DNA of 64,000 nucleotides from an uncultured Flavobacteriales bacterium. GTDB lineage: Bacteria > Bacteroidota > Bacteroidia > Flavobacteriales_F > PHOS-HE28. How positions within the stretch are numbered: position 1 is the stretch's first letter; every line of letters starts with the position of its first letter. Both the position numbers and the translations under genes were made by a program. The notes below the pieces were generated by a model. That model saw only the letters and a program-made list of their open reading frames with translations, did no database searches and was not told the DNA's origin. Below, in pieces: positions 1 through 64,000 of the stretch. Location of the stretch: contig CALMPI010000018.1 in assembly GCA_937872175.1 (NCBI GenBank), positions 62,001 to 126,000 of the forward strand, in the 5' to 3' direction.

Positions 1-1161
1 CTCGACTACCGCGTGGCCGACCTCAACCTCATCCTGCTCTTCTTCGCCACGGCCTTCTCGGCCGCGGCCAACCTGGACCATATCCGCACCGTGCTGAAGG
101 GCCGCCTCACCCACGCCGGTCCCTCCGTGGCCCACGTGGGCTTCGCCCTCGTGCTCCTGGGCGCCCTCATCAGCACCAGCCGCCAGAACGAGATGAGCCG
201 CAACACCCAGGGCATGGACCTGCGCTTCCTGAACGAGGAGTTCAGCAACAGCACGGACATCCTGCTCTACCGCGGCGACACGGTGCGCATGGGCGAGTAC
301 TACGTGCGCTACGCGGCCAAGCGGCCCGAAGGGGTGAACCTCCATTACGTAACGGAGTACTTCCGGCCCGTGCCCGCCACTTACGCGCCCGGCGACACCG
401 TGAAGGTGGGCGACATGCTCTTCAGCTGCCGCAGCGTGCACACGGCCTCGGCCACCTTCCTGGCCGACCAGCCCGCGCACTGGACGCCGATCGAGGAGTT
501 CCCACGCCGCGCGCTGTGGCGCGCGAAGCCCTGGTCCGCCACCCGCGCCGGCGAGCCGCTCTTCACCCTGGAGCCCTTCGTGCAGCTGAACCCGCGCTTC
601 GGCAACGTGGCCGAGCCGAGCACCAAGCACTGGCCCCACCGCGACCTCTACACCCACGTGCGCTACGCCGACCTCGCCGCCGACGAGGCCGAGGACAGCG
701 CCGGCGTGCACTACATGCCGCCCCGCCTGTACGAGAAGCAGCTCGGCGACACCATCGTCACCCCCACCTGCCTGATCCTGATCGACAGCCTGCGCACCGT
801 GCGCGACAGCGTCACCATCCGCATGCTGGGCCCCGACTACCTGGTGTACGCCCTGCGGATGCGTGTACGTGACCTCTACGACCGTGAGCGCTGGTTCGAG
901 GCCAGCCCCGTGATCATCTATCGCGACGGCCGGCCCGTGGCCGGTAAGGGCTTCGACGTGGACCCGCTGCGCGTGAAGTTCGAGCTGGCCACGGTGGACG
1001 GCGACCGCGTGGGGCTCAACGTCTTCGAGCGCGAGTATGTGGTGATGCAGGCCATCGTGTTCCCGGGCATCAACATCCTGTGGACGGGCTGCATCCTCAT
1101 GTTCCTGGGCACGCTGATGGCCGTGCGCCGTAGGCTGCGCGACCGCAGCGGCACCTCCTGA
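1..1161 (+). CDS. Cytochrome c biogenesis haem lyase, CcmF/CcsA-like, C-terminal part (partial at window start)
   Basis: The reading frame is already open at base 1 and stops at 1161, so only the C-terminal end (about 386 codons) is visible. The visible part starts with a membrane segment, continues with GPSVAHVGFALVLLGALIS (a membrane helix of the kind seen in CcmF/NrfE haem lyases), then a large periplasmic region, and ends with one more membrane helix (ILWTGCILMFLGTLMAV) and a basic tail. In the known family this membrane protein presents haem for covalent attachment to apocytochrome c. The catalytic WWD domain would lie upstream of the window. The next gene starts 2 bases after the stop, which suggests one transcript. 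Family assignment is by pattern only. Confidence 0.75.
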   Translation, partial: LDYRVADLNLILLFFATAFSAAANLDHIRTVLKGRLTHAGPSVAHVGFALVLLGALISTSRQNEMSRNTQGMDLRFLNEEFSNSTDILLYRGDTVRMGEYYVRYAAKRPEGVNLHYVTEYFRPVPATYAPGDTVKVGDMLFSCRSVHTASATFLADQPAHWTPIEEFPRRALWRAKPWSATRAGEPLFTLEPFVQLNPRFGNVAEPSTKHWPHRDLYTHVRYADLAADEAEDSAGVHYMPPRLYEKQLGDTIVTPTCLILIDSLRTVRDSVTIRMLGPDYLVYALRMRVRDLYDRERWFEASPVIIYRDGRPVAGKGFDVDPLRVKFELATVDGDRVGLNVFEREYVVMQAIVFPGINILWTGCILMFLGTLMAVRRRLRDRSGTS

Positions 1162-1163
1162 CC

Positions 1164-1952
1164 ATGCCGCTGCGCGAAGGCATCCTGCTGGTGGGAACGG
1201 GCCGCGCGGCCCACCACCTGGGGCATGCCATCGCCCGAGCCGGTCTTCCGCTGACCGGTGTCGTGGGCCGCTCCACCGCCTCCGCCAAACCGCTGGCCCT
1301 GGCCCTGCGCACCACGCCGTTCGGGCCGGACGAACCGCTGCCGCCCGCAGCGCTCACCCTGCTGGCCGTGAGCGACGACGCCATCGCGCAGGTGGCCGCC
1401 CGCCTGGGCGCCCGCGAGGGCGTGGTGGCCCATCTCTCCGGCGCCTCCGACATGGACCGCCTGCTGCCCCATGCGCACCGTGGCGTGCTGTGGCCCGTGA
1501 TGAGCCTGAGCCCCGGCGAGCCCGCCGACCTGAGCCACGTGCCGCTGGTGGTGGACGCCAACGGGGAGGAGGCCCGCCGCGTGCTGCTCGACCTGGCCCG
1601 CAGCCTCAGCGGCAAGGTGGTGGAGCTGCCCCTGGACCAACGCCGGCTGGTGCACCTCGCCGCCGTGTTCGCCTCCAACTTCCCGGTGGCCCTCTTCGCC
1701 GAATCGTGCACCCTGCTGGAGCGTGGCGGCATCCCGTCGGACCTGCTGACGCCGCTGTGGAAGGCCACCGCCGCCAAGGCCGCCGCCGTGGGTCCCGAAC
1801 AGGCGCTCACCGGGCCCGCACGCCGCGGCGACCGCGGCACGATCGACCGCCACCTCGCCGCGTTGGAGGGCGATCCCGATCTTCGCCGCGCCTATGCGCT
1901 GCTCTCCGACCTGATCGCGAAGCGGCATCCACGAGCGCCCGATGCCCGCTGA
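1164..1952 (+). CDS. Rossmann-fold/DUF2520 domain protein
   Basis: The 262-residue protein opens with an NAD(P)-binding Rossmann motif (LLVGTGRAAHHLGHAI, near residues 8-23) and has a C-terminal helical half of the DUF2520 type (LAAVFASNFPVALF, then LWKATAAKAAAVGPEQALTG). These two-domain proteins resemble pyrroline-5-carboxylate reductase and 6-phosphogluconate dehydrogenase folds, but their substrate is not known to me. The start lies 2 bases after the preceding stop. The 3' end overlaps the next gene by 11 bases, so it probably belongs to a multi-gene transcript with the KdsC-like, UbiA, Maf and outer-membrane genes. Confidence 0.82.
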   Translation: MPLREGILLVGTGRAAHHLGHAIARAGLPLTGVVGRSTASAKPLALALRTTPFGPDEPLPPAALTLLAVSDDAIAQVAARLGAREGVVAHLSGASDMDRLLPHAHRGVLWPVMSLSPGEPADLSHVPLVVDANGEEARRVLLDLARSLSGKVVELPLDQRRLVHLAAVFASNFPVALFAESCTLLERGGIPSDLLTPLWKATAAKAAAVGPEQALTGPARRGDRGTIDRHLAALEGDPDLRRAYALLSDLIAKRHPRAPDAR

Positions 1953-2472
1953 ACCCACCTACAAGGAACGCCTCGCCGCGCTGGACACCTTCCTGTTCGA
2001 CGTGGACGGCGTGTTCACCGACAACCGCGTGCTGCTGATGCCCGGCATGGACCCGGTGCGCACCTTCCACACCCGCGACGCTTACGCCGTGCAGCACGCC
2101 GTGCGTGAGGGCCTGCGCATCGTGATCGTCACCGGCGGACACAGCGATGGGGTGGTGCAGAGCTTCCAGCGGCTCGGCGTCACCGACGTGCACACCCGCA
2201 CGCGCGACAAGCTGGAGCTGGTGGAGCGCCTCATCGCCGAACAGCGGCTGGACCCTGCGCGTTCGGCCTACATGGGCGACGACATCCCCGACCTGCGCGT
2301 GATGCGGCGCGTGGCCCTGGCCTGCTGCCCGTCCGACGCGGCCGAGGAGGTGAAGGCCATCAGCCACTTCGTGAGCCGCCTGCCCGGTGGTGGCGGATGC
2401 GTGCGCGACCTGATCGAGCAGGCCATGAAGGTGCAGGGACGCTGGATGACCGACGGTGCGTACACCTGGTGA
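1942..2472 (+). CDS. kdsC: HAD-family phosphatase, KDO-8-phosphate phosphatase-like
   Basis: The 176-residue protein matches the short HAD phosphatases of the KdsC type, which remove phosphate from 3-deoxy-D-manno-octulosonate 8-phosphate during lipopolysaccharide core synthesis in the cytoplasm. Motif I is LFDVDGVFTDN (Asp20 nucleophile, Asp22 acid/base), motif II is IVTGG, and the metal-binding motif IV is YMGDDIPDL. The length is typical for capless KdsC. The ATG lies inside the end of the DUF2520 gene (11-base overlap), which supports translational coupling. A related sugar-phosphate substrate cannot be excluded from sequence alone. Confidence 0.85.
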   Translation: MPAEPTYKERLAALDTFLFDVDGVFTDNRVLLMPGMDPVRTFHTRDAYAVQHAVREGLRIVIVTGGHSDGVVQSFQRLGVTDVHTRTRDKLELVERLIAEQRLDPARSAYMGDDIPDLRVMRRVALACCPSDAAEEVKAISHFVSRLPGGGGCVRDLIEQAMKVQGRWMTDGAYTW

Positions 2473-2476
2473 ACCC

Positions 2477-3442
2477 ATGCTGGCCCTCCTTCGCCTCACC
2501 CGACCGCTGAACCTGGCGATCATCGCCGGCACGATGGCCGTGATGCGGTACGGCGTGGTGGGCGGGCTGCTCGGCGCCAGCGGTCTGCCCCTCGCGCTGG
2601 GCGGAACCTGGTTCACGCTGCTCGTGCTCAGCACGGTGCTCATCGCCGCGGGCGGCAACATCATCAACGACTACTTCGACACGCGCATCGACCGCATCAA
2701 CAAGCCCGACGAACTGATCGTGGGACGCTCGGTGCCGCGTCGGAAGGCCATGGCGGCGCACCTGGTCCTGAGCGGGCTGGGGCTTTTGTGCGGCTGGGCC
2801 GTGGTGGTGCACACGGGCCTGTGGCGGCTGGCCGTGATCCCGCCCTTCGCCATCGGCGCCTTGTGGACCTACAGCACCACCTTCAAGCGGCAGCTCATCA
2901 TCGGAAACGGGCTGGTGGCGACGCTCACCGCGCTGGTGCCGCTCACCGTCGGCCTCTACGAGATCCCCCTCGCCCAGCGCATGCACGCCGGTGAACTGCT
3001 TGCCGCCTTCAACGACGAGGGCGCGGTGCATTTCTACTTCCGCGTCATCTGGTACTGGGTGTTCGGTTTCACGGGCTTCGCCTTCGTGGCCACGCTGGTG
3101 CGCGAACTGCAGAAGGACATGGCCGATGTGCCGGGCGACCGCGCCCTGGGATGCCGCACCATCCCCATCGTGTGGGGCATGGGCGCCGCCCGGGCGATCG
3201 TGATCGTCCATACGCTCGTCCTGGTGGCCGCCCTGCTGCTGCTGCGCCGCGCCTTCCTCGACGACCGCCTCTCGTACTGGACCATCGCCGCGCTCATCCT
3301 CACCCTGCTCATCAGTGCGGGCCTCACCTGGAACGCCCGCGATCGCGCGGCCCATGTGCGCGCCGGGATCGTGATGAAAGTGGCCATGGTGCTCGCCGTC
3401 GGCTACGGCCTCCTCGTCCCCCTGCTGCTCGACCTGACATGA
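2477..3442 (+). CDS. UbiA-family prenyltransferase (geranylgeranylglycerol-phosphate geranylgeranyltransferase-like)
   Basis: The integral membrane protein (321 residues from the ATG at 2477) carries both UbiA aspartate-rich motifs: NDYFDTRIDRINKP (about residues 65-78) and RELQKDMADVPGD (about 212-224). These bind magnesium and the prenyl diphosphate. Several hydrophobic helices follow. Members of this branch in Bacteroidota are usually annotated as geranylgeranylglycerol-phosphate geranylgeranyltransferase; the true acceptor here is not shown by sequence. A GTG at 2456 is in frame, but the ATG at 2477 gives the conserved N-terminus (LLRLTRPLNLAII) and starts just after the kdsC stop. The stop overlaps the Maf start as ATGA. 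Confidence 0.85.
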   Translation: MLALLRLTRPLNLAIIAGTMAVMRYGVVGGLLGASGLPLALGGTWFTLLVLSTVLIAAGGNIINDYFDTRIDRINKPDELIVGRSVPRRKAMAAHLVLSGLGLLCGWAVVVHTGLWRLAVIPPFAIGALWTYSTTFKRQLIIGNGLVATLTALVPLTVGLYEIPLAQRMHAGELLAAFNDEGAVHFYFRVIWYWVFGFTGFAFVATLVRELQKDMADVPGDRALGCRTIPIVWGMGAARAIVIVHTLVLVAALLLLRRAFLDDRLSYWTIAALILTLLISAGLTWNARDRAAHVRAGIVMKVAMVLAVGYGLLVPLLLDLT

Positions 3443-4056
3443 GCGCGCGGCCCCTCCTCCCCTGGCGGATCGTCCTTGCCTCCGCCTCACCCCGACGGCG
3501 CCAGCTCTTGGAAGGCCTCGAACTTCCGCTGCGCGTGGTGCCGCTGGACGTGGATGAAACACCAGCCCCGGGCATGCCGGTGCATCAGGTGGCCGAACAC
3601 CTCGCCGTGCGCAAGGCCAGGGCCTATACAACGCCGCTCGCCGACGACGAGGTGCTGGTGACCGCCGATACCACGGTGCTGCTCGATGACCCCTCGGGTG
3701 CCGGAACGAGTCTGTTGTTGAACAAGCCTGAGGATGACGCGGACGCCCGCCGCATGCTCGCCCTGCTCAGCGGCCGCACGCACCGCGTGGTCACCGGGGT
3801 GTGCCTGCGGACACTGGGCGGCACCGTGCGGTTCAGCGACGAGGCACGGGTGACCTTCCGCACGCTGGAGCCCGAGGAGATCGCCTACTACGTGGAGCGC
3901 CACCATCCGCTGGACAAGGCCGGGGCCTATGGCGTGCAGGACTGGATCGGCTACACCGCCGTCGCCCGCATCGAGGGCAGCTTCTACACCGTGATGGGCC
4001 TGCCGATGCATCGCGTGTACCTCGCCCTGCGCGCTCTTTCCACGCCACGACCATGA
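3439..4056 (+). CDS. maf: Maf-family nucleotide pyrophosphatase
   Basis: The 205-residue protein has the Maf signature ILASASPRRRQLLEGL at the N-terminus and VTADTTVLL, the second conserved block with a catalytic acidic residue. YGVQDWIGYTAVARIEGSFYTVMGLP near the C-terminus (split motif YGVQ and GSFYTVMGLP) is also typical. Maf proteins hydrolyse dTTP/UTP or modified nucleotides to the monophosphate and are linked to septum control. The start codon overlaps the UbiA stop (ATGA) and its own stop overlaps the following start (ATGA), so the gene sits inside a tightly coupled operon. Confidence 0.9.
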   Translation: MSARPLLPWRIVLASASPRRRQLLEGLELPLRVVPLDVDETPAPGMPVHQVAEHLAVRKARAYTTPLADDEVLVTADTTVLLDDPSGAGTSLLLNKPEDDADARRMLALLSGRTHRVVTGVCLRTLGGTVRFSDEARVTFRTLEPEEIAYYVERHHPLDKAGAYGVQDWIGYTAVARIEGSFYTVMGLPMHRVYLALRALSTPRP

Positions 4057-4814
4057 GAACGCACCTCCTCCCTGCCCTCCTTGTGTTGCTCGTGCACGGC
4101 GATGCTGCCGCACAGACCTCCCCGTTCACCCCTCCTGAGCGGCCCGACCCGCGCACGTGGTACCTCACCAACGGCTCCGAGTGGGTGTTCTCCTTCCCCG
4201 TCCTCAACGTGTCCCGCGACTCGGTGCCGTCCGGCCAGGGCGGCATCGTGCGTTTCGCGCCCTTCATGAACCCGCGGGTGCTGGTGCACTGGGACGCGGG
4301 AGCGCATGTGGGCTTCTTCAGCGGTCTTGGCATCCGCAACCTTGGCTTCATCTACGACGTGCCCGGCAGCAACGAACGCTTCAAGTACCGCACGTACACC
4401 CTGGGCCTTCCGCTGGGGATCAAGCTGGGCCGCATGCACAAGGTGCTCGTGTTCGCCGGCTACGAGCTGGAGCTGCCCTTCAACTACAAGGAGAAGCGCT
4501 ACGCCAACGAGAAGAAGGAGGACAAGTTCAATGTGTGGTTCAGCGACCGCACGCAGCCCTTCTTCCAGAGCGTGATGCTCGGGGTGCAGGCGCCGCTCGG
4601 CTTCAACATCACGGTGAAGTACACGCTCACCAACTTCCACAACACGGGCTATCGGGAAGTGATCGATGGTGTCGAACGCTTTCCGTACGCAGGGCTGAAC
4701 GCCAACCTGGTATGCCTGTCGGTGAACTGGGGCATGCACGCGGGCCGCAAGCGGAAGCGCGGTTCCTCGCCCTCGGCCACCCCGGTGCAGGATCCCCAGG
4801 CCCGGGCCCATTGA
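4053..4814 (+). CDS. Predicted outer-membrane beta-barrel-like exported protein
   Basis: The 253-residue protein has a clear signal peptide (LLPALLVLLVHGDAAAQ, cut after about residue 20). The rest is rich in alternating aromatic and hydrophobic strands such as YTLGLPLGIKLGR and FAGYELELPFNY, which fits a small beta-barrel. I do not recognise a named family. The ATG overlaps the maf stop, so it is the last gene of the rightward operon. It converges with the T9SS cargo gene, whose stop is 4 bases away. The tail is basic and low-complexity. Confidence 0.65.
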   Translation: MRTHLLPALLVLLVHGDAAAQTSPFTPPERPDPRTWYLTNGSEWVFSFPVLNVSRDSVPSGQGGIVRFAPFMNPRVLVHWDAGAHVGFFSGLGIRNLGFIYDVPGSNERFKYRTYTLGLPLGIKLGRMHKVLVFAGYELELPFNYKEKRYANEKKEDKFNVWFSDRTQPFFQSVMLGVQAPLGFNITVKYTLTNFHNTGYREVIDGVERFPYAGLNANLVCLSVNWGMHAGRKRKRGSSPSATPVQDPQARAH

Positions 4815-4818
4815 CCGG

Positions 4819-6945
4819 CTATCGCAGCAGCGATACATGCCCGCGGTGCAGGCGCCGCTGGCCGAACCCGTCGCGCAGCATCACCGTCCAGGCGTAAACC
4901 CCCTGCGGCTCGCCATCCCCCGTCCAGCCCGCGGTGAGCTCGGTGGAGGCGAAGCGCAAGGCGCCCCATCGGTCGTAGATGCGGAGCTCGTACGCCTGCG
5001 GGCGCTGCACGGTGGTCAGCGGAAGAAAGATGTCATTGATGCCGTCCGCATCGGGCGTGAAGGCGTTGGGCGCATGGAACGCGTAGTCGCCCTCCACACA
5101 CACCTCCGCGGAGGTGGCATCGGTGCAGCCCCCGGCATCGGTGACGACCAGGGTGATGGTGCGGCATCCCGTGCCCTCATACACGTGCTGCGGCTGCGGG
5201 CCGTTCGCCGAGCTGCCGTCCCCCAGGTCCCATGACCAGAGCACCGCATCCAGCGAGCCGTCCACGATCGGCACTGCTCCCGTGCCCTCCTCCACCACCG
5301 ACGGCACGCTGAAGGAAGCCACCGGACGGGCGTTCACGGCGATCGGTCCGCCGCTCGCGCTTCCGGAACAACCCGGCAGGGCCTCCTGCACCACCGTGGG
5401 CACGAACAGGCCTTCCCCCGTGTAGCAGTGCTGAACGGATGCACCCGCGGCGCTGCTGCCATCCCCGAGGTCCCAGGTGATGGGACCGCCACTACCGCTT
5501 TGGGCGGTCAGGTTCACGCAGAGCGGCGCACAACCCCCGGTGATGTCGACCAGCACAGTGGGCGAGGGCAGCGGCACCACCGACACCACCACCTCGTCCG
5601 GCGCGCTCGTGCACCCGGCCGCATCGGTGGCCACCACGGCGTAGGTGCCCGCGACCGCGGGGTTCAGCACCGGGCCCGCCGGCGACCAGTCGAGCTGGAT
5701 GCTCCCCGAACCACCGCCGCTCGCAGCAACGAGCGTGAGGGGGGAGCCCTCGCATACCGTGGTGTCGGCCATGGCCTGCACCTGCACCGGGACCGGTCCG
5801 TTCACCATCCCGGTGGCCGAGGACGAGCAGCCGCCCGCTTCGGTGACGGTGACCGTATAGCTGCCGGGAGCGAGCCCGGTGATGGACGCCGCTGTGCCGC
5901 CGCCCGGCGACCAGCTGTAGGTGAGGCCGGTGCCTGCGTTGACCACCGCCGTGGCCGAACCCAGGCCGCCGGTACAATCCGCATCGGTGACGTCCACGCT
6001 CACCTCGGGCACCACCACAGGCAGCGTGACGCTCACCGGGTCGCTGCACGGACCGTCGGTGGTGAGGGTGACGGCGTAGGTGCCCGGACCGGAGAAGGTG
6101 TGCGACGGGTTCTGGGAGAACGAGCTGTTCTGCGCACCGGAGGCCGGATCGCCGAAGTCCCAGGACCAGCTCGTGGGGCACCCGCCGGCCACCGGTGTGA
6201 AGTTGGCCGTTGCTCCGGCACACGTCCACGTAAAGTCCGCGATGGCGCCCTCGGCCTCCTGGATGAGGATGTCGTCGATGGCGATGCCGTCGTAGCCGTT
6301 GCACTGGGTGCCGGCGCCGAACAGGAAGCGGAACAGGACCTGCGGCTGGTTGGCCGCGGCGGGGATGCAGTGCTTGGCGGTGACCCAGCCGCCGCTGCCG
6401 AAGCCGCCCTGGCAACTGCCGCTGGTGGGGCCGCTGCGCCCGCTCCACCCATGCTTCGGGCTCACCGACGTGAGGTTGGTGATGTTGCCCGCGTTGAACC
6501 AGTTGTCGTTGAGGCAATCCACCGGATCGCCCCAGGCCCCCACGTTGCTCCAGCTCTGTCCGCCGTTCAACGAGAGCTGGAAGACCATGCCGTCGTACTG
6601 CCGTTCGCACTCCCAGAAGATCTTGAAGGAGATCCAGGGGTGATCCAGCGTGGACATGTCGAAGCATGGGCTCTCCAGCCAGCTCAGCTGACCGTAGGTG
6701 TAGAAGGTGCCCGTGAGCCCGCCCACGCACCAGCTGCGCAGCCCGCCCCCGGCGCTGTTGATCGACGGGTGCGCCGGCGTGCCCCAGGCCCAGTCGCTGC
6801 TGATGCCGCCGGCGGTCCACTGCGGCCCGCTCTCGAACCCTTCGTTGTAGGGGAAGGTGCCGATGGGGTTCACACATTGCGCCTGTGAACCCACGCCCGC
6901 CGCCAGCGCAAGCGCGATCAGAAAGAAGCGGGGACCGCGGACCAC
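4819..6945 (-). CDS. Secreted PKD-domain protein with T9SS type B (gliding-associated) C-terminal domain
   Basis: The protein has 708 residues from a GTG at 6945, since no ATG exists near the N-terminus. Its order is: signal peptide (FFLIALALAAGVGSQAQ); a region of about 200 residues resembling a lectin/MAM-like jelly roll (FPYNEGFESGPQW, then GIAIDDILIQE); several PKD-like and Ig-like repeats (SWDFGDPASG, ITWDLGDGSS, LWSWDLGDGSS); and a C-terminal domain with NAFTPDADGINDIF, YDRWGALRF and GVYAWTVML. That ending is the type B T9SS sorting domain, so the protein is probably exported through the outer membrane and may be surface-attached or adhesive. It is on the same strand as mazG, 94 bases downstream. 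Confidence 0.9.
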   Translation of the reverse strand: MVRGPRFFLIALALAAGVGSQAQCVNPIGTFPYNEGFESGPQWTAGGISSDWAWGTPAHPSINSAGGGLRSWCVGGLTGTFYTYGQLSWLESPCFDMSTLDHPWISFKIFWECERQYDGMVFQLSLNGGQSWSNVGAWGDPVDCLNDNWFNAGNITNLTSVSPKHGWSGRSGPTSGSCQGGFGSGGWVTAKHCIPAAANQPQVLFRFLFGAGTQCNGYDGIAIDDILIQEAEGAIADFTWTCAGATANFTPVAGGCPTSWSWDFGDPASGAQNSSFSQNPSHTFSGPGTYAVTLTTDGPCSDPVSVTLPVVVPEVSVDVTDADCTGGLGSATAVVNAGTGLTYSWSPGGGTAASITGLAPGSYTVTVTEAGGCSSSATGMVNGPVPVQVQAMADTTVCEGSPLTLVAASGGGSGSIQLDWSPAGPVLNPAVAGTYAVVATDAAGCTSAPDEVVVSVVPLPSPTVLVDITGGCAPLCVNLTAQSGSGGPITWDLGDGSSAAGASVQHCYTGEGLFVPTVVQEALPGCSGSASGGPIAVNARPVASFSVPSVVEEGTGAVPIVDGSLDAVLWSWDLGDGSSANGPQPQHVYEGTGCRTITLVVTDAGGCTDATSAEVCVEGDYAFHAPNAFTPDADGINDIFLPLTTVQRPQAYELRIYDRWGALRFASTELTAGWTGDGEPQGVYAWTVMLRDGFGQRRLHRGHVSLLR

Positions 6946-6949
6946 GGGG

Positions 6950-6957
6950 CAAAGATC
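6950..6957 (-). promoter_or_regulatory. TAnnTTTG-like -7 box just before the T9SS cargo gene
   Basis: On the minus strand this reads GATCTTTG, one mismatch from the Bacteroidota -7 consensus TAnnTTTG, and it ends 4 bases before the GTG start at 6945. If used, the transcript would start at or within a few bases of the start codon. Confidence 0.4.
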
Positions 6958-7039
6958 GGTGCTGCGTGCCGCGGGTCCGACACGGTCCTGTCACAAGAAC
7001 GGCCCCGTGCGGCGCCGCGAACGCCTCCGATGGAGCGCA

Positions 7040-7825
7040 TCATCCGTCGAACGCCTTCGCCCGCTCCCAGTACGCATCCATCTCCGCCAGGGTCATCTCA
7101 CCCAGCTGTCGACCGTCACGGGCGCTCTCGCGCTCCAGGAACCGGAAGCGGCGGATGAACTTCCGGTTGGTGCGTTCCAGCGCCTCATCCGGATCGACCC
7201 CGAGGAAGCGTGCGTAGTTCACGATGCTGAAGAGCACGTCGCCCACTTCGTCGGCCTGCTTCGCGGAGCCCGCCTCCACCTCGCGTTCCAGTTCGGCCAG
7301 CTCCTCGTTCACCTTTTCCCATACCTGCTCCTTGTTCTCCCAATCGAATCCCACGCCGCGCGCCTTGTCCTGAATGCGGATCGCCTTCACCAGCGAAGGG
7401 AGGCCTTTGGGCACCCCCTCCAGCACGCTCTTGTCAGCGGCTCCCGCCTTGGCCTTCTCCGCCAGCTTGATCCTCTCCCAGTTGGCCTTCACCTCCTCCT
7501 CGTCGGCCACCTTCACGTCCCCGTAGATGTGCGGATGCCGGTGGATGAGCTTCTCGCAGATGCCGTTCAGCACATCGGTGATGTCGAAGGCCCCCTGCTC
7601 ACTGCCGATCTTGGCGTAGAACACCATGTGCAGAAGAAGGTCGCCGAGCTCCTTCCTCACCTCCTGGAGGTCGTTCTCCAGGATGGCATCGCCGAGCTCA
7701 TAGGTCTCCTCGATCGTGAGCGGCCGCAGCGTGGCCATCGTCTGTTTCCTGTCCCATGGACATTGGGCGCGTAGTTCGTCCATGATCGTCAACAGGCGGA
7801 GGAAGGCGGTGGCGCGGGGATCCAT
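7040..7825 (-). CDS. mazG: Nucleoside triphosphate pyrophosphohydrolase MazG
   Basis: The 261-residue protein has the two tandem MazG domains of the full-length family. The first has EETYELGDAI then EVRKELGDLLLHMVF; the second has VNEELAELEREV then ADEVGDVLFSIVN. These acidic motifs bind magnesium. The enzyme hydrolyses NTPs and dNTPs to monophosphates plus pyrophosphate and helps clean the nucleotide pool. The start at 7825 gives the usual N-terminus (FLRLLTIMDELRAQCPWD). It lies 41 bases downstream of the last SRPBCC gene on the same strand and could be read through from that operon. Confidence 0.93.
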   Translation of the reverse strand: MDPRATAFLRLLTIMDELRAQCPWDRKQTMATLRPLTIEETYELGDAILENDLQEVRKELGDLLLHMVFYAKIGSEQGAFDITDVLNGICEKLIHRHPHIYGDVKVADEEEVKANWERIKLAEKAKAGAADKSVLEGVPKGLPSLVKAIRIQDKARGVGFDWENKEQVWEKVNEELAELEREVEAGSAKQADEVGDVLFSIVNYARFLGVDPDEALERTNRKFIRRFRFLERESARDGRQLGEMTLAEMDAYWERAKAFDG

Positions 7826-7866
7826 GGCACGAAGGTGCGAAGGGCGGCCGGCACCTCCGTCCCGCG

Positions 7867-8379
7867 TCAACCAAGGCCGGAGGGGACCATGCTTCCGAGC
7901 TGCACGGCCAACGCATCCATGCTGTCGCACCATCCGCCGATGTGGCTGTCGCGCGAGGGCTCCGTGGCCAGGCCGGTCTGTCGGAATCGCAAGCGCGTCC
8001 TGTTCCCTTCTGCGATCAGGTCCACCTCCACCAGCGTGCGGTGGTGCGCCGGGTTCACGTACACGGGCTGCTTCTCCCATTGATGGGTGAAGGCGAGGTG
8101 GTCGATGGGGCGCACCGCGGTGTAGGTGCCATAGCTGGGGATGTCCTCGCCATCGGGCGTGCGCAGCACCACCCGCCATGAACCACCGTCACGCAGATCG
8201 GTGACGGCATCCACAGTAGTGAACGCCGCGCAGCCGAACCAATGAACCAGCATTGCCGGTGTGGTCCAGGCATCCCAAACGAGTTGCTGCGGGGCGTCGA
8301 AGACCCGGGTGATGCGGATCTCGTCCGGTGCAGGGGTGCTCACCTGGTTGCGAACGCGTTGGGCGGTGATCGGGTCCAT
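7867..8379 (-). CDS. SRPBCC/AHSA1-fold protein (1 of 7 in the cluster)
   Basis: The 170-residue START/Bet v1-like (SRPBCC) protein shows the family N-terminal pattern IRITRVFDAPQQLVWDAWTTPAMLVHWFG and a middle GGSWRVVLRTPDGE strand pair. The fold forms a deep hydrophobic pocket that binds lipophilic ligands. No catalytic role is visible. It is the most downstream SRPBCC member of the ArsR-led cluster, 26 bases after the DoxX-like gene, with mazG following. It is longer than its neighbours at both ends. Confidence 0.82.
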   Translation of the reverse strand: MDPITAQRVRNQVSTPAPDEIRITRVFDAPQQLVWDAWTTPAMLVHWFGCAAFTTVDAVTDLRDGGSWRVVLRTPDGEDIPSYGTYTAVRPIDHLAFTHQWEKQPVYVNPAHHRTLVEVDLIAEGNRTRLRFRQTGLATEPSRDSHIGGWCDSMDALAVQLGSMVPSGLG

Positions 8380-8405
8380 GCCTCAAAGGAAGCGGGAAGG
8401 ATCGT

Positions 8406-8789
8406 TCATCCGGCGTCGCGAGCGTCCAGCCTTCGATGGTGCAGCACATACGCCCAGGCCAGCACACCGATGAAGAGCAGCATCGGCGCCCAGCCCGGGA
8501 CCGGATCACCCACGGCGATGAACGAGACGACGGCCGCCACCAGATCGATGAAGAAGCCGAAGTAGGCCCACTCCTTCACCCGGGCCGGCACCATCGGCAG
8601 CAGGATCGCGATGGCGCCCAACACCTTGGCATATGAAATGAGCTGGATGAAATACAGGGGATAGCCCAAATGGTCGTGCAGAAGGGCCACGGCCTCGGGC
8701 ATCAGGGTGATGCCGCCGTAGGAGGAGAGGACCATGAAGCCGCTGAAGAGGCCGGTGATGATCCAGTAGGTGAGGTTGAGCTTGTTCAT
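8406..8789 (-). CDS. DoxX-like small membrane protein
   Basis: The 127-residue membrane protein has four hydrophobic segments, including YWIITGLFSGFMVLSSYGGI, LGAIAILLPMVP and MLLFIGVLAWAYVLHH. HLGYPLYFIQLISYAKVLGAIAIL matches the DoxX/DUF2834-like family pattern. The ATG at 8789 is chosen because upstream in-frame codons look like a shadow of the next gene. DoxX-like proteins are often found beside SRPBCC and ArsR genes; their biochemical role is unclear. It sits 40 bases after the preceding SRPBCC gene in the same run. Confidence 0.78.
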   Translation of the reverse strand: MNKLNLTYWIITGLFSGFMVLSSYGGITLMPEAVALLHDHLGYPLYFIQLISYAKVLGAIAILLPMVPARVKEWAYFGFFIDLVAAVVSFIAVGDPVPGWAPMLLFIGVLAWAYVLHHRRLDARDAG

Positions 8790-8829
8790 GGGTCGGCATT
8801 CCCCGGTCGCGGACCGGATGTTGTGCGGG

Positions 8830-9276
8830 TCAAGGGTGGAGCAGCAAGGCTTCGAGGCGGTCCATGTTCTCCTCGTTCGCCTGTTGGATGAAGCCGCGGA
8901 TCGGGGCCAGCTCCTCCGCGGCATCGAAGCGCATGGTCCAGTCGACCTCCGTGCCACCGACCACCTCCGTGAAGCGCACCATCGCCTTATAGAAGTGCAT
9001 CTCCTTCAGGTGATCGAACTCCAGATAGCCCGGCGGCTCCACCCGTGTGAAGATGCAGGTGTTGCGGAAGGCCCTGTCGTCAGGGCCATGCATGGTGAAC
9101 TCCCAGATGCCATCAGGCTGCGGCTCAAAGCGATGGAAGGTGCTCGTGAAGCCCTTCGGCCCCCACCACCGTGCAAGCGACGCGGGATCGGTCCATGCGG
9201 CGAAGACGCGCTCCCGCGGAGCGGCGACCACACGCGTGGTGCGCACCTCTCGTTCATCTGGAGGATCGTTGCTCAT
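8830..9276 (-). CDS. SRPBCC/AHSA1-fold protein (2 of 7)
   Basis: The 148-residue protein matches the AHSA1-like SRPBCC pattern closely: VRTTRVVAAPRERVFAAWTDP, then LARWWGPKGFTSTFHRFEPQPDG, and a C-terminal helix ending MDRLEALLLH. It probably binds a hydrophobic ligand. The ATG overlaps the stop of the upstream DUF1801 gene, which indicates coupling. It differs enough from the other six members to be an old duplication or separate acquisition rather than a recent tandem copy. Confidence 0.86.
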   Translation of the reverse strand: MSNDPPDEREVRTTRVVAAPRERVFAAWTDPASLARWWGPKGFTSTFHRFEPQPDGIWEFTMHGPDDRAFRNTCIFTRVEPPGYLEFDHLKEMHFYKAMVRFTEVVGGTEVDWTMRFDAAEELAPIRGFIQQANEENMDRLEALLLHP

Positions 9277-9662
9277 TTCCCTGGCGAGGACTTGCGTACC
9301 GTGCTCTTCTTCGGCTTTACCGGCCAGCGCAGCTCGATCTCCGCCACCTTGGCCTTCACAATGTCCCGCAATAGCGCGGCAGGGATCGGCCTGCCCGGCG
9401 AGAACTGGATCGCGCCCCTGCTCACGCTGAAGTCCTTCAGCCGCTCACTGAACCCTGCAGGGACCGAACCATACAGCGCACAGTGGTTCTTCGCAGCGCC
9501 CATGTACAACAGCGGATGGCCGTTGTACCGGAAGGCCGGCATGCCGTAACCGAAGTGCTCCTCAATGCCCTTTACTGCGGACAGGACCCGCTTCCGCAGC
9601 TGCTGCAGGGCCGCGCGCTGCGTGTCCGGAAGGGCGTCGAGGTAGTGGTCGATCGCGTTCAT
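9273..9662 (-). CDS. DUF1801 / frataxin-like iron-chaperone-family protein (copy A)
   Basis: The 129-residue protein starts MNAIDHYLDALPDTQRAAL and contains EEHFGYGMPAFRYNGHPLLYMGAAKNHCALYG, the hallmark of the DUF1801/YdhG family (split motif GYGMPAF and KNHCALYG). The fold is frataxin-like. Bacillus relatives have been proposed to handle iron, but that function is not shown here. The basic C-terminal tail (VKPKKSTVRKS) is common in the family. It overlaps the next SRPBCC gene and follows the GyrI-like gene by 5 bases. Confidence 0.85.
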   Translation of the reverse strand: MNAIDHYLDALPDTQRAALQQLRKRVLSAVKGIEEHFGYGMPAFRYNGHPLLYMGAAKNHCALYGSVPAGFSERLKDFSVSRGAIQFSPGRPIPAALLRDIVKAKVAEIELRWPVKPKKSTVRKSSPGK

Positions 9663-9667
9663 GCGGT

Positions 9668-10129
9668 TCAGCCGATGTACCAGTTCAGTTCGGTGCGGTG
9701 GTCCTTCGGGTCGGTAACCTCCTCCGGGTTGTTCAGGTAACGCTCATAGAACCGCCCGCTCTCGGGAAGCTCCTGTGCCCGCACCCGGTCCTGTAGCGCT
9801 CGCCAGGCATCGCCGAGCCGCTCATAGGGCCCTTGGTACACGGCCCGCACGACGCGGCCTGCCGGCAAGGCGCTGTTCCTCACGCGGCCCTTTTCCTGGA
9901 CCGGCTTCGCCACGGGAAAGCCGATCTCGAAGTCGAAGGTGTCGCTGGGACGGCGGTGGTGGTAGCTGAACATCGGTCCGGCGGGATGCATGCCCTGTTC
10001 GCCCAGGAGCGCGAGGATCTCCTGGATCGCGGGGTCCATGTGCCGGGGCATCTCCATGCCGGGGATCACCAGGTGGATGGTGGCGGCAGGTTGTTCGGTG
10101 ATGGTGACGATCTCGGGTGTGGTGATCAT
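9668..10129 (-). CDS. GyrI-like / effector-binding-domain protein
   Basis: The 153-residue stand-alone small-molecule-binding domain is of the GyrI/BmrR C-terminal type. Visible patterns are TITEQPAATIHLVIPG at the start, DFEIGFPVAKPV in the middle, LPAGRVVRAVYQGPYERLGDAWRAL, and WYIG at the end. No DNA-binding domain is attached. Such domains bind drug-like ligands or, in some cases, hydrolyse them. The ATG at 10129 overlaps the stop of the DUF1801 copy B gene (ATGA). Longer in-frame extension upstream is a shadow of that gene. Confidence 0.82.
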   Translation of the reverse strand: MITTPEIVTITEQPAATIHLVIPGMEMPRHMDPAIQEILALLGEQGMHPAGPMFSYHHRRPSDTFDFEIGFPVAKPVQEKGRVRNSALPAGRVVRAVYQGPYERLGDAWRALQDRVRAQELPESGRFYERYLNNPEEVTDPKDHRTELNWYIG

Positions 10130-10521
10130 GGTCGGATGAGCTTGATCCAGGCGCTGACGATGGCGCACAGGGCGTTCTTGTTCACGGTGATGTCCGTGGC
10201 ATTCCGGAAGACGATCAGCGCGCGGTCGTTGCCAAGCCAGGTGATCAGGCCTTCCGCATCGGGGATGCGGTCCTTCAGCACGATGCCTTTGGCCTTGGCA
10301 CCCGCGTGCAGGATCAGCATGGGTTCCTTCACGTGCTTCGGGCCGTTCAGCGTGGCGAACCAATCTTCGGTCCTGAAGCTGGCGGTGTTCCACTTCACGC
10401 CTTCCTCGATCGACCTGTCGACGCCGAGGATGATGCTGCGCAGCTCATCGATCTCCTTGCGCAAGGGGTGATCGTGCGCATCCAGCAAGGCGTTCACGGC
10501 AGGGTCGAAGCGCGCGTTCAT
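10126..10521 (-). CDS. DUF1801 family protein (copy B)
   Basis: The 131-residue protein has the DUF1801 layout, with HDHPLRKEIDELRSIILGVD, EEGVKWNTASFRTEDWFATL and MLILHAGAKAKGI. It is only distantly similar to copy A (9273-9662), so the cluster holds two different branches of the family. The gene is 6 bases after the SRPBCC gene 10528-11004 and overlaps the GyrI-like gene by 4 bases. No catalytic residues can be named with confidence. Confidence 0.82.
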   Translation of the reverse strand: MNARFDPAVNALLDAHDHPLRKEIDELRSIILGVDRSIEEGVKWNTASFRTEDWFATLNGPKHVKEPMLILHAGAKAKGIVLKDRIPDAEGLITWLGNDRALIVFRNATDITVNKNALCAIVSAWIKLIRP

Positions 10522-10527
10522 GATGGA

Positions 10528-11004
10528 TCAGCGTTGCACCAGGAAACGATCGAGGCGCTGGTAGCCGAACTCCATCCCGTCCGCCAACCCCGCGGCGAGC
10601 ACACCATCGCGTGCGGTCGGTGACTCATACTCAACCGTCAGGGTCATCAAGGTCGTGCCGCCTACTTCCGTGAGCACCATCGTTCCCACGGCCTCGCCGG
10701 GATACCACGCTTGGTCGAACTTCTCCGTGGTCACGAGGCGTTCAGGCCGGACGATCTCCTTGTACATGCCGCCCATGCCCATCTCCTGTCCATCCGAATT
10801 TCGCCACACCCAGCGGTAGGTGCCGCCCACCCGCAGGTCGATCTCGCACAGCACAAGCGTCCAGCCGGGCGCGCCGTGGAACCAGTTCAGCATCATCCCG
10901 GCCTTGGTCATCGCATCGAACACCAGTTCGCGCGGTGCCTGGAAGGTGCGCGTGATCCGTATCGCGCGATCCCCGTGGGGAACGATCTCGACCTGGGTGC
11001 TCAT
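10528..11004 (-). CDS. SRPBCC/AHSA1-fold protein (3 of 7)
   Basis: The 158-residue SRPBCC protein shows AIRITRTFQAPRELVFDAMTKAGMM, LNWFHGAPGWTLVLCEIDLRVGG and, near the end, DGMEFGYQRLDRFL, which is typical of the AHSA1-like branch that follows ArsR regulators. It starts from ATG at 11004; upstream in-frame codons do not look like this family. A 25-base gap separates it from the preceding SRPBCC gene. Confidence 0.86.
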   Translation of the reverse strand: MSTQVEIVPHGDRAIRITRTFQAPRELVFDAMTKAGMMLNWFHGAPGWTLVLCEIDLRVGGTYRWVWRNSDGQEMGMGGMYKEIVRPERLVTTEKFDQAWYPGEAVGTMVLTEVGGTTLMTLTVEYESPTARDGVLAAGLADGMEFGYQRLDRFLVQR

Positions 11005-11029
11005 GAGGTCCGTGTTGAATGAACGTGGG

Positions 11030-11446
11030 TCAACCTTGCGCCTCCGCATGCGCCTTGAAGCGGTCCAGGATGGCCTGCCATCCTGCCCGCTGCATCTCCA
11101 CCGGGTTCTGCGATTCCGCATCGAACGACTCGGTCACCAGCGTGCCGTCGGCCTTCTCCTCGAAGAGGATCTCACAGGTGCGGCCGTCGCTCATGGTGTA
11201 GGCGATGCGCCGATGAAGCTGCACGTCGTCGTACACGCCTTCGAAGTCGAAGCTGAAGCTCCCATCGCGCGCGGCCATGGTGCTGCTGAACGACCCGCCC
11301 TTGCGCAGGTCGTTGCCGGCCTTGGGACAATGCCAATCGTCGTTGGCGGCGTTCCAGTGCATGATATGAGCGGGATCCGTCCAGGTGTTCCAGACGTCGG
11401 CCACAGGTTTCGCGACAAGTGCGGTGACGGTGATGCGAGAGCTCAT
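11030..11446 (-). CDS. SRPBCC/AHSA1-fold protein (4 of 7)
   Basis: The 138-residue protein has ITVTALVAKPVADVWNTWTDPAHIMHWN and the strand GGSFSSTMAARDGSFSFDFEG, followed by FEEKADGTLVTESFDAE and a final helix ILDRFKAHAEAQG. This is the AHSA1-type SRPBCC branch that often carries a conserved Trp-rich pocket near the N-terminus. It is located between two other SRPBCC genes with gaps of 25 and 21 bases. Confidence 0.86.
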   Translation of the reverse strand: MSSRITVTALVAKPVADVWNTWTDPAHIMHWNAANDDWHCPKAGNDLRKGGSFSSTMAARDGSFSFDFEGVYDDVQLHRRIAYTMSDGRTCEILFEEKADGTLVTESFDAESQNPVEMQRAGWQAILDRFKAHAEAQG

Positions 11447-11467
11447 GAGATCGAAGTTGTTCGTTCG

Positions 11468-11971
11468 TCAGGCGATCGGATGGGCCAGCAGCTCCTCCAA
11501 CTGCTCCAAGCCTTGGGTGAAGCCTTCCTTGAAGCCCATCCCGATGATCTTCTCCAGGTCCTCGGCGGCTTCGAACCGGATCACGATGCGCACCAAGGTG
11601 CCGCCTTCGGCCGGGCTGAAATGGCTCTCCCACTTCATCCTGGGCATCGCCGTATTGATCACCCCTTGCTCGTCGCAGAAGCCATCGGTACCGGAGAACG
11701 AGGACTTCGGGACCACGGTCTCGAAGTCGAAGAAACAATGATGGCGGTCGCCTTCCGGGCCCTGCATGTAGTACGACCAGCGGCCACCCGCACGAAGGTC
11801 GAGCGACGTGATCATGCATGCATACGGCTTCGGCGCCCACCACTGGCAGAGGATCGCCGGATCGGTCCATGCGCTCCAGACCAGGTCCACGGGAGCACCA
11901 AAGAAGCGCTCGACCGTGATGGACCTGTCCTCCTTCGCGACGGTGAAGTGGAAGAGGGCTTGCTTGTTCAT
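11468..11971 (-). CDS. SRPBCC/AHSA1-fold protein (5 of 7)
   Basis: The 167-residue SRPBCC protein contains ITVERFFGAPVDLVWSAWTDPAIL, CQWWAPKPYACMITSLDLRAGG and GFKEGFTQGLEQLEELL. The WAPKPY and GGRWSYYMQGPEG stretches are typical of the longer AHSA1-like group. Its ATG overlaps the stop of the upstream SRPBCC gene (ATGA). Several Cys and Trp residues line the predicted pocket. The ligand is unknown. Confidence 0.86.
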   Translation of the reverse strand: MNKQALFHFTVAKEDRSITVERFFGAPVDLVWSAWTDPAILCQWWAPKPYACMITSLDLRAGGRWSYYMQGPEGDRHHCFFDFETVVPKSSFSGTDGFCDEQGVINTAMPRMKWESHFSPAEGGTLVRIVIRFEAAEDLEKIIGMGFKEGFTQGLEQLEELLAHPIA

Positions 11972-12447
11972 GGGGTCTCCATCATGAGGTTCCTTGTGTA
12001 TTCATCGAGGTGGGCGAGCGTCTGCTTCCCGCCCTCGATGGCACCGTATCGCTCCACCACCAGGTCGCGCGCCTCCCTGGTCGGGAACACGGTGCGCAGC
12101 GTCACCAGTGTGCCGCCGTCCTTCGCCTCGAAGCACAGCTCGGCCTCGAACTGCCTGGGGTTCTCCGGATCTCCGTGATCATAGGCGATGCGGCTGACGG
12201 GCTCGATCCCGCGGTAGGTGATCAGGTTGGGCCACACGGTGCCGTCCGGACCGGTCATGGTGTACTCCCACTCGCCGCCCACGCGGAAGTCCATGCGCCG
12301 GGTGCGGTTGGTGAAGCCGTCCGGCCCCCACCAGCGATCGATGTGCCCGGGTTCCATGCACGCCTTCCACACCAGCGCTTGCGGCGCGCGCAGGGAACGG
12401 GTGATGATGATCTCCCGATCGCCGATGAGCTGTGAGGTGGACGCCAT
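11968..12447 (-). CDS. SRPBCC/AHSA1-fold protein (6 of 7)
   Basis: The 159-residue protein has the classic pattern DREIIITRSLRAPQALVWKACMEPGHI, then DRWWGPDGFTNRTRRMDFRVGG, EWEYTMTGPDGTVWPN and FEAKDGGTLVTLRTVF. It is the best textbook match to the AHSA1-type SRPBCC family in the cluster. Its stop overlaps the next SRPBCC start. Three bases separate it from the gene that follows the ArsR regulator. Confidence 0.88.
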   Translation of the reverse strand: MASTSQLIGDREIIITRSLRAPQALVWKACMEPGHIDRWWGPDGFTNRTRRMDFRVGGEWEYTMTGPDGTVWPNLITYRGIEPVSRIAYDHGDPENPRQFEAELCFEAKDGGTLVTLRTVFPTREARDLVVERYGAIEGGKQTLAHLDEYTRNLMMETP

Positions 12448-12450
12448 GGG

Positions 12451-12867
12451 TCAATGTGCCAGTTGATCAGCCAGGACATACAGCGCCTGCTCCCAACGGT
12501 CCGCGTGGCCGGTGTCGATCAACATGGCGCGTGTCAACGGCTCGTGCGGGGTGATGGTGAGCTGGAGCAGGGTGATGGGGCCATCGTCGCTCAGCAACAG
12601 CTCGATCCCCGCCGAATGCACCCCATCGGAGAGCTGGGCGCGGAGCGAGGCGGGGATCACCTGCATGAGCGGGACCATCCGGGCGTTGGACGGCAGCGGC
12701 AGCCAGCGTTCGCGCAGCTTCGGATCCGACCAATGGCGCATGATCCGCTCCGGCCTGGCGTGGTACGCTCGCCGGAACACAAGCCCCTCGCCTGGTCCTC
12801 GGTCGGCTCGCGCACCGGTCGGCGCCGCCACCGGCTCATCGATCAGCAGGTGTTCCAGCTGTATCAT
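12451..12867 (-). CDS. Divergent SRPBCC-like protein directly after the ArsR gene (7 of 7)
   Basis: The 138-residue protein is more divergent than the other six but keeps the expected layout: GLVFRRAYHARPERIMRHWSDPKLRERWLPLP at the start, strands such as GIELLLSDDGPITLLQLTITPHEPL, and a C-terminal helix HADRWEQALYVLADQLAH. It starts at ATG 12867, overlapping the ArsR stop by 4 bases. I infer the SRPBCC fold from pattern and position. It could instead be a partially degenerated copy. Confidence 0.7.
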   Translation of the reverse strand: MIQLEHLLIDEPVAAPTGARADRGPGEGLVFRRAYHARPERIMRHWSDPKLRERWLPLPSNARMVPLMQVIPASLRAQLSDGVHSAGIELLLSDDGPITLLQLTITPHEPLTRAMLIDTGHADRWEQALYVLADQLAH

Positions 12868-13214
12868 TTCCGGGGTTTCCTACCCTGCAGTTCCTGCAGG
12901 TATGCATCCAACCGATCGAAACGGGCCTCCCACATCGCGCGCACCTGCTCGATCCAGGCATCGGCCTCCTTCAGCGGCTCGGCCTTGAGCTCACAGGGCC
13001 GCCATTGCGCCTCCCGTCCGCGCTTGATCAGCTGCGCACGCTCCAACACCTTCAAGTGCTTGCTCACCGCCGGCAGGCTCATGGCGAACGGCGCCGCCAG
13101 TTCGTTCACCGAGGCCGGACCGCTGGAAAGCCGCGACAGGATGGCCCGGCGCGTGGGGTCGCTCAACGCGTGGAAGGTGCGGCTCAGGTGGTCGGTGGCG
13201 AGGGCTGACGACAT
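12864..13214 (-). CDS. ArsR-family winged-helix transcriptional regulator
   Basis: The 116-residue protein is typical of ArsR regulators that head SRPBCC genes: LSRTFHALSDPTRRAILSRL, then the recognition helix region MSLPAVSKHLKVLERAQLIKR (split motif MSLPAVSKHLKVLE). No metal-binding CxC motif is visible, so it is unlikely to be a metal sensor. ATG 13214 is chosen over a TTG at 13238. It is the first gene of the long leftward run and probably represses it by binding the palindrome at 13247-13258. Confidence 0.9.
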   Translation of the reverse strand: MSSALATDHLSRTFHALSDPTRRAILSRLSSGPASVNELAAPFAMSLPAVSKHLKVLERAQLIKRGREAQWRPCELKAEPLKEADAWIEQVRAMWEARFDRLDAYLQELQGRKPRK

Positions 13215-13246
13215 GCTCCGTGGATCCCGGTGCGGCAAACGTATTA

Positions 13247-13258
13247 AACCATTTGGTT
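13247..13258. promoter_or_regulatory. Candidate ArsR operator: palindrome AACCA-TT-TGGTT
   Basis: This is a perfect 5-base inverted repeat with a 2-base spacer inside an AT-rich patch, 33 bases before the ArsR start codon. The surrounding sequence is GC-rich, so the patch stands out. ArsR dimers bind short palindromes that overlap their own promoter, so this is the likely autoregulatory site. The link to this protein is inference. Confidence 0.6.
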
Positions 13259-13328
13259 AATTACAGGGAACTGTGACAAGCAGTTGGCCTTGCTCGATCG
13301 AGCCGGGGAACGGAACAGACCGGTCCGA

Positions 13329-13763
13329 TCAGATGCGCGCAGCGAGTTCGCGGCGCAGGCCGCCGAAGCGCTTGCGGTACTGGCCCGGCGTGAGCTGCAC
13401 CCTGCGCTTGAACATGCGGTTGAAGAAGCCGGCATCCTCGTAGCCGCATTCCAAGGCGATGGCCTCCACGGGCTCGTCGCTGACCTCCAACAGGCGTTTC
13501 GCCTCTTCGATGCGCAGGGCGTGGATGTATTCCAGGGGCGTCTGCCCGGTGGCCTGTTTGAAGCGCCGTTTGAAGGTGCGTTCCGGCAGCCCGCTCACCT
13601 GTACCATGCCGGCCACGGGCGAGGCCTCGTGGAAGCGTTCCGCGGCCCAGGTCTGGCATTTCGCGATGACGCCATCGGGGCTCTGGCGCAAGCTGGTCAC
13701 CGTGGCATAGGGCTGCTGACCGCTCACATGCCAGTCGATCATGCTCACACGCGCCACGTTCAT
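13329..13763 (-). CDS. C-terminal half of split regulator: AraC-type DNA-binding domain
   Basis: The part starting at ATG 13763 (GTG at 13775 also possible) contains the two helix-turn-helix motifs of AraC proteins: SGLPERTFKRRFKQATGQTPLEY and ALECGYEDAGFFNRMFKRRV (parts of longer motifs), ending with the conserved LTPGQYRKRF. The upstream stretch (NVARVSMIDWHVSGQQPYA) is the linker normally fused to a DJ-1/PfpI domain. That domain is encoded directly upstream in another frame (13760-14356). The two reading frames meet at an ATGA overlap. See the frameshift finding. Confidence 0.85.
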   Translation of the reverse strand: MNVARVSMIDWHVSGQQPYATVTSLRQSPDGVIAKCQTWAAERFHEASPVAGMVQVSGLPERTFKRRFKQATGQTPLEYIHALRIEEAKRLLEVSDEPVEAIALECGYEDAGFFNRMFKRRVQLTPGQYRKRFGGLRRELAARI

Positions 13764-14356
13764 GGCGGTGTCCACCCGGCCTTGCGGGCGATGAGGTAGA
13801 GCGCCAGGTCCAGCCAGGAGGTGCCACCACCGGCCATCACCAGCCGCTGGGCTTCACCGGCCATCACCAGGGCGCTTTTCGGCCTCACGCGCACACGCGG
13901 ATGCCGCTGCTGCATCACATCGCAGAAGGCCCAATGGGTGGTGCCTTCATGTTCATCCAACAGGCCGGCCTCGGCCAGCAGCAGGGCACCGGTGCACGCG
14001 GATGCGAGAATGGATCCCTGGGCATTGCACCGCCGCAACCAGTCCATCTCCATCTCGAAGCGGCCCTCCATCGACTCCTCCGGCGTGGCCACCACCTCGG
14101 GCACGCAGATGATGTCGGGGACACCAGCCTCTGCGATGGGCACCTGGACCGTGGTGGTGAGGCCGTTCATCAGTGAGAACGCCCCGCTCCGTGCAGCCAC
14201 GATCCGGGGCTCAAAGAGATCCTCGCGCACCGGCTTCCCCACCATGGACTCATAGTCCCTGCCGGCCGCATGGAACAGGTCGTACAGGCCATGCACGATG
14301 GACGCCGTGGAGGCCGGGAACACCAGAATGGCCACGCGTACGGGTTCCTGCTGCAT
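13760..14356 (-). CDS. N-terminal half of split regulator: DJ-1/PfpI (GATase1-like) domain
   Basis: The 198-residue DJ-1/PfpI-type domain is the kind found at the N-terminus of GATase1-like AraC regulators: VRVAILVFPASTASIVHGLYDLF, PDIICVPEVVATPEES, the nucleophile-elbow region SILASACTGALLLAEAGLL with Cys, and TTHWAFCDVMQQRHP. The end, GGTSWLDLALYLIARKAG, is where such proteins normally continue into the AraC linker. Here the frame stops at 13760. ATG 14356 is preferred to GTG 14386. It is divergent from the gene at 14461. Confidence 0.85.
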   Translation of the reverse strand: MQQEPVRVAILVFPASTASIVHGLYDLFHAAGRDYESMVGKPVREDLFEPRIVAARSGAFSLMNGLTTTVQVPIAEAGVPDIICVPEVVATPEESMEGRFEMEMDWLRRCNAQGSILASACTGALLLAEAGLLDEHEGTTHWAFCDVMQQRHPRVRVRPKSALVMAGEAQRLVMAGGGTSWLDLALYLIARKAGWTPP

Positions 14357-14460
14357 TGAATGGCACGTTTCGCCGGTCCCTTGCACGGATGGCGTTGATC
14401 CAAGGCCCGCGACCGGGGGAGTTTTGCCCTCGAAAGTTCGACAACAACCGCCAGACGACC

Positions 14461-15024
14461 ATGGTCCTGCTCACCTTGCTCCTTTGCATCAGCTCGTTCA
14501 CCGACGATCCCACATCGCGACGTTCCACACCCCTGCGGTTCATCGCCGATGCGGATGTGGCCATCCAACGCAGCATCAGCACCGTTCACTTCGTCGATGA
14601 AGTCCCGGGGGCTACAGAAGCCGACGTGATCGCGTTCGCCCTCCCCGATCGTTCGCTTGTGCTGGCCGACCGGGGGCCGTTTCCCCAGGATGCATGGGAG
14701 GACATGGCCCCGCCCCACTGGATCGAGCCCATGGGCACGCGGCTCCTTCGCATGGGCGAACCCGTCCCGATCTCCGACCGGGTGTTCCGTGTCACCTACC
14801 GCGGCACGCTGCGCGGCCGGGCGGTGACCATGGACCTGCTGGTGGGCCACCAGGGCCGAACACCGACCATCCGCCTGCGCATCCTGCGCCAACCGTCCGG
14901 CAGTGCACCGGTCCCCCCTCTGGCCGCACCGAAGGAGCTGCTGGACACCGTGCAGGCATCGTGGCCGGCACGGGCCACCGCACCCTTGACCACACCGGAG
15001 CCGATGCCGGCACCCTCCCTTTGA
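14461..15024 (+). CDS. Hypothetical exported protein
   Basis: The 187-residue protein begins with a short hydrophobic stretch (MVLLTLLLCISSF), which may be a signal peptide. The body is soluble-looking with strands such as RVFRVTYRGTLRGRAVTMDLLVG, and the C-terminal part is proline-rich. I recognise no family. It is divergent from the split AraC regulator, with 104 bases between start codons that hold a weak TAnnTTTG-like box (GAGTTTTG, 14419-14426). Confidence 0.6.
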   Translation: MVLLTLLLCISSFTDDPTSRRSTPLRFIADADVAIQRSISTVHFVDEVPGATEADVIAFALPDRSLVLADRGPFPQDAWEDMAPPHWIEPMGTRLLRMGEPVPISDRVFRVTYRGTLRGRAVTMDLLVGHQGRTPTIRLRILRQPSGSAPVPPLAAPKELLDTVQASWPARATAPLTTPEPMPAPSL

Positions 15025-15058
15025 AACATCCACTTCCCGTTCATCCACACACACGTCC

Positions 15059-15877
15059 ATGCCCACGCTGCTTCAACTCCTGACCGATCCGGTCAGCATC
15101 ATGGTCCATCTCATCTACGGTGGGCTCATCCTCTGGGAAAGCCTCTTCCCTGCCCGCGTCCTGCCACCGGTGAAAGGATGGAAGTGGAAGGGACTGCTCG
15201 CCTTCGCCGGGTACTTCCTGCTCTCCTCCTACCTGCCCTATCTGTGGACCGAACAACTCGCCTCCTGGCAGCTCGTTGACCTGAGCGGTCTCGGCATTGC
15301 CGCCGGGACGGTCGTCGGCCTGCTCGTCTACGAACTGGGTGTGTACCTCTGGCACCGTGCGATGCATGCATCGGACCTGCTTTGGCGCACCTTCCACCAG
15401 ATGCACCACAGCGCCGAGCGCCTGGACACCTTCGGCGCCTACTGGTTCAGCCCGATGGACACCTTGGGATGGACCGTGGTGAACTCGCTCTGCCTGACGC
15501 TGCTCGTGGGTATCGATCCGCAGGCCACCGTGCACGTCATCTACATCACCACCTTCCTCGGTGTGTTCCAGCACAGCAACATCCGCACGCCGCACTGGCT
15601 GGGCTACCTCGTGCAACGCCCCGAGAGCCACAGCCGCCACCATGAGCGCGGGGTGCATAGTGGCAACTATGCCGACCTGCCGCTGATGGACATGCTCTTC
15701 GGCACCTTTCACAATCCGAAGGACTTCGCCCGGGAGACCGGCTTCCGGCCCGGTGACAGCGGTCGCCTGAGGGAAATGCTCACCTTCAAGGACATCTCGA
15801 TCGATGACAGGCCCGGCATCGGGCCATGGCTGGAGGACGGCATCACGGCGGACGAGCTGGTCCGGAAGCGCGCGTGA
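15059..15877 (+). CDS. Fatty acid hydroxylase / sterol desaturase family membrane protein
   Basis: The 272-residue integral membrane protein has the three histidine boxes of the di-iron hydroxylase superfamily: HRAMH (HX3H), HQMHH (HX2HH) and HSRHH (HX2HH). Membrane helices surround residues 10-30, 45-60 and 75-95. The family hydroxylates or desaturates lipid chains or sterols using di-iron and oxygen; the substrate here is unknown. The ATG is at 15059, 34 bases after the preceding stop, so co-transcription is possible. Confidence 0.88.
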   Translation: MPTLLQLLTDPVSIMVHLIYGGLILWESLFPARVLPPVKGWKWKGLLAFAGYFLLSSYLPYLWTEQLASWQLVDLSGLGIAAGTVVGLLVYELGVYLWHRAMHASDLLWRTFHQMHHSAERLDTFGAYWFSPMDTLGWTVVNSLCLTLLVGIDPQATVHVIYITTFLGVFQHSNIRTPHWLGYLVQRPESHSRHHERGVHSGNYADLPLMDMLFGTFHNPKDFARETGFRPGDSGRLREMLTFKDISIDDRPGIGPWLEDGITADELVRKRA

Positions 15878-16049
15878 ACATCAGGAAGGACCAGCGTGCA
15901 AGGGGCCTTCGCCCGTTCACATGCGCTGCCGATCGGCCGGTTCCGCTCCGTTCCGTGCAGGCCGGGCCAGGTCCATAGGCGCAGGAACCGCTGCGGTCGG
16001 GGGCGCATGCCGATGACCCGCTATCCACCGCGCATTATCTTTCGACGCC

Positions 16050-16340
16050 ATGAGCGACCCGATCGTCTACTTCGGCCGCAACCCCAGCATCATGGCGCTG
16101 GTGCACCACCAGTTGCGCAGCGCCGGTCACGCGGCGGAGGGCTTCATGGAGGACGACCAATTGCGCGCGCGCTTGGACGGGGGACCCACCGCCCTGCTGA
16201 TCGTCGGCGGCGGCGTGGAGGAGGGTCCTCGACAGGCCCTGCGCGACCTGTGCGCCGCCAAGGGCATCCGCCTCCTGGAGCACTACGGCGGCCCCGACCA
16301 GCTGATCGAGAACGTGCGCGCCGCCCTGGCCACCGGATGA
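16050..16340 (+). CDS. Small hypothetical protein, receiver-like fold without phosphoacceptor
   Basis: The 96-residue protein has alternating short strands and helices: PIVYFGRNPSIMALVHHQL, TALLIVGGGVEEG, KGIRLLEHYGG and DQLIENVRAAL. The pattern recalls a response-regulator receiver domain, but the position of the phosphorylated Asp is replaced by a glycine run. That resemblance is my inference and no family is named. A TATCTTTC box ends 6 bases before the ATG. The stop overlaps the DsbA-like start (ATGA). Confidence 0.55.
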   Translation: MSDPIVYFGRNPSIMALVHHQLRSAGHAAEGFMEDDQLRARLDGGPTALLIVGGGVEEGPRQALRDLCAAKGIRLLEHYGGPDQLIENVRAALATG

Positions 16341-17071
16341 GCCCGCTCTCCATCCTCGCCGCCACCACCCTGCTGCTGTGCGGTCTCCCGTGCACCGCCC
16401 GGCCGCACGAGGTGGCCGACACCACCGCGATGCCCGACCAACGCCCCGTGCTGCTCTACGTGATGGACCCCCTGTGCGGCTGGTGTTACGCCTTCGGCCA
16501 CGAACTGGACACGGTGCTGGCGCAGATGGCCGACAGCATCGACGTGCAGCTGGTGCTGGGTGGCATGGTCACCGGCGACCGCGAGGGGCCCATGGGCGAC
16601 AGGGCCGGCTACATCCTGGGCGCCATCCCCCGCCTGGAGTCGTACACCGGCGTGCGCATCGGCGAGCCCTACAAGGACCAGCTGCGCCTCGGCACGCGGT
16701 GGAGCAGCAGCGCGCCGCCCAGCCTGGCCATCGCGGCCTTCCGCACGCTGGCCCCCGACCGCGCCGTCGCCTTCGCCCACGAGGTGCAGCATGCGTACTT
16801 CCGTGACGGGCTCGACCTCAACGACCGAAGCCTCTATCCCACCCTGGCCGCGCGCCACGGTGTGGACGGCGCCCAGCTGACCGCGGCCATGGCCGACCCC
16901 GCCGCCAACCTCGCCTTCGAGGCCGACATGCGCCGCTCGGCCGACCTCGGTGTGCAGGGCTTTCCGGCCGTGTTCCTCGTGCACAAGGGCAGCACCCGGC
17001 CGGTGAGCAGCGGCTACCGCTCCGCCCCGGAACTGCGGGCCGCCGTGCGCGCCGCGCTCCAGGCCCGCTGA
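16337..17071 (+). CDS. Exported DsbA-family thioredoxin-fold oxidoreductase
   Basis: The 244-residue protein has a signal peptide (LSILAATTLLLCGLPCTARP), then VLLYVMDPLCGWCYAFGHEL with the redox motif CGWC, and the cis-proline loop GVQGFPAVFLVHKG near residue 220. The helical insertion resembles FrnE/DsbA-like proteins. It probably acts on disulfides in the periplasm. The coupled start (ATGA) links it to the small receiver-like protein upstream. No partner DsbB is visible in the window. Confidence 0.82.
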   Translation: MSPLSILAATTLLLCGLPCTARPHEVADTTAMPDQRPVLLYVMDPLCGWCYAFGHELDTVLAQMADSIDVQLVLGGMVTGDREGPMGDRAGYILGAIPRLESYTGVRIGEPYKDQLRLGTRWSSSAPPSLAIAAFRTLAPDRAVAFAHEVQHAYFRDGLDLNDRSLYPTLAARHGVDGAQLTAAMADPAANLAFEADMRRSADLGVQGFPAVFLVHKGSTRPVSSGYRSAPELRAAVRAALQAR

Positions 17072-17100
17072 CCCACATACCAAGCTGGGACCGGCACCGT

Positions 17101-17108
17101 TACTTTGC
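17101..17108 (+). promoter_or_regulatory. TAnnTTTG -7 promoter box before the TonB receptor
   Basis: TACTTTGC matches TAnnTTTG in spacing except that the box reads TACTTTG followed by C. It ends 5 bases before the ATG at 17114. A transcript started here would have almost no 5' leader. Confidence 0.45.
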
Positions 17109-17113
17109 CGCCC

Positions 17114-19633
17114 ATGCTGCGCACCGGCCTGCTCGCGCTTTTCCTGCTTGCCCTGTTCCCCGCCCTCGCGCAGGAGGACGGCACCCTCTTCGGCACCGTG
17201 CGCACCCCGGACGGCCGCGTGGCCCCCTTCGTCAACGTGTTCGTGGAGGGCATGTCCCGCGGCACCACCACCACCGACGACGGCCGCTACGAACTGAAGG
17301 TGCCCGCCGGGGTGGAGCTGCTGCTGCGCTTCAGCTTCGCGGGAAGCACGCAGGAACGCCGCGTCACCGTGCGCGCCGGCGAGCGCCAGCGGCTGGACGT
17401 GGAACTGCCGGTGAACACCCTGGGCCAGGTGGACGTGCGCAGCGGCGACAGCGAGCGCGACGCCGGCATCACCGTGCTCGACGCGAAGCTCACCCGCTTC
17501 ATGCCCAGCCCCATGGGCGGCGTGGAGGCCCTGCTGAGCGGCCAGCTGGGCGTGGTGATGCGCAACGAGCTCAGCTCCGGCTACAGCGTGCGCGGCGGCA
17601 ACTTCGACGAGAACCTCGTGTACGTGAACGGCATCGAGGTGTACCGCCCCTTCCTGGTGCGCGCGGGGCAGCAGGAGGGCCTCAGCTTCCCCAACCCCGA
17701 CCTCATCGAGCGCATCCACTTCAGCGCCGGCGGTTTCGAGGCCCGCTACGGCGACAAGCTCAGCAGCGTGCTCGACATCACCTACAAGCGCCCCAAGGGC
17801 TTCGCCGGCTCGGCCATGGCCAGCCTGCAGGGCGGCGCCATCCACCTGGAGAGCGCCATGCTGAAGAAGCGCCTCCGCCAGATCACCGGCTTCCGGTACC
17901 GCACCAACGCCTACCTGCTGCGCAGCCTCGACACCCGCGGCGAGTACGACCCGCGCTACCTCGACCTGCAATCGTACTGGACCTACGACCTCAGCGACAA
18001 GGTGGAGCTCGGCTTCCTCGGCCTCTACTCCAGCAACCAGTACCGCCTGATCCCCCAGAGCCGCCAGACCGAGTTCGGCAACTTCAACCAGGCCCTGCGC
18101 TTCACCGTCTTCTTCGAGGGCCGCGAGCGCACCGAGTTCGACACCTGGTCCGGCGCCCTCAACCTCAACTGGAAGGCCGGCAAGGACGCCCTGCTCAAGT
18201 TCACCGTCAGCGCCTTCGACACCCGCGAGACCGAGACCTTCGACGTGCTGGGCCAGTACTTCCTGGATGAGCTGGACCGCGACCTCGGCAGCGACCAGTT
18301 CGGCGAGGTGGTGCGCAACCTGGGCGTGGGCGGCTACCTCGACCATGCCCGCAACGACCTCAGCGCCCAGGTGATCACCGTGGCCCACCGCGGCTACAAG
18401 CAGCTGCGCAAGAGCTACCTGCAATGGGGCATCGACGGCCGCCGCGAGACCATCAGCGACCGCCTCAGCGAGTGGACCATGGTGGACTCGGCCGACTACA
18501 GCATCCCCCAGAGCAGCGGCGAGGACCTGGAGCTGAGCTACGTGCTGAAGAGCCGCGCCGAACTGGAGAGCTACCGCGCCAGCGCCTACGTGCAGAACGC
18601 GTGGACCTGGGAGACCCGTCCCGACCGCAGCTGGGGCCTCAACGCCGGCCTGCGCGCCAACTGGTGGAGCTACAACCAGGAGACCGTCGTGAGCCCCCGC
18701 CTGCGCGCCACCTACGCCCCCGGATGGACGCGCGTGACGCACAAGGGCGACACCGTGGACCGCCGCCACCGCTTCTGGTTCGCCACCGGCCTCTACTACC
18801 AGCCCCCCTTTTACCGCGAGCTGCGCGGCTTCGACGGCCAGCTCAACCCCGACATCCGCGCCCAGCGCAGCATCCACTTCCTGCTGGGCTGGGAACGCGA
18901 GCTGCGCATCTTCCAGCGCCCCTTCAAGCTCACCACCGAGGCCTACTACAAGCTGATGGACAACGTGATCCCCTACGAGGTGGACAACGTGCGCATCCGC
19001 TACTACGGCCGCAACAACGCCAAGGCCTACGCCATGGGCCTGGACCTGAAGCTCAACGGCGAGCTCATCCCCGGCATCGAGTCCTGGGCCGGCGTGAGCG
19101 TGATGACCGTGCAGGAGGACCTGACGGACGACTTCTACTACCTGCGCTTCAACGCCGCCGGCGACACCATCCGCCCGGGCTACACCTTCGACCAGGTGGC
19201 CGTGGACTCCACCCGCATCGAGCCGGGCTACATCCCCAAGCCCACCGACCAGCGCGTCAACTTCGCCCTCTACTTCCAGGACGAGATGCCCCGCTGGCCC
19301 ACCTTCAAGGTGCACCTCAACCTGGTCTTCGGCACCCGCCTGCCCTTCGGCCCGCCCAACGACGACCGCTACAGCGACACCCTGCGCACGGGCCTCTACC
19401 GCCGGGTGGACATCGGCTTCAGCAAGCAGCTGCTCGGCGCGCGCGGGCAGGAGAAGAAGGGCTTTCTGCGCCACATCAACGACATGTGGGTGAGCGTGGA
19501 GGTCTTCAACCTGCTCAACATCAACAACACCATCGACTACACCTGGGTGCAGGATGTGGGCGGCCGCTTCTACGCCATCCCGGACAACCTGACGCCGCGC
19601 CGCCTCAACGTGAAGCTCATCGCCTGGTTCTGA
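17114..19633 (+). CDS. TonB-dependent outer-membrane receptor with carboxypeptidase-regulatory-like domain
   Basis: The 839-residue protein has, in order: a signal peptide (LLALFLLALFPALAQ); a CarboxypepD_reg-like domain (GTVRTPDGRVAPFVNVFVEG, DDGRYELKVPAG); a plug domain (SGYSVRGGNFDENLVYVNGIEV); and a long beta-barrel that ends with a terminal aromatic (VKLIAWF). The C-terminal Phe is typical of outer-membrane barrels recognised by BamA. The substrate is not evident and no SusD partner is adjacent, so it is not a SusCD pair. ATG 17114 is preferred over TTG 17105, which lies in the promoter-like box. Confidence 0.9.
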   Translation: MLRTGLLALFLLALFPALAQEDGTLFGTVRTPDGRVAPFVNVFVEGMSRGTTTTDDGRYELKVPAGVELLLRFSFAGSTQERRVTVRAGERQRLDVELPVNTLGQVDVRSGDSERDAGITVLDAKLTRFMPSPMGGVEALLSGQLGVVMRNELSSGYSVRGGNFDENLVYVNGIEVYRPFLVRAGQQEGLSFPNPDLIERIHFSAGGFEARYGDKLSSVLDITYKRPKGFAGSAMASLQGGAIHLESAMLKKRLRQITGFRYRTNAYLLRSLDTRGEYDPRYLDLQSYWTYDLSDKVELGFLGLYSSNQYRLIPQSRQTEFGNFNQALRFTVFFEGRERTEFDTWSGALNLNWKAGKDALLKFTVSAFDTRETETFDVLGQYFLDELDRDLGSDQFGEVVRNLGVGGYLDHARNDLSAQVITVAHRGYKQLRKSYLQWGIDGRRETISDRLSEWTMVDSADYSIPQSSGEDLELSYVLKSRAELESYRASAYVQNAWTWETRPDRSWGLNAGLRANWWSYNQETVVSPRLRATYAPGWTRVTHKGDTVDRRHRFWFATGLYYQPPFYRELRGFDGQLNPDIRAQRSIHFLLGWERELRIFQRPFKLTTEAYYKLMDNVIPYEVDNVRIRYYGRNNAKAYAMGLDLKLNGELIPGIESWAGVSVMTVQEDLTDDFYYLRFNAAGDTIRPGYTFDQVAVDSTRIEPGYIPKPTDQRVNFALYFQDEMPRWPTFKVHLNLVFGTRLPFGPPNDDRYSDTLRTGLYRRVDIGFSKQLLGARGQEKKGFLRHINDMWVSVEVFNLLNINNTIDYTWVQDVGGRFYAIPDNLTPRRLNVKLIAWF

Positions 19634-19677
19634 CCGCCCACCGCCGGGTGGCCGCCGTGGCCTATTTTCGCCGGTGC

Positions 19678-20061
19678 ATGAAGCGGGCACTCCTCCCCCT
19701 CGTCGCCTGTGCGGTGCTCTCCGCCTGCGGCACCCACAAGTTCGTGGCCTCCACCCACCCCAACGGCAAGCCTGAGGTGGTCATCTTCATGAAGGGCAAA
19801 GGCGAGGAGGCCGAGAAGGTGATGGAGAAGGTGTACTACCCCAACGGCCAGCTGGAGTACACCGGCCACTTCCTCAACGGCGTGGAGCACGGGCAGTGGA
19901 CCTACTTCTATGAGAGCGGCACCAAGAAGTACCTGGAGAGCTGGGAGAACGGCCTGGAGCATGGCGTCCATTACGACTACAGCCCCGACGGCCAGATCTA
20001 CCGCGAGCTGCACTACGAGCAGGGCAAGCTGGTGAAGGAGGTGGACCGCAGCAAGCGGTAG
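19678..20061 (+). CDS. Lipoprotein with MORN-like (YwqK-type) repeats
   Basis: The 127-residue protein has a lipobox (ALLPLVACAVLSACGT, Cys near residue 17), so it is probably a lipoprotein. The rest holds MORN-variant repeats: YYPNGQLEYTGHFLNGVEHGQWTYFY (split as YPNGQLEYTG and NGVEHGQWTYF), SWENGLEHGVHYDYSPDG and LHYEQGKLV. Such repeats are frequent in Bacteroidota and have no clear enzymatic role. It lies 44 bases after the TonB receptor and could be co-expressed with it. Confidence 0.8.
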   Translation: MKRALLPLVACAVLSACGTHKFVASTHPNGKPEVVIFMKGKGEEAEKVMEKVYYPNGQLEYTGHFLNGVEHGQWTYFYESGTKKYLESWENGLEHGVHYDYSPDGQIYRELHYEQGKLVKEVDRSKR

Positions 20062-20160
20062 CGGTACGCCCCGTTCGAGAGCCCGTTCCATACACGGCAC
20101 CAGGCGCAGTCGTCTCTTCTCCTTCGCCCGCGTTCGTAACACGGGTGAACTCACACACGC

Positions 20161-20231
20161 GCGCGAGAGTCCACGCTCGTGCGTCGGCCCCTCGCGTCAG
20201 GCGTTCAAGGCACGAGCGTGGACGCTCGCGC
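20161..20231. repeat. Long imperfect inverted repeat upstream of the recombinase gene
   Basis: Arms at 20161-20182 and 20210-20231 are 22 bases each and match at 21 positions, with a 27-base loop. The core shared by both arms is TCCACGCTCGTGC and its complement. It lies in the 258-base gap between the MORN lipoprotein and the tyrosine recombinase. It is not followed by a T-run, so it does not look like a simple terminator. It could be a dispersed palindromic repeat or a recombination-related hairpin. Confidence 0.6.
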
Positions 20232-20319
20232 CAGAAGTGGGCACCCGCCCGGTGACCACCTACCGCACCATGGCACGACCACCGCTGAGTCCCATGCGCT
20301 GTTATCTTGCCTTTCCGCC

Positions 20320-21534
20320 ATGGACGAAAAGGCCATCGATCGTGCCGTCCGGTTGGAGCACCTGGTGCATCACGCCCAGCGGTGCATCGCCCTGCACTTC
20401 CCCTTTGATGCCGGGTTGATCGCGGCCGCCAAGCACGCCGGAGCCCGGTGGAGCAAGACCCACCGGTGCTGGTATACGCCCAACGCACCCGAGCACCTTC
20501 AGGAGATCTTCACGGCGTTCAAAGGCAAGGCCTGGGTGGACATGAACGGCTTGCGGAAGAAGGCCGGAACGGCGGCACCCGCCCGATCGATGACCCCGCC
20601 CGCAATACAGGCCCGTGTGGCCGGTGGAGCGAAGCCCCTGGCCCCCGCACCCGCCGCAGCACGCCCAACGACCGCAGCGACCGCCCTGTCCAACGTCCAG
20701 GAGGATGCGCTGGCCACCATGCGCCGCAAACTCGAGATCGGCCGGTACAGTCCGCGCAGCATCCAGGTGTACCTCGGTGCCACCAAGCAGCTCTTTCAGC
20801 ACTTCCCGAACAAGCATCCGAACGACATCCGCACGGAGGACATCGAGGCCTTCCAACACCATCTCGCCTCGGTCCGCAAGGTGAGCAACAGCACCCTGAA
20901 CCAGGCGGTGAACGCCATCCGCTACTACTATATGAACGTGCTGGGCGATGAGCGGCGGGTATCCTTCATCGAGCGGCCAAGGTCGGAGCGCAAGCTGCCA
21001 TCCGTGCTTAGTGAAGAGGAGGTCACAGCCATATTGGGTAGCGTGGCCAACCTCAAGCATCAATGCATCCTCATGCTCATTTACTCGGCCGGGTTGCGCT
21101 TGGGAGAGTTGATCCACCTGCACCGCACGGACATCATCCCCGAACGCAAGCAGGTCGTGATCCGCGGCGGCAAGGGTCGAAAGGACCGGATCACGATCCT
21201 AAGTCCAAAAGTGCTGGCCAAGCTGGACGCCTACATCGAGGAGTACAGGCCGAAGGAGTACCTTTTCGAAGGCCAGAACGGCGGCCCCTATTCGGACACC
21301 AGCGTGCAGGCGATCTTCAAACAGGCCAAGGCAAAGGCTGGGATCACCGCACCGGCCACTGTTCATACGCTGAGGCACTCCTTTGCCACCCACCTCTTGG
21401 AGAAAGGGACCGACCTGCGCTACATTCAAACCCTGCTAGGCCACTCGAGCAGCAAGACCACCGAGATCTACACCCATGTCAGCACCAAGGCCCTTGGCAA
21501 GATCCGCAGCCCCCTGGATGACCTCGACCTGTGA
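20320..21534 (+). CDS. Tyrosine recombinase, integron-integrase-like, with extra N-terminal domain
   Basis: The 404-residue protein has all catalytic residues: Arg260 (SAGLRLGEL), Lys285 (GGKGRKDR), His349 and Arg352 (HTLRHSFATH), His375 (LLGHSSSKTT) and Tyr384 (IYTHV). The core-binding SAM-like domain covers about residues 127-215. The C-terminal end, IRSPLDDL, closely matches the end of integron integrases as I recall IntI1. Only 63 residues separate Lys285 from His349, so the extra integron-specific insertion (I2 region) of classical IntI is absent. Residues 1-75 form an added domain with GARWSKTHRCWYTP, resembling DUF5710/HARP-type modules. The next 100 bases lead to an attC-bearing cassette. 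The annotation as XerC/D-like cannot be excluded. Confidence 0.88.
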   Translation: MDEKAIDRAVRLEHLVHHAQRCIALHFPFDAGLIAAAKHAGARWSKTHRCWYTPNAPEHLQEIFTAFKGKAWVDMNGLRKKAGTAAPARSMTPPAIQARVAGGAKPLAPAPAAARPTTAATALSNVQEDALATMRRKLEIGRYSPRSIQVYLGATKQLFQHFPNKHPNDIRTEDIEAFQHHLASVRKVSNSTLNQAVNAIRYYYMNVLGDERRVSFIERPRSERKLPSVLSEEEVTAILGSVANLKHQCILMLIYSAGLRLGELIHLHRTDIIPERKQVVIRGGKGRKDRITILSPKVLAKLDAYIEEYRPKEYLFEGQNGGPYSDTSVQAIFKQAKAKAGITAPATVHTLRHSFATHLLEKGTDLRYIQTLLGHSSSKTTEIYTHVSTKALGKIRSPLDDLDL

Positions 21535-21633
21535 TGAACAGTTGGGCTTTTGCGTCTGCTATTGCACAATTGAACCCACTCCCTACCCCAACCAAGTCCG
21601 GAAATAAACCCCACTCTGGGTACAACCGATAAG
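21535..21633. other. attI-like segment between recombinase and cassette
   Basis: This is a 99-base non-coding stretch right after the recombinase stop. It ends in G followed by TTGTAGCAC (cut point between 21633 and 21634), and a GTTGGGC core-like motif (fits GTTRRRY) lies at 21541-21547. Part of it contains an imperfect inverted pair (TTGAACCC and GGGTACAA). If the downstream segment is an inserted cassette, this would be the left half of the recipient site. The right half would resume at TTGAAC (22499). Confidence 0.45.
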
Positions 21634-22498
21634 TTGTAGCACATTTAAGAAAACCGAATGAAAAGAAAAATTCCGATAATATTTATTGTTCTCTTGACTT
21701 TGACTTCTTGTGACTGTCAATACCATTTATCAGGAGTTGTTTTGGACAAATTGACAAAGAAACCAATACAAGATGTTGCAATTGGAAAAACAGACTCAAC
21801 CGACTTGGAAAATCCATTCAACAGAAAAACAATGACAGGTGAGAATGGAGACTATGAAATTTATGGAATTGCAGGAAGATGCAATGAAATAACTATGTTT
21901 TTTACGAAAGATGGATACGAATCAAAAAAGATAACCTTTCAAAACAACTCGACAGACACGATTTTACTTCAACCAAAGACTAAACAGCAGACCTCAATAT
22001 TTGACTTCAATAAAGACTTTGAAATAATAGACCTTCAAAAATCAAATGACTATCCATCTTCTGACACAGATACGACTGTTTGCATCAAATGGACTTTGAA
22101 TAAATCAGAAGTTAAAAAGATAATCAAAGAATCAAAGCCAATTAGCGGACCAGAATGGCACCATTTGTTCGGACACTATCCTTGTAGAATACACGGAAAA
22201 ATACTTCAAAATTCTAACGAGTTTGAGTATTCCATAAATAGCGGAGCTTGGTTTACAGTAAGTTCATCTGACACGACATTGATTTTTGGAAGTTTTAATG
22301 AAGAGAATAATAAATATTTCCTCGATTCCGCTTGGACAGAAGAAGAAATGGAAGGAAATGAATAAAAACGTGCTACAACAGCGTATATAACTTATGGCGG
22401 GGAAAGTGGTAAATTCAACCTTTGTACTTTTAAGTAAATTTGGTGCTAGCCGACAAGAAAGTGCTTCGAAAACCGCCACAAGTCATATACGCAAAACG
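21634..22498 (+). mobile_element. Putative integron-type gene cassette (single gene plus attC)
   Basis: This 865-base segment is strikingly AT-rich (the line of 60 bases from 21661 has 17 G or C) inside a GC-rich chromosome. Its left edge reads G-TTGTAGCAC. Its right edge is a folded site whose outer left box, GTGCTACAAC (22370-22379), is the exact complement of that left-edge sequence, and the edge ends with G before TTGAAC. In integron cassettes the outer right box of attC is completed by the first bases of the same cassette in its circular form, which is what this arrangement predicts. It carries one lipoprotein gene starting 24 bases inside. Confidence 0.65.
21658..22365 (+). CDS. AT-rich cassette-borne lipoprotein with carboxypeptidase-regulatory-like fold
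   Basis: The 235-residue protein has a lipobox (IFIVLLTLTSCDC), so lipidation is likely. It then has a CarboxypepD_reg-like region: LSGVVLDKLTKKPIQDVAI, GENGDYEIYGIAG and FFTKDGYESKKITF. The C-terminal part is unlike anything I recognise. Codon and base use differ sharply from every neighbour, which indicates recent acquisition from a low-GC Bacteroidota source. It has no obvious resistance or toxin function. Its start lies only 24 bases from the cassette edge and its stop lies 4 bases before the attC-like site, as is usual for cassette genes. Confidence 0.8.
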   Translation: MKRKIPIIFIVLLTLTSCDCQYHLSGVVLDKLTKKPIQDVAIGKTDSTDLENPFNRKTMTGENGDYEIYGIAGRCNEITMFFTKDGYESKKITFQNNSTDTILLQPKTKQQTSIFDFNKDFEIIDLQKSNDYPSSDTDTTVCIKWTLNKSEVKKIIKESKPISGPEWHHLFGHYPCRIHGKILQNSNEFEYSINSGAWFTVSSSDTTLIFGSFNEENNKYFLDSAWTEEEMEGNE

Positions 22499-22504
22499 TT
22501 GAAC
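22370..22504. repeat. attC-like recombination site
   Basis: The outer left box GTGCTACAAC is at 22370-22379 and the inner left arm GCGTATATAACTTATGGCGG at 22381-22400. A 72-base loop follows, then the inner right arm at 22473-22492, which complements the left arm at 18 of 20 positions with two isolated A-C mismatches. A 5-base spacer leads to the right core GTTGAAC (22498-22504, fits GTTRRRY). Unequal spacers on the two sides (1 base left, 5 bases right) match the unpaired central spacer of known attC sites. Confidence 0.65.
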
Positions 22505-22539
22505 GCCATCGCGCCCAAAGCGGCGCGCCAGCGTCCAAC
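22498..22539. repeat. Hairpin starting at the right cassette core site
   Basis: GTTGAACGC (22498-22506) pairs with GCGTCCAAC (22531-22539) at 8 of 9 positions, and an inner CGCGCC pairs with GGCGCG around a CAAAGC loop. It is GC-rich like the chromosome, so it probably belonged to the recipient site before cassette insertion. Its function is unknown. The remaining bases up to 22592 hold no feature I can name. Confidence 0.45.
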
Positions 22540-22592
22540 TGCGAATGACCACCGCAGGTAGGCAGCACGCGCCGCTCACGAACCGTACAAGG

Positions 22593-22624
22593 CACCTACG
22601 CGAACTGCCGCACGCTAGTGCGGA
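22593..22624. repeat. 32-base direct repeat, copy 1 (remnant of rocD 3' end)
   Basis: It matches 23232-23263 at 31 of 32 positions. The second copy is the stop region and last codons of the ornithine aminotransferase gene, so this copy is a displaced fragment of that gene's 3' end. Inside is a short palindrome, CCGCAC-GCTA-GTGCGG. The toxin-antitoxin pair 22652-23184 lies between the copies. Confidence 0.75.
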
Positions 22625-22651
22625 AAAGGTCCTGATGCACCATAGCTGGAC

Positions 22652-22957
22652 CTACAGCTCTCCGCGCATTCCTTGGAACCGTTGCGTCCGCACATCGATC
22701 AACTCCAAGAGGATCAGTAGCTCATCGTCCAACCGGTAGAAGAGGCGCACCTGGCGCGCGACCGGAATGCTCCGGATCCCGAGCTCGGGCCGTTCAAGGA
22801 TCCCGCCTTCGGGAAAAGCGACCAGGAGGTCCACCGTGTGTTCCACCTCCCCGAAGAACGCCTGGGCTGCTGCCACGCCCCATTCCTGACGGATGTAGGC
22901 GAGGATCTCTCCGAAGGTCTCGTCGGCCTGGATCGTCCAGACCGGCCGCCGGCTCAT
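22652..22957 (-). CDS. RelE/ParE-family toxin (first TA module)
   Basis: The 101-residue protein has the RelE/ParE pattern: WTIQADETFGEILAYIRQEWG at the N-terminus, FPEGGILERPELGIRSIPVARQVRLFYRLDDE in the middle and LIDVRTQRFQ near the end. The central arginine-rich strand is typical. ParE members poison gyrase and RelE members cleave mRNA on ribosomes; sequence does not decide here. The start overlaps the antitoxin stop by 4 bases (ATGA), giving antitoxin-first order. Confidence 0.82.
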   Translation of the reverse strand: MSRRPVWTIQADETFGEILAYIRQEWGVAAAQAFFGEVEHTVDLLVAFPEGGILERPELGIRSIPVARQVRLFYRLDDELLILLELIDVRTQRFQGMRGEL

Positions 22958-23184
22958 GGTCGATGTCGCTTGAACACCTCTTCCGCCGAACGCAGGTTCG
23001 CCGGGTCCTTCGAGGCCTCATGCGCTCGGAGGACGCGCTCCTGTTGCTCCACCGTCAACGTATTCCACACACCGTTGTCCGCGGCCGCGCTGATGAGAAG
23101 TTCGTGCACCCGGGCGAGCAAGGCCTCGCTCTGGATCGAGTCCACCAAGGCATGAAGGCGGTCACGTAGGGCGGTCGTGTTCAT
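22954..23184 (-). CDS. Antitoxin of the first TA module
   Basis: The 76-residue acidic helical protein (NTTALRDRLHALVDSIQSEALLARVHELL, split as LRDRLHALVDSI and LLARVHELLISA; then EQQERVLRAHEASKD and AEEVFKRHR) resembles the addiction-module components that precede ParE/RelE toxins in Bacteroidota and Cyanobacteria. ATG 23184 is preferred, with ATG 23202 possible. It lies 50 bases downstream of the rocD stop on the same strand, inside the segment bounded by 32-base direct repeats. Confidence 0.75.
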   Translation of the reverse strand: MNTTALRDRLHALVDSIQSEALLARVHELLISAAADNGVWNTLTVEQQERVLRAHEASKDPANLRSAEEVFKRHRP

Positions 23185-23231
23185 GGCGTGTGATGTGACC
23201 ATAAAGGTAGCGCCCACCCGCTCACTTCGTC

Positions 23232-23263
23232 CACCTACGCGAACTGCCGCACGCTGGTGCGGA
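23232..23263. repeat. 32-base direct repeat, copy 2 (native rocD 3' end)
   Basis: It covers the rocD stop codon and the last nine codons. The matching copy is at 22593-22624, with a period of 639 bases. This placement is what a site-specific insertion at the 3' end of a gene leaves behind, because such insertions keep the gene intact. Confidence 0.75.
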
Positions 23264-24536
23264 TGATGTTCACGCACTCCATCAGCTGCTCGGCGGTGAT
23301 CACCAGCGGCGGGGCGAAGCGGATGATGTCGCCGTGGGTGGGCTTGGCCAGCAGGCCGTTGTCGCGCAGGAGCAGGCAAAGCTCCCAGGCGCTCTTCGGG
23401 CTGCCATCCGGCGCCGTGCGGGCTTCGATCACGAGCGCATTCAGCAGCCCGCGGCCGCGCACCAGCTTCACGAAAGGGTACTCCTCCACCAGCTTCCGCA
23501 TCTCGGCACGGAACAACTCACCGAGCCGGTCGGCGTTGCCGCACAGGTCCTCGTCCTGCACGATGCCGAGCGCCTCGATGGCCAGGCGCGCGCCCATGGG
23601 GTTGCCGCCGTAGGTGCTGCCGTGGGTGCCGGGGGTGAAGACGTTCATCACCGCATCGCCGGCCAGCACGGCGCTCACCGGGTACATGCCGCCGCTGAGG
23701 GCCTTGGCGAGGATCACCACATCGGGGCGCTGCACCCCTTCGCGTGCTTCGCAGAGGCCCTTGGTGCAGTGGCAGCCGCTGTGGTGGCAGGAGGCGAGCA
23801 GCCGGCCGGTGCGCGCGATGCCGGTCTGGATCTCGTCCGCGATGAAGAGCACGTTGCGGGCCTTGCAGGCGGCGATGGCGCGGGGGATGTAGTCGTCGGC
23901 CGGCACGTACACGCCTTTCTCCCCCTGGATGGGTTCCACCAGGAAGGCGCAGACGTGCGGGTCCGCCAGCGCCTTCTCCAGCGCAGGGATGTCGTCGTAG
24001 GGGATCACCTCGAAGCCGGGCGTGAAGGGCCCGAAGCCGCCCTGGCTGTCGGGGTCGGTGCTCATGCTGACGATGGTGATGGTGCGGCCGTGGAAGTTGC
24101 CCTCGCACACGATCACCTTCGCCCGCCCCGCCGGGATGCCCTTCTTCTCGTAGCCCCACTTGCGCGCCATCTTGATCGCCGACTCCACCGCCTCGGCGCC
24201 GGTGTTCATGGGCAGCATGCGGTCGTAGCCGAAGAGGGTGCACACGGTGCGGGCGTATTCGCCGAGCACGCTGTTGTAGAAGGCGCGGCTGGTGAGCGTC
24301 ATGCGCGTGGCCTGCTCCTGCATCACCTTCACGAGGCGCGGGTGGCAGTGGCCCTGGTTCACGGCGCTGTAGGCGCTGAGGAAGTCGTAGTAGCGCTTGC
24401 CTTCCACATCCCACACGAACACGCCCTTGCCGCTGTCGAGCACCACCGGAAGGGGGTGGTAGTTGTGGGCCCCGTAGTGCTCCTCGAGCTCGATGGCCTG
24501 CTGGGTGCGGGTGCGGATGCTGGACTGGATCGACAT
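23235..24536 (-). CDS. rocD: Ornithine--oxo-acid aminotransferase with a Cys/His-rich insertion
   Basis: The 433-residue class III PLP aminotransferase converts L-ornithine and 2-oxoglutarate to glutamate semialdehyde and glutamate. Key parts are [43 protein letters not shown], the PLP lysine Lys278 in ILAKALSGG, and [12 protein letters not shown]. Between RTGRLLA and PDVVILAK the usual short CDHE-type linker is replaced by about 20 residues containing four Cys and three His (residues 249-268). ATG 24536 is chosen from the conserved N-terminus. The gene is flanked by two toxin-antitoxin modules, and the 3' end is duplicated at 22593. Confidence 0.93.
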
Positions 24537-24569
24537 GGCTGGAAGGACGGGCGTTTCTTGGGGAAGCGG

Positions 24570-24577
24570 CAAAACTA
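24570..24577 (-). promoter_or_regulatory. TAnnTTTG -7 box for rocD
   Basis: The minus strand reads TAGTTTTG, a perfect match to TAnnTTTG, 33 bases before the rocD ATG. This gives a short leader of roughly 30 bases and makes rocD independent of the upstream toxin-antitoxin pair. Confidence 0.55.
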
Positions 24578-24626
24578 GGGCTTCGGGGCCGTGCGTTCGG
24601 CGAACCTCCAGGTCATGCGACATTCC

Positions 24627-24956
24627 CTATTCCGGTATCCAGCTCAGCAATTGTTCCAACTCCTTGTCCGAAAGCGTATCGCGCTCCGCCTTGTCGTAGA
24701 GCGCCAGCAGATGCACCGTGTCGCCTGCCACATGAACATGCGTGATCACCCTGCCTCCACCGCTCTTCCCGCGGCCTTTCGACGTGATCGACAGTCGGAC
24801 CTTGTAGCAGTCCTTCCCGAGGGACTTCCCGATGAAGGGGTCACGCTCCAGGATGGCACCCAAGGTTGCGACGTCCTTCTTCAAGGAAGGATACTTCTTC
24901 AAGAGCCGTTTCAGGTCGCGCTGGAAGGGCCGCAGCGCAATGACCTCAAAGCTCAT
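24627..24956 (-). CDS. RelE-family mRNA interferase-like toxin (second TA module)
   Basis: The 109-residue basic protein has RPFQRDLKRLLKKYPSLKKDVATLG, CYKVRLSITSKGRGKSGGGRVITHV and LLALYDKAERDTLSDKELEQLL. This is the pattern of the RelE/HigB-like group that includes YafQ-like and Bacteroidota toxins. The N-terminus overlaps the antitoxin gene by 11 bases. It belongs to a different branch from the first toxin at 22652. Confidence 0.82.
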   Translation of the reverse strand: MSFEVIALRPFQRDLKRLLKKYPSLKKDVATLGAILERDPFIGKSLGKDCYKVRLSITSKGRGKSGGGRVITHVHVAGDTVHLLALYDKAERDTLSDKELEQLLSWIPE

Positions 24957-25152
24957 CGAGGAACTGCTTCAACGGCTTGCCTTTGCGAGCACCGCGTTTG
25001 ATCTCGCCGACCTCTGCCATCGCCTCGATCAGGTCCTCAACCCGACGGGACTTATCCTTGCTCAACGGAGCGACCTTGACGAAAGAGATGCTACTGAGCA
25101 GCTCGATCATCATTTTAGCCTTGCTCGTAGGTACTTCAAGGAGGATCTTCAT
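24946..25152 (-). CDS. Antitoxin of the second TA module
   Basis: The 68-residue protein has a beta start (KILLEVPTSKAKMMIELLSSI) and a charged helical C-terminus (SRRVEDLIEAMAEVGEIKRG, KPLKQFLDEL). It precedes and overlaps the RelE-like toxin by 11 bases, the usual antitoxin-first order. I do not recognise a named antitoxin family. It is divergent from rlmD, with 44 bases between starts that must hold both promoters. Confidence 0.75.
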   Translation of the reverse strand: MKILLEVPTSKAKMMIELLSSISFVKVAPLSKDKSRRVEDLIEAMAEVGEIKRGARKGKPLKQFLDEL

Positions 25153-25196
25153 GGCCTGTCAAAGATAAGCGGCTCAACCTTCCATCTTTGCCGCCC

Positions 25197-26627
25197 ATGC
25201 CGCGCCGCGCGTCCCGTCCCGCCGAAGAGGTGGCCGCCGTACCCATCACGGGCTGGGGCGCCAACGGCAAGGCCCTGGCGCGGTTGGACGGACTGGTGGT
25301 CTTCGTCACCGGCGCGGTGCCCGGCGACACGGCCGACCTGCGGATCCACACCCGCAAGAAGAGCTTCGCCGAGGCGTCGGCCACCCGCATCGTGGAGCCC
25401 AGCCCCGACCGGGTGCAGCCCTTCTGCCGGCACTTCGGCAGCTGCGGCGGCTGCAAGTGGCAGGACCTGGACTACGCGAAGCAGCTCGAGTTCAAGCGCC
25501 AGCAGGTGATCGACAACCTGGAGCGCCTCGGCGGGTTGGAGCTGCCGGAGGTGCAGCCCACCCTGCCCTCCCCCGCCACGCGCGGCTACCGCAACAAGCT
25601 CGAGTTCACCGCCAGCGCGCACCGCTGGTTCACCCACGCCGAGCTGCGGACCATGGGCGACATCGCCGACCGCAACGCCCTGGGCTTCCACATCCCCCAG
25701 CGCTTCGACCGCGTGCTGCAGGTGGACGAGTGCCATCTGCAACCCGCCCCGAGCGATGCGGTCCGGAACTTCCTCCGCGCCAGGGCCGCCGAACTGGGCC
25801 TGAGCTTCTACAACATCCGCGAGCACCAGGGGGGCCTGCGCACGGTGATGGTGCGGACCACCCTCACGGGCGAATGCATGGTGCTGACGGCCTTCGGTGA
25901 GGACCGGCCCGAACAGCGCACCGCCCTGCTCGATGCGCTGCTGGAGGCCTTCCCGCAGCTCACCAGCGTGCTGTGGACGGTGAACAGCAAGCGCAACGAC
26001 ACGCTGTGGGACCTCGACATCCAGGTGCACGCCGGGCGCGATCATCTGGTGGAGGTGTTCACCGATGCCGCCACGGGACGCGCGCTGCGCTACCGCATCG
26101 GGCCCAAGAGCTTCTTCCAGACCAACCCGGCGCAGGCCCAGGCCATGTACGCGCTCACGCGCGAGCTGGCGGGCCTCACGGGGACCGAGCGGGTCTACGA
26201 CCTGTACAGCGGTGCGGGCACCATCAGCCTCTACGTGGCCGGGCAGGCCGCGCAGGTGGTGGGCGCGGAGATCGTGCCCGAGGCCGTGGAGGACGCCTGG
26301 GCCAACGCCCGGCTGAACGGCATCACCAACGTGCACTTCGAGGCGGGCGACCTGCGCCATCTGCTGGACGCCGCCTTTGTGCAGCGCAACGGGCGCCCCG
26401 ATGTGGTGATCACCGATCCGCCGCGCGCGGGTATGCACGAGGACGTGGTGATGCGCCTGCGCGAGATGGCCCCGCCCCGCATCGTGTACGTGAGCTGCAA
26501 CCCCGCCACCCAGGCCCGCGACCTGGCCCTGCTGAACGACCTTTACCGCGTCACTTTCGTGCGACCGGTGGACATGTTCCCGCACACCTTCCACGTGGAG
26601 AACATCGTCCGGCTGGACCGCCGCTGA
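25197..26627 (+). CDS. rlmD: 23S rRNA (uracil-C5)-methyltransferase, RlmD/RumA type
   Basis: The 476-residue protein has an N-terminal TRAM-like domain, the iron-sulfur motif PFCRHFGSCGGCKW, the SAM-binding region RVYDLYSGAGTISLYVA, DPPRAGMHEDVV and the nucleophile cysteine motif IVYVSCNPATQARDL. It methylates uridine in 23S rRNA (U1939 in E. coli for RlmD). The C-terminal VDMFPHTFHVENIVRL is characteristic of the family. ATG 25197 is used; a CATCTTTG box ends 6 bases before it, and a TTG at 25188 is inside that box. Confidence 0.92.
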   Translation: MPRRASRPAEEVAAVPITGWGANGKALARLDGLVVFVTGAVPGDTADLRIHTRKKSFAEASATRIVEPSPDRVQPFCRHFGSCGGCKWQDLDYAKQLEFKRQQVIDNLERLGGLELPEVQPTLPSPATRGYRNKLEFTASAHRWFTHAELRTMGDIADRNALGFHIPQRFDRVLQVDECHLQPAPSDAVRNFLRARAAELGLSFYNIREHQGGLRTVMVRTTLTGECMVLTAFGEDRPEQRTALLDALLEAFPQLTSVLWTVNSKRNDTLWDLDIQVHAGRDHLVEVFTDAATGRALRYRIGPKSFFQTNPAQAQAMYALTRELAGLTGTERVYDLYSGAGTISLYVAGQAAQVVGAEIVPEAVEDAWANARLNGITNVHFEAGDLRHLLDAAFVQRNGRPDVVITDPPRAGMHEDVVMRLREMAPPRIVYVSCNPATQARDLALLNDLYRVTFVRPVDMFPHTFHVENIVRLDRR

Positions 26628-26638
26628 CCCCCCTCACC

Positions 26639-27331
26639 ATGCGCCTCCTTGCCCTGCTTCCGCTGTGCGCCCCGGCCCTCGCGCTGGGGCAGACCCTGAC
26701 CGATCAGACCATCGAGCTCACCGTGCACGACACCGTGCCGCTCCGCTTCAGCGAGGTGGTGTACGAGATCCGCTGGAGCGATCGCGGCGACCAGCCCTAC
26801 GCGGAGAACGCGGACTGGGAGAAGGTGCAGCGCGAGCTGGCGGCGCGTGCGGACCGCGAGCTGGGGAAGCTGGAGAAGGAGCTGCGCGGCATGGGCCATG
26901 CCGTGGTGCGGACCACCGATGCCGGCGACGACCTTTCCCTCGCCCTGTACGCGCAACCGCCCCAACCGGTGCTGCGCGTGACCGCCGGGGACCGGGAGGC
27001 GTTGAAGCCGATGGTGGAGGTCCTGCGCGGGCGTCCGGGCCTGGAAGGACAACTCGTGCACTGGCGCTTCGACCAGCCCGAGGGCGCGCAGACCGCGGTG
27101 CTGCAGGCCATGTACACCACGGCGGAACAGCGTGCCCGCGCCATCGCCACGCTCGCGGGACGCAAGCTGGGCAAGCTGCTGGCCGCCTACGAGCCCCAGG
27201 CGAAGGAGACCGGTCTGCTGGAGCTGCTGGGGATGCTGGATGGCCGCGAGCGTGCCTACGACGACCCCGTTCAGGCCACCCTGGCCGCCCGGCAGCGCAG
27301 CATGGTGTTCCGGTTCGCGCTGATCGACTGA
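26639..27331 (+). CDS. Hypothetical exported protein
   Basis: The 230-residue protein has a signal peptide (LLALLPLCAPALALGQ). The rest is charged and mixed alpha/beta, with VHDTVPLRFSEVVYEIRWSD, GLEGQLVHWRFDQPEGAQTAVLQ and RARAIATLAGRKLGKLL. The last stretch recalls SIMPL-type periplasmic proteins, but the match is too weak to name. It starts 11 bases after rlmD and probably shares its transcript. A hairpin at 27355-27373 follows. Confidence 0.6.
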   Translation: MRLLALLPLCAPALALGQTLTDQTIELTVHDTVPLRFSEVVYEIRWSDRGDQPYAENADWEKVQRELAARADRELGKLEKELRGMGHAVVRTTDAGDDLSLALYAQPPQPVLRVTAGDREALKPMVEVLRGRPGLEGQLVHWRFDQPEGAQTAVLQAMYTTAEQRARAIATLAGRKLGKLLAAYEPQAKETGLLELLGMLDGRERAYDDPVQATLAARQRSMVFRFALID

Positions 27332-27354
27332 GGCACGGCGCCGGCCGCCCATCA

Positions 27355-27373
27355 CCCACCGCGGCGCGGTGGG
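27355..27373. terminator. Hairpin between convergent genes
   Basis: CCCACCGC pairs perfectly with GCGGTGGG around a GGC loop, between the stop at 27331 and the convergent stop at 27375. There is no clear T-run, so termination efficiency is uncertain. Confidence 0.45.
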
Positions 27374-27374
27374 G

Positions 27375-28445
27375 CTACTCCACCACCTTGTCGATGTAGC
27401 GGGAGTTCATCACCCCCAGCGCGCCCATGTACCGCAGCTTGAAGCTCATCACCGCGCCCACCCGGTAGTCGTGCGGGCTGTCGCCCAGATCGACCACCAG
27501 CATGTCGCTGCTGGCCTCGATGATGTGCACATGCTCGTCCTCGGGGATGAGGAAGCCCGGTTGCACATCGAGCAGGCCGATGTCGAGGATGGCCCGGTAC
27601 GAGGTGCGCCCCCGGTCGGCCGCATCGAACTCCGGCCTGTGGCCCGATGGGTTCTCCGCCTGCACCCCGATGGGCACCACCGGTTTCTCGTAGAGCTCGA
27701 TCACTTCGGCGAAGAGCATGAACACATCGGCCTCCATGCCGGGCAGCACGCCCCCGGTGAACAGGTCGGCCCCGAAGAAGAGCGCCTCGCCGATGCGGAA
27801 GTGGTTGATCCCCTTGGGCAGCTCCCTGTTCAACATCAGCGGCACGGTGACGGTGGTGCCGCCGCTCACCCAGGGGATCACGCGGTCGAAGCGGGCCTCG
27901 ATGAGCTGCTTGTAGAGGCTGAGCTGGATGAGCTTGTCCGCGCTCGGCATGATGCCGTTGAGGCAGTTGAGGTTGGTGCCCAGCCCGATGATCTCGATCC
28001 CCGGCAACTGGAACACCTGCGCGTAGAAGTCCGTGAGGTGTTCGCCCATCACACCCTCGCGCAGGTCGCCCATCTCCACCATGATGATGATCTTGTGCTG
28101 GCGGTCCTGCTTCACCGCCTCCTCGCTCAGCCCCTTGATGGTGAAGAGGTCCGTGTTGAAGCTCACGTCCGCATAGCGCACCACGCTGGCGATGCTGCGT
28201 TTCGCGGGGGGCTTGATGTAGACGGTCTGCACCCCGGGCGCGATGGCCTTGATCGCCTTCAGGTTGCTGATGCGCGTGTCGTGCATCTCGGTGATGCCCA
28301 GGTCCACCAGCTCCTGCAGGTAGGTGCGGTTGCCGCAGAGGAGCTTGGTGACCACACCCCACGCGATGCCGTTGCCGTCGAACCAGCGCTGCAGCACGGC
28401 GTGGTTCCTCCGCAGCTTGTCGCGATAGAGCTTCAGGTAAGCCAT
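27375..28445 (-). CDS. Alanine/ornithine-racemase-family PLP enzyme
   Basis: The 356-residue fold type III PLP enzyme has the lysine region AWGVVTKLLCGN (VTKxxCG pattern of ornithine-racemase-like enzymes), MHDTRISNLKAIK, IIIMVEMGDLREGV, GLGTNLNCLNG and INHFRIGEALFFG. In the characterised branch the enzyme interconverts D- and L-ornithine; substrate specificity cannot be read directly. It is the last gene of a five-gene leftward operon, starting 3 bases after the canonical alanine racemase gene. Confidence 0.85.
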   Translation of the reverse strand: MAYLKLYRDKLRRNHAVLQRWFDGNGIAWGVVTKLLCGNRTYLQELVDLGITEMHDTRISNLKAIKAIAPGVQTVYIKPPAKRSIASVVRYADVSFNTDLFTIKGLSEEAVKQDRQHKIIIMVEMGDLREGVMGEHLTDFYAQVFQLPGIEIIGLGTNLNCLNGIMPSADKLIQLSLYKQLIEARFDRVIPWVSGGTTVTVPLMLNRELPKGINHFRIGEALFFGADLFTGGVLPGMEADVFMLFAEVIELYEKPVVPIGVQAENPSGHRPEFDAADRGRTSYRAILDIGLLDVQPGFLIPEDEHVHIIEASSDMLVVDLGDSPHDYRVGAVMSFKLRYMGALGVMNSRYIDKVVE

Positions 28446-28448
28446 GGT

Positions 28449-29597
28449 TCAGGGGATGACCGTCCGTGGGATGTCGCGCGGCAGGCGCGTCAGCAGCTCG
28501 TAGTTGAGCTGTTCGCTCAGTTCGCTGAAGCTGGCCACCGTGATGCGATGGTCGCCCTGCTCACCGATCAGGACGACCTCATCGCCCTTCTCCACGCCCG
28601 GGATGTCGGTGATGTCCACGCTGATGGCGTTCATGTTGACGATGCCGGCGACCCGCGCCTGCTGCCCGCGCACCAGCACACGGCCCAGGTTGCTGAGCCC
28701 GCGGTCGAAGCCGTGCGCGTAGCCCACCGGCACCACGGCGATGCGCATGTCGTGCGCCGCTTCACTGCTGGTGCCATATCCGATGAAGCCGCCCGCCGCC
28801 ACGCTGGTGATGGCCATGACGCGGCTCTTCCAGCCGATGAGGCGCTTGAGCGGATCGGTGGACGCACCGCTCACCGCGCTGTAGCGGAACCAGGTCTCCT
28901 GGTTGGGCCAGAAGCCGTACTGCATGATGCCGACGCGCGCCATCGGCCCCACCGTATGCGGATAGTTCATCACGGCCGCACTGCACGCCTGGTGGGCATA
29001 GGCCGGATGCAGGCCGGCCTGCCGGAACCGGGCCCGCGCCGCGTCGAAGTGCGCCATCTGGGCGGTGACGCGCTGATCGTTGCTGCTGCTCTCCGCCCCG
29101 GCGAAATGGGTGAAGAGGCCCATCAGCTCGATGTGCTCGTCATGGGCGCGCATCAGGTCCAGCGCGGGTCCCAGCGCGGTGCGGTCGAAGCCGGTGCGGT
29201 GCATGCCGGTCTCCACCTCGATGTGGATGCGCGCCTTGCGCTTCTGCCTGCCCGCCTCGCCGATGGCCTGCTCCAGCCGGTCCCGGTCGTGCACGCAGAA
29301 CTCCACGCCATGCTCCACCGCCCAGGCCAGGCCGTCGCCCTCCACCATGCCCATGATGAAGAGGTCCGGACACTTCCGCAGGTGCTCCACCACATGCCAC
29401 GCTTCATCGGCGGAGTACACCCCGAAGTAGTCGACGCCCTCTTCCATGGCCAGCGGGATGAAGGCGTCCAGGCCATGCCCGTACGCATTGCCCTTCACCA
29501 CGCTGCACAACCGCGCACCGTTGAGCCGCTGACGCAGGAAGGCGAGGTTCCTGCGCATCGCACTACGGCTGATGGTGATGGTGCTCGGTTCGAACAT
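28449..29597 (-). CDS. alr: Alanine racemase
   Basis: The 382-residue protein has the PLP lysine motif VVKGNAYGHG (Lys35; canonical VVKANAYGHG), VETGMHRTGFD, GLFTHFAGAES, RVGIMQYGFWP and the catalytic Tyr region GGFIGYGTSS, then NMNAISVDI. It supplies D-alanine for peptidoglycan, or could act on other amino acids in this operon. The Ala-to-Gly change beside the lysine and the FWP motif are slight departures. It starts directly against the M20 gene stop. Confidence 0.92.
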   Translation of the reverse strand: MFEPSTITISRSAMRRNLAFLRQRLNGARLCSVVKGNAYGHGLDAFIPLAMEEGVDYFGVYSADEAWHVVEHLRKCPDLFIMGMVEGDGLAWAVEHGVEFCVHDRDRLEQAIGEAGRQKRKARIHIEVETGMHRTGFDRTALGPALDLMRAHDEHIELMGLFTHFAGAESSSNDQRVTAQMAHFDAARARFRQAGLHPAYAHQACSAAVMNYPHTVGPMARVGIMQYGFWPNQETWFRYSAVSGASTDPLKRLIGWKSRVMAITSVAAGGFIGYGTSSEAAHDMRIAVVPVGYAHGFDRGLSNLGRVLVRGQQARVAGIVNMNAISVDITDIPGVEKGDEVVLIGEQGDHRITVASFSELSEQLNYELLTRLPRDIPRTVIP

Positions 29598-30764
29598 TCA
29601 GGTCAGTTGGCGGACGATGCGCTCGAACACGGCGATCCCCTGCGGGAGGAGGTCCTCGGGGAAGTCGTAGTCGGGGTTGTGCAGGGCGGGCGTTCCCTCC
29701 CCCGCCCCCAGCCCGAACATGCAACCGGGGAAGCGCTGCGTGAAGAGCCCGAAATCCTCGCCGAACTTGAAGGGATGCTCCGGCACCCGGTGATCGAGCC
29801 CCTCCGCCTCCACGGCCTCGCGCACCAGGTCCACCGTGGCGGCATCGTTGCGGTTGGCGTGGAAGTGCTGGGTGTAGGTGATGTCGAGCTTCAGCCGGTG
29901 CCGCACGCCCACTTCGTTGGCGATGGCCTCCACCTCGCGCTGCAAGCGCTCGAGCTCCGCATCATGCCAGCAGCGCAGGGTGAGATGCACCTCGGCGGAG
30001 CCCGCGCTGATGCCGTAGTCCTTGCTGCCGAGGCGTGCGAACACCGGAGTGACCACCCGCATGTGCGCGTCGGACGGCACGTTGTGGTCCAACGCCAGGC
30101 TGCGGGTGATGAGCTCGCCCATGGCGGCCGCCGGATTGATGCCGTGCTCGGGTTCGGCGGCGTGCGAGGTCCTGCCCTTCAGGGTGATGATGATGCTGTT
30201 GACCGCGGCGGTGAAGCTGTCGGTGCGCAGCATGACCGTGCCCTTGGGGATGCCCGGCAGGTTGTGCAGTGCGAACACGCGATCGAACCGCATCCCCCTC
30301 ACCCGCGGATCCGCCAGCACCGCCTCGGCACCCAGGCCGTTCTCCTCGGCCGGCTGGAACAGCAGCCAGACCCTGCCGCTCGCCGGTCGCTCGGCCGCGA
30401 GCCGCTCGGCCAGCCCGCACAGGATCGCCATGTGGCCATCGTGCCCGCACTTGTGCGAACGCCCCTCGATCGTGGAGCGGTGCGCGAAGTCGTTCTCCTC
30501 CTCGATGGGCAGCGCGTCGAGCTCGCAGCGGAAGAGCAGCTCCGGGCCGTTCAAGCGGCCGCCGAAGCACGCGAGCACGCCCGTGCCGCCCACGTGCGTG
30601 AGCAGCGCATCGGGGGCCAGCACTTCGAGGTAGCGCTTGATGCGGTCCGCGGTCCAGTGCTCCTCCATGGCGGTCTCCGGATGCGCATGAAGTTCTCGAC
30701 GCAGGTAGACCAGCTTCCGCAGCAGGCCATCGTTCACTGGGGAAGGGATGCTCGTCCTCCTCAT
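29598..30764 (-). CDS. M20-family amidohydrolase (N-acyl amino acid deacylase-like)
   Basis: The 388-residue protein is of the M20D group (hippurate/IAA-amino acid/acetyl-diaminopimelate deacylase type). Motifs are LRRELHAHPE, the metal cysteine-histidine motif KCGHDGHMAILCG, LLFQPAEENG and a dimerisation domain with GRTSHAAEPEHGINP. The final metal ligand is in FGLGAGEGTPALHNPDYDF (split as FGLGAGEG and ALHNPDYDF). It removes an acyl group from an amino acid nitrogen. The start overlaps the GNAT stop (ATGA). It sits beside an acetyltransferase and two racemases, so N-acylated or D-amino acids are likely substrates (inference). Confidence 0.87.
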   Translation of the reverse strand: MRRTSIPSPVNDGLLRKLVYLRRELHAHPETAMEEHWTADRIKRYLEVLAPDALLTHVGGTGVLACFGGRLNGPELLFRCELDALPIEEENDFAHRSTIEGRSHKCGHDGHMAILCGLAERLAAERPASGRVWLLFQPAEENGLGAEAVLADPRVRGMRFDRVFALHNLPGIPKGTVMLRTDSFTAAVNSIIITLKGRTSHAAEPEHGINPAAAMGELITRSLALDHNVPSDAHMRVVTPVFARLGSKDYGISAGSAEVHLTLRCWHDAELERLQREVEAIANEVGVRHRLKLDITYTQHFHANRNDAATVDLVREAVEAEGLDHRVPEHPFKFGEDFGLFTQRFPGCMFGLGAGEGTPALHNPDYDFPEDLLPQGIAVFERIVRQLT

Positions 30765-31195
30765 CGGTGCAGACGCATTTCGAGGTACTTGTTGGTGAAG
30801 CCAAGGGCCTCGTAGAGCTTGCGGGCCGGATTGTCCGGCTCCACGTGCAGGGCGACGGCACCCTTCGCGCGTGTGAGCGCCTCCTGCATCAGCGTCCGGC
30901 CCAGGCCCTGCCCGCGCAAGGCGCGGTCCACCGCGATGTACACCAGGATGTTCTCCGGGATGTAGCCGCCCATGCCGGTCTCGTTCACCACCACGGCGCC
31001 CTGGACCGCATCACCGTCCACGGCCAGCACCACGAAGCCACCACGGTGTGGATCGAAGACGTAGGCCAGGCACTTCAGGATGTCCTCCCTGCGGTCACCG
31101 AACTGGTCCAGGTGCACCTCCAGGAAATGTGCGATGCGGTCGTTGGAGAACTGCGGATGCGGCCCGGTGGCGCTGTCCAGGTGGATGAATTCCAT
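30761..31195 (-). CDS. GNAT-family N-acetyltransferase
   Basis: The 144-residue GNAT protein has the acetyl-CoA-binding motif A ALRGQGLGRTLMQEAL and the C-terminal NPARKLYEALGF motif. The N-terminal half (HFLEVHLDQFGDRREDILKCLAYVF) is typical of small GNATs in Bacteroidota. It probably acetylates a small amine or amino acid. It starts one base from the symporter stop and overlaps the M20 gene. Confidence 0.85.
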   Translation of the reverse strand: MEFIHLDSATGPHPQFSNDRIAHFLEVHLDQFGDRREDILKCLAYVFDPHRGGFVVLAVDGDAVQGAVVVNETGMGGYIPENILVYIAVDRALRGQGLGRTLMQEALTRAKGAVALHVEPDNPARKLYEALGFTNKYLEMRLHR

Positions 31196-32644
31196 TCAAG
31201 GGGCGGGTATGGCGGCGGCCCGCCCGGGAACAAGGCGCACCACCGTGGTGAAACAAAGGGCGGACGCCACGATCCCGAAGATGTTGGCGTCCAGGCCCAG
31301 CGGAAGCGGTACGGCGAGCGTGGTGAGCGCCAGGGTGGTGCCACCGCCGACGACCATGGATGCGAGCGCGGCCGGTGCATGCCGCTGCCCAAGGAAGACC
31401 GCGGCCACCAGCGGCACCAGCAGCCCGCTGACCATGAAGGCGTAGCTGTGCAGCATCAGCGTGAGCACGTTCTCCATGGTGCCGGCCAGGACCAGGGCCA
31501 CCAGTCCGAGCACCAGCGTGAAGACCTGCGATAACCGGAGCTGGTGCTTCACCGGCATGTCCTGCCGCTTTCGCAGCACGATGTCCGTGAGCAGGTTGCC
31601 GCTGGCCGCCATCAGGCAGCTGTCGGCCGTGGACAGGATGGCGCTGAAGTAGGCGGCCAGCACCACGCCCATCAGCCCCACGGGCAGGATGGTGCGCAGC
31701 AGCAGCGGCAGCCCGATCTCGGGGTCCATCCCACCCGCACCGAGCGGGAAGAGCGCTGTGAACATCCCCTGTTCGGCCGCCACCCTGGCGAGCAGGCCGA
31801 GGACGACACCGAGGAAGGCCATCACCGGCCACTCGAACAACCCGGCGATGAACCAGGCCTGCCGGGCCTCGCGTTCGCTGCGGCTGGCGTAGATGCGCTG
31901 GTAGAGCGTCATGCCCACGAACCAGATGGGCACGATGGTGATGGCCCAGTTGAGCAGTTGCACCGGCCGAACGTGGTCCAAGGCCAGCAGTTCGGGCGCG
32001 AGCGTGGCACTGATCGCCTCCCATCCGCCCACGGCCTGCCACGAGAGCGGGAGCGCGACGAAGATCAAGCCGGCCAGCAGCACCACCCATTGCACGGTAT
32101 CGGTGTGGATCACCGCGCTCATGCCGCCCAGCGCCGTGTACACGATGGCGATGGCGCCCATCACCACCAGCGCCGTGTGCAGGTCGAGGCCCACCACGGC
32201 CGCGGAGGCGAGCTTGGCACCGGCCAGGATCTGCGAACTGGTGAAGCCCAGGTAGCCGACCACCGAGATGATGCCCGCGACAAGCGCGACACGACCGTCG
32301 TAGAAATGGCCGAAGAGCTGGGGAAAGGTGAGCAGCCGCTGTGCACTACCCAGCGCGTATACCCGCGGGATCAGCAGCACGGCGGCCAGCCAGGCGCCGA
32401 TCAATCCGGTGAAGAGCATCCAGGAGCCGCTGAGGCCCATCGCGAAGCCGAGCCCACCCAGACCGATGGAAAATCCACCGCCCACATCGGTGGCCACCAC
32501 GGACAGCCCGATGTGCCAGCGGCCCATGTTGCGTCCGCTGACGAAGTAGTCCTCGGCGCTGGCGTTCCTCCGCATGTGGAACACACCCACGGCCACCAGG
32601 AGGACCATGTAAAGGAGGAAAATACCGGCGTCGATCCAGTGCAA
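31196..32644 (-). CDS. Sodium:solute symporter (SSS family)
   Basis: The protein has about 482 residues with some 13 membrane helices. Family marks are VAVGVFHMRRNASAEDYFVSGRNMG near the N-terminus (short form: DYFVSGRNMG), ATDVGGGFSIGLGG, and AILSTADSCLMAASGNLLTDIV. It moves a solute with sodium across the inner membrane; neighbours suggest an amino acid or derivative. The start is uncertain. TTG at 32644 gives the usual N-terminus (HWIDAGIFLLYMVLL), and upstream codons look non-coding and run into a promoter box. First gene of the racemase operon. Confidence 0.86.
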   Translation of the reverse strand: MHWIDAGIFLLYMVLLVAVGVFHMRRNASAEDYFVSGRNMGRWHIGLSVVATDVGGGFSIGLGGLGFAMGLSGSWMLFTGLIGAWLAAVLLIPRVYALGSAQRLLTFPQLFGHFYDGRVALVAGIISVVGYLGFTSSQILAGAKLASAAVVGLDLHTALVVMGAIAIVYTALGGMSAVIHTDTVQWVVLLAGLIFVALPLSWQAVGGWEAISATLAPELLALDHVRPVQLLNWAITIVPIWFVGMTLYQRIYASRSEREARQAWFIAGLFEWPVMAFLGVVLGLLARVAAEQGMFTALFPLGAGGMDPEIGLPLLLRTILPVGLMGVVLAAYFSAILSTADSCLMAASGNLLTDIVLRKRQDMPVKHQLRLSQVFTLVLGLVALVLAGTMENVLTLMLHSYAFMVSGLLVPLVAAVFLGQRHAPAALASMVVGGGTTLALTTLAVPLPLGLDANIFGIVASALCFTTVVRLVPGRAAAIPAP

Positions 32645-32728
32645 CTCGTTCGGTTCAGAAGGTGACGGCCCATGGCACCCGCAGGTGGAGGACCGGAAAG
32701 GGCACGCATCGCGCGCCAAGGAGCTGCG

Positions 32729-32736
32729 CAAAGATA
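32729..32736 (-). promoter_or_regulatory. TAnnTTTG -7 box for the symporter-racemase operon
   Basis: The minus strand reads TATCTTTG, a perfect match. It is about 85 bases before the proposed symporter start, which leaves a 5' leader of roughly 75-80 bases, longer than most in this window. Confidence 0.55.
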
Positions 32737-32817
32737 GCCCGATCGCCGGGACCCGGTCGCGGGTGCCGTGCACCGTGCCGCACAGCGATGCACGACGGAT
32801 GTCCCGACCTTCGGGCC

Positions 32818-33399
32818 ATGCAACTGGATCGGAACTTCTGGGAGGAGCGCTATCAGGCCGGCGACACCGGCTGGGACGTGGGCGGACCCTCCGCGCCGCT
32901 CAAGGCCTACCTCGACCAGTTGGAGGACCGCGACCTGCGCCTCCTCTTTCCCGGTGCGGGCCGCGCGTACGAGGCGGAACATGCACACCGCCTCGGTTTC
33001 AGGAACGTGTTCGTGATCGACCTCACCGACGCACCCTACAAGGACCTGCTCACCCGCTGCCCCGACTTTCCGAAGGAACACCTCCTGGTGGGCGATCTCT
33101 TTCTGCACGACGGCAAGTACGACCGCATCATCGAGCAGACCTGCTTCTGTGCGCTCGACCCGGTGTTGCGTCCGGACTATGTGCGCGCCATGCATCGCAT
33201 GCTGCGGCCCGGCGGCAAGCTGGTCGGTGTGCTGTTCGATGATCCGTTGAACACGGACAGGCCTCCCTTCGGGGGCTCGCAGGTGGAGTACGAGGCCTTG
33301 TTCCGCCCCGTGTTCCCACGGGTGCGTTTCACGGCCTGCCACAACTCCATCGCCCCCCGCAGCGGCCGCGAACTGTGGATCGAGGCGCCGCGCGACTGA
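32818..33399 (+). CDS. Thiopurine S-methyltransferase (TPMT)-family SAM methyltransferase
   Basis: The 193-residue protein matches the bacterial TPMT-like group: FWEERYQAGDTGWDVGGPSAPL at the N-terminus (short form GDTGWDVGGPS), LRLLFPGAGRAYEAEHAHRLGF as SAM motif I (core FPGAGRAYEA), and RIIEQTCFCALDP. These enzymes methylate thiols, selenium or tellurium compounds, or halides; the substrate is unknown. A GACCTTCG box ends 4 bases before the ATG. It is divergent from the racemase operon. Confidence 0.87.
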   Translation: MQLDRNFWEERYQAGDTGWDVGGPSAPLKAYLDQLEDRDLRLLFPGAGRAYEAEHAHRLGFRNVFVIDLTDAPYKDLLTRCPDFPKEHLLVGDLFLHDGKYDRIIEQTCFCALDPVLRPDYVRAMHRMLRPGGKLVGVLFDDPLNTDRPPFGGSQVEYEALFRPVFPRVRFTACHNSIAPRSGRELWIEAPRD

Positions 33400-33480
33400 C
33401 CGCCGTGCACGACCACCGCGCGTCCCGTCGAAACCCCGCTACGCCCGCGCATCGGTCCAGCACCGATCTTCACGCCCCCC

Positions 33481-33879
33481 ATGCGCATCGACGCCTCCAC
33501 CTGCGAAGCCTACTTCGACGCCCTGCCGGAGGATCGGCGTGCCGCGCTCACGCATGTGCGACGCATGGTGCTTCGCGCGTTCCCACGTGTCACCGAGGAG
33601 CTGCGCAACGGCCTGCCCACCTACCTGCTGGACGGGACGGCCTTCTGCGCGGTGGGCAACCAGAAGAGCTTCATGGCGCTCTACATCATGCACCACGACC
33701 TGCTCGACGCCTTCAACAAGGACCTGAAGGCGTACGACCACGGGCGTTCGTGCATCCGCTTCCGACGGCTGGAACCAGAGACCATCGAACTGTTCGACCG
33801 GATCATCAAGTACACCGGAAGCCGCTTCCCGGACAGCCGGCTGAACGGCCGCTCCAAGGCGGAGCTCCGCACGCGGTGA
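33481..33879 (+). CDS. DUF1801 family protein (copy C)
   Basis: The 132-residue protein has the DUF1801/YdhG layout: STCEAYFDALPEDRRAAL, VTEELRNGLPTYLLDGTAFCAVGNQKSFMALYIM (split as NGLPTYLLDG and NQKSFMALYI), and a C-terminal KYTGSRFPDSRLNGRSKAE. It is outside the ArsR-led cluster, so the genome has at least three members in this window. It converges with the TauE-like gene, whose stop is 6 bases away. Confidence 0.82.
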   Translation: MRIDASTCEAYFDALPEDRRAALTHVRRMVLRAFPRVTEELRNGLPTYLLDGTAFCAVGNQKSFMALYIMHHDLLDAFNKDLKAYDHGRSCIRFRRLEPETIELFDRIIKYTGSRFPDSRLNGRSKAELRTR

Positions 33880-33885
33880 CGAACG

Positions 33886-34629
33886 TCAGATGGCCGCCAG
33901 CAGGAACGGCCACGCCTGACGGCCCAGGAGGTACAGGCCGATCAGCATCACCAACAGCAGCACCCAGGTCCTGAACCGGTCCTGCGGGATGAGGCGGAGC
34001 AGCGAACGACCCGCCCACGAGCCCACCACGCTCACCGCCGCCAGCACCGGGAGCCAGGTCCATACCCGTTCGTTCACGTAGCCCTGCTCGAAGTAGACCA
34101 CCGACCTGGTGAGGTCGACCCCGAGATCGATCCAGGCCGATGTGCAGACGAACGCCGATCGCTCCAGACCGAAGGCTGCAAGGGTGACCCCGCGGATCGC
34201 ACCACCCGTGCCCACCAGACCGGCCACCAGCCCGGAGAGGCCTCCGCCGAGCACGGCATTGCGCATGGTGGGCTCCACCCGGGCGGTGGGGAAGAGCAGG
34301 AACACCCCGCTGAGCAGCACGAGCAGCACGCCCAGCAGCAGCGTGAGCATCGACCCATCGGCCACGCCGGTGAGCCGGGCCCCGATGTACACCCCGCCCA
34401 CCGCGGGCAGCACCATCGGCAGGAACACCCGCCATGAGAAGCCCTGGCGGAACAGGATCACTTTGGACACATTGCTGAACACATGGAACACCGCGGTGAG
34501 CCCGAGCGCCTCGGTGAAGGGCAGGAACCATCCCGCGATGGGCATCACCAGCATGCTCGACCCGAAGCCGCCCACCGTGCCCAGCACTTCGGCCAGCACC
34601 AACAGCAGGGCGAACCACAACAGCTCCAT
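33886..34629 (-). CDS. TauE/SafE-family membrane permease
   Basis: The 247-residue protein has about eight membrane helices and the family repeats around GTVGGFGSSMLVMPIAGWFLPFTEALGLTAVFH (core GGFGSSMLVMPI) and VAGLVGTGGAIRGVTLAAFGL (core GLVGTGGAIRG). TauE/SafE proteins are thought to export sulfite, sulfoacetate or related anions. No sulfur-metabolism gene is adjacent. It is divergent from the SGNH protein gene, with 51 bases between starts. Confidence 0.82.
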   Translation of the reverse strand: MELLWFALLLVLAEVLGTVGGFGSSMLVMPIAGWFLPFTEALGLTAVFHVFSNVSKVILFRQGFSWRVFLPMVLPAVGGVYIGARLTGVADGSMLTLLLGVLLVLLSGVFLLFPTARVEPTMRNAVLGGGLSGLVAGLVGTGGAIRGVTLAAFGLERSAFVCTSAWIDLGVDLTRSVVYFEQGYVNERVWTWLPVLAAVSVVGSWAGRSLLRLIPQDRFRTWVLLLVMLIGLYLLGRQAWPFLLAAI

Positions 34630-34680
34630 GCGGTCAAGGTACCGGACAACGCCGCTCCGACCGAACTTCGTCACCGACAC

Positions 34681-35943
34681 ATGCATCGTTCCCTCCTCCT
34701 TTCCCTGGCCGGCGTGCTCGCCGCGGCCTTCGTTCACCCCCCGGCCAAGGCGCAGACCACCCGCATCCTCTTCCTGGGCAACAGCTACACCGGGGTGAAC
34801 GCCCTGCCCACGCTGGTGGAGCAGGTGGCCGAAAGCCTCGGCGACACGGTGGAGGTGGCCTCGAACATGCCCGGTGGCCACACCTTCGAGCAGCATTCCA
34901 CGAACCCCACCAGCCTCGCCCTGATCGATGCACAGCCCTGGGACTTCGTGGTGCTGCAGGAGCAAAGCCAGCGACCCAGTTTCCCGCTGGCCCAGGTGGA
35001 GGTGGAGGTCTTTCCCTTCGCCACGCACCTCGTGAACGCCATCCGTGCGAACGACAGCTGCACCACGCCCGTGTTCTACATGACCTGGGGCCGGCAGGAC
35101 GGCGACCAGCAGAACTGCGCCAACTGGCCTCCCGTGTGCACCTATGCCGGCATGCAGGCCCTGCTGCGTGAGCGCTACCTGCAGATGGCGACCGACAACG
35201 TGGCGGAATGCGCAGCGGCCGGTGCGGCGTGGTCGCACGTCCGCGACCAGCATCCCGGCATCAACCTGTACGCCGCCGATGGAAGCCACCCGTCCATGGC
35301 CGGCAGTTACCTGGTGGCCTGCACCATGTACGCCACCTTCTTCCGCCGCAGCCCTGTGGGGGCCTACCACCCCGCCGTTCTGCATCCCGACACCGCCGGA
35401 CTGTTGCAACTGGCGGCCGAGGCCGTGGTGCTCGACAGCCTCGACACCTGGAACATCGGCGCGATGGACCCGGATGCGGGCTTCACGTACGTCGACCTCG
35501 GGGCCGGGTCGGTCCAGTTCGCCAGCACGGCACCTGCGGCGCTGACCCACCTGTGGTCCTTCGGGGATGGCGGTACCAGTGTGGTGTCCGACCCGGACCA
35601 TGCGTACGGAGCGTCCGGCACGTACACCGTATGGCACGTGGTGACCGACCCCTGCGGCCGCGTGGACTCCGCCGCCGTGGAACTCTTCGTGGGCGGTGTA
35701 TCGGTGCCGGAAGGGGGCACGACCCCGCCCCGCGCCTGGTGCGATGCGGAGGCCTTTCACCTGGACGCCGCAGGCGCCGGGCTGCTGCGCCTGGTGCAGC
35801 CCGATGGCCGCCTCGCCGGCGAACGGACGATCGCCGGTCCGGGCCTGGTGCACCTGTCCGTGACGGGGGCCGCAGGACCGCTCCTCTGGACCTTCGAGGG
35901 CGCGGATGGCGCACGCTGGGGAGGACCCGTGGTCAGACCCTGA
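34681..35943 (+). CDS. Exported SGNH-hydrolase-like protein with PKD domain and T9SS type A-like tail
   Basis: The 420-residue protein has a signal peptide (LLLSLAGVLAAAFVHPPAKAQ); an SGNH-like domain with block I ILFLGNSYTG and block V DGSHPSMAG (catalytic Ser and Asp-His); a PKD domain (HLWSFGDGGTS, YTVWHVVTDPCG); and a C-terminal strand-rich domain (LLRLVQPDGRLAGERTI, LWTFEGADGARWGG). The tail fits a degenerate T9SS type A sorting domain. It is probably a secreted esterase or a polysaccharide deacetylase-like enzyme. Upstream in-frame extension belongs to the antisense of the TauE gene. Confidence 0.82.
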   Translation: MHRSLLLSLAGVLAAAFVHPPAKAQTTRILFLGNSYTGVNALPTLVEQVAESLGDTVEVASNMPGGHTFEQHSTNPTSLALIDAQPWDFVVLQEQSQRPSFPLAQVEVEVFPFATHLVNAIRANDSCTTPVFYMTWGRQDGDQQNCANWPPVCTYAGMQALLRERYLQMATDNVAECAAAGAAWSHVRDQHPGINLYAADGSHPSMAGSYLVACTMYATFFRRSPVGAYHPAVLHPDTAGLLQLAAEAVVLDSLDTWNIGAMDPDAGFTYVDLGAGSVQFASTAPAALTHLWSFGDGGTSVVSDPDHAYGASGTYTVWHVVTDPCGRVDSAAVELFVGGVSVPEGGTTPPRAWCDAEAFHLDAAGAGLLRLVQPDGRLAGERTIAGPGLVHLSVTGAAGPLLWTFEGADGARWGGPVVRP

Positions 35944-35971
35944 CCGGCCGCACCGCTACCTTGCACCCCGC

Positions 35972-36475
35972 ATGGCCGCCACCCCCACGATCGTCCTCGA
36001 TCACGACCAGGTCAGGCGCAAGCTTGAACGCATCGCGCATCAGTTGCACGAGGAACACCATCGCGAGCGCCAGGTGGTGCTGGTGGGCATCAGCGGCCGC
36101 GGCAGCAAGCTGGCCGCACGCCTCGCCCGGATGCTGGCGGACATCGCACCGTTCACCGTCGATGTCCTCGAACTGAGCCTTGACAAGGATGCTCCGCACG
36201 CGCATCCCATCGGCATCTCAGCCCCCCCCGAGCGCTTGAAGGGCCGGGCGGTGGTGCTGGTGGACGATGTGCTCATGAGCGGTCGCACCCTGATGCACGC
36301 GGCGGCGCACCTCGTGCAGGTGCCCGTGAAGCGCCTTACCACCGTGGTGCTGGTGGACCGAAGGCATCGCACCTTCCCGATCCGGGCGGACATCGTGGGG
36401 CTCACCCTCAGCACCACCCTGCAGGAGCACATCAGCGTGGAGCTGGGCCGCCGCGACAAGGTTCAGCTTTCCTGA
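35972..36475 (+). CDS. Phosphoribosyltransferase, PyrR-like (second copy in window)
   Basis: The 167-residue type I phosphoribosyltransferase has the PRPP-binding motif VVLVDDVLMSGRTLMHAA, ISGRGSKLAARLA and a C-terminal HISVELGRRD. It resembles the PyrR/UPRTase fold but differs from the PyrR gene beside pyrB (54440-55027). The role may be uracil salvage or regulation; I cannot decide. A TACCTTGC box lies 8 bases before the ATG. The 3' end overlaps the convergent aroK gene by 13 bases. Confidence 0.8.
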   Translation: MAATPTIVLDHDQVRRKLERIAHQLHEEHHRERQVVLVGISGRGSKLAARLARMLADIAPFTVDVLELSLDKDAPHAHPIGISAPPERLKGRAVVLVDDVLMSGRTLMHAAAHLVQVPVKRLTTVVLVDRRHRTFPIRADIVGLTLSTTLQEHISVELGRRDKVQLS

Positions 36476-36987
36476 CCGGGGGCCAGGGCGACGACGATCC
36501 GACGCGCGACCTCCTCCACGGGTGCCTCGGCGTCCACGGTGATGGTGGCGTGCGCATAGATCGGCCCACGGGCCTCCAGCAGCTCCCGGGTGCGCTGCCG
36601 CACGCCGGCCTCGTCAAGGCCCAGGTACAGCGGACGATCACGCCCCGCGCGCATCACCCGGCGGACCAGCTCATCCTCGCCCACGTGCAGGAGAACGACC
36701 GTGGCCGCGTTCAACGCAGCGGACATGTTGACCGGATCCGCCAGCGTTCCCCCGCCGGCGGCCAGCACGCCGGGTGCGCCGTCCGCAAGCCATGCATGGA
36801 GCAGCTCGCTTTCCAGCTCACGGAACGCCTGCTCCCCCTGGCGGGTGAAGAAGGGCACGATGGGCCCGCCGATGCGCTCCTCGGCCATGCGGTCCAGGTC
36901 GGCGAACGCAAGCCCGAGACGGTCGGCCAGGGAGCGGCCCACGCGGGTCTTCCCCGCGCACATCGGTCCGGTGAGCACGATCCGCAC
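36463..36987 (-). CDS. aroK: Shikimate kinase
   Basis: The 174-residue protein (from GTG 36987) has the P-loop GPMCAGKTRVGRSLA, the shikimate-binding DLDRMAEERIG, FRELESELL and the AAGGGTL motif, with the lid region RDRPLYLG. It phosphorylates shikimate in aromatic amino acid synthesis. A CACCTTTG box lies just before the GTG. It overlaps the phosphoribosyltransferase gene tail to tail and is divergent from the GNAT-like gene at 37043. Confidence 0.88.
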   Translation of the reverse strand: MRIVLTGPMCAGKTRVGRSLADRLGLAFADLDRMAEERIGGPIVPFFTRQGEQAFRELESELLHAWLADGAPGVLAAGGGTLADPVNMSAALNAATVVLLHVGEDELVRRVMRAGRDRPLYLGLDEAGVRQRTRELLEARGPIYAHATITVDAEAPVEEVARRIVVALAPGQES

Positions 36988-37042
36988 ACGGCAAAGGTGC
37001 GACCGCCCTCCTGTTCGCCGACGATCCGCACCTTCGCAGCCG

Positions 37043-38215
37043 ATGAAGCTCGTGACCGCCGAAGACCAGCGCACCCTCCGCGACTGGATGCGCCTGCCCT
37101 GGAGCATCTACCGGGACGACCCGAACTGGATCCCCCACCTGCGACAGGACATCGAGAAGGTCTTCGATCCGAAGCGCAACAAGCTCTTCAAGGGCGGCGC
37201 CGCTCAGCGTTGGGTGCTGTTTGATGACGCCGGTGCGGCGATCGGTCGCGTGGCGGCCTTCGTGAACCCCAAGACGGCGCGCACCGAGGAGCAGCCCACC
37301 GGTGGCCTGGGCTTCTTCGAGTGCATCAACGACCGCGCCGCGGCCGCACAGCTTCTGGACGCCGCGCGCGACTGGCTGCGGGAGCAGGGCATGCAGGCGA
37401 TGGACGGCCCCATCAACTTCGGGGAGAAGAACATGTACTGGGGCCTGCTGATCGAGAACTTCACCGACCCGCCCATCTACGGGGTGAACTACAACCCGCC
37501 CTACTACCGCGAGCTGCTGGAGGGCTATGGCTTCAGGGAGTACTACAAGCAGCTCTTCTTCAAGCGCAGCATGGAGGTGAAGGCGCAGCCGATCTTCCAT
37601 CGCAAGTACAACCAGCTGAAGAACGATCCGGACTTCACCATCCGGGACGCGCGGGGCCGCAGCGTGGACCAACTGGCGGAGGACTTCCGCACGGTGTACA
37701 ACGCGGCCTGGGTGGACCATGCGGGCTTCAAGCCCATGGAGAAGGCCCAGGCGCTGAAGATCATCCGGGCGATGAAGCCCGTGATGGACCCGCGGATCCT
37801 GATCTGGGTGGACCACAAGAAGAAGCCCGTCGCCTTCTATATCAGCGTGCCCGAGCTCAACGAGATCTTCCGCCACGTGAACGGCGACCTCAACTGGATC
37901 GGCAAGTTGAAGTTCCTGTGGCACAAATGGCGCGGCACGGTGAAGACCATGACCGGCATCGTGTTCGGCGTGGCCCGGGAGTTCCAGGGCAAGGGGTTGG
38001 AGGGGGCCATGATCGTGTTCGCCGAGAAGATCGTGGAGCAGGGGCTGTACCGGGACACCGTGCTCACCTGGATCGGCGACTTCAATCCGCGCATGATCAA
38101 GGTGTGCGAGAACCTCGACGCGGTGAACTACCGCACCATGGCCACCTACCGCTACCTGTTCGACCGCAGCCGCCCGTTCGTACGCCACCCGATCATCGAG
38201 AAGAAGGACGGTTGA
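37043..38215 (+). CDS. GNAT-like conserved protein of about 390 residues
   Basis: The protein has an N-terminal region conserved in many Bacteroidota (WSIYRDDPNWIPHLRQDI, then KRNKLFKGGAAQRWVLFDD), a middle MDGPINFGEKNMYWGLLIENF, and a C-terminal acyltransferase-like half (GIVFGVAREFQGKGLEGAMIVFAEKIVEQG; core REFQGKGLEGAM). It is usually annotated as a GNAT-fold or N-acetyltransferase-related hypothetical. No substrate is known to me. It ends directly at the promoter of the tRNA-Lys gene. Confidence 0.8.
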   Translation: MKLVTAEDQRTLRDWMRLPWSIYRDDPNWIPHLRQDIEKVFDPKRNKLFKGGAAQRWVLFDDAGAAIGRVAAFVNPKTARTEEQPTGGLGFFECINDRAAAAQLLDAARDWLREQGMQAMDGPINFGEKNMYWGLLIENFTDPPIYGVNYNPPYYRELLEGYGFREYYKQLFFKRSMEVKAQPIFHRKYNQLKNDPDFTIRDARGRSVDQLAEDFRTVYNAAWVDHAGFKPMEKAQALKIIRAMKPVMDPRILIWVDHKKKPVAFYISVPELNEIFRHVNGDLNWIGKLKFLWHKWRGTVKTMTGIVFGVAREFQGKGLEGAMIVFAEKIVEQGLYRDTVLTWIGDFNPRMIKVCENLDAVNYRTMATYRYLFDRSRPFVRHPIIEKKDG

Positions 38216-38246
38216 TTTGTCCGGACGCCCTCCCTGTTTACATTTG
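38216..38246 (+). promoter_or_regulatory. Full -33/-7 Bacteroidota promoter for tRNA-Lys
   Basis: TTTG at 38216-38219 is followed by 19 bases and a perfect -7 box TACATTTG at 38239-38246, the canonical spacing for the Bacteroidota primary sigma factor. It is the clearest complete promoter in the window and lies about 31 bases before the tRNA. Confidence 0.75.
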
Positions 38247-38277
38247 CACCCTCTTTACCGCCCCCCGGCGGTTGGAA

Positions 38278-38350
38278 GACTCTGTAGCTCAGTTGGTAGA
38301 GCACAACACTTTTAATGTTGGGGTCCTGGGTTCGAGCCCCAGCGGAGTCA
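38278..38350 (+). tRNA. tRNA-Lys (anticodon TTT)
   Basis: A 73-base cloverleaf. The acceptor stem GACTCTG pairs with CGGAGTC with one G-T pair, the D-loop contains AGTTGGTAGA, the anticodon stem CAACA/TGTTG encloses CTTTTAA (anticodon TTT), and the T-arm is CCTGGGTTCGAGCCCCAG. CCA is not encoded; the discriminator base is A. Confidence 0.96.
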
Positions 38351-38353
38351 CCG

Positions 38354-38377
38354 GAAAGCCCCCTGCGAGGGGCTTTC
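38354..38377 (+). terminator. Hairpin after tRNA-Lys
   Basis: GAAAGCCCC pairs with GGGGCTTTC around a short CTGCGA loop, 3 bases after the tRNA. There is no long T-run but the position fits a terminator. Confidence 0.65.
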
Positions 38378-38520
38378 GTCGTTGAAGACCCTTGGTGAAC
38401 AGGGGGTGGTGGACGAGGTGGGGTGCCGGCGGCCCGACATCCCTCGTTCTGTCCTATATTCGCCCAGCGCTCTGTTCCTGTCGAACCCATCTCGCACTAA
38501 CGACCCTAAAAACCGACCTC

Positions 38521-38880
38521 ATGCGTTCCACGATCCTCGTCGCCCTTCTGCTCTGTGCCGCTCCGTTCGCCACGCAGGCTCAGGTGTTGCCGATCGGCAC
38601 CGTCGGCAATCAGAACAACAACAGCTACGTCTACCCCGAGCCGTTCGACAACTCGCTCAACGTCGCGCTGCCCACGCAGCAAACCCCGATGTGCAGGGTG
38701 GAGTTCCTGAACAGCATGGGTGACATCGTCATGTCGCAGGTCCTTCCCTGGACGCCGGTGGTGACGATCAACACCTCCACGCTCGCCCAAGGCAGCTACA
38801 CGTTCCGCTTCTACTCGGAGGTGCAATCCCTGCTCATCAACAAGCAGGTGAAGAAGCGCAGGAACAGCGTCCGTCGATAA
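38521..38880 (+). CDS. Small exported protein resembling an isolated T9SS type A sorting domain
   Basis: The 119-residue protein has a signal peptide (ILVALLLCAAPFATQAQ). The remaining 100 residues look like a Por-secretion C-terminal domain on its own: CRVEFLNSMGDIVMSQVL, TINTSTLAQGSYTFRFYS, and a basic end (LINKQVKKRR). Normally this domain follows a cargo module, which is absent here. A TATATTCG box at 38455-38462 is a candidate promoter, giving a leader of about 50 bases. It stands alone between the two tRNA genes. Confidence 0.68.
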   Translation: MRSTILVALLLCAAPFATQAQVLPIGTVGNQNNNSYVYPEPFDNSLNVALPTQQTPMCRVEFLNSMGDIVMSQVLPWTPVVTINTSTLAQGSYTFRFYSEVQSLLINKQVKKRRNSVRR

Positions 38881-38951
38881 GCCGCATCCTGCTGTCAGGT
38901 GGTATTGCGGTGATGCACCAGCCGATCTCACCAACCTGTTCCTGACCCGAT

Positions 38952-38959
38952 TATCTTTG
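38952..38959 (+). promoter_or_regulatory. TAnnTTTG -7 box for tRNA-Leu
   Basis: TATCTTTG is a perfect match, 37 bases before the tRNA-Leu gene. No TTTG is visible at the -33 position. Confidence 0.55.
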
Positions 38960-38996
38960 GCGCCGCTTGGCGGTCCTTGGGACCGTCAAGGCACCT

Positions 38997-39080
38997 GCCC
39001 AGGTGGTGAAATTGGTAGACACGCTACTTTGAGGGGGTAGTAGCCGAAAGGCTGTGCTGGTTCGAGTCCAGTCCTGGGCA
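38997..39080 (+). tRNA. tRNA-Leu (anticodon GAG)
   Basis: An 84-base class II tRNA with acceptor stem GCCCAGG/CCTGGGC and discriminator A. The anticodon stem CTACT/GGTAG encloses TTGAGGG (anticodon GAG), followed by a long variable arm (TAGCCGAAAGGCTG region) and T-arm CTGGTTCGAGTCCAG. CCA is not encoded. Confidence 0.95.
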
Positions 39081-39090
39081 CTTGATGATG

Positions 39091-39121
39091 AAGCCCTGCC
39101 GCGGAGCGGCGGGGCTTTTTT
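39091..39121 (+). terminator. Rho-independent terminator after tRNA-Leu
   Basis: AAGCCCTGCCGC pairs with GCGGCGGGGCTT (one T-G pair) around a GGA loop and is followed by a run of T. A near-identical copy is found at 39265-39293. Confidence 0.85.
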
Positions 39122-39245
39122 GTGGACGCCAAGCCGAACGCAGTTCGAGCGCAGGCGGTCGCGAAAAAGCCCCTAGGACGCGCAGCGGCCACGGGCTTGA
39201 TCCACTTCACGGCCAAACCTGGTCCGGCCGTCCCCGGCCGGTCCG

Positions 39246-39293
39246 GTCCTGGGCACTTGATGATAGCCCTGCCGCGGAGCGGCGGGGCTTTTT
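39246..39293 (+). repeat. Second copy of the tRNA-Leu 3' end plus terminator
   Basis: The sequence from GTCCTGGGCACTTGATGAT through the terminator hairpin is the same as at 39071-39120 except for a 2-base shortening after GATGAT. The copies are 175 bases apart. The 39122-39245 stretch between them holds no gene I recognise. Confidence 0.8.
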
Positions 39294-39361
39294 CGCGCAC
39301 GGTCAGCGGGCTCTGCGCACGCGGACCGGTGCGATCACACATCCTTCCTACACTTGAGGCG

Positions 39362-40435
39362 ATGAAACCCTTCGAGGGCCTGCTCGTCGTGGAAACCGCC
39401 GGTGTACTGGCCGGACCTAGCGTCGGCCTGTTCTTCGCCGAGCTCGGTGCGCGGGTGGTGAAGGTGGAGAACCAGCGCGCGGGAGGCGATGTCACCCGCC
39501 GGTGGAAGCTGCCGACCGAAGATCCCACCGCACCGGTGAGCGCCTACTTCAGCAGCGTGAACTGGGGCAAGGAGCATCTGCTGCTCGACCTTCAGTCCAC
39601 CGAAGGCCGGATCCGACTGGACGCCTTGCTGCACCAGGCGGACGTGCTGGTGACCAACCACCTTTCCGGCGATGAGGAGAAGCTCGGCCTGTCGCGCGAT
39701 CGGGTGCGGTCCCTGAACCCCCGGCTCGTGCACGGCCACATTGCCGGTTTCGCCGACCGCAGTGACCGGCCCGCCTTCGATGTGGTGCTGCAGGCCGAGA
39801 CCGGCTACATCAGCATGACCGGCACCGATGCCGGCCACCTGGCCAAGCTGCCCATCGCGCTGATCGACGTGCTGGCCGCGCACCAGCTGAAGGAGGGGAT
39901 CCTTCTCGCCCTGATCCAACGCGCCTCCACCGGCCGCGGGGCCTTCGTGGAGGTCTCCCTGGAGGAGGCCGCGCTCAGCGGACTGATCAACCAGGCCAGC
40001 AATCAACTGATGGCCGGCCATGTGGCCGCCCCGATCGGCACCCTGCACCCCAACATCGCGCCGTACGGGGAACTGTTCCCCTGCCTGGACGGTGGACGCA
40101 TCATCCTCGCGGTGGGCAGCGATGCCCAGTTCGCGAACCTCTGCACCGTGCTCGGCCATCCCGGGCTCGCCACGGATCCCCGCTTCCGCACCAACCGGGA
40201 CCGTGTGGTGCACCGCACCGCCCTGGCCGAAGCACTGGCGCCTGCCATCGCGCACCAAAAGCGGGACGACCTGCTCGCCGCCTTGCGGACCGCCCAGGTG
40301 CCGGCCGGTGCGGTGCGCGCCCTCGACGAGGTGATGGGCTCCCCCGCCGCGCGCGCCATGACGCTGTCAGCCACGATCGATGGGGTGATGACGCACCGCA
40401 TCCGCGGCAACGCTTTCCGCATCACCGACCTTTAA
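39362..40435 (+). CDS. CaiB/BaiF-family CoA-transferase
   Basis: The 357-residue class III CoA-transferase has FEGLLVVETAGVLAGPSVGLFFAELGARVVKVE at the N-terminus (core LAGPSVGLFFAELGA), WGKEHLLLDL, and a domain pair typical of alpha-methylacyl-CoA racemase and formyl-CoA transferase relatives. In many family members the catalytic Asp lies in a QAxxG(L/Y) context; here QAETGYISMTG is the equivalent region. The enzyme moves CoA between carboxylic acids; substrates are unknown. A TACACTTG box ends 5 bases before the ATG. Confidence 0.88.
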   Translation: MKPFEGLLVVETAGVLAGPSVGLFFAELGARVVKVENQRAGGDVTRRWKLPTEDPTAPVSAYFSSVNWGKEHLLLDLQSTEGRIRLDALLHQADVLVTNHLSGDEEKLGLSRDRVRSLNPRLVHGHIAGFADRSDRPAFDVVLQAETGYISMTGTDAGHLAKLPIALIDVLAAHQLKEGILLALIQRASTGRGAFVEVSLEEAALSGLINQASNQLMAGHVAAPIGTLHPNIAPYGELFPCLDGGRIILAVGSDAQFANLCTVLGHPGLATDPRFRTNRDRVVHRTALAEALAPAIAHQKRDDLLAALRTAQVPAGAVRALDEVMGSPAARAMTLSATIDGVMTHRIRGNAFRITDL

Positions 40436-40998
40436 GCGGAACGTTCCCGGGTGCGGAACTGCAGCTGCGCGTGCTTCAGGATCGCGAGCAAGCGCGCGGC
40501 CTCCGCATCGTTGAGGCCCTTGCCGAAGGCCACCTTGCGGCCCAGGGCGGTGAACTGCAGGCGCTCGCCCCCCATCACCCAGAAGCTCTCGTTGAGATGC
40601 CACTTCCACGACCGTTGGTCGCGGTCCAGCGGCCCCAGGTCGCTGATGTTCTCCATCGCATGATCGGTGGCCTTGCCGTACCCGAGGACGCTGTCCTTGA
40701 TCGTGAGGACACCATCCTTGATCCGCCAGAGCTCGAAGCCCTTGAGCCGCCAGAGCGCCGCGCGGCCCACCCGCACCAGGAAGTAGGTCCAGAACGCCAG
40801 GAACACGAAGAGGTACTGGCGCAGCTCGCCCTTCGGCTGCCGCAGCGCCTCCCACAGGATCAACCCTCCGCACACCAGCCACGCCAGGGTCCAGGCCACC
40901 AGCAGCGCCTCGCGGCCGCGGGACAGGCGCGCACTGATCACCACCGTGGTGCGGCCCGGCTCCCGGTTCACGCTCACGCGATCGCTCACCCGCTCCAT
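40432..40998 (-). CDS. Hypothetical membrane protein (two helices)
   Basis: The 188-residue protein has two adjacent membrane helices (EALLVAWTLAWLVCGGLILWEAL and RQYLFVFLAFWTYFLV) and a soluble C-terminal half (ELWRIKDGVLTIKDS, WKWHLNESFWVMGGERLQF). The C-terminal half resembles bacterial PH-like domains, by inference. The ATG at 40998 overlaps the bshA stop, so it is coupled to bshA. It converges with the CoA-transferase gene. Confidence 0.6.
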   Translation of the reverse strand: MERVSDRVSVNREPGRTTVVISARLSRGREALLVAWTLAWLVCGGLILWEALRQPKGELRQYLFVFLAFWTYFLVRVGRAALWRLKGFELWRIKDGVLTIKDSVLGYGKATDHAMENISDLGPLDRDQRSWKWHLNESFWVMGGERLQFTALGRKVAFGKGLNDAEAARLLAILKHAQLQFRTRERSA

Positions 40999-42146
40999 CA
41001 CCCCAACGGCGTTCCGATGACCTCGGTGTACAGCGCTTCGTAGCGCGGCAGGATGGTGCGGACGTCGAACAGCCGGGCCTGCTCAAAGGCGCCCTGGCGG
41101 AACTGCTCCAACGTGGCCTCGTCCTTCAGGATGGCGACCGCGTGCTCCGCCATGCGGTCCACATCGCCCACCGGGCTCAGCATGCCGCTGATGCCGTGCC
41201 GCACGACCTCGGGTGTGCCACCGGTGTCGGTGCTCACCACGGGTACACGGCACGCCATGGCCTCCAGGGCCGCCAGGCCGAAGCTCTCGCTCTCGCTGGT
41301 GAGCACGAAGAGGTCACAGCTCGCGAGGATGTCCTCGGGGTCGGTCATCTTGCCCAGGAAGAAGGCATCGTGGCACAGGTCGCTGCCGCGGCAGAGCATC
41401 TCCACGCGCTGCCGGTCCGGGCCATCGCCGATCATCAGCAGGCGGCTGGGGATGCGCTCGCGCACCTTGGCGAAGACGCGCATCACGTCCTCCACGCGCT
41501 TCACCGGCCTGAAGTTGGAGATGTGGACCAGAAGCTTCTCCCCGTTCGGTGCGTAGCGCGCCCGCAACTTGGGATCCGGCGCCGCGTACTGGTCCGTGCA
41601 CACGAAGTTGGGGATCACCCGGATGTCGCGCCCGCCCTGGTCGGGGCCTTTCACCGGGAAGTGGGCGTAGGTGTCGCGCTTCAGGCTTTCGCTCACCGCG
41701 GTCACCGCATCGGACCGGTCGATGCTGAAGGTGATCACCGGTTCGAAGCTCGGGTCTCGGCCCACCAGCGTGATGTCCGTGCCGTGCAGGGTGGTGATGA
41801 AGGGAAGCCGGATGCCCTGGGACGCGAGGATCTGCTGCGCCATCCACGCGGCGCTGGCATGCGGGATCGCATAGTGAACGTGCACCAGGTCGAGCCCCTC
41901 GTAGCGGGCCACGTCCACGATCTTGCTGGCGAGCACCAGCTCGTACGGCGGATAGTCGAACAGCGGGTAGTCGCTCACGCGCACCTCGTGGTAGAATACC
42001 TGGCCTTGGTGGTCGCGCAGCCGCACCGGGCGGTCGTAGGTGATGAAGTGCACGATGTGGCCTTTCTGGGCCAGGGCGAGCCCGAGCTCCGTGGCCACCA
42101 CGCCACTGCCGCCGAAGGTGGGGTAACAGACGATGCCGATGCGCAT
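40998..42146 (-). CDS. bshA: N-acetyl-alpha-D-glucosaminyl-L-malate synthase
   Basis: The 382-residue GT4 glycosyltransferase is the first enzyme of bacillithiol synthesis, joining UDP-GlcNAc and L-malate. It shows the BshA N-terminus IGIVCYPTFGGSGVVATELG, LVHVHYAIPHASAAWMA, TTLHGTDITLVG, ISNFRPVKRVEDV and the donor-binding ESFGLAALEAMACRVPVVSTDTGG (core SFGLAALEAMAC). Bacillithiol use is typical of many Bacteroidota. The other bsh genes are not in this window. ATG 42146 is chosen because MRIGIV is the conserved start. Confidence 0.93.
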   Translation of the reverse strand: MRIGIVCYPTFGGSGVVATELGLALAQKGHIVHFITYDRPVRLRDHQGQVFYHEVRVSDYPLFDYPPYELVLASKIVDVARYEGLDLVHVHYAIPHASAAWMAQQILASQGIRLPFITTLHGTDITLVGRDPSFEPVITFSIDRSDAVTAVSESLKRDTYAHFPVKGPDQGGRDIRVIPNFVCTDQYAAPDPKLRARYAPNGEKLLVHISNFRPVKRVEDVMRVFAKVRERIPSRLLMIGDGPDRQRVEMLCRGSDLCHDAFFLGKMTDPEDILASCDLFVLTSESESFGLAALEAMACRVPVVSTDTGGTPEVVRHGISGMLSPVGDVDRMAEHAVAILKDEATLEQFRQGAFEQARLFDVRTILPRYEALYTEVIGTPLG

Positions 42147-42215
42147 GTGAACACCGGGGGCGGATGGACCCACCGGGGGTGCAAAGGTGCGGCGAGGGGC
42201 GGATGGTGCCGACGC

Positions 42216-42737
42216 TCACTCCTCCGCCTGCGCCATCGCCAGCTTGAAACAATCGCAGCCCAGCGCCCCGTCCACGAAGTGCTTCAACACACGCATCTCG
42301 TCGGTGGCCTGCCCCCTGCCCGCCCGGGCGAGCAGGAACAGCACCACGGCCCCCACGGCGCACACCGGCAACGCCCAAAAGCCCCAGGCCAGGTGATCCA
42401 GCGAGAGCTGCGCGAACCCCAGCGTGGCACCTGTCATCGCCAGCAGGCTGAGCACGATGTACCCGGCGCTGAACAGCATCCAGATGCCGGGGGACGGACC
42501 GATGAGGCAGCGCACCAGGGTGCCGCCGGCCTGCACCTCCAGGTTGATGTCCATCTGGGGCGACCACGCGTGCGTCGCCTTGCTCGGGAAGCTCAGCACC
42601 AGATGGTCGTCCGCGTTCTTCAACCACAGCTGGTGCGGGTTCTCCTCGCGCAAGCGCGCACCGATCCGCCGCACCACCTCCGCCTTGGCCAACGGGGTGG
42701 TGAACCGGAACCGGGGCCGGAACTCCAGGACGCTCAT
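42216..42737 (-). CDS. Hypothetical protein with two membrane helices
   Basis: The 173-residue protein has a soluble N-terminal half (FRPRFRFTTPLAKAEVVRRIGARL, LWLKNADDHLVLSFP) and two hydrophobic helices (IWMLFSAGYIVLSLLAMTG and WALPVCAVGAVVLFLLARAG), ending with a short CDCF tail. I recognise no family. It lies 69 bases upstream of bshA on the same strand and is divergent from hutI. Confidence 0.6.
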   Translation of the reverse strand: MSVLEFRPRFRFTTPLAKAEVVRRIGARLREENPHQLWLKNADDHLVLSFPSKATHAWSPQMDINLEVQAGGTLVRCLIGPSPGIWMLFSAGYIVLSLLAMTGATLGFAQLSLDHLAWGFWALPVCAVGAVVLFLLARAGRGQATDEMRVLKHFVDGALGCDCFKLAMAQAEE

Positions 42738-42825
42738 GTGGGTGAAGATGGACCTCCGCCCTTGCCCCGGGCCTGACCGCCGTCAGTCTTCGGCGCGCGC
42801 CACACTTGCCCTTTCTTTGCCGCGC

Positions 42826-44094
42826 ATGCGGCGTCTCCTCATCAAGAACGCGAAGGCCCTGCTGGGCGTCCATCCCACGGGCACCGACCGGGTGGGCGGA
42901 CGGGCCATGGCCGAACTGCCCGTCATCGAGGAGGGCTGGCTGCTGGCGGAGCATGGCCGCATCACCGCCGTGGGACACATGGCCGACCGGCCGGACATCG
43001 CCGACACGGACGACCTGACCGTGATCGATGCCACGGACCGGTTGGTGCTGCCCGGCTGGTGCGACCCGCACACGCACGTGGTCTTCGCCGCCCCGCGCGA
43101 GGAGGAGTTTGTGGACAAGATCCGCGGGCTCAGCTACCAGGACATCGCCGCCCGTGGTGGTGGCATCCTCAACAGCGCACGCACGCTGCGGATGATGTCC
43201 GAGGAGGACCTGTTCGACCGTGCGCGGGCCCGGCTTGTGGACATGATGCGTCAGGGGACCGTGGCCGTGGAGATCAAGAGCGGCTACGGGCTGAGCGCCG
43301 AGAGCGAGCTGAAGATGCTGCGCGTGGTGAAGCGGCTCAAGCAGGCCCTTCCACTGCGCATCAAGGCCACGCTGCTTGCAGCCCATGCCCTGCCGCCGGA
43401 GTTCGCCCACGACCGGAAGGGTTACGTGGACCTGATCACCGGGGAGCTCATCCCGCAGGTGGCGACGGAAGGGCTGGCCGATTTCGTGGACGTGTTCTGC
43501 GAGACGAACTACTTCACCGTCGACGAGATGGAGCGCATTCTGGAGGCCGGCGCGCGCCATGGGCTGCCGGGCAAGGTGCACTTGAACCAGTTCACCAGCC
43601 TGGGCGGCATCGCGGCCGCCGTGCGGCACGGTGCGCTCAGCGTGGACCATCTGGAGGTGATGGAACCGGCGGACCTCGACGCGCTCGAGCACGGGCGTAC
43701 CATCCCCACGCTGCTGCCGTCGTGCTCGTTCTTCCTGCGCATCCCCTACGCCCCGGCGCGGGCCTTGATCGAGCGGGGCTGTGCGGTGGCGCTGGCCACG
43801 GACCACAACCCCGGCAGCACACCCAGCGGCAACATGAACCTGGTGCTCTCGCTCGCCTGCATCCACCTGCGCATGCTGCCCGAGGAGGCCGTGAACGCCG
43901 GCACCCTGAACGCCGCCGCCGCCATGGACCTTTCGGGCGAGCTCGGCAGCCTCACCCCAGGCAAGCGGGCCAGCCTGCTCATCACGCGCCCGGTGCCCTC
44001 CCTGGCCTACCTGCCGTACGCCTTCGGCACCGACCACCTCGACACCGTCATCATCGATGGAACGATCATCCGGACCGGAGACGCCCCTGCCTGA
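42826..44094 (+). CDS. hutI: Imidazolonepropionase
   Basis: The 422-residue metal-dependent amidohydrolase opens the ring of 4-imidazolone-5-propionate to N-formimino-L-glutamate in histidine degradation. Metal ligands are in GWCDPHTHVVFA; other family marks are GGGILNSARTLR, VAVEIKSGYGLSAESELKMLRV (core KSGYGLSAESE), LAAHALPPEF and ALATDHNPGSTP. The product is the substrate of the FtcD-like enzyme encoded at 45628. A TTTCTTTG box ends 6 bases before the ATG. The 3' end overlaps the CPBP protease gene by 38 bases. Confidence 0.93.
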   Translation: MRRLLIKNAKALLGVHPTGTDRVGGRAMAELPVIEEGWLLAEHGRITAVGHMADRPDIADTDDLTVIDATDRLVLPGWCDPHTHVVFAAPREEEFVDKIRGLSYQDIAARGGGILNSARTLRMMSEEDLFDRARARLVDMMRQGTVAVEIKSGYGLSAESELKMLRVVKRLKQALPLRIKATLLAAHALPPEFAHDRKGYVDLITGELIPQVATEGLADFVDVFCETNYFTVDEMERILEAGARHGLPGKVHLNQFTSLGGIAAAVRHGALSVDHLEVMEPADLDALEHGRTIPTLLPSCSFFLRIPYAPARALIERGCAVALATDHNPGSTPSGNMNLVLSLACIHLRMLPEEAVNAGTLNAAAAMDLSGELGSLTPGKRASLLITRPVPSLAYLPYAFGTDHLDTVIIDGTIIRTGDAPA

Positions 44095-44848
44095 GGACCG
44101 CCTCGACCCCGAGCTGTCGATGCCGCCGGGCCTGCGCTTCGCCCGCGGCATGGGCATCTTCCTCATCGTGTTCACCACCTTCTTCCTGGTGCAGACGGGG
44201 GTGTTCATCGCCCATTGCCGCTCGGTGACCCCGGCGCTGCAGGATCTGGCCCTGTCCGACCTTCTGCAGGACCCTGCGCTCGTGGACGCGATGCAGCAAC
44301 AGAGCACCAACGGTTCGGCCATCGCCAAAGCCAGCCTGTGGAGCGGCCTCGTCGCGCTGCTGCTGCTGCTGGTGCTGGTGCGCCAATGGGTGGGCCCGCA
44401 CCTGCGCCGGTTCCTGGGGCTGCGCGCGCCCACGTGGCGTGCCGCGCTCACCTGGACCGGGGTCTTCATCCTGGTGGCGGCCGCCCAGGAAGTGCTGAGC
44501 CGGCTGTTCCCGGCGTTCACCACGGACTTCATGGCCCAGGTGGTGCGCACCGCGGACGATCCGCTGATGCTGGTGCTGGGCATTGGTGTGCTGCCGGCCC
44601 TCTTCGAGGAAGCGCTGGTGCGCGGGCTGCTCTACGGTTCGTTGCGGCAGATCAGCGACGAGCACGTGGCCGTGGCCTTGAGCGCGGGCACGTTCACGCT
44701 GATGCACATGCAGTATCCCGCGCCGATCCTGCTGCTGGTGCTGATGCTCGGCGTGGTGCTGGGCTACGCCCGATCGCGCACCGGTTCCATCTGGGTGCCC
44801 GTGGGCCTGCACATGCTGAACAACCTGGTGAGCCTGGCGATCGCCTGA
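44057..44848 (+). CDS. CPBP-family intramembrane metalloprotease
   Basis: The 263-residue membrane protein has the CPBP/CAAX-protease motifs LFEEALVRGLLYGSL (EExxxR), FTLMHMQYP and VGLHMLNNLVSL (HxxxN). These proteins cleave prenylated or other substrates in the membrane or serve in bacteriocin self-protection. The proposed ATG overlaps hutI by 38 bases. A later start is possible, since the first residues (SSGPETPLPEDRLDPE) are hydrophilic. It is convergent with the gene at 44849. Confidence 0.85.
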   Translation: MERSSGPETPLPEDRLDPELSMPPGLRFARGMGIFLIVFTTFFLVQTGVFIAHCRSVTPALQDLALSDLLQDPALVDAMQQQSTNGSAIAKASLWSGLVALLLLLVLVRQWVGPHLRRFLGLRAPTWRAALTWTGVFILVAAAQEVLSRLFPAFTTDFMAQVVRTADDPLMLVLGIGVLPALFEEALVRGLLYGSLRQISDEHVAVALSAGTFTLMHMQYPAPILLLVLMLGVVLGYARSRTGSIWVPVGLHMLNNLVSLAIA

Positions 44849-45577
44849 TCACCACCGCACGTGCACGAAAAGGGCGGGGAACCCGACGCTGAAGCGCCAC
44901 GGATCCGCCCACGGCTCCACCTCGGGCGCCGTGCCCGTGATGGAACTGGCGACCAGAAAGCGCCAGCGGAGGCCCAGGGGCACGCGGGCCTCCAGTTCGA
45001 TGCGCCGGCCCACTTTGTAGCTCATGCCCAGCGCCGCCTCCAGGCCCAGATCCCCCCAGCCATCGCGCCGCTCGCCGTCCAGTGCGCTCACATACCCTGA
45101 GATCTCCTCCAGGATGCAGCTCGTGCAGGGGATCGTGTCCGGCGTCAGCCCGATCGCCGTCCGCACGGCCTCCTGCTGCTCCAGGCCGAGGACCAGCGAG
45201 ATCCCGGCGGATGGCGCGAAGACCCGGTCGCGGTGCTGGACCACGGCGCCCACCCGCAGCGCGTGGGACCGTTCGCGAGCCACGATGCGCTCCTGCTCGA
45301 AGGTGAGGCTGTCCACCACCACCAGCACGTCCCGGTCCTCCTCCCAACGATCGCTCACGTACCCGTAGCCCACCCGCCAGGCCACATCACCCCAGGCCCA
45401 CCGCTGCAGGGCCAGGTCCACCTGCTGGAACGGCAGCGGATCGTTGGCGGTGAGCACGGAGCGCACGGGTCCCACCAGGTCCACGGATGCCGACCACCGT
45501 GGCTCCGCAGGAAGCGTCGGCTCCTGGGCCATGGCGGACGAACCCACCAGTACAGCGGCCCAGGCGGCGTGCTTCAT
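44849..45577 (-). CDS. Hypothetical exported protein
   Basis: The 242-residue protein has a signal peptide (AAWAAVLVGSSAMAQ). The body has alternating strands and aromatic residues (RWSASVDLVGPVRSVL, WAWGDVAWRVGYGYVS, LGMSYKVGRRIELEARVPLG) and ends in VHVRW, consistent with a small outer-membrane barrel. There is no named family. A TACCTTGC box lies 5 bases before the ATG on the minus strand. It is divergent from ftcD. Confidence 0.62.
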   Translation of the reverse strand: MKHAAWAAVLVGSSAMAQEPTLPAEPRWSASVDLVGPVRSVLTANDPLPFQQVDLALQRWAWGDVAWRVGYGYVSDRWEEDRDVLVVVDSLTFEQERIVARERSHALRVGAVVQHRDRVFAPSAGISLVLGLEQQEAVRTAIGLTPDTIPCTSCILEEISGYVSALDGERRDGWGDLGLEAALGMSYKVGRRIELEARVPLGLRWRFLVASSITGTAPEVEPWADPWRFSVGFPALFVHVRW

Positions 45578-45599
45578 GGCGGGCAAGGTAGCGGCCCGC

Positions 45600-45607
45600 T
45601 AGCTTTG
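45600..45607 (+). promoter_or_regulatory. TAnnTTTG -7 box for ftcD
   Basis: TAGCTTTG is a perfect match, 20 bases before the ATG at 45628, so the leader is expected to be about 15 bases. Confidence 0.55.
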
Positions 45608-45627
45608 CGGCCCCATCACCCACGCCC

Positions 45628-47322
45628 ATGCAGCGCCCCATCATCGAATGCGTTCCCAACATCAGTGAAGGCCGCGACCGCGCCAAGATCGACGCCATCG
45701 TGGCCGCGGCCGCCGGTGTGGAAGGCGTGCGCGTGCTCGACGTGGACCCCGGCAAGGCCACCAACCGCACGGTGATCACCTTCGTGGGCGAGCCGGAACC
45801 CGTGTGCGAGGCGGCCTTCCGACTGGTGAAGAAGGCGCAGGAGCTGATCGACATGCGCACGCACAGCGGCGAGCATCCGCGCTTCGGCGCCACGGACGTG
45901 TGCCCGCTGGTGCCCATCAGCGGCATCACCCTGGATGAGCTGGTGCCCTACGCGCAGACGCTTGGTGAGCGCATCGGCAGGGAACTGGCGATCCCCGTGT
46001 ACCTGTACGAGCGTGCGGCCAGCGAGGAGAAGCGCCGCAACCTGGCCAACAACCGCGCGGGCGAGTACGAGGGGTTGAAGAAGAAGCTCGTGGACCCCGC
46101 CTGGAAGCCGGACTTCGGTCCGGCCGCCTTCACCGAGAGCGCGGCCCGCAGCGGCGCCATCGCCGTGGGCGCCCGCAAGCTGCTGGTGGCCTACAACATC
46201 AACCTCAACACCACGAGCACCCGCCGCGCCAACGCCATCGCCTTCGACATCCGCGAGGCGGGAAGGGTGAAGCGCGACGGCGACCCGCTCACCGGCAAGC
46301 CCGTGCTCGATGCCGATGGGAACCCGGTGACCATCCCCGGCAAGTTGAAGTGCGTGAAGGGCATCGGCTGGTTCATCGAGGAATACGGCATCGCCCAGCT
46401 CTCGCTCAACCTCACGGACATCGACGTGACCCCGATGCACATCGCCTTCGACGAGGCGTGCAAAAGCGCGCAGGAACGCGGCATCCGCGTCACCGGCAGC
46501 GAGCTCGTGGGCCTGGTGCCCAAGCAGGCGCTGCTGGATGCCGCCGACTTCTTCCTGAAGCGGCAGGAGCGCAGCCTCGGCATCAGCGAACGCGAGAAGA
46601 TCAAGCTGGCGGTGAAGAGCCTGGGACTCGATGACCTCGCGCCCTTCGACCCGGAGAAGCGCGTGATCGAGCACCTCCTGGCCGATGCCAAGGATGAGCG
46701 CCTGGCGCGCATGGACCTGAAGCGCTTCAGCGAGGAGACCGCGGCGGAGAGCCCTGCCCCCGGTGGTGGCAGCGTGGCCGCGTACTGCGGTGCGCTGGGC
46801 GCCGCGCTGGGCACCATGGTGGCCAACCTCAGTGCGCACAAGCGCGGCTGGGACGAGCGTTGGGAGGAGTTCAGCATGTGGGCGGTGAAGGGCGAAGGGT
46901 ACCGGCAGGAACTGATCCGCCTGGTGGACGAGGACACCAAGGCCTACGACCGCATCCTGGCCGCCATGGGCCTGGCCAAGGACACGCCGGAGCAGGCGGC
47001 CACGCGCAAGGACGCCATCCGCGAGGCCACCAAGGGCGCGATCATGGTTCCGCTGCGCACCCTGGAGGTGTGCGTGGAGAGCATGGACGTGATGAAGGCC
47101 ATGGCGGAGAAGGGGCTGAAGGCCAGCGTGAGCGATGCCGGCGTGGGCGCCATGTGCGCGCGCACCGGGGCGCTGGGCGGCTACCTCAATGTGCGCATCA
47201 ACTGCGCCGGCCTGGACGACGAGGCGTGGAAGAAGGACGTGCTCGCCAAGGCGGACGCGCTGAAGGCGAAGGCCGAAGCCCTGGAGGCCGAGGTGATGGC
47301 CCTGGTCCTCGACAAGGTGTAG
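45628..47322 (+). CDS. ftcD: Bifunctional glutamate formimidoyltransferase / formimidoyltetrahydrofolate cyclodeaminase
   Basis: The 564-residue fusion has formiminotransferase N-terminal and C-terminal subdomains in about residues 1-330 (IIECVPNISEGRD, MRTHSGEHPRFGATDVCPLVPI with core HSGEHPRFGATD, LTDIDVTPMHIAF), then a cyclodeaminase domain in about 360-550 (ESPAPGGGSVAAYCGALGAAL, core PAPGGGSVAAYCGA). It takes the formimino group from N-formiminoglutamate to tetrahydrofolate and releases ammonia, completing histidine breakdown begun with HutI. The two genes are separated by two unrelated genes. hutH and hutU are not in the window. Confidence 0.94.
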   Translation: MQRPIIECVPNISEGRDRAKIDAIVAAAAGVEGVRVLDVDPGKATNRTVITFVGEPEPVCEAAFRLVKKAQELIDMRTHSGEHPRFGATDVCPLVPISGITLDELVPYAQTLGERIGRELAIPVYLYERAASEEKRRNLANNRAGEYEGLKKKLVDPAWKPDFGPAAFTESAARSGAIAVGARKLLVAYNINLNTTSTRRANAIAFDIREAGRVKRDGDPLTGKPVLDADGNPVTIPGKLKCVKGIGWFIEEYGIAQLSLNLTDIDVTPMHIAFDEACKSAQERGIRVTGSELVGLVPKQALLDAADFFLKRQERSLGISEREKIKLAVKSLGLDDLAPFDPEKRVIEHLLADAKDERLARMDLKRFSEETAAESPAPGGGSVAAYCGALGAALGTMVANLSAHKRGWDERWEEFSMWAVKGEGYRQELIRLVDEDTKAYDRILAAMGLAKDTPEQAATRKDAIREATKGAIMVPLRTLEVCVESMDVMKAMAEKGLKASVSDAGVGAMCARTGALGGYLNVRINCAGLDDEAWKKDVLAKADALKAKAEALEAEVMALVLDKV

Positions 47323-47366
47323 ACCGCTGACAACACACTGGGCCTCATGGCCGTATAATCCATGAG

Positions 47367-49733
47367 ATGGTCCATCTTTACCGGGTGGCGCAACGGAACA
47401 CGCGGCATTGGCTGCGCAGGGTGGTCTATTTCTTCCCCCTGCAGCTGCTGGTGCTCCATCTGAAGAAGAACCATCTGCTGCTCTTCTTCTGGCTGGTGCT
47501 GTGGGCGTACATCACCGGCAACCTGGGCCAGAAGTACGGCATCCCCTACCTCTTCCTCTATCCGGAGTACATGGGGGCCGTGAACCCATGGGGCTTCCTG
47601 CTCAACGGCTTCGCCCTGGGCGGTTTCATTACCGCCTTCAACCTGTACAGCTACACGATGCACGCGTACCGGTTCCCGTTCATCGCCACGCTGAGCCGGC
47701 CCTTCCTGAAGTTCAACATCAACAACGCGGTGATCCCGGTGGCCTTCACCCTCACCTACCTGTGGTGCTCGGCCCGGCTTCAGCTCACCAAGGAACTGGT
47801 GCCTCCTGTGGACGTGTCCCTGCACCTGCTGGCCTTCCTCACCGGCCTCTTCCTCTTCCAGCTCATCTCCCTGGCCTACTTCACCCGCACCAATACGGAC
47901 ATCGTGAAGATGACCGGCCTGCGTCCCGAGGAATACCGTCCCGAAGAGCACCCCGCCGATCCCCCCGGGCCGATGCCGCCGATCCCCCCGATGCGCACCG
48001 AGCAACGCCGTGCCACGCGCTGGCTGCGCCGCGAGCAACGCACGCGCAAATGGCATGTGGAGACCTACCTCGTGCCGCCCCTGCGCATCGCCCTGGCGCG
48101 CAGCAGCCGGCACTACGACAAGGACCTGCTGCGCAGCGTGCTCTGGCAGAACCACATCAACGGGTCCATCTTCGAGGTCATCGTCATCATCAGCTTCGTG
48201 GCGCTGGGTGCGTTCGCCGGGGTGCGCTTCTTCGAGATCCCCACGGGAGCCAGCGCCTTCCTGCTCTTCACCATGCTGCTGATGGTGCTCAGCGCCCTGT
48301 ACAGCTGGTTCAAGGGATGGACCCTCACGGTGGTGGCCGGCGCCGTTGTGGTGGTCAACCTCATCAGCCTGCGGACCGAAGCCTTCCTGTATGACAGCCA
48401 GGCGCACGGACTGGACTACCTGGCCCCTCCGGCGCCGTACGGCCGTGACGAACTGGCGCGGCTGGCCTACGACACGGAGGCCGTGGAGCGCGACCGCGCC
48501 ACCATGGAAGGCATCCTGGACCGCTGGCATGCGAAGAACCGCGCGCTGACCGGGGACAGCCTGCCCCCCTTGGTGATCGTGAGCACCAGCGGGGGCGGAT
48601 TGCGCAGCATGCTGTGGACCTACCTGTGCATGCGCGAGATCGACAGCCTGCTCGACGGCACCCTGATGACGCGCACGGCCCTGATCACGGGCTCATCCGG
48701 TGGCGCCATCGGAGCGGCGTACTACCGCCAGGTGGCACGGAACGCCGAGGAGGGCGGGCCTTCGGTGCGCGACCCGGGCCATGTGGACAACATGTCCACG
48801 GACATCCTGAACCCGGTGGCCTTCACCCTGGTGACGAACGACATGTTCATCCGGTACCAGCGGGTGAGCGATGGGACCCGGTTGTACACCCGCGACCGCG
48901 GGTTCGTGTTCGAACAGCGCCTCAACGAGAACACCGGCGGGGTCCTGGACGTGCGGCTCGACCAGATGGCAGAGGACGAACGCGAGGCCCGCATGCCGCT
49001 CTTCATGGTGGCCCCCACCTGCATCAACGACGGCCGACGGCTGCTCATCAGCGCGCAACCCGCAGCGCACCTCACCTCCAACGCCCCCTCCCCCACGCTG
49101 CAGTACCGACCCGAGCCCGAGGCCGTGGAGTTCCGCCGCCTCTTCGCCGCACAGAGCGCCGGCGACCTGAAGCTCACCAGCGCGCTCCGCATGAGCGCGA
49201 CCTTCCCGTACATCACCCCGGTGGTGACCCTGCCGAGCGATCCGCCGCTGCGGGTGATGGACGCGGGCATCCGCGACAACTACGGGTTCCGCACCGTGGG
49301 CAGCTTCCTGCGCGAACACCGATCCTGGATCGCCCGGCACACCCGCGGCGTGGTGATCATGCAGATGCGCGACAAACAAAAGGAGCTCGAGGTCCGCGAG
49401 GTGAGCGCCTCACTGCTCGGGCGCCTGCTCGACCCCGCGCGCAACGTGTACGGCAACTTCGTGCGGGTGCAGGACCAGGACTACGACCAGCTGATGCAGG
49501 AACTGAGCACCTGGTCCGCCGTTCCCGTGCGTGTGGTCGACCTTCAGCTGCGGCACGACGAGCGCGAGGAGATCAGCCTGAGCTGGCACCTGACGGCCGT
49601 GGAGAAGATGCAGGTGCAGCGCGCCTTGCAGAGCGGCGAGAACCAGGCGGGGTTCACCGGCATCCTGCAGGCGCTCCAGCTGCCCGCGAACGCGATGGAG
49701 CTCACCGAGGTCCCCCCGCCCGGACGTAGGTGA
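47367..49733 (+). CDS. Membrane-anchored patatin-like phospholipase
   Basis: The 788-residue protein has an N-terminal membrane domain with about six helices (residues 25-330; for example LLLFFWLVLWAYITG, LLAFLTGLFLFQLISLAYF, VIVIISFVALGAFAG). A patatin domain follows: oxyanion region STSGGGLRSMLW, nucleophile elbow GSSGG (Ser444) and catalytic DAG (Asp632). Patatins hydrolyse lipid acyl chains. The fusion to a multi-helix membrane region of this kind is common in Bacteroidota proteins of unknown role. The 3' end overlaps the convergent kinase gene by 32 bases. Confidence 0.87.
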   Translation: MVHLYRVAQRNTRHWLRRVVYFFPLQLLVLHLKKNHLLLFFWLVLWAYITGNLGQKYGIPYLFLYPEYMGAVNPWGFLLNGFALGGFITAFNLYSYTMHAYRFPFIATLSRPFLKFNINNAVIPVAFTLTYLWCSARLQLTKELVPPVDVSLHLLAFLTGLFLFQLISLAYFTRTNTDIVKMTGLRPEEYRPEEHPADPPGPMPPIPPMRTEQRRATRWLRREQRTRKWHVETYLVPPLRIALARSSRHYDKDLLRSVLWQNHINGSIFEVIVIISFVALGAFAGVRFFEIPTGASAFLLFTMLLMVLSALYSWFKGWTLTVVAGAVVVVNLISLRTEAFLYDSQAHGLDYLAPPAPYGRDELARLAYDTEAVERDRATMEGILDRWHAKNRALTGDSLPPLVIVSTSGGGLRSMLWTYLCMREIDSLLDGTLMTRTALITGSSGGAIGAAYYRQVARNAEEGGPSVRDPGHVDNMSTDILNPVAFTLVTNDMFIRYQRVSDGTRLYTRDRGFVFEQRLNENTGGVLDVRLDQMAEDEREARMPLFMVAPTCINDGRRLLISAQPAAHLTSNAPSPTLQYRPEPEAVEFRRLFAAQSAGDLKLTSALRMSATFPYITPVVTLPSDPPLRVMDAGIRDNYGFRTVGSFLREHRSWIARHTRGVVIMQMRDKQKELEVREVSASLLGRLLDPARNVYGNFVRVQDQDYDQLMQELSTWSAVPVRVVDLQLRHDEREEISLSWHLTAVEKMQVQRALQSGENQAGFTGILQALQLPANAMELTEVPPPGRR

Positions 49734-50547
49734 TCAATCCGGGAAGTGGATCGGCCACGGCCCGCTGCAGGATCAGGCCGTGCGCATGCAGCGCGGCCGC
49801 CAGCTCCCGCTGAAAACCCGCCGCCACCGAACCCACCGCACGAAGCTCTCCGGGGCCGAGCGCACGCGCGACCTCGGCCGCCAAGGCCCGGAAGCGATCG
49901 GACAACAGGTCCTTCACGTACGGTTCATCCCGCACGGCGGACAACCGCTTCACGTGTGCCGCGATGAAGGCCGCAGCGCCCGGACGGAGGTACACCCGAT
50001 CGATCACCTCCGTGAGCATCGGCCCATCGCCGAACACGGCCGACCGTACGGCGGCGGGCATGCGGCCGCGCAAGGCATCGCGGAGCAGCGCCTTGCCGAT
50101 GTCGGCACCACTGCCCTCATCCCCCAGGATGTAGCCGAGCGACGGGATGCCGGAGACGAGCCGTTCGCCATCGTATCGCGCAGCGTTCATGCCCGTGCCG
50201 ACGATGAGGACCAACCCCGGCGAGGAACCCCAGACCGAGCGCGCCGCGCCGAGCAGATCACCCTCCACCTTCACGACGGCCGCTGGGAGAACGGTCTTCA
50301 GGGCGGTCGCGAACCGCTCCGCACGCTCCACGGTGCCACAGCCGGCCGCGTGCGCCAACACCCTCTCCACAGGTCCCACCTCCGCCACGGCGGCGCGCAA
50401 CCGCTGCACCAGCGCCGTGGGATCGCCCGTGGCGGCATTGTACCCCGGCCATGGATCATCGGCATGCAGCCACACGGGATCGCCGTCGCCAAGCAACGCC
50501 CAGCGCGAGGACGTGCCCCCCACGTCGCCGATCAACAGAACGCCCAT
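49702..50547 (-). CDS. BadF/BadG/BcrA-type ATPase, N-acetylglucosamine-kinase-like
   Basis: The 281-residue protein has the actin-like ATPase fold with phosphate 1 motif LIGDVGGTSSRWAL, phosphate 2 LVLIVGTGMNAARYDG and adenosine-binding AVGSVAAGFQREL, plus ILGDEGSGADIGK. Eukaryotic and bacterial relatives phosphorylate GlcNAc, probably for cell-wall sugar salvage. A GATCTTTG box ends 5 bases before the ATG on the minus strand. It overlaps the patatin gene tail to tail. Confidence 0.86.
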   Translation of the reverse strand: MGVLLIGDVGGTSSRWALLGDGDPVWLHADDPWPGYNAATGDPTALVQRLRAAVAEVGPVERVLAHAAGCGTVERAERFATALKTVLPAAVVKVEGDLLGAARSVWGSSPGLVLIVGTGMNAARYDGERLVSGIPSLGYILGDEGSGADIGKALLRDALRGRMPAAVRSAVFGDGPMLTEVIDRVYLRPGAAAFIAAHVKRLSAVRDEPYVKDLLSDRFRALAAEVARALGPGELRAVGSVAAGFQRELAAALHAHGLILQRAVADPLPGLITYVRAGGPR

Positions 50548-50565
50548 GGCGGCAAAGATCGCCGC

Positions 50566-51249
50566 TCAACCCTGCCCGGCATTGAAGAGGTAGCGGTTGG
50601 GACTGGTGAGCCCCTGCTTCACCGCGTACATCACGAGCGCGGCCGTGCTGTTCACTCCGACCTTCTGCATGATGTTCCGCCGGTGGGTCGTCACCGTATG
50701 GGCCGAAACGCTCAACTGGTCCGCAATGCGGGTGTACGAAAGCCCGTCGGCGATGAGGCGCACGATCTCGCACTCCCGCGGAGTGAGGGACACGGGGGCG
50801 CAGCTCAGGTCCTGAGCCGCGAGCTGTTCCACGGTGAGCGCCGATCGCTCCAGCACCGCCAGCACCTTGCCGCAGAAGAAGCGGGCACCGTCGGCCGTGT
50901 CCAACACCGCGTTCACGATCTCGTCCCGGTCGCAGTCCTTGCGGATGTAGCTGGACACCCCGCTGCGCAGGGCGTGGGCGAGCACCACCGGCGAGGGCTC
51001 GTGCGTGATGGCGATGAACCGGGTGCGGCGGGAGGCCTTCAGCGCATCCCGGACAGCGTCCGCGCCCAACCCGGCGGCGGTATGATCGATCAGCACCACA
51101 TCGGGCTTCTCGCGACGCACCGCCTGCATCAGGCCATCCGCGTCACGCACCTCCCCCAGCAGGTCCACCCGCGGCACATCGGCAAGGATGGCCCGCAGAC
51201 CGGCCACCGCCAGGTCCGCCTCATCCGCGATCAAGGTCCTCACACGCAT
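50566..51249 (-). CDS. LuxR/NarL-family response regulator
   Basis: The 227-residue protein has an N-terminal receiver domain (LIADEADLAVAGLRAIL, phosphoacceptor in DVVLIDHTAAG, SYIRKDCDRDEIVNAV with the conserved Lys) and a C-terminal LuxR helix-turn-helix (LTPRECEIVRLIADGLSYTRIADQL, core LTPRECEIVRLIADG; SAHTVTTHRRNIMQKVGV). No sensor kinase is adjacent, so it is an orphan here. It lies 18 bases upstream of the kinase gene on the same strand and 57 bases from rnz. Confidence 0.92.
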   Translation of the reverse strand: MRVRTLIADEADLAVAGLRAILADVPRVDLLGEVRDADGLMQAVRREKPDVVLIDHTAAGLGADAVRDALKASRRTRFIAITHEPSPVVLAHALRSGVSSYIRKDCDRDEIVNAVLDTADGARFFCGKVLAVLERSALTVEQLAAQDLSCAPVSLTPRECEIVRLIADGLSYTRIADQLSVSAHTVTTHRRNIMQKVGVNSTAALVMYAVKQGLTSPNRYLFNAGQG

Positions 51250-51306
51250 CGTTCATCACTGTTTAGATCGGTTCTAAACAAGGCCAAAGGTATCCGCGGC
51301 AGCGGT

Positions 51307-52245
51307 TCAGGGCAGCGCCGAATTGTCCACGATCGATCGTCCGATCGGATAGCTGCGCCCCTCCTCGCTGAGCGCCACGTTGGGGAAGACCTCCAAGGCC
51401 TCCCGGAGCAGGGGTCCGGGGTCCTTGTAGCGTGAGGAGAAGTGGCCCAGCAGCAGCGCACCCACCCCGGCATCGCGTGCGATGGCCGCCGCTTCAGCTG
51501 CGGTGCTGTGCATGGTCTCTCGCGCCCGGGCGGCCAGGTGGCGGGAAAAGGTGGCCTCGTGGTAGAGCAGGTCAACGCCCCGGATCCTGTCCACGAGCGG
51601 TGGGTGGTATGCCGTGTCCGAGCAATAGGCGTAGGCCCGTGGTGGAAGTGGATCGTAGGTGAGCTCGGCGTTCGGCGTCACCGTTCCGTCCTCGTGCCGC
51701 AGATCGTCGCCGTTCTTCACCGCGGTGCGCAGGTAGTGCGGAATGTCGGCGATGCGCTCGGGCCGCAGACGCCGGGGTCCGGGCCGCTCGCGGAACAGGA
51801 AACCCGTCGTGGGCAGCCGATGACGCAGAGGCAGTGAGGTCACGGTGAGGTGGGTGTCCACGAGCAGTTCGTGGGGCGCATCGTCGAGCACGGGATGAAC
51901 GTGGAGCGGGTAGCGCAGCCAGGTGGCCGAGGCCTGCAGCTGCAGGTCGATGATCGACTTGAGGGGGGGCGGTCCGTGCACATGCACCGCGCGCGTGCGG
52001 CCCAGCAGGTGCATCGTGCTCAACAGCCCCATCAAGCCGAAGTAGTGATCGCCGTGGAGGTGGCTGATGAACACGTGGCCGATGCGCATGAAGTTCAACC
52101 CGGCCATCCGCAGCCGTTCCTGGGTCCCCTCGCCGCAGTCCACCAGATAGAGCGACTCCTCACGCCGCACCACCTGGGCGCTGGGCGACCGGCCCTGGGC
52201 CGGCAGGGCCGCGCCCGTTCCCAAAGGGACCACCTCAAAGCGCAT
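51307..52245 (-). CDS. rnz: Ribonuclease Z
   Basis: The 312-residue metallo-beta-lactamase-fold enzyme processes tRNA 3' ends. Metal-binding motif HLHGDHYFGL, VVPLGTGAALP at the N-terminus, SLPLRHRLPTTGFLF (core LRHRLPTTGF), YCSDTAYHPP and LLLGHFSSRYKD are diagnostic. Neither tRNA in this window encodes CCA, so tRNA 3' ends here need trimming and CCA addition. A hairpin at 52267-52286 separates it from the upstream T9SS cargo gene. Confidence 0.94.
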   Translation of the reverse strand: MRFEVVPLGTGAALPAQGRSPSAQVVRREESLYLVDCGEGTQERLRMAGLNFMRIGHVFISHLHGDHYFGLMGLLSTMHLLGRTRAVHVHGPPPLKSIIDLQLQASATWLRYPLHVHPVLDDAPHELLVDTHLTVTSLPLRHRLPTTGFLFRERPGPRRLRPERIADIPHYLRTAVKNGDDLRHEDGTVTPNAELTYDPLPPRAYAYCSDTAYHPPLVDRIRGVDLLYHEATFSRHLAARARETMHSTAAEAAAIARDAGVGALLLGHFSSRYKDPGPLLREALEVFPNVALSEEGRSYPIGRSIVDNSALP

Positions 52246-52266
52246 GCGTACCCGGGAATAGCGAAA

Positions 52267-52286
52267 CCCCGTCGATGAGGACGGGG
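52267..52286 (-). terminator. Hairpin terminator candidate downstream of the T9SS cargo gene
   Basis: CCCCGTC pairs with GACGGGG around a GATGAG loop. On the minus strand the hairpin is followed by TTTCGC. It lies between the cargo gene stop (52312) and the rnz start (52245). Confidence 0.6.
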
Positions 52287-52311
52287 CTCCGGTGTTCGGT
52301 ATGCGGCACGG

Positions 52312-53067
52312 TCAGCGGCTGAGGACCATACGACCGGTGAAGCTCGTGCGGCCCGTCTCCAGCTTGTAGAGGTAGAGACCGTCCTCAAGACCCTGGGCAT
52401 TGAGCACGTAGCGATTGAGACCGGACCTGCCGCCGACACGCACGGAGCGCACCTCGGCGCCCAGCAGGTCGAACAGCCGGATGGTGACGTTGCCCGGCTG
52501 GGAGAGCTGGAATTCGATCGTGGTGCGTTCCGCGAAGGGGTTCGGCACGTTGCGCACGCCGCTCAAGGCCATCGTGTTCTCCACCACGCCCACCGTGTTC
52601 GGGCCGATCACGATGCTGTAGCCCGAGAAGGGGTAGTCGACCGGGACCGGATTGCCCAGCAGGTTGGCGAACGCCGTCACGTTGATGGTGAGCGGGTACA
52701 CGCCTTCAGCCGTGGGCGTGCCCTCGATGGTGCCACACCCCAGGATGCCGGTGAGGTACGTGCACTGCGCACCGGTCTGCGACAGGCAGTACACGGCGAG
52801 GCCCGGAGGCAGGCCGTCGATGTTGTTCAGGCGCACGCTGTCCAGCGCAAGGCCGGCGAACTGGGGATCGATCTCGCCCGCGTCCTGGGGCACGATCATG
52901 TTCAGCGTATCCGAGTACAGCACGTTGACCATGCCGACGGCGAAGTTCTCCGTGGTGTCCGGCCACACGCCGAAGGCACTGTCCGCGTAGAGCGGGTTGG
53001 GGACGCACTGCGCCGAAGCGGCGGAGGCGGTGAGGATCAGCGAAAGGGAGAGTAGGGTGTGCTTCAT
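52312..53067 (-). CDS. Secreted protein with T9SS type A sorting domain
   Basis: The 251-residue protein has a signal peptide (LLSLSLILTASAASAQ), then a region of about 150 residues with Cys pairs (CVPNP, YCLSQTGAQCTYL, GCGTIEG) and immunoglobulin-like strands. The C-terminus is a clear type A T9SS domain: NVPNPFAERTTIEFQL, VTIRLFDLLGAEV, LEDGLYLYKLETG, MVLSR. It is expected at the cell surface or secreted. An alternative ATG at 53082 overlaps the STAS stop and adds five residues (NRHRM). Confidence 0.85.
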   Translation of the reverse strand: MKHTLLSLSLILTASAASAQCVPNPLYADSAFGVWPDTTENFAVGMVNVLYSDTLNMIVPQDAGEIDPQFAGLALDSVRLNNIDGLPPGLAVYCLSQTGAQCTYLTGILGCGTIEGTPTAEGVYPLTINVTAFANLLGNPVPVDYPFSGYSIVIGPNTVGVVENTMALSGVRNVPNPFAERTTIEFQLSQPGNVTIRLFDLLGAEVRSVRVGGRSGLNRYVLNAQGLEDGLYLYKLETGRTSFTGRMVLSR

Positions 53068-53078
53068 GCGGTGTCGGT

Positions 53079-53453
53079 TCATTCGTCCTTCTTCACGTCC
53101 TTCTCGATCTCCTCCATGAAGAGCAGGTCGACGGCCTCGTTGAGGCTGGGGGTGATGGACAGGACGCTTTCGAGCTGTGAGATCTGTACCAGTTTCTGCA
53201 CGGGTTCCTGCAGGCCGCAGACCATGAGCAGGCCGTTCACGCTGCGGCAGAGGCGGTTGGCCACGAGCAGTGCGCTCAATCCGCTGGAGTCGCAGTAGCG
53301 CGTCGCCTTCAGGTCGATGATGATGTTGCGGACACCGGTCTTGTTCAGGTACACCAGTTCGCTCTTCAGCTCCGGCGCACAGGTGGTGTCCAGCTTGTCC
53401 ACGTTGGAGGTCACCAGCGTGTACTTGCCCTTGTCCTCGATGGTGAAGTTCAT
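53079..53453 (-). CDS. STAS-domain protein (anti-sigma factor antagonist-like)
   Basis: The 124-residue single STAS domain has strands FTIEDKGKYTLVTS and the conserved phosphorylation-loop motif RYCDSSGLSALLVANRL. It resembles SpoIIAA/RsbV-type antagonists, which bind an anti-sigma kinase. No kinase or sigma factor is adjacent. The gene may be co-transcribed with the T9SS cargo gene downstream (adjacent or overlapping start). Confidence 0.88.
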   Translation of the reverse strand: MNFTIEDKGKYTLVTSNVDKLDTTCAPELKSELVYLNKTGVRNIIIDLKATRYCDSSGLSALLVANRLCRSVNGLLMVCGLQEPVQKLVQISQLESVLSITPSLNEAVDLLFMEEIEKDVKKDE

Positions 53454-53495
53454 GGTCCTCGCCTGAAGGCGTTGGGCTCAAATATAATCAGCGCT

Positions 53496-54443
53496 TCAAT
53501 TCTCCCTCGGGATCCGCCCGGCGAGCAGATAAAGCACCGCCATTCGGACGGCCACACCGTTCTGCACCTGATCGAGGATGATGCTGTTGGCGTGATCGGC
53601 CACCTCGCTGGTGACCTCCACCCCGCGGTTGATGGGCCCCGGATGCATGATGACGATCTCCCTGCCGAGCCTGCGGTAGCGCGGCAGATCGAGTCCGTAC
53701 AGCATGGCGTACTCGCGCAGCCCCGGGAAGTTGGCCATGCCGTCGCCCCCCTGGCGCTCGAGCTGGATGCGCAGCATGTTGGCCACATCGCACCACGCCA
53801 GGGCCTTGTCCAGGTCGTGCTCCACGCGCACACCGAGGCTGGCGACGTGCCGCGGCATCAGGGTGGGCGGGCCGCACAGGGTGACCTCGGCACCCAGCTT
53901 GTGCAGGCAGTGGATGTTGCTGAGGGCCACACGGCTGTGAAGGATGTCGCCCACGATGGCCACCTTGACGCCGCGGACGCGACCCAGCTTCTCGCGGATG
54001 CTGTAGGCGTCCAGCAGCGCCTGTGTGGGGTGCTCGTGCGTGCCGTCGCCGGCGTTCACGATGCGGGCGCGCACATGCCGGCTCAGGAACACGGCGGCAC
54101 CGGGATCGGGATGGCGCATCACCACCATGTCCACCTTCATCGCCAGGATGTTGTTCACCGTGTCGATGAGGGTCTCGCCCTTCTTCACACTGCTGGATGA
54201 GCTGGAGAAGTTGATGATGTCGGCACTGAGCCGCTTCTCGGCCAGCTCGAAGCTGATGCGGGTGCGGGTGCTGTTCTCGAAGAACAGGTTGGCCACGGTG
54301 ATGTCCCGCAGGGAGGGCACCTTCTTGATCGGTCGCGAGAGCACCTCCTTGAAGCCGTCGGCCGTGCGGAAGATGAGGTCGATGTCATCCGCGGTAAGGT
54401 CCTGGATGCCCAGCAGGTGGTCGGTGCTCAGCTGATCGCTCAC
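53496..54443 (-). CDS. pyrB: Aspartate carbamoyltransferase catalytic subunit
   Basis: The 315-residue protein (GTG start 54443, overlapping the pyrR stop as GTGA) has the carbamoyl-phosphate loop ENSTRTRISFELAEKRL, the 80s-loop SSSSSSVKKGETLIDT, THEHPTQALLDAYSI and MHPGPINRGVEV. It makes carbamoyl-aspartate in pyrimidine synthesis. Placement right after pyrR suggests uridine-nucleotide regulation. Confidence 0.95.
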   Translation of the reverse strand: MSDQLSTDHLLGIQDLTADDIDLIFRTADGFKEVLSRPIKKVPSLRDITVANLFFENSTRTRISFELAEKRLSADIINFSSSSSSVKKGETLIDTVNNILAMKVDMVVMRHPDPGAAVFLSRHVRARIVNAGDGTHEHPTQALLDAYSIREKLGRVRGVKVAIVGDILHSRVALSNIHCLHKLGAEVTLCGPPTLMPRHVASLGVRVEHDLDKALAWCDVANMLRIQLERQGGDGMANFPGLREYAMLYGLDLPRYRRLGREIVIMHPGPINRGVEVTSEVADHANSIILDQVQNGVAVRMAVLYLLAGRIPREN

Positions 54444-55027
54444 GGGGCGGAGGAGGCTTGGTGATGGATGCCGCGTGCCGCACCGCCTTCCCCGCCATGC
54501 AGGAGCACGCGGTCCTGGCCCTCGGTCTCGGCCCATTCCACGGTGACGCGCTGCCCCTCGATGCTGTCCACCCAGCGCCCCACGTAGTCCGCCGCGATCG
54601 GCAGTTCGCGCGCGAAGCGCCGGTCGATGAGCACCAGCAGCTGCACGGAGGCGGGCCGACCGAAGCTCAGCAGGGCGTCGAGCCCGGCGCGGATGCTGCG
54701 TCCGGTGTACAGCACATCATCGATGAGCACCACATGCCGACCCTCGATCGGAAGGTCCATCTGCATGGCGCTCGGTGCGAGCGGCATGGCCCGCCGCCGG
54801 AAGTCGTCGCGGTGGAAGGTGATGTCGAGCTCGCCGGAATCGATGTGCACACCGCCGAGGATGCGCCCCAGGTCCCGCACCAGGCGCCGGCTGAGGAAGA
54901 CGCCCCGGGGCTGCAGGCCCAGGAGCACCGAACGGGACAGGTCGCCGTGGTCCTCCACCAATTGGTAGCAGAGCCGCTGCACGGTGAGGCCGAAGGCGGT
55001 GCTGTCCAGAAGGGTGGCGGCGTGCAT
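54440..55027 (-). CDS. pyrR: PyrR: pyrimidine operon regulator / uracil phosphoribosyltransferase
   Basis: The 195-residue PRTase has the PRPP motif VVLIDDVLYTGRSIRAGLDAL, the PyrR-type LLGLQPRGVFLSRRL, and DITFHRDDF. PyrR proteins attenuate pyr genes in response to UMP and also form UMP from uracil and PRPP. It is coupled to pyrB by a 4-base overlap. A TATCTTCG box lies before the ATG. I saw no PyrR-binding attenuator hairpin in the very short leader. Confidence 0.9.
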   Translation of the reverse strand: MHAATLLDSTAFGLTVQRLCYQLVEDHGDLSRSVLLGLQPRGVFLSRRLVRDLGRILGGVHIDSGELDITFHRDDFRRRAMPLAPSAMQMDLPIEGRHVVLIDDVLYTGRSIRAGLDALLSFGRPASVQLLVLIDRRFARELPIAADYVGRWVDSIEGQRVTVEWAETEGQDRVLLHGGEGGAARGIHHQASSAP

Positions 55028-55070
55028 GCGGCCCCGAAGATAACGGGATGCTCGCGCCGTCATGGAACGA

Positions 55071-55097
55071 CGAAGCCCCGGCATGGCCGGGGCTTCG
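55071..55097 (-). terminator. Terminator hairpin after rpsA
   Basis: A perfect 12-base stem (CGAAGCCCCGGC with its complement) around an ATG loop, 22 bases downstream of the rpsA stop and before pyrR. No long T-run is present. It is the strongest terminator-like hairpin in this part. Confidence 0.7.
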
Positions 55098-55118
55098 CTG
55101 GTCTTGCGGTCGGAAGGG

Positions 55119-56984
55119 TCAGCTCTCCGAACCCTCCTCCTCTTCGTTCCTGGCCTTCTTGCTGGAGCGCTCCTTGTTCTCCATGGCGCTCTTGAGGTCG
55201 CTCAGGACGCTCAGGTCGCCCAGGGTGCTCTTCTCCACCTTCTCGTTGACGCTCTTCACGCTGGCGCTCTGTCCTTCGCCGGCGGGTGCCTTGCGGGTGC
55301 GGCCACCGCGCGCGGTGCCCAGCTCCTCGGTGTCGTCACCCTCCTCGAAGGTGCGGGTGTGGCTCAGCACGATGCGGCGGGCCTCACCGTTGAACTCCAG
55401 CACCTTGAAGGGCAGCTTCTCCTCCAGTTCGGCTTTGCTGCCGTCGGCCTTCTTGAGGTGCTTGGTGCTCACCGTGCCTTCCACGCCATAGGGCAGGGCC
55501 ACGATGAAGTTGTTGCCGTTGCGGCCCACCAGGGTGCCTTCATGCACGCTGCCCTCGGTGAAGGTGCCGGCGAACACCTCCCAGGGGTTCTGCTCCACCT
55601 GCTTGTGGCCCAGGCTGAGGCGGCGGTTGTCCTTGTCCACCTCGAGCACTTGCACCTCGATGTCATCACCCACGTTGCAGAACTCGCTGGGATGCTTGAT
55701 GCGCTTGGTCCAGCTGAGGTCGCTGATGTGGATGAGGCCGTCCACGCCCTCCTCCAGCTCGGCGAAGATGCCGAAGTGGGTGAAGTTGCGCACCTTGGCC
55801 GTGTGGCGTGAGTTCACGGGATACTTGAACTCGATGTCCGCCCAGGGGTCCGCGGCGAGCTGCTTCATGCCCAGGCTCATCTTGCGCTCCTCGCGGTCGA
55901 TGTTCAGGATCACGCAGTCGATCTCCTGGCCTTCCTTCAGGAAGTCCTTCGGGCTGCGCAGGTGCTGGCTCCAGCTCATCTCGCTCACGTGCAGGAGGCC
56001 CTCCACGCCGGGCGACACCTCCACGAAGGCGCCGTAGTCCGTGATCACCATCACCTTGCCCTTCACCTTGTCGCCGGCGTTCATGTCGGCGCTCAGGGCG
56101 TCCCAGGGGTGCGGGCTCAGCTGCTTCAGACCGAGGGCGATGCGCTTCTTCTCGTCGTCGAAGTCGAGGATCACCACGTTGATCTTGTCGTCCAGCTTCA
56201 CCACCTCCTCGGGGTGGCTCACGCGACCCCAGCTGAGGTCGGTGATGTGGATGAGGCCATCGACACCGCCCAGGTCCACGAACACCCCGTAGCTGGTGAT
56301 GTTCTTCACGGTGCCTTCCAGCACCTGACCCTTCTCCAGGCCGCCGATGATCTGCTTCTTCTGCGCCTCGAGCTCGGCCTCGATCAGCGCCTTGTGCGAG
56401 ACCACCACGTTCTTGAACTCCTGGTTGATCTTCACGACCTTGAACTCCATGTTCTTGCCCACGTACTGGTCGTAGTCGCGGATGGGCTTCACGTCGATCT
56501 GGCTGCCGGGCAGGAAGGCCTCGATGCCGAAGACGTCCACGATGAGGCCGCCCTTGGTGCGGCACTTCACGTAGCCGGTGATCACCTCGTCGGTGGTCAT
56601 GGCATGGTTCACCTTGCCCCAGGCGTTGTGCACGCGGGCCGTCTTGTGGCTCACCACCATCTGGCCGCCCTTGTCCTCCTGCTTCTCGATGTACACCTCC
56701 ACCTGGTCGCCCAACTTCAGATCGGGCTTGTAGCGGAACTCGCTCAGGGGCACCACGCCCTCGGACTTGTAGCCGATGTTGATGACCACCTCCTTCTTGT
56801 TCATGCCCACCACGGTGCCCATGAGGACCTCCTTCTCGGAGATGCTGCTCAGGGTTTCCTCGTAGGCCTTCTCCATGGCCTCCCGCTCCTTGGCAGGGAT
56901 GCCTTTCTTGTCATCCTCCAATCCGGCCCAATCGAAATCCGCGGGTGGTTCGGCGAAGGTGACCTTGTTCTGTTCCGTCGACAT
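55119..56984 (-). CDS. rpsA: 30S ribosomal protein S1
   Basis: The 621-residue protein has six S1 (OB-fold) repeats, recognisable from elements such as GTVVGMNKKEVVINIGYKSEG, GYVKCRTKGGLIVDVFGIEAFLP (core GGLIVDVFGIEAFLP), GTVKNITSYGVFVDLGGVDGLIH (core YGVFVDLGGVDGL), ITDYGAFVEVSPGVEGLLH and FTHFGIFAELEEGVDGL. A long acidic, low-complexity C-terminal extension ends in KARNEEEEGSES. It binds mRNA on the 30S subunit. The 5' leader from the -7 box at 57121-57128 to the ATG is about 130 bases, the longest visible here, and could host autoregulation. Confidence 0.94.
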   Translation of the reverse strand: MSTEQNKVTFAEPPADFDWAGLEDDKKGIPAKEREAMEKAYEETLSSISEKEVLMGTVVGMNKKEVVINIGYKSEGVVPLSEFRYKPDLKLGDQVEVYIEKQEDKGGQMVVSHKTARVHNAWGKVNHAMTTDEVITGYVKCRTKGGLIVDVFGIEAFLPGSQIDVKPIRDYDQYVGKNMEFKVVKINQEFKNVVVSHKALIEAELEAQKKQIIGGLEKGQVLEGTVKNITSYGVFVDLGGVDGLIHITDLSWGRVSHPEEVVKLDDKINVVILDFDDEKKRIALGLKQLSPHPWDALSADMNAGDKVKGKVMVITDYGAFVEVSPGVEGLLHVSEMSWSQHLRSPKDFLKEGQEIDCVILNIDREERKMSLGMKQLAADPWADIEFKYPVNSRHTAKVRNFTHFGIFAELEEGVDGLIHISDLSWTKRIKHPSEFCNVGDDIEVQVLEVDKDNRRLSLGHKQVEQNPWEVFAGTFTEGSVHEGTLVGRNGNNFIVALPYGVEGTVSTKHLKKADGSKAELEEKLPFKVLEFNGEARRIVLSHTRTFEEGDDTEELGTARGGRTRKAPAGEGQSASVKSVNEKVEKSTLGDLSVLSDLKSAMENKERSSKKARNEEEEGSES

Positions 56985-57120
56985 GCTGTACTGACGTTTG
57001 TATCCCGACCCAAGGGGCCACCGACCGGGAGGGTTGTGTTGGCTCACGGTGTCCCTGCGTGAGCTTCCTGCTAAGGCCTGCCTGACCGCGGATGCGGAGG
57101 GCGGATCCGAAAAAGGACCG

Positions 57121-57128
57121 CAAAAGTA
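57121..57128 (-). promoter_or_regulatory. TAnnTTTG -7 box for rpsA
   Basis: The minus strand reads TACTTTTG, a perfect match, in an AT-rich patch (57120-57160). It lies 137 bases before the rpsA ATG. Confidence 0.6.
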
Positions 57129-57224
57129 CAAAAGGAACCTGATCCTCAATACATTGAACCCGTGGACCGGCTCGAGGCGGGCCGGTGCCCCCGGGATACG
57201 GGCCAGCGCAGCGGACCCTCCAGC

Positions 57225-57232
57225 TACCTTTG
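57225..57232 (+). promoter_or_regulatory. TAnnTTTG -7 box for ispH with a five-codon leader frame
   Basis: TACCTTTG is a perfect match. Eight bases later a minimal reading frame starts (ATG at 57241, five codons MARRP, TGA at 57256-57258). The ispH start (TTG 57305) follows 46 bases further on. The mini-frame may be accidental. Confidence 0.55.
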
Positions 57233-57304
57233 GCCTTCGCATGGCTCGCAGGCCCTGACCCTCAGCCGTTCCCCGCTCCCGCCCACCCATCGCCCCGTCC
57301 CGTC

Positions 57305-58534
57305 TTGCGCAGCTTCACCATTCCCGTTCACTACCGCAGCGCGCTCATCGGCCGCATCAAGGCGTTCCGCAAGGCGCAGGATCCGCGCAAGCAGGACCTG
57401 GCCCCCACCCTGCTTGACCTGGGACCGGTGCGTTTCCTGTTCGCCCGCCACTTCGGCTTCTGCTACGGGGTGGAGAACGCCATCGAGATCAGCTACAAGG
57501 CCCTGGAGGAGAACCCCGGCAGGCGGATCTTCCTCCTCAGCCAGATGATCCACAACCAGGCGGTGAACGACGACCTCACCGCGCGGGGCATGCACTTCAT
57601 CCAGGATACGCACGGACGGATGCTGATGGACTGGAGCGCGCTCACGGCCGAGGACATCGTGATCATCCCGGCCTTCGGCACCACGCTGGAGACCGAGGCC
57701 CGGCTGAAGGCGATCGGCATCGACCCCCTGCGGTACAACACCACCTGCCCCTTCGTGGAGAAGGTGTGGAAGCGCAGCGACCAGCTGGGCGATCAGCAGT
57801 ACACGGTGGTCATCCACGGCAAGGCGACGCACGAGGAGACGCGGGCCACCTTCAGCCATACTGTGCGGAAGGCCCCCGCCGTGGTGCTGCGCGACATGGC
57901 CGAGGCCGAGCTCCTGGGCCGCATCATCCGCGGCGACGAACCGGCCGACACCTTCGAACGCGTGTTCCGGGGCCGCGCCAGCGAAGGCTTCGACCCCGCG
58001 CGCGATCTGCAGCGCATCGGCGTGGTGAACCAGACCACCATGCTGGCCACCGAGACCCAGGCCATCGCCGACCACCTGAGGCAGGTGATGATCGGGAAGT
58101 ACGGCGCTTCGGACATCAAGGCCCATTTCGCCGACACGCGCGACACGCTCTGCTACGCCACCAACGACAACCAGGACGCCACCCACGAACTGCTGAAGGC
58201 CGAGGCCGACCTGGCCCTGGTGGTGGGCGGCTACAACAGCAGCAACACCAGCCACCTGGTGGAGCTGTTGGAGCGCAGGTTCCCCACATATTTCATCAAG
58301 GACGAAGGCGAGATCCTGAGCGCGGACACCATCCAGCACTTCAACTACCCGGCTCACAAACTGGAGAGCACGACGAACTGGATCCCTGCGAAGCGACCGC
58401 TCACCATCATCCTCACCAGCGGCGCCAGCTGTCCGGACACGTTGCTGGACAAGGTGATGCTGAGGGTGCTGAGCTTCTTGGAGGGGGTGAGGGATCCGGT
58501 GGACGTGGTGGAGGGAATGGTGTCCACGGGCTAG
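57305..58534 (+). CDS. ispH: 4-hydroxy-3-methylbut-2-enyl diphosphate reductase (long Bacteroidota form)
   Basis: The 409-residue iron-sulfur enzyme performs the last step of the MEP isoprenoid pathway. The three cluster cysteines are in HFGFCYGVENAI, YNTTCPFVEKVW and LTSGASCPDTLLD. HGKATHEET and VVNQTTMLATETQ are also conserved. The N-terminal extension of about 40 residues and extra central segments match the longer IspH form of Bacteroidota. The start is TTG at 57305, because no ATG or GTG fits downstream of the promoter box. Its isoprenoids could feed the UbiA-family enzyme at 2477. Confidence 0.9.
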   Translation: MRSFTIPVHYRSALIGRIKAFRKAQDPRKQDLAPTLLDLGPVRFLFARHFGFCYGVENAIEISYKALEENPGRRIFLLSQMIHNQAVNDDLTARGMHFIQDTHGRMLMDWSALTAEDIVIIPAFGTTLETEARLKAIGIDPLRYNTTCPFVEKVWKRSDQLGDQQYTVVIHGKATHEETRATFSHTVRKAPAVVLRDMAEAELLGRIIRGDEPADTFERVFRGRASEGFDPARDLQRIGVVNQTTMLATETQAIADHLRQVMIGKYGASDIKAHFADTRDTLCYATNDNQDATHELLKAEADLALVVGGYNSSNTSHLVELLERRFPTYFIKDEGEILSADTIQHFNYPAHKLESTTNWIPAKRPLTIILTSGASCPDTLLDKVMLRVLSFLEGVRDPVDVVEGMVSTG

Positions 58535-58540
58535 GCGGCC

Positions 58541-59242
58541 CTACTCCTGCCCCACCTGGGCCAGCACGTCGAGCACGTGGCCCAGGGCCAGCTGGAACTG
58601 CTCCTGCGCGGTGATGTCGCTGTTGTCGATCGCGATCGCATCCGGGGCCATGGTCAGTGGATCGGCCGCCCGGGTGGTATCGTCCAGGTCGCGCCGGCCG
58701 ATGTTCGCCTCCACTTCGGCCAGGGTGACCTCCGCGCCCTTGGCCTTCAGCTCGTGGTAGCGGCGCAGGGCGCGCACCTCCGGGCGGGCCGTCATGTACA
58801 GCTTCACCTCCGCGTCGGGGAAGACCACCGTGCCGATGTCCCGTCCGTCCATCACCACTCCTTTCTCACGCCCCATTCGCTGCTGGAGCCGCACCAGCTT
58901 GGCCCGCACCTCGGGCACCGGGCTCACCAGGGTCACGTGGTTGCTCACCTCCAGGGAGCGGATCCTGTGCTCCACGTTCCGCCCGTTGAGGGTGGTGGCG
59001 CTGCGGTCGGTCATGGGGTCGTGCTGGAACCGGATGTCGATGCCGTCGAGGAGCGCGAGCAGTCCCTCCTTGCTCAGCACCCCGTCGCGCACCAGGCCGC
59101 TCTCCATGGCGAAGAGGGCCACCGCCCGGTACATGGCGCCGCTGTCGATGTACGTGTAGCCCAGGTGCTGGGCCAACTGCCGGGCCAGCGTGCTCTTGCC
59201 GCAGGACGAAAAGCCGTCAATGGCGATGGTGATGCGCCGCAC
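58541..59242 (-). CDS. cmk: Cytidylate kinase
   Basis: The 233-residue kinase (GTG start) has the P-loop IDGFSSCGKSTLARQLA, YIDSGAMYRAVALFA, VMDGRDIGTVVFPDAEVKLYMTA (core DGRDIGTVVFPDA) and RRDLDDTTRAADPL. It phosphorylates CMP and dCMP. A TACCTTGC box lies 4 bases before the GTG. The neighbourhood with porQ is seen in other Bacteroidota as I recall. It converges with ispH. Confidence 0.94.
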   Translation of the reverse strand: MRRITIAIDGFSSCGKSTLARQLAQHLGYTYIDSGAMYRAVALFAMESGLVRDGVLSKEGLLALLDGIDIRFQHDPMTDRSATTLNGRNVEHRIRSLEVSNHVTLVSPVPEVRAKLVRLQQRMGREKGVVMDGRDIGTVVFPDAEVKLYMTARPEVRALRRYHELKAKGAEVTLAEVEANIGRRDLDDTTRAADPLTMAPDAIAIDNSDITAQEQFQLALGHVLDVLAQVGQE

Positions 59243-59266
59243 GGCCGCAAGGTAGCGCGGTCCTGC

Positions 59267-60382
59267 TCAGCCTTCGGGCACGCTCACCGGCGCCGGGGCC
59301 TCCTCCTTGCGCTTCCGCCTGCGCTCGGGCTCCTGGCCGGGGGGGCGTTTCTTGAAGTCGCTGAACCGGGCCGCCAGGGTGATCGTGTTGGAGATGCCCG
59401 CCAGGTGGTACTGCGCGAAGCCGTAGCTCAAGTGCACCTTGCTCACGCGCAGGCCGAGCCCGAAGCTCAACCCGCTGATGCCGGGCTTGCCGTCCACCTT
59501 CAGTTCGCGCCGCCGCTGGAAATCGTAGCCCACCCGCAGGTTGAAGTACCGGCCCAACAACACCTCCACGTTGGGCACCAGGTGCAGCACGGCGTTCTCG
59601 AAGAAGGAGACCTCTTCGACGATCGGCTCACCCGTGGTGGGGTCGATCTGCTGCTGCTGCACCGGATCGTCGTAGGTGAGGTCCCATTGCTGCAGGTTCA
59701 CGAAGGTGAGGCCCAGGCGGAACGGTGCATGACGGAAGCGGTAGCTCAGCCCCAGCTGCACATCGAACGGCAGCTTCTCCTTTTGATCGGTGTATCGCGA
59801 GCTCACGAACCCGATGTTGCGCAGCAGTGCCGAGACCGTGAGCCCCATGCTCCGCTTGTGGAAGGTGGCCCCCAGGTCGGCCGCCCAGCCGCTGGCGGTG
59901 TAGGCCTCCAGCTGGGAGGTGATGAACTTCACGTTGGCGCCCACGGTGAACAGGCTGTCGAGCGCGCGCGAGGCCCCGAGCTGCACCACGTACTCCCCGC
60001 CCCGGAACGTGCCCGTCTCCGCCCCATCGGCCTCGGTGCGCTGAAAGGTGCCGTAGTCCACGAACTGCACCGTGCCGCTGAAGGTGGTGCGCAGGCTGTC
60101 GAAGTGGTGGGCGTACGACCCGAACCCCATCTTGATGCCCTCGAAGTAGGGCAGATAGCTGAACGCGACCTGCCGGCCCATGGTGGAATTGAGCACCGAG
60201 GGATTGAAGATGCCCATGTTCAGGTCGTCGTCCATCACCGCGATGTGGGTGCCCCCCAAGGCACTGATGCGGGCCGAGGAGGGGATGTCGAGCACGCGGA
60301 ACACGGCCTGACCACCGAGCTGGGCCCTGACCGGTGCCAACAGGAGCAGCAAGGCGACAGGGGCGGCGAGGGATCGCTTCAT
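59267..60382 (-). CDS. porQ: Type IX secretion system protein PorQ
   Basis: The 371-residue outer-membrane barrel of the PorV/PorQ family has signal peptide SLAAPVALLLLLAPVRAQ, then the family mark FRVLDIPSSARISALGG, FNPSVLNSTMG, VSALLRNIGF and repeated strands ending LAARFSDF, with a basic Pro-rich tail (PPGQEPERRRKRKEEAP). It works with the T9SS that would export the cargo proteins in this window. A TATCTTGC box lies 34 bases before the ATG. Divergent from the TonB receptor gene, with 175 bases between starts. Confidence 0.88.
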   Translation of the reverse strand: MKRSLAAPVALLLLLAPVRAQLGGQAVFRVLDIPSSARISALGGTHIAVMDDDLNMGIFNPSVLNSTMGRQVAFSYLPYFEGIKMGFGSYAHHFDSLRTTFSGTVQFVDYGTFQRTEADGAETGTFRGGEYVVQLGASRALDSLFTVGANVKFITSQLEAYTASGWAADLGATFHKRSMGLTVSALLRNIGFVSSRYTDQKEKLPFDVQLGLSYRFRHAPFRLGLTFVNLQQWDLTYDDPVQQQQIDPTTGEPIVEEVSFFENAVLHLVPNVEVLLGRYFNLRVGYDFQRRRELKVDGKPGISGLSFGLGLRVSKVHLSYGFAQYHLAGISNTITLAARFSDFKKRPPGQEPERRRKRKEEAPAPVSVPEG

Positions 60383-60557
60383 GCAGGTACGCGCCGGGCG
60401 GCGCGGTTAGGGAACGCAAGATAGAACGACCTATTATCCGCTCCCGAGAACTTGCCGGTGACCGCACGTAACAAAGCCTTAACGATCGGAACAGACCGAC
60501 GTAACACCATGCCGGGACCTTTGCGGCGCGAACGAACAGGACCGTTCGCCTCCTTCG

Positions 60558-63368
60558 ATGCACCGCACCCTCCTTCTCTCCCTGCTTCTGCTGGTGACGT
60601 GGACGGCCTTCGCCCAGAACGGCACCGTGGCCGGTGTGATCACCGCCAACGAGGGCGGCACCGTGCAGCCGATGCCCTTCGTGAACGTGATCATCAAGGG
60701 CACCACCTTCGGCGCCAGCACCGATCTGGACGGGAAGTACAGCTTTCCCTGCCCGGCGGGCGAACATACCCTGCTGGTGAGCTTCGTGGGCTTCGAGCCC
60801 GTGGAGCGCACCATCACCGTGGTGCCGGGTGCGGCCACGACCGCCGATCTCACCCTGGCGACCCCCTCCAACCAGCTCCAGCAGGTGGATGTGGTGCACA
60901 CGGTGGACCGTGAGCGCGAGTCGGTGCTGATGATGGAGCGCAAGGAGACCGACAAGCTCGTGCAGACCATCGGCGCACAGGAGCTGCGGAAGAAAGGTGC
61001 GACGGACGTGGCCGAGGGCGTCACCAAGATGGTCGGCATGAGCGTCATGGGCGGCCGTCATGTCTTCGTGCGCGGCCTGGGCGACCGCTACAATGCGGCC
61101 TACCTCAACGGCCTGCCCCTGCCCTCCCCCGACCCCGACATGAAGGTGGCTCCGCTGGACATCATCCCCACCGATGTGGTGGGCAGCATCTCCGTCACCA
61201 AGGCCTTCTCCCCCGAACTCTACGGCGACTTCAGCGGCGGTTCCGTGGACATCCGCACGCGCCGGGCCACGGCCGAGCCGACCCTGCGCATCCAGGTGGG
61301 CGGCGGGGTGAACACACGCACCACCTTCAGCACCTTCCGCTCCTCCAACGGCGGGGGCAGCGACTTCTGGGGGCGCGATGATGGCACGCGCGATCTGCCC
61401 GCCGGCGCCGCGCGACCCGGGACCAACATCGGCGGGGAGCAGCTCCTGGTCCCCACGAACCTCACCGGCACGCAGGGCACCGCCGCGCCCGACCTCAACT
61501 TCGGGCTGTCCGGCGGCACGCGCCTCCGGCTGGGCGAGCACATCGCGCTGGGCGTGATCGGAAGCGCCAGCTACCGCAATGAGCACCGCTACCGGGAAGG
61601 GGCCGTGCGCATCGTCAACGCCAGCAACGCCGCGCTGATCGACTACGACCTTCAAAGCTGGCAGTTCAACACGCAGAGCTCCGCGCTCGCCGGCCTGAAC
61701 CTCGAACTGGGCAGGCGGCATCAGGTGTCCGTCACCAGCCTGTGGGTGAACCTCAGCAGCGACGAGCACCGTGTGAACGACGGCTTCCACTTCGACTACG
61801 CCGACCGCGTTCATGCGCGTCGCTACACCTTCCGGCAGAACAGCATGTGGGTGAACCAGCTCGCCGGCCACCATGCGTTCGGCCGGGCCGACCGCCTCAC
61901 CCTGGACTGGAGCGGATCGATGGGCACCGCCGATGCGGCCGAACCCGACCGTCGGCAACTGGTCTATCTCTACAACACGGATGGCGGGACCACGAACTAC
62001 CGCTTCAACGCGATCGACCGCCTGGAGAACCACCGTTGGTACAGCGACCTCCGCGAGGAGGAGCTGAGCGCCCAGGCCGGTGCCGCCTACCGCGTGATCC
62101 AGCGCGAGCGAGACATGGAGCTCCACAACGTGCTCACGCTCCGCACGGGCTACCAGGTGCGTCGCATGGAGCGCCGCTTCGGGTACGACATCCTCACCTA
62201 CGACCTCACCGGCGTGAACGCCGCGAACCCGGGCGGGGTGGACGTCGACGCGCCGGACCAATACCTGAACACCACCACCTACGCCGCCGGGCAGTTCACC
62301 CTCAACAACAGCACCGGCCCCGAAGCGGACCATCGCATCGAGCGGAACATCAACGCGGCCCATCTCGCGGCCGAAGTGGACCTTATCCCCGAGAAGCTGA
62401 AGCTGCTCACCGGTGCCCGTTTCGAGCAGGGCGACCAGCGCATCGTGTACCGCAAGCAGAGCGACAGCTTCTACCAGCCCCAGCGCGTGGCCCGCATCGA
62501 GAGCGACGACCTGCTGCCCTTCCTGAGCCTGCGCTTCGACCTGCGCGAGCGTCATGTGGTGCGCCTCAGCGGCAGCAAGACGATCAGCCGGCCCGGCTTC
62601 CGCGAAATGGCCCCCTTCGAGTACACCGAGTTCTTCGCGGGCACCAAGAACATCGGGAACCCCGACCTGCGCAACGGCACGAACTACAACGCCGACCTGC
62701 GCTATGAGCTCTACCCCGGGCATGGCGAACTGCTCGCCGTGGGCGCCTTCGGCAAGGTGCTGAACGACCCCATCGAAAAGGTGGCGCTGGCCACCGCGAG
62801 CGGCCAGCTGATGAGCTTCCGCAACACGGGCCAGGCCACCGTGGCGGGTGTGGAGGTGGAGCTGGTGCGCAACATCGGCCATCTGATGGGGCGTGACAGC
62901 AGCGTGTGGAACGCCTTCAGCATCGGACTGAACGCCACCTATCTGTACAGCCGCCTCGAGGTCGGCGAACAGAACGCCGGATCGGAGAGCGGGACGGTGG
63001 TGCTGACGAACGCGGCCCGTCCGCTCCAGGGCGCCAGCCCCCACCTGCTGAACGCCGACCTGAGCTGGACCCGCGCGCTGGGCCGCACGCTGACGCTGAC
63101 GGCCACCGCCGCGTACAACGTGTTCGGTGCGCGCGTCTTCGCCGCGGGCGCCAATGGCCTGGGCGATCAGTACGAGCTCCCGGTGCACACCCTGAACTTC
63201 ATCCTGCGCGGCGACATCGGCCGCCGCTGGCAGGTGAACCTCAACCTGCGCAACCTGCTCGACGCCCCGGTGCGGGTGCAGCAGGAAACGCCCAACGGCA
63301 CCTCGCTCGTGAACGAGTACCGCACGGGTGTCGGCATCTCCGCCGGCATCGGGTTCCGCATCCTGTAA
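60558..63368 (+). CDS. Large TonB-dependent receptor with carboxypeptidase-regulatory domain
   Basis: The 936-residue protein has a signal peptide (LLLSLLLLVTWTAFAQ), a CarboxypepD_reg-like domain (GTVAGVITANEGG, ASTDLDGKYSFPCPAGEHTLL with core TDLDGKYSFPCPAG), a plug with GGRHVFVRGLGDRYNAAYLNGLPLPSPDPDM (core FVRGLGDRYNAAYLNG), and a barrel. The GLGDRYN plug signature is typical of a receptor group in Bacteroidota and Proteobacteria whose ligands are mostly unknown. A very strong hairpin follows the stop, then a lipoprotein gene that may be its partner. Confidence 0.9.
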   Translation: MHRTLLLSLLLLVTWTAFAQNGTVAGVITANEGGTVQPMPFVNVIIKGTTFGASTDLDGKYSFPCPAGEHTLLVSFVGFEPVERTITVVPGAATTADLTLATPSNQLQQVDVVHTVDRERESVLMMERKETDKLVQTIGAQELRKKGATDVAEGVTKMVGMSVMGGRHVFVRGLGDRYNAAYLNGLPLPSPDPDMKVAPLDIIPTDVVGSISVTKAFSPELYGDFSGGSVDIRTRRATAEPTLRIQVGGGVNTRTTFSTFRSSNGGGSDFWGRDDGTRDLPAGAARPGTNIGGEQLLVPTNLTGTQGTAAPDLNFGLSGGTRLRLGEHIALGVIGSASYRNEHRYREGAVRIVNASNAALIDYDLQSWQFNTQSSALAGLNLELGRRHQVSVTSLWVNLSSDEHRVNDGFHFDYADRVHARRYTFRQNSMWVNQLAGHHAFGRADRLTLDWSGSMGTADAAEPDRRQLVYLYNTDGGTTNYRFNAIDRLENHRWYSDLREEELSAQAGAAYRVIQRERDMELHNVLTLRTGYQVRRMERRFGYDILTYDLTGVNAANPGGVDVDAPDQYLNTTTYAAGQFTLNNSTGPEADHRIERNINAAHLAAEVDLIPEKLKLLTGARFEQGDQRIVYRKQSDSFYQPQRVARIESDDLLPFLSLRFDLRERHVVRLSGSKTISRPGFREMAPFEYTEFFAGTKNIGNPDLRNGTNYNADLRYELYPGHGELLAVGAFGKVLNDPIEKVALATASGQLMSFRNTGQATVAGVEVELVRNIGHLMGRDSSVWNAFSIGLNATYLYSRLEVGEQNAGSESGTVVLTNAARPLQGASPHLLNADLSWTRALGRTLTLTATAAYNVFGARVFAAGANGLGDQYELPVHTLNFILRGDIGRRWQVNLNLRNLLDAPVRVQQETPNGTSLVNEYRTGVGISAGIGFRIL

Positions 63369-63373
63369 GGACG

Positions 63374-63421
63374 AACATGAACGGCGCGCCGGACCACCCG
63401 GTCCGGCGCGCCGTTCATGTT
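63374..63421. terminator. Perfect 22-base inverted repeat after the TonB receptor
   Basis: Arms at 63374-63395 and 63400-63421 are exact complements with a 4-base ACCC loop; the core is GGCGCGCC flanked by CATGAAC. It begins 5 bases after the stop codon. No T-run follows, so it may act as a transcription terminator by stem strength or as an mRNA-protecting hairpin. Confidence 0.7.
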
Positions 63422-63524
63422 AAGCGGATGTGCGGGAGATACCGGCGATGATTAAGGAAAGGATAACGCTCGGCACACATCCGCCTCATGACGTGACCGG
63501 AGCTTTGCGGCATCAACACAGACC

Positions 63525-64000
63525 ATGAAGATCAACGCCTCCCTCACCAGCCGCCTCCTCACCACGCTCGCCGTGGTCGGCATCGCCGTGGCACCGCTCA
63601 CCTCCTGCAAGAAGAAGGAAGGATGCACGGACCCCAGCGCCGTGAACTACGATCCCGACGCGGACAACGATGACGGCACCTGCGTCTACGCCTCCACCAC
63701 GCCCACCACGGTGATCAACGGGCAGACGTACCACATCCTCAGCGGCACCATCACCAGCAGCCGCACGCTGGGCCCGGACAAGCGCTGGCTGCTGAGCGGA
63801 GGTGTCTTCGTGAACAGCGGCGTCGTGCTCACCATCGACGCCGGCACCATGATCTACGCGGCCGACGACGGCACCACGCCCTTCCTGAGCGTGCAACGCG
63901 GCGGGCGCATCAACGCCGTGGGCAGCCCCTCGGCCCCCATCGTGTTCACCACCATCAAGACCATCACCGGTGGCGCGGCCCCGGGCGCTTGGGGCGGCAT
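63525..64000 (+). CDS. Lipoprotein, N-terminal part (partial at window end)
   Basis: The frame is open to the last base; 158 codons are visible. It has a lipobox (LAVVGIAVAPLTSCKKK), a GCTDPSAVNYDPDADNDDGTC region (core NYDPDADNDDGTC) that is common in Bacteroidota surface proteins and resembles calcium-binding thrombospondin-type repeats, and strands such as LSGTITSSRTLGPDKRWLL and LTIDAGTMIYAADDGTTP. The second half resembles proteins with right-handed beta-helix starts. A GAGCTTTG box lies 17 bases before the ATG. It may be a surface partner of the preceding TonB receptor. Confidence 0.75.
   Translation, partial: MKINASLTSRLLTTLAVVGIAVAPLTSCKKKEGCTDPSAVNYDPDADNDDGTCVYASTTPTTVINGQTYHILSGTITSSRTLGPDKRWLLSGGVFVNSGVVLTIDAGTMIYAADDGTTPFLSVQRGGRINAVGSPSAPIVFTTIKTITGGAAPGAWGG

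What the first reader, a model, noticed from the sequence alone, without database searches (positions are those of the whole stretch)
20320..22504. Integron-like locus in a Bacteroidota genome: recombinase, attI-like gap and one attC-bearing cassette
A complete tyrosine recombinase whose C-terminus (IRSPLDDL) and active site resemble integron integrases is followed 99 bases later by an AT-rich one-gene segment ending in a folded attC-like site. The decisive detail is that the first bases of the segment, G-TTGTAGCAC at 21633-21642, are the exact complement of the outer left attC box GTGCTACAAC at 22370-22379. The core now present at the right edge (GTTGAAC) is different. In known integrons the outer right box of attC is completed by the cassette's own first bases only in the circular form, so this mismatch is the expected scar of cassette insertion. 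The recombinase lacks the classical IntI-specific insertion and has an added N-terminal module, and it points toward the cassette, unlike most class 1-type integrons. This could be a distinct integron lineage.
Basis: partly seen in the sequence, partly recalled or inferred. Interest (0 to 1): 0.92.

Follow-up and report, generated by a model that had tools for sequence, protein, structure and literature searches.

The report
Integron-like gene-capture platform with unusual integrase
This stretch is a gene-capture platform of the integron kind whose integrase lacks the segment that marks classical integron integrases, and similar platforms loaded with different genes recur in many Bacteroidota, where integrons had been reported only rarely.

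Summary
A 404-aa tyrosine recombinase (20320-21534) is followed by an attI-like leader, one AT-rich cassette (33% G+C, window 66%) and an attC-like hairpin. In same-genus genomes the same recombinase and leader are joined to different cassettes. The inverted copy of the cassette start recurs downstream in 17 of 23 loci, each time beside a stem. At the orthologous locus of one relative the leader is joined directly to the right-hand element: an empty site (L081). Among 80 loci from named records, mostly Bacteroidota, 40 pass a strict cassette test (35 of the 44 with enough DNA), with chains of up to 7 cassettes. The recombinase family lacks the IntI insertion (111 of 111 members aligned; present in 33 of 33 IntI), usually carries an extra N-terminal module (94 of 100, a sample biased towards it), and groups with IntI apart from Xer and XerA; their branching order is unresolved. 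It works like an integron but fails an IntI-defining feature, so I call it a new variant that current definitions miss. Recombination was not tested. The literature search covered open-licence PMC papers only.

The parts
20320..21534 (+). tyrosine recombinase, 404 aa (P0001), the proposed integrase; catalytic R260, K285, H349, R352, H375, Y384
   Evidence: Pfam Phage_integrase 5.6e-38; NF040815 224.9 bits (cut-off 220); TIGR02249 217 bits (cut-off 265, not reached); RKHRHY set in all 111 family members aligned
20344..20559 (+). N-terminal module (about residues 9-80), common in the family, not found in IntI
   Evidence: 94 of 100 family members, 0 of 34 comparison proteins (30 IntI, IntI1, 3 other recombinases of the own genome); 6 of 10 further relatives lack it; model pLDDT 83.7; nearest folds XPB, Z 7.4 (below the level at which the tool trusts a match)
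21535..21633 (+). attI-like leader ending in the core ACAACCGATAA|GTT
   Evidence: its last 34 bases lie in a 44-nt match (91%) beside a degraded recombinase end on own contig C45; similar leaders after the recombinase in same-genus genomes, joined to different DNA
21633..21642 (+). cassette start (1R) GTTGTAGCAC, complement of R''
21634..22498 (+). the gene cassette (865 nt), bounded by the two G|TT points
   Evidence: absent at the orthologous locus L081
21658..22365 (+). cargo ORF P0002, 235 aa, probable lipoprotein with a carboxypeptidase-regulatory-like domain
   Evidence: CarboxypepD_reg 2.3e-05, below the Pfam cut-off; signal plus Cys read from the sequence
22370..22504 (+). attC-like site: R'' 22370-22379, stem 22381-22400 with 22473-22492, spacer AAAAC, R' GTTGAAC 22498-22504
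22498..22555 (+). right-hand terminal element: short hairpin GTTGAACGC...GCGTCCAAC, then TGCGAATGACCACCGC; marks the array end in relatives
   Evidence: three copies in the own genome (C18, C45, C37); pattern in 12 of 45 genomes of the set, reversed-pattern control in 0 of 45

Best explanation
This is a small chromosomal integron-like platform. The recombinase joins the leader (attI) to the folded attC of circular one-gene cassettes at a G|TT point, so that each cassette enters next to the integrase gene, mostly reads away from it, and leaves its start sequence at the left and the rest of attC at the right. Here one cassette, a putative lipoprotein gene, sits between attI and a conserved right-hand element. 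Shown by sequence: leader, cassette boundaries, pairing, empty and differently filled versions of the same locus, arrays in relatives, and the recombinase family. Inferred: that this recombinase does the joining; that attC is used as a folded single strand, probably the bottom strand; that cassettes move as circles; and that the N-terminal module helps to recognise the hairpin in place of the IntI insertion (weakest step).
For: Different cassettes after the same recombinase and leader in same-genus genomes. Strict cassette test in loci with at least 1500 nt downstream: same genus 17 of 22, against 3 of 440 shuffles, 1 of 22 reverse strands and 0 of 62 upstream windows; named records 35 of 44, against 48 of 880, 7 of 44 and 6 of 407. 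Of 20 less similar recombinase loci (mostly XerC/XerD-type by score) none pass, with under 1.5 kb of DNA each. Arrays: 131 attC-like sites in 55 loci, up to 7 cassettes in a chain. The longest cassette ORF reads away from the recombinase in 106, the other way in 8, none of 50 aa or more in 17 of 131. The orthologous locus is empty in L081 (left flank 92% over 1109 nt, right flank 89% over 1355 nt) and holds another cassette in G029 (L040; left flank 96% over 2320 nt). Own arms pair at 78% Watson-Crick against 39% (maximum 48%) when arms are swapped, 35 sites of one register. The bottom strand is the more stable in 121 of 131 sites by their arms and 108 of 131 as a whole. Two neighbouring cassettes of L045 have the same length, attC and ORF. 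The best solved-structure match of the recombinase model is integron integrase 2a3v.
Against: No recombination was observed. 5 of 22 same-genus and 9 of 44 named-record loci with enough downstream DNA fail the strict test; chance passes are about 5% in shuffles of the AT-rich named set and 7 of 44 on its reverse strands. The test was written on these data, and its stem criterion inflates the arm-pairing figure (one search is the unselected version). RNAalifold on the MAFFT alignment of 61 sites found no pair; I think because the arms are misaligned. Only 15 of 131 R'' boxes fit RYYYAAC and 20 of 131 R' boxes fit GTTRRRY, the canonical consensus as I recall it. The two empty sites have a remnant recombinase or none. 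Many genomes are draft or metagenome assemblies.
Confidence: 0.9

Rival explanations
1. It is an ordinary integron whose integrase is a divergent member of classical IntI.
For: Shared C-terminus, closest solved structure 2a3v; the family groups with IntI (98/95, 100/98); one tree places IntI inside the family.
Against: The K-H spacing is 63-68 residues in 111 of 111 family members, against 105 in 33 of 33 IntI. TIGR02249 is below its cut-off for P0001 (217 against 265). IntI is one clade at 100/100 without any row of this family. The N-terminal module was not found in IntI.
Confidence: 0.06
2. The modules are Xer/dif-like cassettes moved by the housekeeping XerC/XerD proteins, and the neighbouring recombinase is incidental.
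For: Xer recombinases are related, and dif-flanked modules exist in other bacteria (recalled).
Against: The cassette start lies at a short distance after this recombinase in locus after locus. Of 20 less similar, mostly XerC/XerD-type loci none shows a cassette. The sites are imperfect hairpins, mostly 128-139 nt, with cassette-start complementarity, not 28-bp dif-like sites (size recalled).
Confidence: 0.02
3. The cassette swap is by homologous recombination, and the hairpins are only transcription terminators.
For: Leaders and terminal elements are similar between genomes and could serve as flanking homology; hairpins follow genes.
Against: The complementarity between cassette start and end, multi-cassette chains with changing junctions, the strand bias of the fold and arrays in remote genera with unlike leaders have no place in this.
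Confidence: 0.02

Closest known systems
Integrons with classical IntI (class 1, chromosomal and archaeal integrons; IntI TIGR02249)
   Same: recombinase + attI + mostly one-gene cassettes ending in attC, G|TT joints, cassette start complementary to R'', bottom-strand fold favoured, cassettes mostly in one direction; nearest solved structure 2a3v
   Different: no IntI insertion, N-terminal module in most members, recombinase reads towards the cassettes, a hairpin element closes arrays in this genus, common site about 134 nt with a 1-nt left and 4-5-nt right spacer
'Site-specific tyrosine recombinase/integron integrase' NF040815 (recomb_XerA_Arch)
   Same: P0001 scores 224.9 against cut-off 220
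   Different: two archaeal XerA chains branch outside the group of this family plus IntI; the model also rings for XerC/XerD-type genes
'xerD'/TnpF beside tet(X3) on Acinetobacter plasmids
   Same: 54% identical over residues 146-404 of P0001; then leader-like DNA, the gene, and the left part of an attC-like site (E 0.013; best reversed-sequence control 0.58)
   Different: recombinase and site are truncated there; cassette start and R'' do not match, and the cassette test finds nothing
attC-like 140 bp behind aph(3')-IVb in Riemerella anatipestifer (PMC13148043; section 11 and passages read)
   Same: gene plus 27 bp 5' and 140 bp 3' entered as a unit without flanking homology; the paper reports an attC-like fold
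   Different: no recombinase named, no integron found by the authors within 100 kb of the entry site; its sequence was not compared here

Membership tests
Integron (as a system) | site-specific recombinase gene beside the insertion point | tested here: met
Integron (as a system) | attI: conserved leader into which cassettes go at G|TT | tested here: met
   empty leaders in L081 and own C37
Integron (as a system) | attC hairpin with R''/R' boxes, cassette start complementary to R'' | tested here: met
   few boxes fit the canonical consensus (15 and 20 of 131)
Integron (as a system) | tandem arrays of mostly one-gene, one-direction cassettes | tested here: met
   (relatives; the window itself holds one cassette)
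Integron (as a system) | recombinase-dependent cassette insertion and excision | not testable with these tools
   needs an assay
Integron (as a system) | cassette promoter Pc | not tested
   none
IntI integron integrase | IntI-specific additional domain around patch III, called a defining trait in PMC9668308 (passages read) | tested here: not met
   63-68 residues between K and H in 111 of 111, against 105 in 33 of 33 IntI
IntI integron integrase | TIGR02249 over its curated cut-off | tested here: not met
   217 bits, cut-off 265
IntI integron integrase | falls inside the IntI clade | tested here: not met
   IntI is one clade at 100/100 without any row of this family
XerC/XerD chromosome-dimer recombinase | groups with XerC/XerD; cut-offs TIGR02224/TIGR02225 | tested here: not met
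NF040815 XerA-type recombinase | over the curated cut-off | tested here: met
   224.9 against 220; broad model,

The most novel reading that the evidence does not exclude
Bacteroidota hold a second, phylum-wide class of integrons. Its integrase lacks the IntI insertion and instead carries an N-terminal domain of the damage- or fork-recognition kind (XPB damage-recognition domain, HARP) that reads the attC hairpin. The class is a sister of, or the source of, classical integrons, and it is the unrecognised route by which tet(X) and similar resistance genes left Bacteroidota.
Probability: 0.45. Interest if true: 0.95.

Novelty: new variant of a known kind. Interest (0 to 1): 0.9.

Why it matters
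The insertion that this family lacks is described as not fully conserved in the integron-like subgroup but essential for integron function (PMC8138268, passages read). PMC9024848 (passages read) reports only In0 elements in Bacteroidetes earlier, and then one complete integron in Salinibacter ruber besides those of Chlorobi and Ignavibacteriae; PMC8618304 (passages read) does list Bacteroidota among phyla with integrons. Here relatives of the recombinase are in 147 of 295 sampled genomes of the class at E 1e-60 or better (arrays not checked in each), while of the 107 phylum genomes matching classical IntI only one is labelled as of the window's class (the number of class members among the 395 searched was not shown). 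If cassette capture works without the insertion, both the mechanism of attC recognition and the origin of integrons become testable. It also offers a candidate answer to the question, left open in PMC7473080 (passages read), of whether the 'xerD' beside tet(X) genes moves them.

Tried and rejected
RNAalifold on 61 aligned sites gave no pairs, so no covariance model was built; I used an arm-swap test instead. The Rfam scan of 20000-23300 gave three hits, all below their gathering scores. BLAST of the window attC in the own genome found no second full copy (two other hits of 15 and 19 bases, one of them the right edge on C45). P0002 has no match in plasmids. Foldseek with the N-terminal module: no match at E 0.001 or better, best 0.048; VIA-align puts six XPB entries first (Z 6.5-7.4) and the SMARCAL1 HARP domain at Z 3.6, below the level that the tool trusts. 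Pfam HARP in 3 of 39 module sequences (best 0.0012); DUF5710 in 13 of 39, in the window's copy below cut-off. 'Family is sister of IntI' was not kept as a firm claim, because wider sampling nests IntI inside and the AU test does not reject one clade (p 0.567 and 0.524). Two chain hits (L042 cassette 2, L061 cassette 3) are false: they start in the terminal element. One search dropped sites over 215 nt and left out L094 and L095 (same loci as L040 and L055). Same-genus loci failing the cassette test: L041, L049, L051, L057, L067. L047 (cut at the recombinase), L065 and L066 (recombinase incomplete) were left out. Named-record loci failing: L102, L115, L119, L121, L122, L143, L144, L166, L171. 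The sample of 100 family members (80, 20) favours module-bearing proteins: one of the two peptide patterns lies in the module, and the best full-length scores were kept; of 10 further relatives found with another model 6 lack the module, one of them with a cassette.

Literature: 10 searches of open-licence PMC: eight on integrons, one on xerD and tet(X), one on HARP. In their listings and in the passages read I saw no description of this class; preprints and most subscription papers were not searchable, so prior description is not excluded. PMC7473080 says that the xerD beside tet(X14) points the opposite way, which does not fit the layout seen here; that locus was not fetched. PMC6598227 and PMC2426708 (passages) and PMC7494873 and PMC8635130 (passages) were looked at and not used further.
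Full report
Observation. The window is G000:C18:62001-126000 of a 4.3-Mb genome. The cassette body is 33% G+C in a 66% G+C window. Its first ten bases GTTGTAGCAC (21633-21642) and the ten bases GTGCTACAAC at 22370-22379 are reverse complements. Folding of this one site alone is not striking (z -1.15 and -1.74), so the case must rest on comparison.

Same genus. P0001 relatives (E 1e-40 or better) are in 26 of 45 genomes of the set searched, all labelled same genus and the own genome included. Two of these contigs have the same lengths as records named Flavobacteriales bacterium SJ163 and MAG_34. I fetched 28 stretches and looked downstream of the recombinase stop in those with a usable end. A leader of roughly 90-180 nt, measured from the end of the recombinase match, follows and ends in GTT; behind it the DNA differs in most genomes. 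With the leader end fixed from this alignment alone, the inverted 8-mer of the cassette start recurs downstream in 17 of 23 loci, and all 17 recurrences begin a stem (score 19 or more), against 38 of 920 random positions; random GTT 8-mers recur in 77 of 559. Base 9, which was not used in choosing, pairs in 17 of 17, and base 10 in 14 of 17. The six without recurrence are L041, L049, L051, L057 and the short L048 and L053.

Same locus, three states. L081 (G006:C34) matches the window on the left (92% over 1109 nt) and on the right (89% over 1355 nt, the aminotransferase side), yet has only a recombinase remnant and ...CAACCGACGA joined directly to GTTGAACGCC. G029 shares the left flank (96% over 2320 nt, L040) but has a 2.7-kb first cassette with a DNA methyltransferase ORF. 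The window has the lipoprotein cassette. The own genome holds two more platforms: C45, where the same leader follows a degraded recombinase end near the contig end and precedes a 3.1-kb cassette with a methyltransferase and a Bpu10I-like endonuclease, and C37, where a second leader type is joined directly to the terminal element without a recombinase. Several arrays in this genus end in a short hairpin element followed by GAATGACCACCGC or close to it; the pattern is found in 12 of 45 genomes and its reversed control in none.

Beyond the genus. 40 of 80 pass the strict cassette test, with chains of up to seven cassettes. Among loci with at least 1500 nt downstream, 35 of 44 pass, against 48 of 880 shuffles, 7 of 44 reverse strands and 6 of 407 upstream windows. 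Of 30 loci found with NF040815, the 20 less similar to P0001 (135 bits or less; mostly XerC/XerD-type, six of them placed with Xer in the tree, one, L239, an outlier) give no cassette, while 4 of the 10 more similar ones do, all with under 1.5 kb available. The site set: 131 sites in 55 loci, most 125-139 nt; median cassette 844 nt; median cassette G+C 32%. Longest ORFs read away from the recombinase in 106, towards it in 8, none of 50 aa or more in 17 of 131.

The sites. In 72 non-redundant sites of the 134-nt type, R'' is followed by A (71 of 72) and a stem of about 18 positions; four or five bases separate the stem from R' (registers 5, 4 and 6 in 35, 33 and 4 sites). In the register-5 set own arms pair at 78% against 39% for swapped arms, with up to four Watson-Crick types per position, and one position (14) is an A-C mismatch in 27 of 35. 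The bottom strand is the more stable in 121 of 131 by the arms and in 108 of 131 over the whole site; sites are related, so these are not independent trials. The sites were chosen partly by stem score, so one search is the cleaner proof of pairing. Few boxes fit the canonical consensus that I recall (15 and 20 of 131).

The recombinase. The catalytic set RKHRHY is present in all 111 family members aligned. The distance between the catalytic Lys and the first His is 63-68 residues in all of them, against 105 in all 33 IntI and 67 and 71 in E. coli XerC and XerD. The N-terminal module is found in 94 of 100 members and in none of the 34 comparison proteins; the sample favours it, and 6 of 10 further relatives lack it, one of these with a cassette. 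A tree of 67 rows gives the family (98/85) and IntI (100/100) as sister clades (98/95), outside Xer and XerA. A tree of 60 rows with those ten further relatives keeps family plus IntI together (100/98) but nests IntI inside the family; the AU test does not reject one clade. The model's best solved-structure match is the integron integrase 2a3v (E 2.3e-16). The module alone has no significant Foldseek match. The structural aligner lists six XPB entries first (Z up to 7.4) and HARP at 3.6, and Pfam HARP appears for 3 of 39 members (best 0.0012). A domain that reads distorted DNA would suit a hairpin-binding recombinase, but this is a lead, not a result.

Distribution against classical IntI. TIGR02249 is over its cut-off in 105 of 395 phylum genomes; of the 107 genomes listed with a match only one (G081) is labelled as of the window's class. 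The family profile finds relatives in 147 of 295 class genomes at E 1e-60 or better; that cut also admits members without the module, and arrays were not checked in each.

Literature. PMC9668308 (passages) gives the IntI-specific domain as a defining trait. [quoted passage not shown] PMC9024848 (passages) reports integrons as rare in Bacteroidetes. PMC13148043 (section 11 and passages) reports a resistance gene entering a Riemerella chromosome with 27 bp before and 140 bp behind it, the latter attC-like, without homology and by an unknown mechanism; its authors found no integron near the entry site. PMC7473080 (passages) notes xerD beside several tet(X) genes, pointing the opposite way at tet(X14), and asks whether it moves them. 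In what I read none describes the recombinase family here as the integrase of a cassette system, although NCBI's title for NF040815 includes 'integron integrase'.

Verdict. The system works like an integron and meets the anatomical features tested. Its recombinase is not IntI by the tests made. I rate it a new variant of a known kind, of high interest. Activity, the strand used and the role of the N-terminal module are inferred.

Noticed in passing
L206 (plasmid pHH1107) 6103-8259: The recombinase 'TnpF' (called xerD elsewhere), 54% identical to P0001's core, is followed by leader-like DNA, tet(X3) and the left part of an attC-like site (profile E 0.013). Cassette start and R'' do not match, and the site is cut off.
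   Followed up: partly
L044, first cassette (same-genus genome G023): The cassette carries a dihydropteroate synthase closest to Sul3 (352 bits, below the resistance cut-off 475).
   Followed up: partly
L006 (own contig C45) 16886-19048; L040, L043, L064: Several first cassettes hold DNA methyltransferase ORFs reading against the array (that of L043 by eye only); C45 also has a Bpu10I-like endonuclease. They may act as stabilising modules.
   Followed up: partly
window 22617-23233: A ParE-toxin-like gene and a small ORF lie between the array end and the aminotransferase gene, in a stretch not matched in the relatives' fetched loci; 22 bases of the aminotransferase gene end recur on both sides, at 22595-22616 and 23234-23255.
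   Followed up: partly
window 22498-22555 and relatives: The right-hand terminal hairpin is conserved, has its own paired ends, and stays also when no cassette is present; its role is unknown.
   Followed up: partly
L045 cassettes 4 and 5: Two neighbouring cassettes of 945 nt with the same ORF and attC, as a tandem duplication would leave.
   Followed up: no
L070 (own contig C37) 1190-1380: A second type of leader with no recombinase beside it is joined directly to a terminal element.
   Followed up: yes
L110, L125, L128, L148, L167: Family members on MAG contigs labelled Undinarchaeales, Nitrospirae, WOR-3, Spirochaetes and Deltaproteobacteria; transfer and binning error were not told apart.
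   Followed up: no

Follow-up and report, generated by a model that had tools for sequence, protein, structure and literature searches.

What does a bacterium gain by placing two amino acid racemases in one operon with a transporter, an acetyltransferase and a deacylase? The question is raised by the window, the whole stretch of 64,000 nucleotides analysed here, which carries the features below, all on its minus strand. An original prediction, made from the letters alone, described a five-gene operon that could import an N-acyl or D-amino acid, deacylate it and racemise it, or run the reverse to make N-acetyl-D-amino acids, and asked whether its alanine racemase also serves the cell wall.

32729..32736, minus strand: TAnnTTTG promoter element TATCTTTG, 92 nt upstream of the symporter start; motif enriched, position kept in sister loci
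31196..32644, minus strand: SSS-family sodium:solute symporter (SSS), 482 aa, TTG start; SSF PF00474, 151 bits
30761..31195, minus strand: GNAT acetyltransferase, 144 aa; PF00583
29598..30764, minus strand: M20 amidohydrolase, YxeP / IAA-amino-acid hydrolase-like, 388 aa; TIGR01891
28449..29597, minus strand: Alr-like fold-III PLP racemase (ALR), 382 aa; TIGR00492
27375..28445, minus strand: Orr-like fold-III PLP racemase (ORR), 356 aa; NF040742, below cut-off
23235..24623, minus strand: ornithine--oxo-acid transaminase (OAT), an associated neighbour outside the operon; TIGR01885

An operon of five genes

The five open reading frames are all intact and follow the predicted order, each with a clean start and stop, and profile searches bear out all of the family assignments (SSF symporter, GNAT, M20, Alr and Orr-like). 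The spacing is as tight as had been claimed: SSS and GNAT abut, as do M20 and ALR, GNAT and M20 overlap by 4 nt, and 3 nt separate ALR from ORR.

The TAnnTTTG box that had been placed upstream of the operon is indeed there. The motif occurs 12 times in the 64-kb window, against 2.8 expected, and lies within 200 nt of 26 of 74 SSS genes, compared with 9% of random stretches; its distance to the symporter start is kept at 92-95 nt in L023, L025 and L026, which are three of the four sister loci. No -33 element was seen by eye at the operon's promoter. In the operon region, no sigma-70 type promoter was found, and terminator-like matches were no more frequent than expected by chance. Where does the symporter begin? 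The mechanical start of its reading frame, GTG at 32773, lies upstream of the box; because homologues begin at the MHWID-type site, we prefer TTG at 32644, which is probably the true start. A riboswitch leader is ruled out, two tRNAs alone reaching Rfam thresholds in the window.

Distribution of the gene set

Among the 76 ORR loci clustered in a survey of 80 named GTDB contigs, a GNAT gene is found near ORR in 65, an SSS gene in 47, an M20 gene in 34 and ALR in 33. The window's order, SSS-GNAT-M20-ALR-ORR, is shared by many other loci. Family f59 (L157, L161, L165 and L167) has GNAT-ORR-SSS-M20-ALR, and families f66, f64 and f85 (L136, L141, L142, L210 and L214) have SSS-GNAT-ORR-M23-M20-ALR, though not all f64 members are fully linked. 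M20-ALR acts as a cassette that may stand between GNAT and ORR as in the window, after ORR, or elsewhere in the genome. Content has been kept while order was shuffled, which is a strong sign of shared function.

A second line of evidence comes from 395 genomes of the phylum, scored by strong matches for ORR and by E <= 1e-75 for ALR and E <= 1e-60 for M20. ORR is found in 63 genomes, M20 in 65 and ALR in 43. Every one of the 43 genomes with ALR, which span eight families, also has ORR, and 42 have M20; the naive P value for the nesting of ALR within ORR is about 2e-42, a figure that ignores phylogeny. In 15 of the 43 the two racemase genes are unlinked in the assembly, some of them on short contigs. 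In the genomes without ORR that were inspected, M20 relatives occur and ALR does not follow. This one-way dependence of ALR on ORR, unlinked cases included, is hard to explain other than by a shared pathway. Conserved synteny and co-occurrence together lend good support to the view that import, deacylation and racemisation are joined in one transcription unit.

Within the genus the distribution is patchy, ORR being present in 12 of 44 other genomes and missing from several that are nearly complete; since ORR is missing there, so is the operon. Spread on plasmids is rejected, as PLSDB gives no near match. A search of open-licence papers found no published account of the five-gene set.

The two racemases

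Is the operon's Alr-like enzyme an alanine racemase? ALR scores 243 bits against TIGR00492, well over the cut-off of 168, and K35, Y274, R134 and Y366 (the PLP lysine, catalytic tyrosine, carboxylate arginine and inner-gate tyrosine) are invariant among 29 family members. Both conserved active-site aspartates of Alr are gone: H295 stands at GsAlr D285, and N323, invariant in the family alignment, at D313. These positions correspond to MtAlr D294 and D322, and asparagine at D313/D322 is natural in broad-spectrum racemases (PMC10288493), so that ALR has the residue found at this position in that group (Bsr). Because histidine and an invariant asparagine replace the two aspartates of true Alr, the name alanine racemase is doubtful for this protein. 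Its N-terminus begins MFEPSTITISRSAM, with no evident signal peptide.

The genome, of 4.3 Mb and 99.99% complete, encodes four proteins with an Ala_racemase_N domain: ALR, ORR, one of 225 aa that is consistent with a small PLP-binding protein (YggS), and a 962-aa frame on another contig. The last is an intact MurF-Alr fusion with the canonical motifs KAFGYG, GYGR, GYADG and CMDM, and with both aspartates (GsAlr D285 and D313) in place. The description of the operon gene as the only visible alr therefore holds for the window and fails for the genome, and the second alr that the original prediction had named as one part of its own refutation exists.

ORR is the less easily named of the pair. Against the Orr model NF040742 it reaches 308 bits, below the curated cut-off of 480. 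Its PLP lysine, K34, is invariant in 37 sequences, including that of a distant relative, L171, which at 506 bits passes the same cut-off and is about 33% identical to the window's ORR. The structure model (pLDDT 95) aligns from end to end with alanine, broad-specificity (Bar) and lysine racemases, at Z of about 27-28 and 13-14% identity, and ORR is thus predicted to have the fold-III PLP racemase fold; a single-sequence search gave no related solved structure. As a non-racemase role for ORR we considered that of the FigC-type decarboxylases, which have the Alr fold (PMC7857480). RacX of Halocola ammonii is ruled out as a prior report, being an EcL-DER-like racemase of about 27 kDa from another family (PMC12838360).

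The symporter, acetyltransferase and amidohydrolase

The remaining three proteins are clear as to family and less so as to substrate. SSS belongs to the SSF superfamily and scores 140 bits against PutP (TIGR02121), the nearest NCBIfam equivalog, whose cut-off is 515. The acetyl-CoA loop residues R94, G97 and G99 of the GNAT protein are invariant; its model (pLDDT 95) has the usual GNAT fold at Z of about 14-15, and with many GNATs tied at those values the comparison singles out no acceptor. The M20 enzyme, at 219 bits, exceeds the TIGR01891 subfamily cut-off of 153.75 and carries the metal-site motifs CGHDGH, EEN and HN. Its best solved relatives are YxeP and ILL2, and it falls below every cut-off of the equivalog models DoeB2, CpsA, ArgE and DapE.

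Neighbouring genes

What might the substrate be? Two contexts place OAT no more than about 6.5 kb from ORR: the window, where a rumA-like gene on the opposite strand separates OAT from the operon, and family f66, in which 12 genomes have this arrangement; in some genomes of that family an L-lysine 6-transaminase gene (TIGR03251) adjoins the module. At L068 MarR and the module follow a gene for a KamA-family radical SAM protein and one for a hotdog protein that looks Kal-like. An HDAC-superfamily gene adjoins it at L069, L091 and L094. The Lutibacter maritimus locus runs hydroxyproline genes, MarR, GNAT, SSS, M20, ALR, argB, argD, argC, argJ, ORR. The upstream genes there encode 4-hydroxyproline epimerase (591 bits), a D-amino acid dehydrogenase-like protein, a DapA-like protein and an aldehyde dehydrogenase, MarR standing between these and the module, and another argC is present in a separate arginine-type operon.

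Taken together, and judged by gene content, these neighbours favour lysine- or ornithine-type compounds and acyl-group chemistry. They point to ornithine or lysine handling rather than to the production of N-acetyl-D-amino acids, the reverse course that had also been suggested. As to direction, the Lutibacter locus speaks for synthesis and the remaining contexts speak for breakdown.

A possible pathway and its alternatives

The reading we prefer, at a probability of a little under one half (about 0.45), is that the operon scavenges basic (diamino) or N-acylated amino acids as nutrients. SSS would import a neutral amino-acid derivative, from which the M20 enzyme would strip the N-acyl group, or which it would split as a dipeptide-like amide. 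The two fold-III PLP racemases would then interconvert D and L forms, ORR acting on ornithine and perhaps lysine, and ALR, as an Alr-related enzyme with a broad-spectrum-type active site, serving as the second racemase. The resulting L-ornithine or L-lysine might pass to ornithine aminotransferase or related catabolism. GNAT may acetylate one enantiomer or a side chain, as a trap or a detoxification step; GNAT and M20 must in that event target different positions or enantiomers, because otherwise the cycle would be futile.

Scavenging is favoured by the recurrence of the same five genes in differing orders, by the occurrence of ALR only alongside ORR, by the ornithine and lysine neighbours, by the L171 ORR within a D-ornithine cluster, and by the fold that ORR shares with Alr, Bar and lysine racemase. 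Several observations count against it. ORR falls below the Orr cut-off and is only distantly similar to the L171 Orr; basic amino acids are unusual cargo for SSS carriers; an operon with both an acetyltransferase and a deacylase might run a futile cycle; few independent lineages, a handful at most, supply the neighbour links; the P value takes no account of phylogeny; and the argBDCJ set of Lutibacter fits synthesis equally well.

Might the pathway run the other way? One would then have L-ornithine (or lysine) converted to the D form, and this acetylated or sent out of the cell, to serve as a non-canonical D-amino acid for the wall or for a secreted product. The extra argB-argD-argC-argJ genes between ALR and ORR in Lutibacter, present despite the other argC, argue for such a course, as does the likeness of ALR's active site to those of broad-spectrum racemases. 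Most other neighbours are catabolic, however (OAT, lysine 6-transaminase, the KamA family and the hydroxyproline genes), SSS carriers generally work as importers, and neither a ligase nor an exporter is linked to the operon, so that we regard biosynthesis as unlikely. To the same degree doubtful is an undescribed two-racemase pathway, in which Orr-like and Bsr-like enzymes would act in series, with GNAT and M20, on the same diamino acid for a one-way stereo-inversion of D-diamino acids; one enzyme might, for example, take free ornithine or lysine and the other the side-chain-acetylated form.

A scenario of collagen-type amino acid catabolism, covering hydroxyproline and hydroxylysine, would make hydroxylysine, or compounds derived from it, the substrate of the racemases. 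The Lutibacter module does follow 4-hydroxyproline epimerase and its associated genes, and the M23 partner in f66, f64 and f85 matches the middle domain of PRK06148, presumably a kinase-M23-aminotransferase fusion. Among the inspected loci, though, the hydroxyproline link to ORR occurs in Lutibacter only, and the substrate of PRK06148 is unproven; we think this scenario rather improbable.

Somewhat poorer still are the prospects of a detoxification system for D-amino acids or amino-acid antibiotics, in which GNAT would acetylate the compound and ALR would tolerate molecules like D-cycloserine. ALR has asparagine at the position of D322 in the M. tuberculosis enzyme, where D322N gives D-cycloserine resistance (PMC10288493), and the GNAT fold is near those of antibiotic acetyltransferases, among many others. 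The same asparagine is natural in broad-spectrum racemases, however, whose tolerance of D-cycloserine is unknown (PMC10288493), a symporter and a deacylase would not be expected in such a system, and PADLOC gives no match, on which ground a defence system is rejected too. Supply of D-alanine for peptidoglycan is largely refuted, since ALR, although it exceeds the TIGR00492 cut-off, has an altered active site and is never found without ORR in the 395 genomes, while an intact MurF-Alr fusion stands elsewhere in this genome and nearly complete genomes of the genus do without ORR.

A gene set found across many Bacteroidota families, in which one racemase strictly depends on the other and not the reverse, implies a metabolic route masked by present annotation as alanine racemase and amidohydrolase. 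Such a route bears on the recycling of D- and acylated amino acids by environmental and sludge bacteria. A caution applies to any reading of the operon: its ALR should not be counted as a cell-wall alr.

Comparison with known systems

How does the operon compare with described systems? Sakai et al. 2006, a study cited in PMC8762209, reportedly described a D-to-L pathway made up of an N-succinylamino acid racemase, a GNAT and an M20 hydrolase, in which the enolase-superfamily racemase acts on N-acyl amino acids. Acyltransferase, racemase and M20 hydrolase likewise stand together in the window, but both racemases there are fold-III PLP enzymes and neither is an enolase-superfamily N-acyl amino acid racemase. 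PLP racemases require a free alpha-amino group, and because of this the enolase-type route cannot be copied literally. With the YxeP / IAA-amino acid hydrolase-like amidohydrolases the window's M20 shares the TIGR01891 subfamily, and it differs in lying under all the equivalog cut-offs.

ALR keeps the PLP lysine, catalytic tyrosine and carboxylate arginine of Alr, DadX and the broad-spectrum racemases BsrV, Bar and Lyr, and shares the asparagine at D313/D322 with the Bsr group. It differs in its histidine for D285, in having no evident signal peptide, in its strict tie to an Orr-like partner and in standing apart from the MurF fusion.

ORR is homologous from end to end to the model of clostridial Orr, which belongs to the cluster orr, oraS, oraE, ord and ortAB for D-ornithine degradation (PMC8803604). 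The L171 relative sits in exactly such a cluster, with diaminopentanoate dehydrogenase (ord), an OrtB-like PLP gene, OraS, OraE and MutL around it. The window's ORR, by contrast, has no adjoining aminomutase, reaches 308 of the 480 bits and is joined instead to SSS, GNAT, M20 and ALR. In the light of the open-licence papers searched, the operon is apparently a new combination of known families.

The promoter element TAnnTTTG occurs 12 times in the whole window against 2.8 in shuffles, a fourfold excess, and the Bacteroidota -7 element is therefore readable even at 66% G+C. Immediately upstream of the gene for ornithine--oxo-acid transaminase, which neighbors the module outside the operon, lies an ORF that scores 25.7 bits in Pfam, under the gathering score of 27, and is possibly a toxin-antitoxin remnant:

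24627-24956, minus strand, RelE-like ORF

Genes around the module in relatives

Lutibacter maritimus carries, in a single run (L218:473-10454), hydroxyproline breakdown genes, MarR, the module and a second argBDCJ set. Between MarR and the symporter gene (SSS), two loci encode a protein whose L080 homologue has no Pfam match:

L068:3337-3717, ~127-aa protein
L091:3163-3543, ~127-aa protein

A universal stress protein-like gene directly precedes GNAT-ORR (acetyltransferase, Orr-like racemase) in L151, L153, L154 and L155; the first of these loci continues after ORR with an AraC-type regulator. An HDAC-superfamily deacetylase adjoins the module in L069, L091 and L094, overlapping the M20 gene by 7 nt in L069. 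The module is also present on contigs labelled Rickettsiales and Bacteriovoracaceae MAGs (L038, L069), for which either mis-binning or gene transfer may account.

In families f66, f64 and f85 an M23-domain protein, with no evident signal peptide in L136 or L141, separates ORR from M20-ALR (amidohydrolase, Alr-like racemase):

L136:10610-11194, M23-domain protein
L141:8898-9539, M23-domain protein

The L141 protein matches the M23 part of PRK06148.
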